In this document: positions 1-20,879 of the stretch, one piece after another
Layout: each line of letters begins with the position of its first letter
How positions within the stretch are numbered: the stretch's first letter is position 1
Program-made: the position numbers and the translations under genes
The notes under the pieces: model-generated
Databases searched by the model: none
What the model was told of the DNA's origin: nothing
What the model saw: only the letters and a program-made list of their open reading frames with translations
DNA from: a virus
Reading direction: 5' to 3' (one strand)
DNA length: 20,879 nucleotides
Virus record (IMG/VR): IMGVR_UViG_3300034954_000236
Coordinates: 1 to 20,879 of that record

Positions 1-60
1 AACAACTATCTGCGTGACCCATCTCGTAAACCCATTTGGATGAACTATCTTACATCATGA
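1..60 (+). CDS. 3' end of an unidentified upstream gene (partial)
   Basis: A reading frame is open from the first base and stops with TGA at 58-60, giving the last 19 residues (ending PIWMNYLTS). Its stop overlaps the likely ATG of the next gene in an ATGA arrangement at 57-60, the usual coupling in this phage, which is the main reason to believe it is a real gene end. The fragment is too short to assign to a family. Confidence 0.55.
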   Translation, partial: NNYLRDPSRKPIWMNYLTS

Positions 61-518
61 AGGAATTTGATTATGACCTCGATTACAAGAACCTTGATTT
101 TACAGTTGAAGAAAATCGCAAACTTTATCGTATTGGAAGGGGAGAGCAAGGAGTGCTACTGGTACGCCCTTACACTAACGATATATGCTCTCATTGGAGA
201 TTTGTAAATGAAGATACTGCTCGCCAATCTGCTGCTAAAATATACGAGATGTTCGTTGAATTTCGACGGAGGAAAGATTTTATTGGAATGGACATGGCGA
301 GGAAATTCTTGGAGATGGGTTTTACACGAGCAAGAAGGTACGCTAATCATTCAAGCGGACGCAAGTACACTAAAGGTGGTAAAGTTAGACCGCAAGAAGT
401 AGACTGGAAGACGAACGAGAAAGCAAAGGCAGCAGCAGTCTTTAAGGAAGTCCGTGATAAAGCAGCATACGACCCTAAATATCAAGAGATGAGAAAGATT
501 TGGAGATCTGAAGAGTAA
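57..518 (+). CDS. DUF4385-family protein
   Basis: This is a 153-residue protein of the DUF4385 family, recognised from its opening FDYDLDYKNLDF, the stretch YRIGRGEQGVLLVRPYTND, and the later GFTRARRYANHSSGRKY. The family is found in T4-like cyanophages and bacteria; its biochemical function is unknown to me. I chose ATG 57 over a TTG at 36 because it forms an ATGA overlap with the preceding stop and puts the conserved FDYD motif right at the N-terminus. The C-terminal third is basic and rich in Lys/Arg/Ala. The stop shares one base with the next ATG (TAATG at 516-520), so translation of the two is probably coupled. No signal peptide or membrane segment is visible. Confidence 0.85.
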   Translation: MKEFDYDLDYKNLDFTVEENRKLYRIGRGEQGVLLVRPYTNDICSHWRFVNEDTARQSAAKIYEMFVEFRRRKDFIGMDMARKFLEMGFTRARRYANHSSGRKYTKGGKVRPQEVDWKTNEKAKAAAVFKEVRDKAAYDPKYQEMRKIWRSEE

Positions 519-1903
519 TGGCAGTAAAAGTTCCTGCACAGAATAAGAGAGCATTTGAAGATGTCATGGATGCCCTTGGTGGCGATGACTATGCTTACTA
601 TCTCTTTGATGTGACTAAGATTGAACAACCAGATTCAAAGAAGAAGGTGCAGATTGCAATCAAGGTCTTAGTTCCTCAGGCAAAAAGGGCAACTGCTACA
701 TCAAATATCAGTGGTGCACTACAGAAAGCAGGATATGAAATACAACCTCAGAAAGCAAATGAGATTAATGTTCCTATCACAAAAGATAAGAAGCAGTTCA
801 TAAGAATCTCAGTCAAACCAGAGAACACTAAAGGTTCTGGTGGTGGTGCAGCAGCAACTAAGATACAAGAGACAGCACAGTGTGTGTATGCTGCTATGAG
901 ATATTACTGTGGTGATGTAAAGAACTTTACTATTGATGATTACAAGTGTGGAATGAGACATACTGATGCCCCAGGTGTCAGAATCGAAGAGATCATGGAC
1001 ATGTCAAAGGAGTGGAAAGAATCTTCTTGGGCAGGTGCAAATGAAATCTTTAAAAAGATTGGTGGAACTGGATGGAAGTTTGTAAGAGGTGATGCCACGA
1101 TTGATGATGGTGCAATTAAGGATGCCTTTAACAGAGTTAAGAAACAAACTAGACTTTCGTCAGAAGACAAGTGGAATCCTGCTGATATCTGGATGGTTAA
1201 AGCAAATAAAATTAATCAGGTAAAAGCACATCTTGATAAGGAAGTTACTATTGATTGTTTGAACAATGCATTGAACCAGTTAATTAAAGATAATCTCTTG
1301 GTTGGGATATCTTTGAAAAAGATTGAAGGTTCTCCTAACATGACACTAAAGAATGCATCTTCTGCTCAGGAAAGAAAAGATAATGAGAAGGCACACTTTG
1401 CTAAGTATGATCTAACATTTGATAATGGTAGAAGAAGTGATAATCATCCTATGGATGTATATCTTTACTATGGTAATGGTACATTTGAAAAGTTCCAAGC
1501 AAGAAACTTTGGTGGTGAATCTAAAGGAGATTGGAAGTTAGAACTTAAAGGTAAATCTGCTGCACAAGGTAAGATTCAAGGTAAAGTTTTGAGAGATTTG
1601 ATTTCAGATATTGTTAAAGGTCCTGTTCCTCAAGAGGCAGAGTGGAATAAGTGTACAGGTAATGAATACGATCAAGAGATCTTTGATCTTCTTAAGAAGT
1701 ATGATGCAAAAGGTTTTAATGAAGAAACTGCCATGGAGTTTATTACAGATGCAAAGCAAGCATGGAAGTATTCTAAGTTATCTGGTCTAAGATTACTTGA
1801 CTGGATGTCTAATCATAAAAAGAAAGATCAGATCATGAAAGAGATCTATCTTTACGCATCCTCACAGTCTGACAAGTCATCTGTGTATTGGAAACTGCAG
1901 TAG
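518..1903 (+). CDS. conserved cyanophage protein, possible PD-(D/E)XK nuclease-like fold
   Basis: This 461-residue protein starts at an ATG that overlaps the previous stop by one base. I do not recognise a named family with certainty. The middle has a Glu-containing helix (around E118, TKIQETAQ), then KWNPADIW at residues 218-225 and GISLKKIEG at 263-271. A buried Asp strand followed by a strand ending in x-L-K is the layout of PD-(D/E)XK-type nucleases, here with Ser in place of the usual Asp/Glu (SLK). A flexible Gly-rich linker lies near 106-112 (KGSGGGAAA). The N-terminal part (about 15-105) looks like a separate domain. The fold call is inference from motif spacing. It sits just upstream of a ligase-like and a nucleotidyltransferase-like gene, so a nucleic-acid role fits the context. 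A DNA-binding or structural role remains possible. Confidence 0.75.
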   Translation: MAVKVPAQNKRAFEDVMDALGGDDYAYYLFDVTKIEQPDSKKKVQIAIKVLVPQAKRATATSNISGALQKAGYEIQPQKANEINVPITKDKKQFIRISVKPENTKGSGGGAAATKIQETAQCVYAAMRYYCGDVKNFTIDDYKCGMRHTDAPGVRIEEIMDMSKEWKESSWAGANEIFKKIGGTGWKFVRGDATIDDGAIKDAFNRVKKQTRLSSEDKWNPADIWMVKANKINQVKAHLDKEVTIDCLNNALNQLIKDNLLVGISLKKIEGSPNMTLKNASSAQERKDNEKAHFAKYDLTFDNGRRSDNHPMDVYLYYGNGTFEKFQARNFGGESKGDWKLELKGKSAAQGKIQGKVLRDLISDIVKGPVPQEAEWNKCTGNEYDQEIFDLLKKYDAKGFNEETAMEFITDAKQAWKYSKLSGLRLLDWMSNHKKKDQIMKEIYLYASSQSDKSSVYWKLQ

Positions 1904-1931
1904 ACAGTTAAGGAACTGGCACACATACACT

Positions 1932-2912
1932 ATGGATTCAACTTTGGTATGCTATAATAATGGTATAGACACAGAGGAAACCTTGCCTAACAAACACCTT
2001 GAGCACCCAGAAGACATGATCATGTATGGTCGTCGTGCTGCTCTGAGGACTGTCAATGCTCTGTTGCACAAGCATCTACCACTTGGTGTGAAGTGGGATG
2101 GTGCTCCTGCTATTGTGTTTGGCACTAACCCTGAGAATGGTAAGTTCTTTGTTGGTACAAAGTCTGTATTCAACAAGGTTAAGGTCAAGATTGCTTATTC
2201 ATACGAGGACATTGATGCGTATTACAAAGGAGAAGTGGCGAACATACTTCGCCTATGCTTTCGTCACCTTCCTAGGATTGGTGGTATTGTCCAAGGCGAC
2301 TATATTGGGGTATCTGGGGGTCGTACCTATACTCCTAATGCTCTTGAGTATCGGTTTGCTACCGAAACCCCTGGTCATATTGTCTTTGCCCCTCATACTG
2401 GTTATGACGTTGTTTCTCCAACTGCCACTCCTCGTTTTGGTGTTAATGTTTGCGGTGAGTCTGATTGCTTTATGCTTGGGGTAAACGAAGCAACTGCATT
2501 CGTTGAGGGTAAGGTCAAGTTTAACTGGTTCAAATTCATGAAGAACTTGGTCAGAGCAAAGGTTCCTAAGGATAAGAAGACTCGTGATGCAATATTCAAA
2601 CATATCAATACTTGGATTCGATTGGAGATGGCACCTCCCTCTGCAGAATTGTATAGTGCTTTACCTGATAAATATAAGCAAGAGGTTAATCTTTACACGT
2701 TCAAGGTGTGGGATCAAATCTTCCAACTGAAACAGTCACTCATGAGCAACATCCGAGTCAGTGGTACTGTCACTCCATATCTTGATGGCAAACCAACTGC
2801 TCACGAAGGTTTCGTTACACAAAACGAAGTACCTGTGAAACTTGTAGACCGAATGACCTTTAGCAAAGCAAACTTCAATCTTAGTAAAAATTGGACGAAT
2901 GAAAAAGTTTAG
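1932..2912 (+). CDS. ligase-superfamily (covalent nucleotidyltransferase) like protein
   Basis: This 326-residue protein carries motifs in the order expected of DNA/RNA ligases and capping enzymes: KWDG at 54-57 (motif I, with K54 as candidate nucleotidyl-accepting lysine), QGDYIG at 121-126 (motif III-like), HIVFAPHTGYDV at 149-160 (IIIa-like), HEGFV at 291-295 (motif IV, EGxV) and VKLVDR at 302-307 (motif V-like). In this superfamily the lysine forms a covalent NMP adduct before end-joining or capping. The motifs are seen; the activity is inferred. A helical segment at about 195-275 separates motifs IIIa and IV. No clear OB-fold or zinc domain follows motif V, so it would be a minimal ligase like some phage RNA ligases. 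ATG 1932 lacks a strong ribosome binding site. The 3' end overlaps the next gene by 14 bases. Confidence 0.75.
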   Translation: MDSTLVCYNNGIDTEETLPNKHLEHPEDMIMYGRRAALRTVNALLHKHLPLGVKWDGAPAIVFGTNPENGKFFVGTKSVFNKVKVKIAYSYEDIDAYYKGEVANILRLCFRHLPRIGGIVQGDYIGVSGGRTYTPNALEYRFATETPGHIVFAPHTGYDVVSPTATPRFGVNVCGESDCFMLGVNEATAFVEGKVKFNWFKFMKNLVRAKVPKDKKTRDAIFKHINTWIRLEMAPPSAELYSALPDKYKQEVNLYTFKVWDQIFQLKQSLMSNIRVSGTVTPYLDGKPTAHEGFVTQNEVPVKLVDRMTFSKANFNLSKNWTNEKV

Positions 2913-4056
2913 TGCTTTCCTATCTGAAGCAGAGAGATCGTTCGCTGCAAAGGCAGCAGAGAAATTAAATCTCCAACATATTGGTTACGGACGATATGCC
3001 GATAAGAATGGCAACGTTACCCATATGTCACAGAATGGAGAACTAGTAAAAATTACAAAAGACAATGACCCAGGACCCCAACAATCCGCAGGAGGAGAAG
3101 AAACTGCAGATGGCGAGGGTGCGGTCGATCAAGGTGCAATATCTATTACTTTTGGAAGATTCAATCCACCTACTATTGGACACGAGAAACTTCTCGACAA
3201 AGTAGCAAGAGAGGCAAAAACAAGTGGAGGAGCGTATAGAATATACCCCTCAAGGACGGAGGATCCTAAGAAGAACCCCCTCGATGCAGGTACTAAAATC
3301 AAATATATGCGTCAAGCGTATCCTGATCACGCTAATTCGATCATTGATAACGCTGACATGCGTACTATTTTTGATGTTCTTGGGGGACTCGATAGTGAGG
3401 GGTATAGCAGTGTTAATATTGTGGTGGGAGGTGACAGGGTTTCTGAGTTCAACTCGTTAGCAAACAAGTATAACGGTGATCTCTATAACTTTGATGATAT
3501 TAAGGTGACCTCAGCAGGTGACCGTGACCCAGATGGTGAAGGTGTAGAAGGTATGTCTGCATCTAAACTTAGAGCAGCAGCATTACAGGGTGACTACGAT
3601 TCATTTAAGCAAGGTATTCCAAAGAGTATCAAAGATAAGGATCTTCAGTCTCTTTACGGAACGTTAAGAACTGCAATGAAAGTTGAAGAGGATCAAGATT
3701 TTGGTGACTGCTCTTATAAACTATTTGAGTACGCACCTAAGTTAGATCTCGAAGGATTACGCGAGGCATACTTTGATGGTGAACTATTCAAAGAGGGAAC
3801 TTTCGTTGAGAACCTTAACACAGGGATCGTTAGTAAGATTGTTAGTTGTGGTAGCAACTATGTCATCAGTATTGATGAGTCTGATCATCTATTTCGGACT
3901 TGGTTGAAAGACTTAGTTGAGCGAAACGACATCAAGTTCTTTGATTTTACCCCTGCAGGTGAGATGGGAACTGATGCTCTCACTAACTACATGCGTAAAC
4001 TTACCCCTGGTGAGTTTATAAACAAGATAAATAAAAAGGATAAGGTTACCAAGTAA
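2899..4056 (+). CDS. cytidylyltransferase-like nucleotidyltransferase with capsid-targeting-like N-terminus
   Basis: This 385-residue multidomain protein begins MKKFSAFLSE-A, which resembles the T4 capsid-targeting peptide (MKTYQEFIAE) and ends in an L-x-E site of the kind cut by the gp21 prohead protease. Residues 26-52 form a small Gly/Tyr-rich module (HIGYGRYADKNGNVTH). Residues 80-230 form a HIGH-type nucleotidylyltransferase domain: GRFNPPTIGH at 86-95, VGGDR at 176-180 and GMSASKLR at 218-225 (an ISSTxxR equivalent). Residues 301-341 (FVENLNTGIVSKI ... SDHLFRTWLKDLVE) look like a small beta-barrel module. The fold transfers NMP from NTP to a phosphorylated small molecule; the substrate is unknown. 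The start overlaps the ligase-like gene by 14 bases, so the two are probably co-translated. Packaging in the capsid is inference. Confidence 0.85.
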   Translation: MKKFSAFLSEAERSFAAKAAEKLNLQHIGYGRYADKNGNVTHMSQNGELVKITKDNDPGPQQSAGGEETADGEGAVDQGAISITFGRFNPPTIGHEKLLDKVAREAKTSGGAYRIYPSRTEDPKKNPLDAGTKIKYMRQAYPDHANSIIDNADMRTIFDVLGGLDSEGYSSVNIVVGGDRVSEFNSLANKYNGDLYNFDDIKVTSAGDRDPDGEGVEGMSASKLRAAALQGDYDSFKQGIPKSIKDKDLQSLYGTLRTAMKVEEDQDFGDCSYKLFEYAPKLDLEGLREAYFDGELFKEGTFVENLNTGIVSKIVSCGSNYVISIDESDHLFRTWLKDLVERNDIKFFDFTPAGEMGTDALTNYMRKLTPGEFINKINKKDKVTK

Positions 4057-4057
4057 A

Positions 4058-5575
4058 ATGAATTTCAAAGAATTACCTGATATGTCTGCTGCCTATCAAG
4101 AGGTGCAGGAGAAAGCAAAGAAACTCGATCCAGTCGGGAAAGAGGATGGTGACATCAATAATGATGGCAAAAAAGATAAGACCGATTCATATCTTGCTAA
4201 CCGCAGAAAGGTTATTTCCGCTAAGTTAAAGGAGGGTAAGGCAACTCCTGAGTCTGGAACTGGTAAGTATTATAAAGAAGGTAAACCTACTGCTATGCAG
4301 AAGGAAAAACGTGCCAAGATGGAAAAGATCAAGGCATTGACTAATGCAGGTAAGCATAAAGAAGCAAGTGCACTCTATAACAAAGAAGAAGTTGAGAACG
4401 TAGAAGAGGGTAGTGCATACGGTATCTACAAAGGTGATGGTGTAGATAAGATTAGAGCACCAAGAAAGCAGAAAGGTGCTATGGCATATGATGGTCCTAA
4501 CAAGGCAGCATCCGAAGCAAAGGATCGCATTCTTGCTAAGACTAAAGCAAAGATGAAGAAAGAAGGATTCGCATTCTCTGCTGCAGAGTTAGAAGAATTG
4601 AATGAAAGTGTAGAGTTTGATCTGGTAACCGATGAAGAACTCGTAGACTTCATGATCGAATCTATTGGTGATCTTGCAGAAGACGAAGAAGATCTTCTAG
4701 AGATCTGCGAAGAACTAGAACTCATGGAAGCACCTGGGTTTGAGCATATTGCTACTGGTGCTAAGAAAGAAAAACCTTCTGTCTCCAAACCTTCTAGAAT
4801 GGAGAGAGTAAAGAGTGCTGCTAAGAAAGCAGGTTCTATGCTTAAGAAAGGTGCTAAGGTAGCAGGTAAAGCAGCAGCAAGAGGTGCAGGTTATGCATCT
4901 GGTGTTGCACAAAGAGGAGCAGCAGCAGCGAAGAAAGAGTTTAAGAAAGGTAGAGAGCGTGGTCTGAGTGGTAGTTCTAGCAGCAGTGGCGGTAGTTCCT
5001 CTGGTGGTAGTTCTTCTTCTAGCAGCAGTGACTCAAGTAGCAGCAAAGTAGATAGTGTTATCTCTAGAGTCAAAGGTAAGAAGTCTGACTCTGGTAGCAG
5101 CAGTGGTAGCAGTGGAGAAACTCGTAGAGCAGTTGGTGGTGCACTCAAGAAAGTTGGTGGTCTTCTTAAGAAAGGACTTAAGAAAGGAGTTGGTAAACTC
5201 TCTCGTGCAGTGTCTAAGGGTAGTGACAAACTTGCCAAGAGACTTGGTGAAGACTACGATAGAATCGCACATCTACATGAGTCTGGTTTGTTCACCATCC
5301 AAGAAATTGAGAACGTAATCGAAGAAGGTTACAAAGGAAAGCATGGTCAGACTGATAAACAGTATGCTGACTCACGCTCTCAAGGTGGTAAGATGATCTC
5401 TGGCGACTCTAAGATGAGTGGTGCTGAATACACCCATGGTCGTAGAGTCAAGGCAATGAACCCTGGTATGCAACCTGATGTAGGTGGCAAGACCAAACCT
5501 AAGTCTCAAGGTAAAATGGACAAAGGCACCAGAGCAGATCTTGAGTATCGTAAAGCAAACTTGAAAGGTAAGTGA
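4058..5575 (+). CDS. Ser/Lys-rich, low-complexity conserved cyanophage protein (possible internal virion protein)
   Basis: This 505-residue protein has a strongly modular composition. Residues 1-60 carry a segment (DPVGKEDGDINNDGKKD) with an EF-hand/dockerin-like D-x-N-x-D-G loop that I associate with cyanophage structural proteins. Residues 170-225 are very acidic (ELEELNES ... EDEEDLLEICEELELME). Residues 244-300 and 356-396 are Lys/Ala/Gly-rich amphipathic stretches (KKAGSMLKKGAKVAGKAA, KKVGGLLKKGLKKGVGKL) separated by Ser/Gly tracts at about 304-329 and 344-353. The C-terminus (428-505) is basic and Gly-rich. L-M-E-A at 222-225 fits the gp21-type cleavage consensus and would separate the acidic part from the DNA-binding-like basic part. 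Function is unknown; an internal or DNA-condensing virion protein is my best inference. The stop overlaps the next ATG (TGATG). Confidence 0.8.
   Translation: MNFKELPDMSAAYQEVQEKAKKLDPVGKEDGDINNDGKKDKTDSYLANRRKVISAKLKEGKATPESGTGKYYKEGKPTAMQKEKRAKMEKIKALTNAGKHKEASALYNKEEVENVEEGSAYGIYKGDGVDKIRAPRKQKGAMAYDGPNKAASEAKDRILAKTKAKMKKEGFAFSAAELEELNESVEFDLVTDEELVDFMIESIGDLAEDEEDLLEICEELELMEAPGFEHIATGAKKEKPSVSKPSRMERVKSAAKKAGSMLKKGAKVAGKAAARGAGYASGVAQRGAAAAKKEFKKGRERGLSGSSSSSGGSSSGGSSSSSSSDSSSSKVDSVISRVKGKKSDSGSSSGSSGETRRAVGGALKKVGGLLKKGLKKGVGKLSRAVSKGSDKLAKRLGEDYDRIAHLHESGLFTIQEIENVIEEGYKGKHGQTDKQYADSRSQGGKMISGDSKMSGAEYTHGRRVKAMNPGMQPDVGGKTKPKSQGKMDKGTRADLEYRKANLKGK
4970..5117 (+). repeat. Ser/Gly-coding low-complexity tract
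   Basis: Two runs of AGT/AGC/TCT/GGT codons (about 4967-5046 and 5087-5113) encode poly-Ser/Gly linkers inside the 4058-5575 gene. Such trinucleotide-like tracts can vary in length by slippage and probably act as flexible spacers between the two Lys-rich segments. Confidence 0.7.
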
Positions 5576-6222
5576 TGTTAAGTTTTAAAGAACTGCAAGA
5601 GAAGAAGTCCAAAGTCCTCATCAATCCCAAGAAATCGGATATGCTTGAGGGCAAAGGAATCAATCATGGTGAAGACTGTGATTGTAAAAAATGCGAAGCA
5701 AAGCGCAAAGGTGAGGAAGTTTCTGACGGTCCTGATATCAGCACCGAGGAGACAAACCCCCTAAATAAAACACTTACAAACAACAATGCTTATGACAGTC
5801 AAGAAGAAGTTTCAGAAGAAAGCAATCAAGAAGAGCGCGATCACGAAACTTCCCTTATACGATTTGGCGAGTTCAGCGAGGCAACAAGATTAAAGAAAGA
5901 GAAGGGTTACGACAAGGGTGGCACTAAGAAACCTACAGGACCCAAACAAAAAGATTCTGCATTAGACTTTGTAAGAGCATCTATTACCAAACAGTATGGT
6001 AAGGGTGCACTTATGAGAAGTGGCAGCAACCAGAAACCTAAGGTGAAGGGTGCTAAGTCTACTGCAGGAACTGGTAAGTATAAAAAGATGGCAGATCAAA
6101 AGAAACAAGATGCTGCTGATGCTAAGAAACGAGGTTTCAAGGACACTAGTTCCTATAAAGAAACCATGGCACGTTACGGTGGCAAGAAAAACTATGACAG
6201 TGGAAGGGGTCTAGGAACTTGA
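5575..6222 (+). CDS. small basic Cys-motif cyanophage protein
   Basis: This 215-residue protein starts at ATG 5575, which overlaps the previous stop by one base (TGATG). A GTG one codon earlier is less likely. It opens MLSFKELQEKK, again a Phe-x-Glu-Leu-x-Glu start like neighbouring genes. The motif EDCDCKKCEAKR (about residues 33-44) is a compact Cys cluster that could bind metal. The middle is hydrophilic and Glu/Asn-rich (DSQEEVSEESNQEER). The C-terminal half is strongly basic (KKEKGYDKGGTKK, SALDFVRASITKQYGKGAL, GFKDTSSYKETMARYGGKK). No membrane segment is visible. The function is unknown to me; the gene is probably co-transcribed with its neighbours and may encode a minor virion or assembly protein. 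Confidence 0.8.
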   Translation: MLSFKELQEKKSKVLINPKKSDMLEGKGINHGEDCDCKKCEAKRKGEEVSDGPDISTEETNPLNKTLTNNNAYDSQEEVSEESNQEERDHETSLIRFGEFSEATRLKKEKGYDKGGTKKPTGPKQKDSALDFVRASITKQYGKGALMRSGSNQKPKVKGAKSTAGTGKYKKMADQKKQDAADAKKRGFKDTSSYKETMARYGGKKNYDSGRGLGT

Positions 6223-6521
6223 ACTGCCCCGAAGGACAATATTATTGCTTCGACGACAAGAAGTGTAAACCCATACCGAAAGGTATGAAAGTAGGAAAGG
6301 ATGGTATGCTCATGAAAGAAGAACTAGCACATCTAAAAAAAGAAAGAGAATATAAAGAACGAGATAACCGTATGAAGTACGGTAAGTCATACAAGGAGGT
6401 CATGGCAAAGATGAAAGACCAGAAAGAAAAACTATACAAAGACACTAAAACTAAAGGAGTCAGATTCTACGACAGTAAAGGTTCTGGTTACATGAAGGGC
6501 GGTAAGAAGAAGTACGACTAA
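6219..6521 (+). CDS. small basic protein with N-terminal Cys motif
   Basis: This is a 100-residue frame starting at TTG 6219, which overlaps the previous stop by four bases (TTGA). A purine-rich GGAAGGGG lies about nine bases upstream and supports the non-ATG start; the conserved-looking Cys motif CPEGQYYCFDDKKCKPIP would be lost at any later Met. The motif, followed by KGMKVGKDGMLMKEE, looks like the Cys modules found in several cyanophage proteins. The rest is very rich in Lys/Tyr/Arg (YKERDNRMKYGKSYKEVMAK), and its SYKEVMAK is similar to the SYKETMAR near the end of the upstream protein, suggesting related modules. Function unknown; a nucleic-acid-binding or virion role is possible. Confidence 0.7.
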   Translation: MNCPEGQYYCFDDKKCKPIPKGMKVGKDGMLMKEELAHLKKEREYKERDNRMKYGKSYKEVMAKMKDQKEKLYKDTKTKGVRFYDSKGSGYMKGGKKKYD

Positions 6522-6557
6522 GAGCCTATATATTGTAGTTCCCTATAATAATGAACA

Positions 6558-6755
6558 ATGTTAGGATTTTTACTCCCTCTTGCCTATAAGGTAATCGATT
6601 CAGCAATCGCAAAGATTCCTGATGATGAAGAACTTGGTGAAAAACTCATCGAGATCTGTCTTTTGATCGTTGGTAAAGCAGTTAAGTTGACTAAGACTGA
6701 TGCTGATGACAAATTATTCGAGAAAGTCAAAGAGGCACTTGTTGCCAGAGATTAA
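6558..6755 (+). CDS. hypothetical 65-aa protein
   Basis: This small protein begins with a hydrophobic stretch (MLGFLLPLAYKVIDSAIAKI), followed by an acidic turn (PDDEELGEK), a second hydrophobic helix (LIEICLLIVGKAVKL) and a charged tail. The two amphipathic or hydrophobic helices suggest a helical-hairpin or membrane-associated protein. Upstream, 6522-6557 holds an AT-rich stretch with TATAAT at 6544-6549 but no convincing -35 box, so its promoter is uncertain. I do not recognise a family. Confidence 0.65.
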   Translation: MLGFLLPLAYKVIDSAIAKIPDDEELGEKLIEICLLIVGKAVKLTKTDADDKLFEKVKEALVARD

Positions 6756-6761
6756 TACTCG

Positions 6762-6769
6762 CATAAATA
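6762..6769 (+). promoter_or_regulatory. T4-like late promoter box
   Basis: CATAAATA matches the T4-type late consensus TATAAATA in seven of eight bases and lies 32 bases upstream of the ATG of the Ig-like virion protein gene. A GGAG ribosome binding site (6793-6796) follows at good spacing, so the transcript and start are consistent. Confidence 0.65.
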
Positions 6770-6801
6770 AAGAATAGAAAGTATTTCACACTGGAGAAAC
6801 A

Positions 6802-7386
6802 ATGTCTTTATACGGAAGAGTTGACTCCACTGCTAACCAGACCGCTGTCGGTCGTACCATTGGTAACAGCGGTGGGTCAGTTACAAAAACTATCGTCTTT
6901 GTTGACGAGACTGAGTGCGGTCTTGCTGCGAACATCGGTCGTGGTTTGACTTCACCTGGTTGGTGGGCATATCACACCTACACTGATGTGTCTGGTGCAA
7001 CTCGCCATAGAGCAGAGCATTTAATGTTCTTAACTAACCCAGAAGCGAACGCTGATGAGACACTGAGTGATGACACAATCGCAGCAGACGCAGCGAACAC
7101 TATCACCTTGTCTACAAACAACACTGATAAGACAACTTCTAGTGGCGCAGCAACCTTCTTGGTCGCAGCATCTGTAACCAACAGTGGTACAGCAACCTTC
7201 CAATGGCAGAAGAGACTTACCTCTACTGGTAGATTCTCTAACGTGTCTGGTGCAACTAGCACATCTCTTGCACTTACAGGACAGACTGCAGCAAATGATG
7301 GTAACCAGTACAGAGTTAAAGTTAACTCCAACAATGGTGCTCCAGAAGTTATCTCCGCAGTAGCAACCTTAACATTCGGCAGTTAA
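6802..7386 (+). CDS. virion structural protein with C-terminal Ig-like domain
   Basis: This 194-residue protein starts at ATG 6802 behind a GGAG ribosome binding site and a late promoter box. The N-terminal 75 residues (MSLYGRVDSTANQTAVGR, then TIVFVDETECG) form a compact domain typical of cyanophage structural proteins. Residues 100-194 are Thr/Ser/Ala-rich and include the Ig-like pattern ATFQWQKR ... LALTGQTAANDGNQYRVKV, where the W and the Y-R-V-K-V strand are the classic core of phage Ig-like domains. Such domains decorate capsids or tails and may bind cell-surface or other polymers weakly. The late promoter fits a virion protein; its exact location on the particle cannot be read from sequence. 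Confidence 0.8.
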   Translation: MSLYGRVDSTANQTAVGRTIGNSGGSVTKTIVFVDETECGLAANIGRGLTSPGWWAYHTYTDVSGATRHRAEHLMFLTNPEANADETLSDDTIAADAANTITLSTNNTDKTTSSGAATFLVAASVTNSGTATFQWQKRLTSTGRFSNVSGATSTSLALTGQTAANDGNQYRVKVNSNNGAPEVISAVATLTFGS

Positions 7387-7393
7387 TTAGTCT

Positions 7394-7756
7394 ATGAAAT
7401 TTGACGAACTGAATGAGTCTAACTACATTCTGTTCGCCATCAAACATTATGAAAACCCTCATTGTGTTACAAGAGAGGATTTCGATGAAGATATAAAGCG
7501 TTTCAAATACTTGAAACGTTTGCTGAAAAGATACTTGAGAGGGGGTCCTTTAAGGATCCCTCTTATCTTGAATCACCTCATCATACTTTATAATGTGTTT
7601 GGCGAAGCAGCAACACCCTTACTCTTTTTTAAGTTTGAAAGAGAATACTGGTGTTTGCTAAAGACTCTACTACTCTACTTGAATAAATATCCTTTAGGGA
7701 TGATGCCTCAGTTAGATGTAGATCCCATACTTAAAGAAGAACTGGACAAGATCTAA
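7394..7756 (+). CDS. conserved T4-like phage protein of unknown function
   Basis: This is a 120-residue protein starting MKFDELNESNYILFAIKHY. It contains NPHCVTREDFDEDIKRFKYLKRLLKRY and LILNHLIILYNVFG, a pattern I associate with a conserved small-protein family of T4-like cyanophages and related marine myoviruses lying next to structural genes. It is rich in Lys/Leu/Tyr and predicted all-helical, without a signal peptide. The N-terminal M-K-F-D-E-L-N-E resembles the Phe/Leu-x-Glu starts of upstream genes, but the body looks like a folded soluble protein. It starts eight bases after the Ig-like gene and shares a TAATG with the next gene, forming a translationally coupled trio (7394-8684). Confidence 0.8.
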   Translation: MKFDELNESNYILFAIKHYENPHCVTREDFDEDIKRFKYLKRLLKRYLRGGPLRIPLILNHLIILYNVFGEAATPLLFFKFEREYWCLLKTLLLYLNKYPLGMMPQLDVDPILKEELDKI

Positions 7757-8304
7757 TGAACGAAGAAATGATGACAGCAGGAACAGGAGGTTTCAGTGGC
7801 AGTGCTGCTGCGACAGGTCCTAATGCGGGTTATGATCCAGTCTTAGGTTTTAAAAAGAAAGTTCAAAAAAGAAAAAAAGTACAAAAAGAATCCAGAGAAA
7901 ATCCAACACAACCATCCAGACTTTTCCAATACAAAGTAAACGTTCCTGGGATCGGTGATACTATTATCTACGCTAATAGTCCTGCTGAACTCAAGCAAAA
8001 ACTCAGACTGATGATCATGCCTCAGTATAGGTCTGACATCAGCATCGAAAGAATTCTTCCTGCTAACGCTGCGAAGTTTTTTATGGACAAGAGAATGAAG
8101 CATATGAGAAATGTTTCTGAGGAAACTGTGCAAGAAAATGCAGAGGCACAGATGAAACAGAAGCAAGCGATGATGAAGGTTGCTATAGAGAAAAAGAAAG
8201 TGATGATGAAGAAGCAAGAATTAGCAAAGCAACTTCAAATGAAGACCGCACAACTTAAAAAACAAGCAAGGGCAGGGGCAGATCAAGACGCAGCAAAGAC
8301 CTAA
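7756..8304 (+). CDS. conserved cyanophage protein with C-terminal Met/Lys/Gln-rich helix
   Basis: This 182-residue protein starts at an ATG overlapping the previous stop (TAATG). The N-terminus is Gly/Ala/Ser-rich (TAGTGGFSGSAAATGPNAG) and followed by a Lys-rich patch (FKKKVQKRKKVQK). Residues 55-120 form a probable globular domain (FQYKVNVPGIGDTIIYANS, IMPQYRSDISIERILP). Residues 120-182 are a long charged helix (KQKQAMMKVAIEKKKVMMKK), probably a coiled coil. No known enzymatic motif is visible. Its position between two conserved virion-block genes suggests a structural or assembly role; I cannot name it further. Confidence 0.78.
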   Translation: MNEEMMTAGTGGFSGSAAATGPNAGYDPVLGFKKKVQKRKKVQKESRENPTQPSRLFQYKVNVPGIGDTIIYANSPAELKQKLRLMIMPQYRSDISIERILPANAAKFFMDKRMKHMRNVSEETVQENAEAQMKQKQAMMKVAIEKKKVMMKKQELAKQLQMKTAQLKKQARAGADQDAAKT

Positions 8305-8684
8305 TGTCTGACCTCAACACCGCCATAATTGAAAGACTAGAGAAAGTAGTAGATACCCTTCAAGACAACAGTGTAAAGATGGGTCAGATTCTTGCTGTCC
8401 ATAATGAGAAGTTAGATAAGCAAGACCAGATAGATCAAGTATTATTTGAGAAGATCGATAGGTTACATTCCGATCTTAATCGTGATACAGAAGCAATCAA
8501 AAGGGGGTGCGAGCGTGACATACGCAAAATCGACGAACGTCTTAGACTCATGGAAAAGAAGATGTGGTCTATATTTGGTGCTCTTAGTATTATATCTTTC
8601 CTCGTTAGTCCAATCGGACAAAACTTCCTCAACAACACAGGGTTGACAGAAACTCAAAACAGTAGTATCATAGAAAAGCAATAG
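8304..8684 (+). CDS. coiled-coil protein with C-terminal membrane anchor (XhlA-like architecture)
   Basis: This 126-residue protein starts in a TAATG overlap. Residues 1-85 are a heptad-like coiled coil (RLEKVVDTLQ, EKIDRLHSDL, IRKIDERLRLMEKK), followed by one transmembrane helix at about 88-103 (MWSIFGALSIISFLVS) and a short polar tail. This layout resembles the XhlA-type lysis-associated proteins of phages, but many unrelated anchored coiled coils look the same, so a lysis role is only a possibility. The last codons overlap the host-type promoter that drives the primase-nrd operon. Confidence 0.75.
   Translation: MSDLNTAIIERLEKVVDTLQDNSVKMGQILAVHNEKLDKQDQIDQVLFEKIDRLHSDLNRDTEAIKRGCERDIRKIDERLRLMEKKMWSIFGALSIISFLVSPIGQNFLNNTGLTETQNSSIIEKQ
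8643..8671 (+). promoter_or_regulatory. host sigma70-type promoter for primase-nrdA-nrdB
   Basis: TTGACA (8643-8648), 17-base spacer, TATCAT (8666-8671). The -35 is perfect and the -10 matches five of six bases. Transcription would start near 8678, about 18 bases before the primase start. It lies inside the end of the preceding gene and separates the virion-type block from the replication/nucleotide genes. Confidence 0.75.
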
Positions 8685-8695
8685 AACTTTCCTAA

Positions 8696-9682
8696 GTGAT
8701 AGATTATCACTATGCCAATCTTGTATCGGCACGTTTAGATAGATTTAAGAAGGTCAAAGACGGTACATACAACTTCCGTTGTCCTTATTGTGGTGACTCT
8801 CAAAAGCATCTCAACAAGGCACGAGGGTACTTCTTTACCAAAAACTCAGGACTTGTCTACAAATGCCACAACTGTGGTGTAGGCAGGTCCTTTGGTAATT
8901 TTTTAAAGGATCAAGCAAGCGATCTCTATGATGAATATGTCATGGAGAGGTACAAGAGTGGACTTACAGGAAAGGGTAGGAACGTTGCTTCCCCTAAGTT
9001 TGAAACTAAAAAACCTAAGTTCAAGAAAAAGGGAAACCTAGAGTCTGTTGCCGATCTAAATAATGAGCACCCCGCAAAAGGATACTTAAAAGGTCGTGGT
9101 ATTCCAGAGAAATTTTTCTCTGAGTTGTACTATGCAGAGTCCTTTTGTACATGGGTAAACACTCAAAAACCTACGTTCACAGATGTCAATAAAGATCACC
9201 CCAGAGTTATTATACCTTTCATTGACACGCAGGGAGAATGGTTCGGGTTTCAAGGACGATCGTTAAATCCTAAGGATAAACTACGATACATAACGGTCAT
9301 GCTTGATGACAACCGAACAAAAGTTTATGGTTTAGATCGAGTAGATTTTAATAAAACTGTTTACATTACAGAAGGACCGTTCGATAGTTTATTCATCGAC
9401 AATGCTATTGCTATGGCAGGAGCAGATATCGATTGGACTCTATTGAAAGATAGAGAAGCAGTCTTCGTCTTTGATAATGAGCAGAGAAACCCAGAGATTA
9501 TCAAACGCATGTCAAATGTGATTGATAGAGGATACGAAATTGTTATCTTCCCAGAACATATCAAGGAGAAAGATCTCAATGATATGTCAAGCAGTGGACA
9601 AGACGTTCAATCTCTGGTAGAATTTAATACTTACAGTGGACTAGAAGCACACGTTAAACTCAGTGAATGGAAAAAGGTATGA
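8696..9682 (+). CDS. 61: T4 gp61-like DNA primase
   Basis: This 328-residue protein is a DnaG-type primase that makes RNA primers for lagging-strand synthesis, acting with the gp41 helicase in the T4 replisome. The N-terminal zinc-binding domain has CPYC (C29, C32) and CHNC (C57, C60) with the conserved NKARGYFF between them. The TOPRIM region has YITEGPFDSL (catalytic E226) and VFVFDNE (D260, E262), followed by EKDLND near 291-296. GTG 8696 is chosen because IDYHYANLVSARLDRF lines up with the N-terminus of T4 gp61 and no earlier start is available; no strong ribosome binding site is seen. The length is close to the T4 protein. The stop overlaps the nrdA ATG in an ATGA. Confidence 0.95.
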   Translation: MIDYHYANLVSARLDRFKKVKDGTYNFRCPYCGDSQKHLNKARGYFFTKNSGLVYKCHNCGVGRSFGNFLKDQASDLYDEYVMERYKSGLTGKGRNVASPKFETKKPKFKKKGNLESVADLNNEHPAKGYLKGRGIPEKFFSELYYAESFCTWVNTQKPTFTDVNKDHPRVIIPFIDTQGEWFGFQGRSLNPKDKLRYITVMLDDNRTKVYGLDRVDFNKTVYITEGPFDSLFIDNAIAMAGADIDWTLLKDREAVFVFDNEQRNPEIIKRMSNVIDRGYEIVIFPEHIKEKDLNDMSSSGQDVQSLVEFNTYSGLEAHVKLSEWKKV

Positions 9683-11979
9683 CACCACCAACAGAAACTA
9701 AAGTCATCAAAAGAGATGGTACAAAAACACCTCTCGATCTAGATAAGATTCATAAGATGGTAGAACTCGCTTGTGACGGTCTTGCAGGTGTGTCTGAGTC
9801 GGCAGTTGAGATGAACTCCCAACTTCAACTCTTTGATGGCATTAAAACTTCTGACATTCAAGAGATTCTTATTCGTTCTGCGAATGATTTGATTTCTCTT
9901 GAAGCACCCAACTATCAATATGTGGCAGCAAGACTGCTGCTATTCAGTCTTAGGAAACAGGTATACGGTGAGCACCCAGACCGTCGTCCTAATCTATATG
10001 ATCACGTTCAGAAATGTATTAAGCAAGGTGTGTATGATGCAGGTATCCTTGGCAAATACACAGAAGAAGAATTTAATATTCTAGATGGTTTCCTAGATCA
10101 TGATCGTGATTATTTGTTCACATATGCAGGTATTCGTCAGGTCTCTGATAAATACCTCGTACAATGTCGCAGCACTGGAGAAGTATACGAGACTCCACAG
10201 TTCATGTATATGATGGTAGCAGCGACTCTCTTTCAAGACGACGATAAGTTTTACCGTCTTGAATATGTAAGAAAATACTATGACGCAATTTCAAAACACA
10301 AACTCAACATCCCAACGCCCATCATGGCAGGTGTTAGAACTCCTATCCGACAGTTTGCGAGTTGTGTTCTTGTTGATGTTGATGACACCCTCGATAGCAT
10401 TTTTAGCAGTGACATGGCTATTGGCAAGTATGTTGCACAAAGGGCAGGAATCGGTATCAACGCAGGTCGCATCCGTGGCATCAACAGCAAAATCCGCAGC
10501 GGAGAAGTGCAGCACACAGGTGTTGTCCCTTTCCTCAAAAAGTTTGAGGCGACTGTCAGATGTTGCACTCAAAATGGCATCAGAGGTGGAAGCGCGACAG
10601 TCCACTTCCCCATTTGGCACCAAGAAATAGAAGACATTCTTGTTCTCAAGAACAACAAAGGTACAGAAGATAACCGAGTTCGTAAGTTAGATTATAGTAT
10701 TCAATTATCTAAACTATTCTACGAACGATTCATTCAGAATGGAGAGATCACTTTATTCAGTCCTCACGATGTGCCAGGATTGTATGATGCTTTTGGTACT
10801 GATGCATTTGATGACCTATACATTACATACGAGTCTGACTCATCAATTCCAAGAAAGACTATCGGAGCACAGAAACTCTTCATGGATCTATTGAAGGAGC
10901 GTGCTGAGACTGGTCGTATCTACCTGATGAATATTGATCACTGTAACTCTCACTCTTCCTTCAAAGACAAAGTGAACATGAGTAACCTCTGTCAAGAGAT
11001 TACTTTACCTACAGATCCTATCCAACACATTGATGGATCAGGTGAAATTGCTCTGTGTATCTTGTCTGCTATCAACGTAGGTAAGATCAACAAGTTAGAT
11101 GAACTTGATGAGTTATGTGAACTTGCAGTGCGTGGTCTTGATGCTCTGATTGATTATCAGAACTATCCTGTTGCTGCTGCAAAGCAAAGTACGCTTAACC
11201 GAAGATCGTTAGGAATTGGTTACATTGGTCTGGCACATTATCTTGCTAAGAACAATGCAAAGTATGATTCACAGAAGGCATTCGACCTCGTTCATAAACT
11301 CACTGAGAGGTTCCAGTATGCCCTTCTAACGACGTCAAATCGACTCGCTATGGAGAAGGGTCCTTGCGGTTATTTTGGTAAAACAAAGTACGCAGATGGG
11401 ATTCTTCCGATCGATACATATAAGAAGGAAGTGGACGAGATCGTACCGAATGACCTATCATGTGATTGGGATTATCTCAGGGGGAGGATCAAAGAGTATG
11501 GACTCAGGCACAGCACTTTGTCCGCACAAATGCCTTCGGAGAGCAGTTCCGTTGTGTCAAACGCAACCAATGGAATCGAACCTCCTCGCGACTACTTGTC
11601 CGTTAAGAAGTCCAAAAAGGGACCTCTTAAGCAGATTGTTCCATCATATACTACACTGAAGAATAACTACACCCTATTATGGGATATGCATAACAACGAC
11701 GGTTACATCAAAGTGACTGCTGTGATGCAGAAGTTTTTCGATCAAGCAATTTCTGGCAACTGGAGTTACAATCCAGAGAACTATCCAGACAATGAAGTCC
11801 CTGTGACTGTGATGGCAAATGATCTTCTAACAACCTACAAGTATGGTTGGAAGACGTCGTACTACCAGAACACCTACGACGCTAAAAAAGATGGTGACGA
11901 AACCTCTAATAATGTAGACCAGTTGATCAACGAGATACTTACCACCGAGGAGGAAGACTGTGACAGTTGCAAAGTTTGA
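9679..11979 (+). CDS. nrdA: ribonucleotide reductase class Ia, large (alpha) subunit
   Basis: This 766-residue enzyme reduces ribonucleoside diphosphates to deoxy forms with NrdB and thioredoxin/glutaredoxin. It closely resembles E. coli NrdA. An N-terminal ATP-cone (VIKRDGTKTPLDLDKIHKMV) is present. Active-site residues are present: the cysteine pair in FASCVLVD and EIALCILSAINV, and the N-x-C-x-E centre in SNLCQEI. The two tyrosines of the radical path (KTSYYQN) and the C-terminal redox pair CDSCKV are also intact. ATG 9679 is preferred over ATG 9667: it overlaps the primase stop as ATGA, has GGA seven bases upstream and is nearer the family start. The usual regulation of the family by dATP at the cone could apply. 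It supplies dNTPs for phage replication. Confidence 0.97.
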   Translation: MTPPTETKVIKRDGTKTPLDLDKIHKMVELACDGLAGVSESAVEMNSQLQLFDGIKTSDIQEILIRSANDLISLEAPNYQYVAARLLLFSLRKQVYGEHPDRRPNLYDHVQKCIKQGVYDAGILGKYTEEEFNILDGFLDHDRDYLFTYAGIRQVSDKYLVQCRSTGEVYETPQFMYMMVAATLFQDDDKFYRLEYVRKYYDAISKHKLNIPTPIMAGVRTPIRQFASCVLVDVDDTLDSIFSSDMAIGKYVAQRAGIGINAGRIRGINSKIRSGEVQHTGVVPFLKKFEATVRCCTQNGIRGGSATVHFPIWHQEIEDILVLKNNKGTEDNRVRKLDYSIQLSKLFYERFIQNGEITLFSPHDVPGLYDAFGTDAFDDLYITYESDSSIPRKTIGAQKLFMDLLKERAETGRIYLMNIDHCNSHSSFKDKVNMSNLCQEITLPTDPIQHIDGSGEIALCILSAINVGKINKLDELDELCELAVRGLDALIDYQNYPVAAAKQSTLNRRSLGIGYIGLAHYLAKNNAKYDSQKAFDLVHKLTERFQYALLTTSNRLAMEKGPCGYFGKTKYADGILPIDTYKKEVDEIVPNDLSCDWDYLRGRIKEYGLRHSTLSAQMPSESSSVVSNATNGIEPPRDYLSVKKSKKGPLKQIVPSYTTLKNNYTLLWDMHNNDGYIKVTAVMQKFFDQAISGNWSYNPENYPDNEVPVTVMANDLLTTYKYGWKTSYYQNTYDAKKDGDETSNNVDQLINEILTTEEEDCDSCKV

Positions 11980-13120
11980 CACGAAAGGAATGACCGTATT
12001 TAACAAGAACAAAGTAAACACAAAGAAACAACCCATGTTCTTTGGACAACCTCTTGGTGTCCAGAGATATGATGAGTATAAGTATCCTGTCTTTGACAAA
12101 CTTACTCAACAACAACTTGGATATTTTTGGAGACCCGAAGAGGTTTCCTTACAAAAGGATCGTTCCGACTATCAAACTTTGACACCTGAGCAGAAGCATA
12201 TCTTTACTTCTAACTTGAAGTATCAGATCATGCTTGACTCTGTACAGGGTAGAGGACCTGGAATGGCATTCATTCCTTACTGTTCTCTTCCTGAGTTGGA
12301 AGCATGTATGACTGTATGGGAGTTTATGGAAATGATCCATAGTCGTTCCTATACATACATCATCAAGAATGTATACCCTAATCCTGGTGAAGTCTTTGAC
12401 ACTATTCTAGATGATGACAACGTGATGGGACGTGCAGAGTCTGTGACTGAATCATACAATGATTTCATTGAGCACGCACATGATTATGACACTGGTCAGA
12501 TGTGGGACCTAGCAAGAGAAGGACACACAACAGGACTCTATGACAGAAAAGAACTCAAGAGAAAACTCTACCGAGCAATCGCTAACGTCAACATCCTCGA
12601 AGGAATCCGTTTCTATGTGTCGTTTGCGTGCTCGTTTGCTTTTGGCGAAAATAAACTTATGGAGGGTTCGGCAAAGATACTCTCTCTTATTGCTAGAGAT
12701 GAAAGTCAACACTTGGTTATCACGCAGAATATCTTGAAGAAGTGGTCTGAGGGTGATGATCCTGAGATGCAAGAGATTGCATTAGAAGAAAAGGATCATA
12801 CTCTTCACATGTTCAAGAAGACAGTTGATGAAGAGAAGGCATGGGCAAACTACCTGTTCAAAGAAGGTAGCATGATCGGTCTGAATGAAAAACTTCTTCA
12901 TCAGTATGTTGAATGGATTGCTAACAAGAGAATGAAAGCGATTGGTTTAAATCCAATCTATGATATTCCTGCTAGAAACAATCCTCTTCCTTGGACTCAA
13001 CATTGGTTGACCTCTAGAGGATTACAAAACGCACCACAAGAAACGGAGATTGAAAGTTATGTCGTTGGAGGAATCAAACAAGACCTCAAAGCAGATGCCT
13101 TCGCAGGATTCAGTTTATGA
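11960..13120 (+). CDS. nrdB: ribonucleotide reductase class Ia, small (beta) subunit
   Basis: This subunit houses the diiron-tyrosyl radical cofactor that activates NrdA. The family signature is clear: PMFFGQPLGVQRYD, FWRPEEV, LDSVQGRGP, the ligand/radical segment EMIHSRSYTYI (Glu, His and radical Tyr), LEGIRFYVSFACSFAFGE, and IARDESQHL (Glu and His ligands). The C-terminal SYVVGGIKQD...AGFSL is the tail that binds NrdA. GTG 11960 has an AGGAGG eight bases upstream and overlaps nrdA by 20 bases; the alternative ATG 11990 matches the E. coli start better but has AAGGA directly against it. Either start leaves the enzyme intact, so 376 or 386 residues. Confidence 0.95.
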   Translation: MTVAKFDTKGMTVFNKNKVNTKKQPMFFGQPLGVQRYDEYKYPVFDKLTQQQLGYFWRPEEVSLQKDRSDYQTLTPEQKHIFTSNLKYQIMLDSVQGRGPGMAFIPYCSLPELEACMTVWEFMEMIHSRSYTYIIKNVYPNPGEVFDTILDDDNVMGRAESVTESYNDFIEHAHDYDTGQMWDLAREGHTTGLYDRKELKRKLYRAIANVNILEGIRFYVSFACSFAFGENKLMEGSAKILSLIARDESQHLVITQNILKKWSEGDDPEMQEIALEEKDHTLHMFKKTVDEEKAWANYLFKEGSMIGLNEKLLHQYVEWIANKRMKAIGLNPIYDIPARNNPLPWTQHWLTSRGLQNAPQETEIESYVVGGIKQDLKADAFAGFSL

Positions 13121-13253
13121 TGACCTTCTAGAGAAGGGAAATGATCTTGGTCCAGACGTGACAGACATGCTCTGGACTGCTGCAAGGAAGGAAGCAATGG
13201 AAAGACTGCACGAAGACTTAAGAAAAGATAAAGAAAACAATAAATTGTGTTAA
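13095..13253 (+). CDS. small hypothetical protein overlapping nrdB
   Basis: This 52-residue ORF begins within the last 26 bases of nrdB in another frame (ATG 13095) and continues after it. It is a charged, helical-looking protein (DLGPDVTDMLWTAARKEAMERLHEDLRKDKENNKLC). A longer version from an alternative start at 13050 would overlap nrdB more and is less likely. No family is recognised. It is presumably co-transcribed with nrdAB. Its C-terminal Cys is isolated, so I see no glutaredoxin motif. Confidence 0.6.
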   Translation: MPSQDSVYDDLLEKGNDLGPDVTDMLWTAARKEAMERLHEDLRKDKENNKLC

Positions 13254-13292
13254 AGTGTAACAGGGTGAACTACAAATGTCAGAGATCTGTGA

Positions 13293-13300
13293 TATAAATA
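13293..13300 (+). promoter_or_regulatory. T4-like late promoter, perfect TATAAATA
   Basis: An exact TATAAATA box sits 45 bases before the riboswitch-like core and about 100 bases before the ATG of the 54-aa peptide gene. A second TATAAATG follows at 13299-13306. The expected start near 13307 would place the whole aptamer in the leader. Confidence 0.75.
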
Positions 13301-13344
13301 TAAATGTAGCAAAGGATACATTTTGTATTCGATGTTACCATCTA

Positions 13345-13392
13345 CGTTCAACCTCCTCGGAGGTCGCAAGTAGGTCGCGGAACGGAGCGTTC
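13345..13392 (+). promoter_or_regulatory. glutamine-II ('downstream peptide') riboswitch-like leader
   Basis: The pattern CGTTC (13345-13349), hairpin ACCTC-CTCG-GAGGT (13351-13364), CGCAAGTAGG (13365-13374), then GAACG (13380-13384) matches what I know of the glutamine-II (downstream-peptide) riboswitch of marine Synechococcus and their phages: a P1 of CGUUC/GAACG, an inner hairpin and an AAGUAGG strand. A second CGTTC at 13388-13392 can pair with the same GAACG across a GAG loop, giving a P1-competing hairpin just before the ATG at 13398. As in known cases, a short peptide gene follows. The family match is from memory; ligand binding is inference. Confidence 0.75.
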
Positions 13393-13397
13393 ATCTC

Positions 13398-13562
13398 ATG
13401 CTAGGAATTTTCCTCTTTTATACTACTATTAATTGCATTGATGCGGTCGATATGATCGAACGTCTCGAAGCACATAAAAGTATGAATGACGCAGTTAAGG
13501 TAGAACTTGTTGAAGTAATTCAAGAAGCAACACCACACTGCCCATGGGACGCAAACGACTAA
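13398..13562 (+). CDS. small riboswitch-associated 'downstream peptide' type protein
   Basis: This 54-residue protein starts six bases after the riboswitch-like leader. It begins with a hydrophobic segment (MLGIFLFYTTINCIDAVDMIERLE) and has a helical charged middle (KSMNDAVKVELVEVIQEATP) and the tail HCPWDAND. I recall similar small ORFs behind glutamine-II RNAs in cyanophages but know no function. The first 10-15 residues could insert in a membrane or be a packing helix. If the leader responds to glutamine, the peptide may interfere with host nitrogen assimilation, by analogy with glutamine-synthetase inactivating factors of cyanobacteria; that is speculative. Confidence 0.75.
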   Translation: MLGIFLFYTTINCIDAVDMIERLEAHKSMNDAVKVELVEVIQEATPHCPWDAND

Positions 13563-13601
13563 AGGAACGGGCGAAAATCCAACTACTTTAGGAGAAAACA
13601 A

Positions 13602-13736
13602 ATGGCACAAGTCGTTTACCGTGGGGTTTCTTACAACCCAGAGGAGTACAAAGCAAAAGTACTCGCAGAAGCAAATCAAGAAAGAAATCACGAACTTATG
13701 TATCGTGGTATCAAACTTGTAAAGAAAGTTAAGTGA
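13602..13736 (+). CDS. DUF4278-like microprotein (double YRG motif)
   Basis: This 44-residue protein has a good AGGAGA ribosome binding site eight bases before ATG 13602. It contains two copies of the YRG core (VVYRGVSYNPEEY near the start, LMYRGIKLVKKVK at the end), the hallmark of the DUF4278 family common in cyanobacteria. It is a host-like small protein of unknown function and probably part of the late or middle transcript from 13293. Confidence 0.75.
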   Translation: MAQVVYRGVSYNPEEYKAKVLAEANQERNHELMYRGIKLVKKVK

Positions 13737-13747
13737 GGTAATGAACC

Positions 13748-13837
13748 ATGGAAGTACTACAAATTAGCATTGCCATGGCGGTTTTCTTAACACTTATCTA
13801 CGGTGAGGTTAGACTCCTTCAATCGATGGGGCACTAA
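13748..13837 (+). CDS. 29-aa single-helix membrane microprotein
   Basis: A short ORF (MEVLQISIAMAVFLTLIYGEVRLLQSMGH) is preceded by a GAGG at 13735-13738 and sits one base before the next gene. Residues 3-18 form one hydrophobic helix, the rest a short positively charged tail. The size resembles small thylakoid subunits, but no photosystem family is recognised. Reality is supported by tight spacing, not by homology. Confidence 0.5.
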   Translation: MEVLQISIAMAVFLTLIYGEVRLLQSMGH

Positions 13838-13838
13838 C

Positions 13839-14015
13839 ATGAAAATCAGTCTGGAGTTTGATTCCCGTAACTGGGACTACAATCTTCCAGAATATGATGC
13901 AACAAAACATGACCCTGATAAGGTCTTTGCAATGTTATGTTACCGTGGACTACATTATGCCAAGTGGGTTTACTTAAAACCCTTTGGTATAACTAACTGG
14001 AAGATTAACGATTGA
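13839..14015 (+). CDS. small hypothetical protein
   Basis: This 58-residue protein (MKISLEFDSRNWDYNLPEYD ... HYAKWVYLKPFGITNWKIND) starts at ATG 13839, one base after the preceding stop. An upstream GTG at 13803 would extend it by 12 residues across the microprotein gene and is less likely. It is rich in Trp, Tyr and Lys and has a compact, soluble look. Function is unknown. The gene ends 17 bases before a strong terminator. Confidence 0.65.
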   Translation: MKISLEFDSRNWDYNLPEYDATKHDPDKVFAMLCYRGLHYAKWVYLKPFGITNWKIND

Positions 14016-14032
14016 TCTGGAGATCAACATAT

Positions 14033-14066
14033 AGACCCTAGGTATTGACACCTGGGGTCTTTTGTT
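14033..14066 (+). terminator. Rho-independent terminator
   Basis: An 11-pair stem (AGACCCTAGGT at 14033-14043 with ACCTGGGGTCT at 14050-14060, one G-U pair) with loop ATTGAC is followed by TTTTGTT. It ends the small-gene transcript begun near 13307. Its loop and 3' arm contain the -35 box of the talC promoter. Confidence 0.85.
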
Positions 14067-14078
14067 GTACACTAAATA
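14045..14078 (+). promoter_or_regulatory. interleaved sigma70-type and late promoters for talC
   Basis: TTGACA (14045-14050), 17-base spacer, TACACT (14068-14073) gives a host-type promoter whose -35 lies in the terminator hairpin. CTAAATA (14072-14078), a late-type box, overlaps the -10. Both point to the talC start at 14100, which has AGGAGA just upstream. Confidence 0.65.
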
Positions 14079-14099
14079 CTGAAAATGTATAGGAGAGTC

Positions 14100-14768
14100 A
14101 TGAAACTTTTTCTGGACTGTTCTGATGCTGAGTTAATCAAAACCTATTACGAAACAGGATTGATTGATGGTGTCACAACGAACCCATCATTAATGCTGAA
14201 GGCAGGTGAAGATCCCATGGAAGTGTACAAAAAGATCTCAGATATCTTTCCATTCCATGCATCAATCTCTGCTGAAGTAGTTGGTGACACAGCACAAGAA
14301 ATGTTAGATCAAGCAGAACCCTTGATTGACATTGGACCAAACATTACTATCAAGGTTCCATGTACACCTCAGGGTTTGAAAGCATGTAAAGATTTGACTG
14401 ATGATGAAGTATCGGTGAATGTTACATTAGTATTTGATACTTGCCAAGCAATCTTAGCAAGTAAAGCAGGAGCAACATATGTGTCTCCTTTCGTAGGTAG
14501 AGTATTTGACCAGTCGTTTGATGGCATTGGAGTCATTGAAGAGATCGCAGATGTATTCGCAACTCATAGTTCAAATACTCAAGTTCTAGCAGCATCTATT
14601 AGAGATGTGTATCAGGTTGCCCAAGCATTTAAAGTGGGTGCTGATATCTGTACTATCCCAAGTAAAGTATTCGCAGGGATGTACTCCCATGTCTTAACAG
14701 ACAGAGGTCTGGAGATCTTTGATAGGGACTGGAAGAACCTACAGGAAGAGTTGGGGAACAAAGCGTGA
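14100..14768 (+). CDS. talC: transaldolase, small FSA/TalC type
   Basis: This 222-residue protein belongs to the short transaldolase/fructose-6-phosphate-aldolase type carried by many cyanophages. Motifs seen: FLDC near residues 4-7, DGVTTNPSLM, the Schiff-base lysine in NITIKVPCT (K85, the same number as in E. coli FSA), VNVTLVFDTCQA, and SPFVGR. It links sedoheptulose/fructose phosphates in the pentose phosphate pathway, thought to favour NADPH and ribose supply for nucleotide synthesis over carbon fixation in infected cells. ATG 14100 is chosen for its AGGAGA five bases upstream; an upstream ATG at 14085 adds five residues and lies in the leader. It sits after the nrdAB operon and before hli/psbA, as in other cyanophage auxiliary-gene regions. 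Confidence 0.95.
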   Translation: MKLFLDCSDAELIKTYYETGLIDGVTTNPSLMLKAGEDPMEVYKKISDIFPFHASISAEVVGDTAQEMLDQAEPLIDIGPNITIKVPCTPQGLKACKDLTDDEVSVNVTLVFDTCQAILASKAGATYVSPFVGRVFDQSFDGIGVIEEIADVFATHSSNTQVLAASIRDVYQVAQAFKVGADICTIPSKVFAGMYSHVLTDRGLEIFDRDWKNLQEELGNKA

Positions 14769-14830
14769 GTGATGGATGTTCTCAGACCGATAATGATTTT
14801 AGAAAACTGCCACGATCAGGGAGAGGAATC

Positions 14831-14980
14831 ATGACCAAAAGAGACTTATTAGCACGAATTTACAAACACAAAAAAGATCTGTACAACGGACGTTATGATG
14901 GAGCATCGGAGGATTGGATGGATGGAGCACATCACATGCTCAACAAATGTCTAGAACTAGCACAGGAGTATGCTGATTAA
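14831..14980 (+). CDS. small hypothetical protein
   Basis: This 49-residue protein (MTKRDLLARIYKHKKDLYNG ... HHMLNKCLELAQEYAD) starts at ATG 14831 behind GGGAGAGGA, a strong ribosome binding site. A GTG start at 14765 overlapping talC would give 71 residues, but the ribosome binding site favours ATG 14831. It is helical and charged and has no recognised family. The stop shares one base with the next ATG (TAATG). Confidence 0.7.
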   Translation: MTKRDLLARIYKHKKDLYNGRYDGASEDWMDGAHHMLNKCLELAQEYAD

Positions 14981-15147
14981 TGCAAAAGAAAAACTTAAAA
15001 ACATTGATACACGACCTTGAGGTCGCAGTCGCAGAGTTGAAATCAGAAGTATATTCTGACGCTGCTGCATATCGTATAAGTAGTGATGACACTGATAGGC
15101 ACACTACATATCGTGACATCAACGACGAAGACGGAATCTGCGATTGA
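14980..15147 (+). CDS. small conserved cyanophage protein
   Basis: This 55-residue protein (MQKKNLKTLIHDLEVAVAEL ... DINDEDGICD) starts in a TAATG overlap. Residues 5-27 look like a coiled-coil helix and the C-terminus is acidic, ending in DEDGICD. I recall similar short proteins in other cyanophages, without a function. The next gene's frame begins inside this one, so the two may overlap by up to 62 bases. Confidence 0.7.
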   Translation: MQKKNLKTLIHDLEVAVAELKSEVYSDAAAYRISSDDTDRHTTYRDINDEDGICD

Positions 15148-15568
15148 TTATGAAAACCCTTGGGTTTATGACGGTCGTCCTTTTACCTCTGATGACATTA
15201 ATGACTATTACGGTTTTGTATATAGTATCACTAACACACTCAGCGGAAAGCGATACATTGGTAGAAAATATTTCTGGCAACATCGCACACCCAAGGGAAA
15301 GAAACGCAAGGTAAAGTCTGAATCAGATTGGAAAAAATACTATGGAAGTTCTAAGGAACTCATAGAAGATAAAAAAAAGTTTGGTGCTATGTCATTCAAA
15401 CGCACCATTATCAGTATACATAACACTAAAGGTCTTGTTAACTTTAATGAGACCAAACAATTATTTCTCAACAACGTACTTACGGAGGCAATGGAAGATG
15501 GTTCCCCTGCATACTACAACTCTAACATTCTCGGTCGGTACATGCGTAAAGACTATTTTAATACTTGA
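15086..15568 (+). CDS. GIY-YIG-like endonuclease
   Basis: This 160-residue protein carries a GIY-YIG-type core: YGFVYSITN (residues 42-50), KRYIGRKYF (55-63, YIG plus Arg), and a late Glu in FNETKQLF (E122) where the family's catalytic Glu is expected. Between them DWKKYYGSSKEL is a motif I associate with phage members of this family. These nucleases are often homing or degradative enzymes; here it stands alone, not in an intron. The start is uncertain: ATG 15086 overlaps the preceding CDS by 62 bases, GTG 15113 is possible, and no ATG lies closer to the conserved PWVYDGRPF. The stop codon is part of the TTGACA of the next promoter. Confidence 0.8.
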   Translation: MTLIGTLHIVTSTTKTESAIDYENPWVYDGRPFTSDDINDYYGFVYSITNTLSGKRYIGRKYFWQHRTPKGKKRKVKSESDWKKYYGSSKELIEDKKKFGAMSFKRTIISIHNTKGLVNFNETKQLFLNNVLTEAMEDGSPAYYNSNILGRYMRKDYFNT

Positions 15569-15593
15569 CAGACGCTAGGACATCGGTTATACT
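15565..15593 (+). promoter_or_regulatory. strong host sigma70-type promoter
   Basis: TTGACA (15565-15570), 17-base spacer, TATACT (15588-15593). It overlaps the stop codon of the GIY-YIG gene and should start transcription near 15600, just before the 52-aa CDS and the tRNA, so it probably drives tRNA-Arg and the following small genes early in infection. Confidence 0.8.
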
Positions 15594-15619
15594 ACTGGGG
15601 TAGTTCAGACACAACTTAA

Positions 15620-15778
15620 ATGAGTTGGATTGATTTCCTAGACGCTGATGTCGAAGAGGATTATCTCGACGTCCAGATCGATAAACTGCACACTCTCGTT
15701 ACTCAAGGGTATGAGGAGGATGCAAAAAAGTTGAATCTGAATATCAAAACTGCCTCCAAAATTCTTTTGGGTCAGTAG
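15620..15778 (+). CDS. small acidic protein overlapping tRNA-Arg
   Basis: This 52-residue protein (MSWIDFLDADVEEDYLDVQI ... ASKILLGQ) starts at ATG 15620, about 20 bases after the expected transcript start, with no clear ribosome binding site. It is acidic and helical with no recognised family. Its last codons and TAG stop lie in the 5' acceptor arm of the tRNA, a 10-base overlap, so tRNA processing would destroy the intact mRNA. Confidence 0.6.
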   Translation: MSWIDFLDADVEEDYLDVQIDKLHTLVTQGYEEDAKKLNLNIKTASKILLGQ

Positions 15779-15841
15779 CACAGCGGATAGTGCAACTGCC
15801 TTCTAAGCAGTCGGTCGCAGGTTCAAATCCTGCCTGACCCG
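15769..15841 (+). tRNA. tRNA-Arg (anticodon TCT)
   Basis: A full cloverleaf can be folded: acceptor GGGTCAG/CTGACCC, D-stem GCAC/GTGC, anticodon stem ACTGC/GCAGT with loop CTTCTAA (anticodon 15802-15804 TCT), variable CGGTC, T-stem GCAGG/CCTGC with loop TTCAAAT, and discriminator G; CCA is not encoded. It reads AGA/AGG codons, which are frequent in the phage genes of this window but likely rarer in a GC-richer Synechococcus host, so it should help phage translation. Confidence 0.95.
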
Positions 15842-15884
15842 TTGCCCTCACGGGCATAACGGTCCATTAGAAAGGTAACTTCAT

Positions 15885-16100
15885 ATGACTACAGCACAAC
15901 GATTCTCGTCTTGTCTCTCCATCCTTGAGGATGCAGTTGACAGACAGATTATGCTCGACTCTGATTATCCTATCATTCATAATCAATTAGTTAAACACTA
16001 TGAGGACAGAGGAGTCGATTTCTACGGTGATGTAGACGAGGATTATGACATCCTACTTGCCAAACTTGAATCAGACCTTTATTATTATGACCAAGACTAA
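15885..16100 (+). CDS. small acidic hypothetical protein
   Basis: This 71-residue protein (MTTAQRFSSCLSILEDAVDR ... KLESDLYYYDQD) follows the tRNA by 43 bases and has AAAGG about ten bases upstream of its ATG. Those 43 bases hold a small hairpin (TGCCC/GGGCA) but no T-run. The protein is acidic and helical with a Tyr/Asp-rich C-terminus. I recognise no function; it is likely expressed with the tRNA from 15565. Confidence 0.7.
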   Translation: MTTAQRFSSCLSILEDAVDRQIMLDSDYPIIHNQLVKHYEDRGVDFYGDVDEDYDILLAKLESDLYYYDQD

Positions 16101-16323
16101 CACCATTTTGGAGCGATATCCTTATCGCTATGTTGAAGTTGGGACACTCGACAATGGGTTTCCCGACTATCGTATTCAAAAGTTTCACGAGTGGACCCAA
16201 AGGTACAGGGATATGTATCTCCTAGACAACTCTGTACAACTGGATTATGCGATTGAAGATTTTGAATACACAAAATGGTTAGATCCTGATCCTGAGGTAC
16301 AGGCATACCGCAAGTACACATGA
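16087..16323 (+). CDS. small hypothetical protein
   Basis: This 78-residue protein (MTKTNTILERYPYRYVEVGT ... DPDPEVQAYRKYT) starts inside the end of the preceding gene, overlapping it by 14 bases, which suggests translational coupling; an upstream in-frame start at 16045 is less likely. It is Tyr- and Asp-rich (PDYRIQKFHEWTQRYRD), soluble, and of unknown function. Its stop overlaps the next ATG (ATGA). Confidence 0.65.
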   Translation: MTKTNTILERYPYRYVEVGTLDNGFPDYRIQKFHEWTQRYRDMYLLDNSVQLDYAIEDFEYTKWLDPDPEVQAYRKYT

Positions 16324-16397
16324 TTACCCTTATTGTTATAGTAGTGCTCATCGCAGCAACTGCATTCCTTATTCGTTATTACGATCCTCACAACTGA
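16320..16397 (+). CDS. 25-aa membrane microprotein
   Basis: A 25-codon ORF begins in an ATGA overlap with the previous stop. Residues 2-18 (ITLIVIVVLIAATAFLI) are one strong transmembrane helix, followed by RYYDPHN. The coupling and the clean hydrophobic profile support it, but it is too short to confirm by homology from sequence reading alone. Confidence 0.55.
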   Translation: MITLIVIVVLIAATAFLIRYYDPHN

Positions 16398-16404
16398 GAG
16401 AAAA

Positions 16405-16686
16405 ATGAACATGTATGATCTAGCAACCAAAGCGTTGAAAGATGCTGTCAAGGCAGCACTCGATGACAATGTTGATGCTGCTCTGCAGTGTGAACTCTGG
16501 AGACATTACCAAGGTGTTAAAGCGATTGCTAAACAACTTGAACCTCCATCTACAGAGAATAATGTCTTCAATGTTAACTTCGGGTACGATCCCGATAGTA
16601 ACATAAATATTCCGTCTGGATCAAACGTAGCAGCAGATACAATCTCTTTTACGTCTGATACGAAGGATGTCGTCACCTTCTCTTGA
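16405..16686 (+). CDS. small hypothetical protein
   Basis: This 93-residue protein has a GAGAG ribosome binding site just before ATG 16405. The N-terminal half is helical and Ala/Asp-rich (ALKDAVKAALDDNVDAALQ, then LWRHYQGVKAIAKQL). The C-terminal half is Asn/Ser/Asp-rich and beta-like (NNVFNVNFGYDPDSNINIPS ... SFTSDTKDVVTFS). No family is recognised. It is the last gene before a strong terminator. Confidence 0.7.
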   Translation: MNMYDLATKALKDAVKAALDDNVDAALQCELWRHYQGVKAIAKQLEPPSTENNVFNVNFGYDPDSNINIPSGSNVAADTISFTSDTKDVVTFS

Positions 16687-16772
16687 TCTTCCGCCAATAG
16701 ATCCTAAAAACTCGATGGCATTATGCGCGACAGGAATCACATATAGGTGATACACTGACGTCCAGACTACTA

Positions 16773-16799
16773 GGGGGTGGCGACACCCCTTCTTTTTTT
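16773..16799 (+). terminator. Rho-independent terminator directly upstream of the oxygenase gene
   Basis: GGGGTG (16774-16779), loop GCGA, CACCCC (16784-16789), then TTCTTTTTTT. The T-run ends seven bases before the next ATG. It ends the transcript of the tRNA/small-gene group. The 120 bases 16687-16805 hold no other convincing gene; a weak promoter-like GCGACA-N18-TACACT lies at 16727-16756. Confidence 0.85.
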
Positions 16800-16805
16800 A
16801 ATATT

Positions 16806-17345
16806 ATGGAATGGTTAGTACCTAACAAACTTATGGTTGCATACGTTCAACCCTTTGAGGAGTTGGAAGAGTATGCCATGAAAGCAATAGAGGCAAAAGT
16901 CCCGTTGGGAGACGAGGCACCTGTATCAATCAAGAGAGAGTATGCTATGGAAGTGCCTCCTCTCTTTGAGAAATGGTTGATTGATACTATCGATGAAGCG
17001 TTTTACTTACATAAAGATGTTGGTGGCATCTATGGAAACACCAAGGACAAGATGCGTATCGTCAAGATGTGGGCGAACGAGATGCACAAGGGAGATCAGC
17101 ATCAACCCCATATGCACCAGTACTCATTATATTCTTTTAGCTGTTATATAAGAACTACTGATGATGACGCTCCTTTCTATTTTATTTGGAACGAAACAGG
17201 AAATCCAGTGTACATAAATGAGGATTCTGTAGGCCACGCCTTGATTTTCCCTGCCAACCTCATCCATACAGTGTACCCTAAGCAGACCGAGGATGTCAGG
17301 ATATCGGTATCGGGGAACGTTGTAATAGATGTTGACAAAACTTAA
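16806..17345 (+). CDS. 2OG-Fe(II) oxygenase-like protein
   Basis: This 179-residue protein resembles the phage-borne 2-oxoglutarate/Fe(II) oxygenases. The core is MWANEMHKGDQHQPHMHQYS (residues 88-107), with H102/H104 as candidate metal ligands, and LIFPANLIHTVYPKQ (146-160), with H154 as the distal ligand and R165 in VRISVSGNV as the likely 2OG-carboxylate contact. The second acidic ligand of the HxD triad is not obvious, since PHMH has His at that position, so iron binding may be altered. Family members hydroxylate proteins, nucleic acids or small molecules; the substrate here is unknown. ATG 16806 has no ribosome binding site because it follows the terminator T-run. Its end overlaps the hli promoter. 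Confidence 0.8.
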   Translation: MEWLVPNKLMVAYVQPFEELEEYAMKAIEAKVPLGDEAPVSIKREYAMEVPPLFEKWLIDTIDEAFYLHKDVGGIYGNTKDKMRIVKMWANEMHKGDQHQPHMHQYSLYSFSCYIRTTDDDAPFYFIWNETGNPVYINEDSVGHALIFPANLIHTVYPKQTEDVRISVSGNVVIDVDKT

Positions 17346-17360
17346 TCTTTGCTATATAAT
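17332..17360 (+). promoter_or_regulatory. perfect-consensus sigma70 promoter of the hli cluster
   Basis: TTGACA (17332-17337), 17-base spacer, TATAAT (17355-17360): a full match at ideal spacing. Its -35 lies within the last codons of the oxygenase gene. The start near 17367 gives a leader of about 20 bases to the first hli ATG. Confidence 0.9.
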
Positions 17361-17387
17361 AATGTAACGTTTCTTAACAAAGAACTA

Positions 17388-17588
17388 ATGACAGTAACAA
17401 CTGAATCTGGTGGCAGACAAAACATGTTCGCATCAGAACCAAGAATGTCCTATGTTGACAACTATGAATCATACGGCAAGAATGCCGAAAAACTCAATGG
17501 TCGCCTTGCTATGCTAGGATTGGTCAGTGGTGTTATCTCATATGTCTGTACAGGAAACTTCTTTTTCTTCGGTCTCGCAGGATTCTGA
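17388..17588 (+). CDS. hli: high-light-inducible protein (Hli), 66 aa
   Basis: This is a one-helix chlorophyll-binding protein of the Hli/Scp family, which protects photosystem II and its assembly intermediates by binding chlorophyll and carotenoid and dissipating light energy. The signature AEKLNGRLAMLGL (E34, N37, R39) is complete and followed by a membrane helix (VSGVISYVCTGNFFFFGL). The N-terminal 30 residues are hydrophilic. ATG 17388 fits the expected transcript start and family size; an in-frame ATT-side extension from 17349 would run into the promoter. First of three consecutive hli genes. Confidence 0.92.
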   Translation: MTVTTESGGRQNMFASEPRMSYVDNYESYGKNAEKLNGRLAMLGLVSGVISYVCTGNFFFFGLAGF

Positions 17589-17593
17589 AGAAC

Positions 17594-17611
17594 TGTGACA
17601 CAACTGTCACA
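17594..17611 (+). other. perfect hairpin between hli genes
   Basis: TGTGACA (17594-17600), loop CAAC, TGTCACA (17605-17611) forms a perfect seven-pair stem six bases after the first hli stop. It lacks a T-run, so it is not a classical terminator; it could mark an RNA processing or stability site, or a dyad for a DNA-binding protein. Confidence 0.6.
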
Positions 17612-17640
17612 TCAAATGTAAACCTCACTTAACAAAAACA

Positions 17641-17748
17641 ATGACTCCAGAAGCAGAAAAGTTTAACGGTTGGGCAGCAATGCTCGGTTTCGTAGCAGCA
17701 GTTGGTGCTTATGCAACTACTGGTCAGATCATTCCTGGCATTTTCTAA
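17641..17748 (+). CDS. hli: high-light-inducible protein (Hli), 35 aa
   Basis: This very short Hli (MTPEAEKFNGWAAMLGF ... TTGQIIPGIF) consists of little more than the chlorophyll-binding helix. The usual ExxNGR is ExxNGW here (E6, N9, W11), so the Arg that normally pairs with Glu of the partner helix is replaced. This short variant type is common in cyanophages as I recall. The ATG lies 52 bases after the first hli, and its stop shares a base with the next ATG (TAATG). It acts in the thylakoid membrane, probably as a dimer or heterodimer with the neighbouring Hli proteins. Confidence 0.88.
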   Translation: MTPEAEKFNGWAAMLGFVAAVGAYATTGQIIPGIF

Positions 17749-17921
17749 TGAAAAAATCTTTCAAAGAAAAATCTGTCGATGATCTGTTCGAGAAGAACAG
17801 CAGAGTAGAACCCCAGAAGATCTGGGCAGAGACTTGGAACGGTAGAGCAGCAATGGTTGGTCTAATGGCAGCAGGTATCTCTGATGCATTAACAGGACAT
17901 ATGTTCTTTGGCATGTTCTAA
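17748..17921 (+). CDS. hli: high-light-inducible protein (Hli), 57 aa
   Basis: This third Hli has the complete signature AETWNGRAAMVGL (E28, N31, R33) followed by a membrane helix (MAAGISDALTGHMFFGMF). The N-terminus is charged (MKKSFKEKSVDDLFEKNSR). ATG 17748 overlaps the previous stop; a longer frame upstream belongs to the second hli and is rejected. It is translationally coupled to both neighbours, and having R33 it could complement the ExxNGW variant upstream in a heterodimer. Confidence 0.92.
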   Translation: MKKSFKEKSVDDLFEKNSRVEPQKIWAETWNGRAAMVGLMAAGISDALTGHMFFGMF

Positions 17922-18100
17922 TGGACAGTTTATATACTGTCAATGAGATAACGTATGGGCAAGCAATATTGTGGTGTCTGTATCCTTTCGGTGTCCTAGT
18001 AGGGTTAGAACTCTTTCTAAGGGCACTAAAGGATGACGACGATGATGACGATCCAGAAGGAGGGATTATGGTCCCTGCCTACGCACAAAATCCAACTTAA
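17921..18100 (+). CDS. small membrane protein of the hli-psbA region
   Basis: This 59-residue protein (MDSLYTVNEITYGQAILWCL ...) starts in a TAATG overlap with the third hli. Residues 13-35 (YPFGVLVGLELF) are hydrophobic, followed by a striking acidic run (KDDDDDDDPEGG) and an apolar tail (IMVPAYAQNPT). I recall similar proteins near hli/psbA in other cyanophages, without a known function. A thylakoid or membrane location is likely given its context. Confidence 0.7.
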   Translation: MDSLYTVNEITYGQAILWCLYPFGVLVGLELFLRALKDDDDDDDPEGGIMVPAYAQNPT

Positions 18101-18125
18101 TTACACCTGAGGAGCACAAGGTAAA

Positions 18126-18239
18126 ATGACCAACTTTAAATCAACAATCAACTCTATCCCCCCATCAATGCATGGCATCCTAGAGTTCGCATTCTTCGTA
18201 GCAGTGGGGGTTGCTGCAGGAAACATGGGGTGGGTATGA
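18126..18239 (+). CDS. 37-aa single-helix membrane protein
   Basis: A short ORF (MTNFKSTINSIPPSMHGILE ... VAAGNMGWV) has AAGG six bases before its ATG. Residues 18-35 form one transmembrane helix. The size and place, between hli genes and psbA, recall the small one-helix subunits of photosystems, but I recognise no specific family. It overlaps the next ORF. Confidence 0.6.
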   Translation: MTNFKSTINSIPPSMHGILEFAFFVAVGVAAGNMGWV

Positions 18240-18343
18240 TGAAACCAGTCCCCTTAAAGGTAGTACCGTACATCTTCTTCGCATCTCTGATGCTGTCTAC
18301 GATTACAGGGTTCCTACCCCAGTCTGTAATGACACTCACTTAA
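18236..18343 (+). CDS. 35-aa small membrane protein
   Basis: This ORF (MMKPVPLKVVPYIFFASLML ... LPQSVMTLT) begins with ATGATG overlapping the preceding stop; the second Met at 18239 is an equally good start. It has one hydrophobic helix (VVPYIFFASLMLSTITGFL). It ends 24 bases before the -35 box of the psbA promoter. No family is recognised. Confidence 0.55.
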   Translation: MMKPVPLKVVPYIFFASLMLSTITGFLPQSVMTLT

Positions 18344-18367
18344 GTATTAATACTCATTCTTGAGTGC

Positions 18368-18401
18368 TTTACAAAACTTAGCATCTCTGCTATAATAAAT
18401 A
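18368..18401 (+). promoter_or_regulatory. dual promoter of psbA (sigma70-type plus late box)
   Basis: TTTACA (18368-18373), 17-base spacer, TATAAT (18391-18396) makes a strong host-type promoter. ATAAATA (18395-18401), a late-type box, overlaps the -10. Both would start near 18403-18408 and give a leader of about 150 bases, so psbA can be expressed early and late. Confidence 0.8.
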
Positions 18402-18410
18402 AATCAACTG

Positions 18411-18522
18411 GGTGAGGGAATCCTCACCTTTTCTATGTGCACCCCTCAAACCGAGACCTATAGGGTGGTTAAATCACGTCTCTCATACCTTCTCCTGAGG
18501 GTGGAGAAGGAATAATACCTTC
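18411..18522 (+). promoter_or_regulatory. structured psbA leader (PhotoRC-like)
   Basis: Three elements are visible: a hairpin GGTGAGG-GAAT-CCTCACC (18411-18428) followed by TTTT; a possible H-type pseudoknot, CACCC (18440-18444)/GGGTG (18463-18467) with GAGAC (18453-18457)/GTCTC (18478-18482); and CCTTCTCC (18488-18495)/GGAGAAGG (18503-18510), whose 3' arm can alternatively pair as GAAGG with CCTTC at 18518-18522. Structured leaders of cyanophage psbA genes were described as PhotoRC motifs; the match to those is from memory. The first hairpin with its U-run could act as an attenuator. Confidence 0.65.
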
Positions 18523-18557
18523 AGTGTTCCCTGCACTAATACATAACCCTTATTCAA

Positions 18558-19646
18558 ATGACAACTCTTTCACGTTCAAAACAACGCGGTGGTCTCCTCT
18601 CAGGATGGGACGAACTGTGTAACTGGGTCACCTCAGTTGACAATCGCATCTATGTTGGTTGGTTCGGTGTCTTGATGATTCCTTGCTTGCTCGCAGCAGC
18701 AACTTGCTTCATCATTGCATTCATTGCAGCACCTCCAGTTGATATCGATGGTATCAGAGAACCTGTTGCAGGTTCGCTCATGTATGGTAACAACATCATT
18801 TCTGGTGCTGTTGTTCCTAGTTCAAACGCAATCGGTCTTCACTTCTATCCTATCTGGGAAGCAGCAACTCTAGATGAGTGGTTGTATAATGGTGGACCTT
18901 TCCAACTTGTAGTCTTCCACTTCCTTATCGGAATCACAGCATACTGTGGTCGTCAGTGGGAACTTTCTTACCGCCTTGGTATGCGTCCTTGGATCTGTGT
19001 AGCATACTCTGCTCCAGTGTCTGCAGCATTCGCTGTGTTCTTGGTCTATCCTTTCGGTCAAGGTTCTTTCTCTGACGCAATGCCTCTTGGTATTTCTGGT
19101 ACTTTTAACTACATGTTCGTGTTCCAAGCAGAGCACAACATCCTTATGCACCCATTCCATATGCTTGGAGTAGCAGGTGTATTCGGTGGTTCACTCTTTA
19201 GTGCTATGCACGGTTCTCTTGTTACTTCTTCTCTTATCAGAGAAACTACTGAGCAAGAGTCACAGAACTACGGTTACAAGTTCGGACAAGAAGAAGAGAC
19301 TTACAACATTGTTGCTGCTCATGGATACTTCGGTCGCTTGATCTTCCAGTATGCATCTTTCAACAACTCTCGTTCACTTCACTTCTTCCTTGCTGCATTC
19401 CCTGTGGTCTGCATCTGGTTCACTGCAATGGGTGTGTCAACTATGGCATTCAACCTTAACGGTTTCAACTTCAACCAATCCGTCGTTGACGCAGGTGGTA
19501 AAGTGATTCCTACTTGGGCAGACATCCTTAACAGAGCAGGACTTGGAATGGAAGTTATGCACGAGCGTAACGCTCACAACTTCCCTCTTGACCTTGCTGC
19601 TGCTGAGTCTGTGCCTGTTGCACTTACTGCACCTAGCATCGGTTAA
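18558..19646 (+). CDS. psbA: photosystem II D1 protein
   Basis: This 362-residue D1 replaces the short-lived host D1 so that photosynthetic electron flow continues during infection. Numbering runs three above the standard: Y164 (tyrosine Z, standard 161), D173 (170), H193 (190), H201 (198, P680 chlorophyll), H218 and H275 (215, 272, non-heme iron), S267 (264, QB site), H335/E336/H340/D345/A347 (332/333/337/342/344, the Mn cluster). All are present. Q133 (standard 130) is the Gln found in low-light-type D1 forms. The C-terminal extension after A347 ([15 protein letters not shown]) would be cleaved by the host CtpA. No intron or frameshift is seen. The ATG has no Shine-Dalgarno, common for psbA. 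Confidence 0.99.
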
Positions 19647-19668
19647 TAAATAATCCTGTTCGGGATAT

Positions 19669-19675
19669 CTAAATA
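19669..19675 (+). promoter_or_regulatory. late promoter box inside the psbA terminator
   Basis: CTAAATA matches the late-type box seen before talC and overlaps the 5' arm of the terminator. The expected start near 19682 lies in the hairpin loop, so transcripts from it could not form the terminator, and it would serve the structural gene starting at 19701. Confidence 0.5.
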
Positions 19676-19699
19676 GAGGGGTAACACCCTCTATTTTTT
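19671..19699 (+). terminator. Rho-independent terminator after psbA
   Basis: A perfect ten-pair stem, AAATAGAGGG (19671-19680) with CCCTCTATTT (19687-19696), loop GTAACA, is followed by more T residues to 19700. It is symmetrical enough to work in either direction and isolates the psbA transcript from the structural gene. Confidence 0.9.
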
Positions 19700-19700
19700 T

Positions 19701-20879
19701 GTGTCTGCATATTATTATCCAGAAGGAAGTTTTGGACCTATCTGTGACGTAATCCTCCCAGAGGTAGTGACAGGTCCATATCTACCGTCCGAACTTAGGG
19801 ACAGGGAGGAGGATGATGGCATCTCTGTAATCGAAGATCCTAGAACTGATATCCCTGGAACTCCTGACGGTGAGTACATGCCAAGATTTTTTCCAGGGTT
19901 ACCAAGATTCAAAAGACAAAAATGTAAGGTAAGAGAAGATGGAACTTTCTATGACTGTGAGTATGAATATGATTTACCTGTTAATTGGGATTGTGAAGGA
20001 CTAAACCCTCCTAAAGAAGGTTGTGCAGGATTCTTTCCAACACCCAACTTTGATTTTGATCCTTCTTTCTTTACACCTATCATTGGTCCTGACTCTTGTA
20101 TCTCTTGGGATCCAGAAATTAATATCAAACCGATCAAGTATTATAAACCGAATGGTCTAACGATCACAAAGTATAGAAAACAAAGATCTACTCCACTAAC
20201 ATATCCTGTCACCAGTGAAACACAGGAAACTATTGTTGAGAATGATTTGACTGTGCAGTTTGACTCTACAGGTTCCAATCTTATTGTCACAGGAACTGCA
20301 GGTAATGGTAGAGTTGCACTGCAACTAGATTGGGATGACAGTCTGAAGACTGCACAGACTGCTTTAGGAAAGATTGAGGTCAATGGTCTTACATTCTTAC
20401 AACACTACTGTAGAAACGTTGCAGACCTCTCTCCTACGCTCTCTGGCACCTCTCTGATGAGTTGGGGATCTGGAGCAGGTGAGCGTGGAGGGTTTAAAAA
20501 ACCTGTTGAACATGATGGTATTGGTAATCAATATATTGCTTTTGGATCTGCGGGTACTTCTCCATTCAACTCTCTACAATCTACGAGAACTGCTACAGTC
20601 AATTTAGATCTGTCAGATGCAAATGTATTATTTGTGTATGCGATCATGGGTAATGATAAGAACGGTGGGGAGAGAGTTAACGATCCAGGTGAAGGACTTA
20701 AAGTAGTCTGGCCAAATGGAGATACAACTTCTTTTGATGGATTAGAATCGTATCAAGATAGTGATCAAAGTAGAAGCACTTGGGATCAACGTAACTCCAA
20801 GTTTAGATACTGTGAGACTCGTATTCCAAATGCTTATAGAACTTCTAATGTAAATGTACAGTTCAAACAAACTCTCACA
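19701..20879 (+). CDS. large virion structural (tail-fibre-like) protein, 5' part
   Basis: This frame is open from GTG 19701 to the window end, 393 codons without a stop, so the gene continues. The N-terminus (YYYPEGSFGPICDVILPE) matches the opening of large cyanophage structural proteins as I recall them. A Cys-containing region follows (QKCKVREDGTFYDCEYEYD, FFPTPNFDFDPSFF), then a beta-rich Ser/Thr/Gly region (LIVTGTAGNGRVALQLDW, ATVNLDLSDANVLFVYAIMG) like a carbohydrate-binding fold. GTG is the only plausible start: a TAG lies in frame at 19674 and no ATG or TTG intervenes. There is no ribosome binding site. Role as a tail or host-recognition protein is inference. Confidence 0.85.
   Translation, partial: MSAYYYPEGSFGPICDVILPEVVTGPYLPSELRDREEDDGISVIEDPRTDIPGTPDGEYMPRFFPGLPRFKRQKCKVREDGTFYDCEYEYDLPVNWDCEGLNPPKEGCAGFFPTPNFDFDPSFFTPIIGPDSCISWDPEINIKPIKYYKPNGLTITKYRKQRSTPLTYPVTSETQETIVENDLTVQFDSTGSNLIVTGTAGNGRVALQLDWDDSLKTAQTALGKIEVNGLTFLQHYCRNVADLSPTLSGTSLMSWGSGAGERGGFKKPVEHDGIGNQYIAFGSAGTSPFNSLQSTRTATVNLDLSDANVLFVYAIMGNDKNGGERVNDPGEGLKVVWPNGDTTSFDGLESYQDSDQSRSTWDQRNSKFRYCETRIPNAYRTSNVNVQFKQTLT

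Follow-up and report, generated by a model that had tools for sequence, protein, structure and literature searches.

A riboswitch-like element of a T4-like cyanophage is probably a glutamine-I riboswitch with an enlarged P3, into which a P4 hairpin and a P5 stem have been inserted; a complete phrog_504 gene would serve as the P5 loop. Riboswitch aptamers are normally compact domains that lie outside coding sequence; to judge from the sequences compared here, the P5 loop would be a complete small protein gene (phrog_504) in this phage and in most of its relatives. The analysed window is the entire IMG/VR record IMGVR_UViG_3300034954_000236 (20,879 bases), in which nrdB is followed by the riboswitch-like element, a series of small genes, and then talC and psbA. 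The nearest isolate is cyanophage P-RSM1, which shares 98.3% identity over the element. The features of the locus are collected in Table 1. Two other RNAs were seen in the material: a PhotoRC-II RNA (76 bits) lies at window positions 18427-18523 upstream of psbA, an arrangement already familiar from cyanophages, and manA RNA (RF01745) shares fetched loci with the element (L022, 918-1112; L053, 1640-1839).

Table 1. Features of the element and its surroundings (window positions)
Feature	Position	Strand	Basis or partner
TATAAATA, T4-like late-promoter-type box	13293..13300	+	enriched just 5′ of the element in isolate copies
CGUUC1, P1 5′ strand	13345..13349	+	aptamer partner GAACG2 13565-13569
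P2 hairpin	13351..13364	+	13351-13355 with 13360-13364; covariation
CGC + AAGUA (loop-E 5′ strand)	13365..13372	+	RF01739 alignment; ligand-site geometry (PMC6698751)
P3 5′ strand GGUCG	13373..13377	+	partner CGACU 13556-13560; covariation across the ORF
P4 hairpin GAACG1-GAG-CGUUC2	13380..13392	+	13380-13384 with 13388-13392; strands invariant
P5 5′ strand UCUCAUG	13394..13400	+	holds the start codon of the nested ORF
Nested ORF, 54 aa, phrog_504	13398..13562	+	predicted two-helix protein
P5 3′ strand CAUGGGA	13543..13549	+	encodes the end of ...PWD
P3 3′ strand CGACU + loop-E strand AAA	13556..13563	+	contains the ORF stop codon 13560-13562
GAACG2 (P1 3′ strand) + G13570	13565..13570	+	
Expression platform	13559..13591	+	CUAAAG 13559-13564 with CUUUAG 13586-13591; covariation, minimum-energy fold
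44-aa DUF4278 (YRG) peptide gene, likely controlled gene	13602..13736	+	Pfam; PMC6316151

The initial annotation had described a TATAAATA box followed by CGTTC, a hairpin, AAGTAGG (13368-13374), GAACG and a second CGTTC (13388-13392) before an ATG (13398), and all of these features are present. It had read them as a glutamine-II type leader of a 54-aa peptide. However, the stretch from CGTTC1 to GAACG1 (13345-13384) is the 5′ half only of a glutamine-I (glnA-type) aptamer, and the likeness to glutamine-II arises because this half was read alone. The 3′ half (13543-13570) comprises the last codons of the ORF (WDAND), its stop codon and the 8 following bases, and forms P5, P3, the loop-E strand and P1. 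The ORF thus sits inside the aptamer rather than simply downstream of a leader, and a glutamine-II RNA with simple competition before the peptide was dropped as an explanation once the 3′ half had been found beyond the ORF. The second CGTTC, proposed as a competitor for GAACG, is able to compete but is also a structural strand of P4. The complete aptamer would carry a loop-E motif, a mark of the glutamine-I aptamer (PMC6698751). P1, P2 and P3 make up a three-way junction, in which P2 and P3 are backed by covariation and the strands of P1 are present and invariant; one P3 pair of the window copy is G-U, and C13367 is predicted to pair long-range with G13570. We take AAGUA and GAA to be the two loop-E strands on the basis of the RF01739 consensus and of the general features of loop E. 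Among 163 arrays the strand opposite AAGUA, itself required by the search pattern, reads GAA in 114 and AAA in 49; the AAA of the window is a one-base departure from GAA.

A covariance-model search had been suggested as a check, and its outcome differed between copies. In the window no match was reported at the Rfam gathering threshold: a search of 451 nt matched both models over their full length, at 28.9 bits for RF01739 (E 2.8e-4; cut-off 35) and 26.0 bits for RF01704 (E 2.0e-4; cut-off 33). Natural copies that lack the ORF are recognized by RF01739 as one aptamer of 86-97 nt at 38.4-43.6 bits (nine relatives at 38-44 bits), with 38-48 nt placed in the P3 loop in the alignments shown for such copies. 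The window copy, which stays below the RF01739 cut-off, has the ORF in the P3 insert, and the model is unable to span it. It is best described as a variant that would work like glutamine-I, not as a certified member of RF01739. RF01704 has a pseudoknot with GAACG in the loop of a second hairpin, and the consensus of that hairpin aligns poorly here. GAACG1 is enclosed by P3, although the 3′ strand of P3 is found only past the ORF.

The arrangement is widespread. A tblastn search with the 54-aa protein alone returned 319 phage records, and in 27 of 27 isolate copies fetched across the ranking the RNA element stands directly before the ATG. All 27 of these isolate phages carry the arrangement, and since they were found by protein alone, the link between RNA and protein is not a product of RNA-based searching. 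A phage-borne glutamine-riboswitch-like leader, as first proposed, is upheld. The RNA part matches RF01739 and RF01704, and the conservation of the element before the homologues found through their protein leaves no doubt that it is real. Further copies came from DNA-pattern scans of viral contigs; 163 non-identical arrays formed the covariation set. All copies of the first scan except one cut-off contig share an order of parts: the CGTTC ahead of the ATG, next a complete ORF or in its place a short hairpin, and then a second core, ACGC...(G/A)AAGGAACGG. The core of ORF-less copies, e.g. cgttcatcccttcggggacgcaaacgactaaaGGAACGG, is identical to the core that elsewhere encodes the last phrog_504 residues and the stop codon. 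DNA similar to one ORF-less copy occurs in 425 phage records. An exact-pattern scan of genome contigs for the composite gave 8 matches, two of them in Prochlorococcus single-cell assemblies and the remainder in marine MAGs and in Streptomyces and Nonlabens contigs. Two unusual layouts were also met: L204 (6526-6830) contains a triple array, in which three cores occur with a single ORF and an empty hairpin, and L202 (minus strand, 5323) contains a lone canonical glutamine-I aptamer that has CGCAAGTA and whose P3 is a plain hairpin, possibly the ancestral form without insert.

The pairing scheme is supported by comparison among the copies. Across the ORF, P3 is paired in 743 of 810 cells in 162 arrays, against 721 ± 2 after shuffling (0 of 2000 shuffles reached 743), and P5 in 722 of 854 cells in 122 arrays, against 646 ± 8; for P2, 397 of 425 pairs compare with 282, all of these shuffle tests leaving shared ancestry in place. 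The count excess for P3 is modest because most of its positions vary little. When the partner strand is slid, pairing drops from 0.917 to at most 0.41 for P3 and from 0.974 to at most 0.62 for P5. Two-sided changes in P3 lead from AGUCG:CGACU to AUUCG:CGAAU (P-RSM4), to AGUCA:UGACU (several contigs) and to GGACGG:CCGCCC; in a long class of copies, where P3 carries C.A mismatches, pair 8 changes from U-A to A-U (38 and 14). For 14 ORF-less copies (MAFFT alignment A3) 98.4% of cells are paired and covariation amounts to 0.287, compared with 0.090 ± 0.015 after shuffling. RNAalifold, to which the model was not supplied, chose P1 as CGUUC1:GAACG2 together with P2, P4 and P5; it favoured a short, almost invariant CGC:GCG pairing over P3. 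As the strands of P1 and P4 are invariant, covariation cannot choose between CGUUC1:GAACG2 and CGUUC1:GAACG1.

The same strands could be divided into two aptamers in tandem, a glutamine-II-like one closed by CGUUC1:GAACG1 and a second one closed by CGUUC2:GAACG2, with the ORF in the second only and P3 as a contact between the two. Doublets of glutamine riboswitches have been reported (157; PMC9481103). Taken by itself, the first half reaches 26-29 bits with RF01704 and RF01739, and RF01704 reaches 34.0 and 35.7 bits within two arrays (L094 and L125). Copies of the long class can have a second half that passes RF01739 unaided (L055, 40.3 bits; L062, 35.3 bits). Nevertheless, in the short class, to which the window belongs, the composite outscores the separate halves with RF01739. 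The loop-E strands are split, with AAGUA only in the first core and (G/A)AA only in the second, and P3 joins both halves and co-varies. In one array (L162, minus strand, ~8250-8330) GAACG1 is lost and P4 broken, yet P3 and GAACG2 are kept. Because of the split loop E and the covariation of P3 we regard the tandem arrangement as unlikely and retain a single aptamer that encloses the ORF.

The nested ORF is a real gene: in the body of phrog_504, pN is smaller than pS in 390 of 390 pairwise comparisons (median ratio 0.40). The 54-aa peptide belongs to no Pfam family and to a PHROG of unknown function; its AlphaFold model consists of two helices (pLDDT 79.8), and no PDB fold matched below E 0.001. 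A host origin was dropped as an explanation for phrog_504 after a search of 121 genomes (genus of a Prochlorococcus single-cell assembly) returned no match, a weak result as the control was unmatched too. The tail of the ORF behaves differently from the rest. In the 113 arrays with an ORF that extends through the core, every one of the 222 Asp codons of the tail is GAC, compared with 58 GAC and 246 GAT (58/304) upstream. The core is also kept in two copies whose ORF ends early (L025, L080), and occurs where it is non-coding. This points to RNA-level selection on the tail, and the conserved WDAND/DAKAD tail of phrog_504 is at least partly dictated by the RNA.

These data also bear on the view that the 54-aa peptide gene is simply the gene behind a leader that controls it and that the match beyond the ORF is incidental. 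The gene order would suit it, as would a GGAG motif that lies 10 nt ahead of the ATG and extends into the P4 loop. However, the 3′ half is identically conserved where the ORF is absent, the tail never departs from one Asp codon, the P5 strands on either side of the ORF co-vary, and a DUF4278 peptide gene comes next at every determinable locus, whether the ORF is there or not. We consider an ordinary leader extremely improbable; the most likely target is the DUF4278 gene and not, as first assumed, the 54-aa peptide.

Other genes occupy loops of the element as well. A phrog_6471 gene (~66 aa) lies inside the P2 loop in L005, L011, L018, L019, L023-L025, L027 and others; P2 is built from the start and stop regions of this gene, whose tail, GRK-stop, is encoded by the core GGACGCAAGTAA in some copies. 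phrog_13397 is found in P5 of L033, L046 and L123 and a similar-looking protein in P2 of L056, which suggests gene exchange between two homologous loops, P2 and P5.

The late-type promoter box of the initial annotation has also held up. TATAAATA occurs once in the window, which alone is not significant with 0.81 occurrences expected by chance. Of 28 copies (the window and the 27 isolates), 13 have it no more than 70 nt upstream of the element, where ~0.013 are expected per 70 nt; in isolates the box is specific to the position before the element. Many metagenomic copies have TATAAT in its place. Between box and aptamer a possible 5′ terminal hairpin can be drawn at 13306-13338 (GTAGC..GTTAC enclosing GGATAC..GTATTC), and other phages carry different sequences there which are apparently self-complementary as well.

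In all 150 arrays where it could be determined (112 containing the ORF, 38 lacking it), the gene 3′ of the element shows the DUF4278 motif YRG. The window peptide scores 24.9 bits against the Pfam cut-off of 25.3, and one relative lies above it at 27.9 bits. Cyanobacterial glutamine riboswitches are mainly linked to DUF4278 genes, which are activated on glutamine binding, and in IF17, a glutamine synthetase inactivating factor, DUF4278 covers the N-terminal part (PMC6316151). The host glutamine-II leaders fetched here adjoin downstream YRG peptides, too. Between aptamer and DUF4278 gene, CU(G/A)AAG of the aptamer has a possible pairing partner in CUU(C/U)AG of the ribosome site; in the window this sequestor pairing overlaps part of the site AGGAG (13590-13594). 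The two sides change together: loop-E A is accompanied by partner C in 0 of 48 cases, whereas 54 of the 100 copies with loop-E G have partner C (Fisher 8e-13, or 7e-7 when only unique leaders are counted). Such a co-varying sequestor hairpin leads us to infer a putative glutamine-ON switch for the DUF4278 gene. In the lowest-energy fold predicted for the window leader (-68.7 kcal/mol), the sequestor is formed and CGUUC1 is paired with GAACG1 (13380-13384). Forcing all aptamer helices gives -64.6 kcal/mol, a cost of 4.1 that excludes contributions of ligand, loop E and triples; this pair of predicted folds has the look expected of a ligand-ON switch.

In the absence of glutamine, CGUUC1 and GAACG1 would pair and the sequestor would cover the DUF4278 ribosome site (OFF). 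With glutamine bound, P1, P3 and loop E would close and consume the sequestor strand, so that DUF4278 would be translated (ON), as in the host. The closed aptamer might in addition hold the nested start codon in P5, which could favour the nested ORF at low glutamine, and ribosomes that translate this ORF might unfold the sensor. P5 is present in the predicted ligand-free minimum too, which makes the effect on the nested ORF uncertain.

According to published contacts glutamine is held by the strands CGUUC, post-P2 CGC and GAACG (PMC6698751), and all three are present in the element. An RNA that keeps this fold but has lost glutamine sensing, and for example binds another metabolite or only times translation, would be in line with two departures: the glnA consensus CGGA reads CGCA here, and loop-E GAA has become AAA in 30% of arrays. 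Against this, the contact strands are kept, and the exchange of CGG with GAACGC in the glnA consensus for CGC with GAACGG in the element would preserve the long-range pair. The downstream DUF4278 gene also fits the host glutamine regulon, and loss of glutamine sensing seems very unlikely to us compared with a glutamine-responsive aptamer. An inner set of strands, GAACGG1, CGUUC2 and CGC2, repeats the ligand-contact strands in permuted order. This allows a more speculative and rather doubtful extension with two interlocked glutamine sites, an outer canonical one and an inner permuted one (GAACGG1-CGUUC2-P5-CGC2), in which glutamine would shut the nested ORF and open DUF4278 and translation of the ORF would block sensing. 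If true, one sensor would control two genes in opposite directions and would hold one of them within itself.

Cyanophage glutamine riboswitches and tandem glutamine riboswitches were already known (PMC9964418, PMC9602691, PMC9004378, PMC9481103). With glutamine-I (glnA, type 1; RF01739) the element shares P1 CGUUC/GAACG, the P2 hairpin, the post-P2 ACG, loop-E AAGUA/GAA (with AAA for GAA in the window), P3 and the position before a DUF4278 gene. It differs in the P3 loop with P4 and P5, the complete ORF inside P5, the long-range pair, which is C:G instead of G:C, and the score of the window copy below the cut-off. With glutamine-II (Downstream-peptide, type 2; RF01704) of marine picocyanobacteria it has in common CGUUCA-hairpin-CGC(A) and the GGAACGG strands, and the host downstream peptides are DUF4278 proteins like that encoded behind the phage element. 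The glutamine-II hairpin around GAACG is absent from the phage element, and glutamine-II itself is without loop E and without a nested ORF. glnA RNA has been noted in cyanophages including S-CREM1 (PMC9964418), where the match of 99 nt fits an ORF-less composite copy, and glutamine riboswitches of methylophage, pelagiphage and cyanophage have been listed (PMC9004378); the parts of these two reports considered here describe no nested ORF, insert architecture or DUF4278 link. Doublets and triplets of such sequences are known from tandem glutamine riboswitches; however, these are separate aptamers and ORF-interrupted cases were excluded by design (PMC9481103), whereas here one aptamer extends across the ORF. 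The literature searched describes no protein gene inside this aptamer and no splitting of it; partial anticipation is possible. A protein gene inside a glutamine-I aptamer, in many viruses of ocean cyanobacteria, appears to be new.

With a whole gene in the sensor and its last codons chosen to fold that sensor, coding and sensing would compete for the same bases. The layout hides a widespread element from Rfam and gives a misleading protein signature in the tail of phrog_504. It would connect cyanophage infection to the host's glutamine-controlled DUF4278 regulon, which is related to the glutamine synthetase inactivating factor, and makes phage reading of host nitrogen status a directly testable question.
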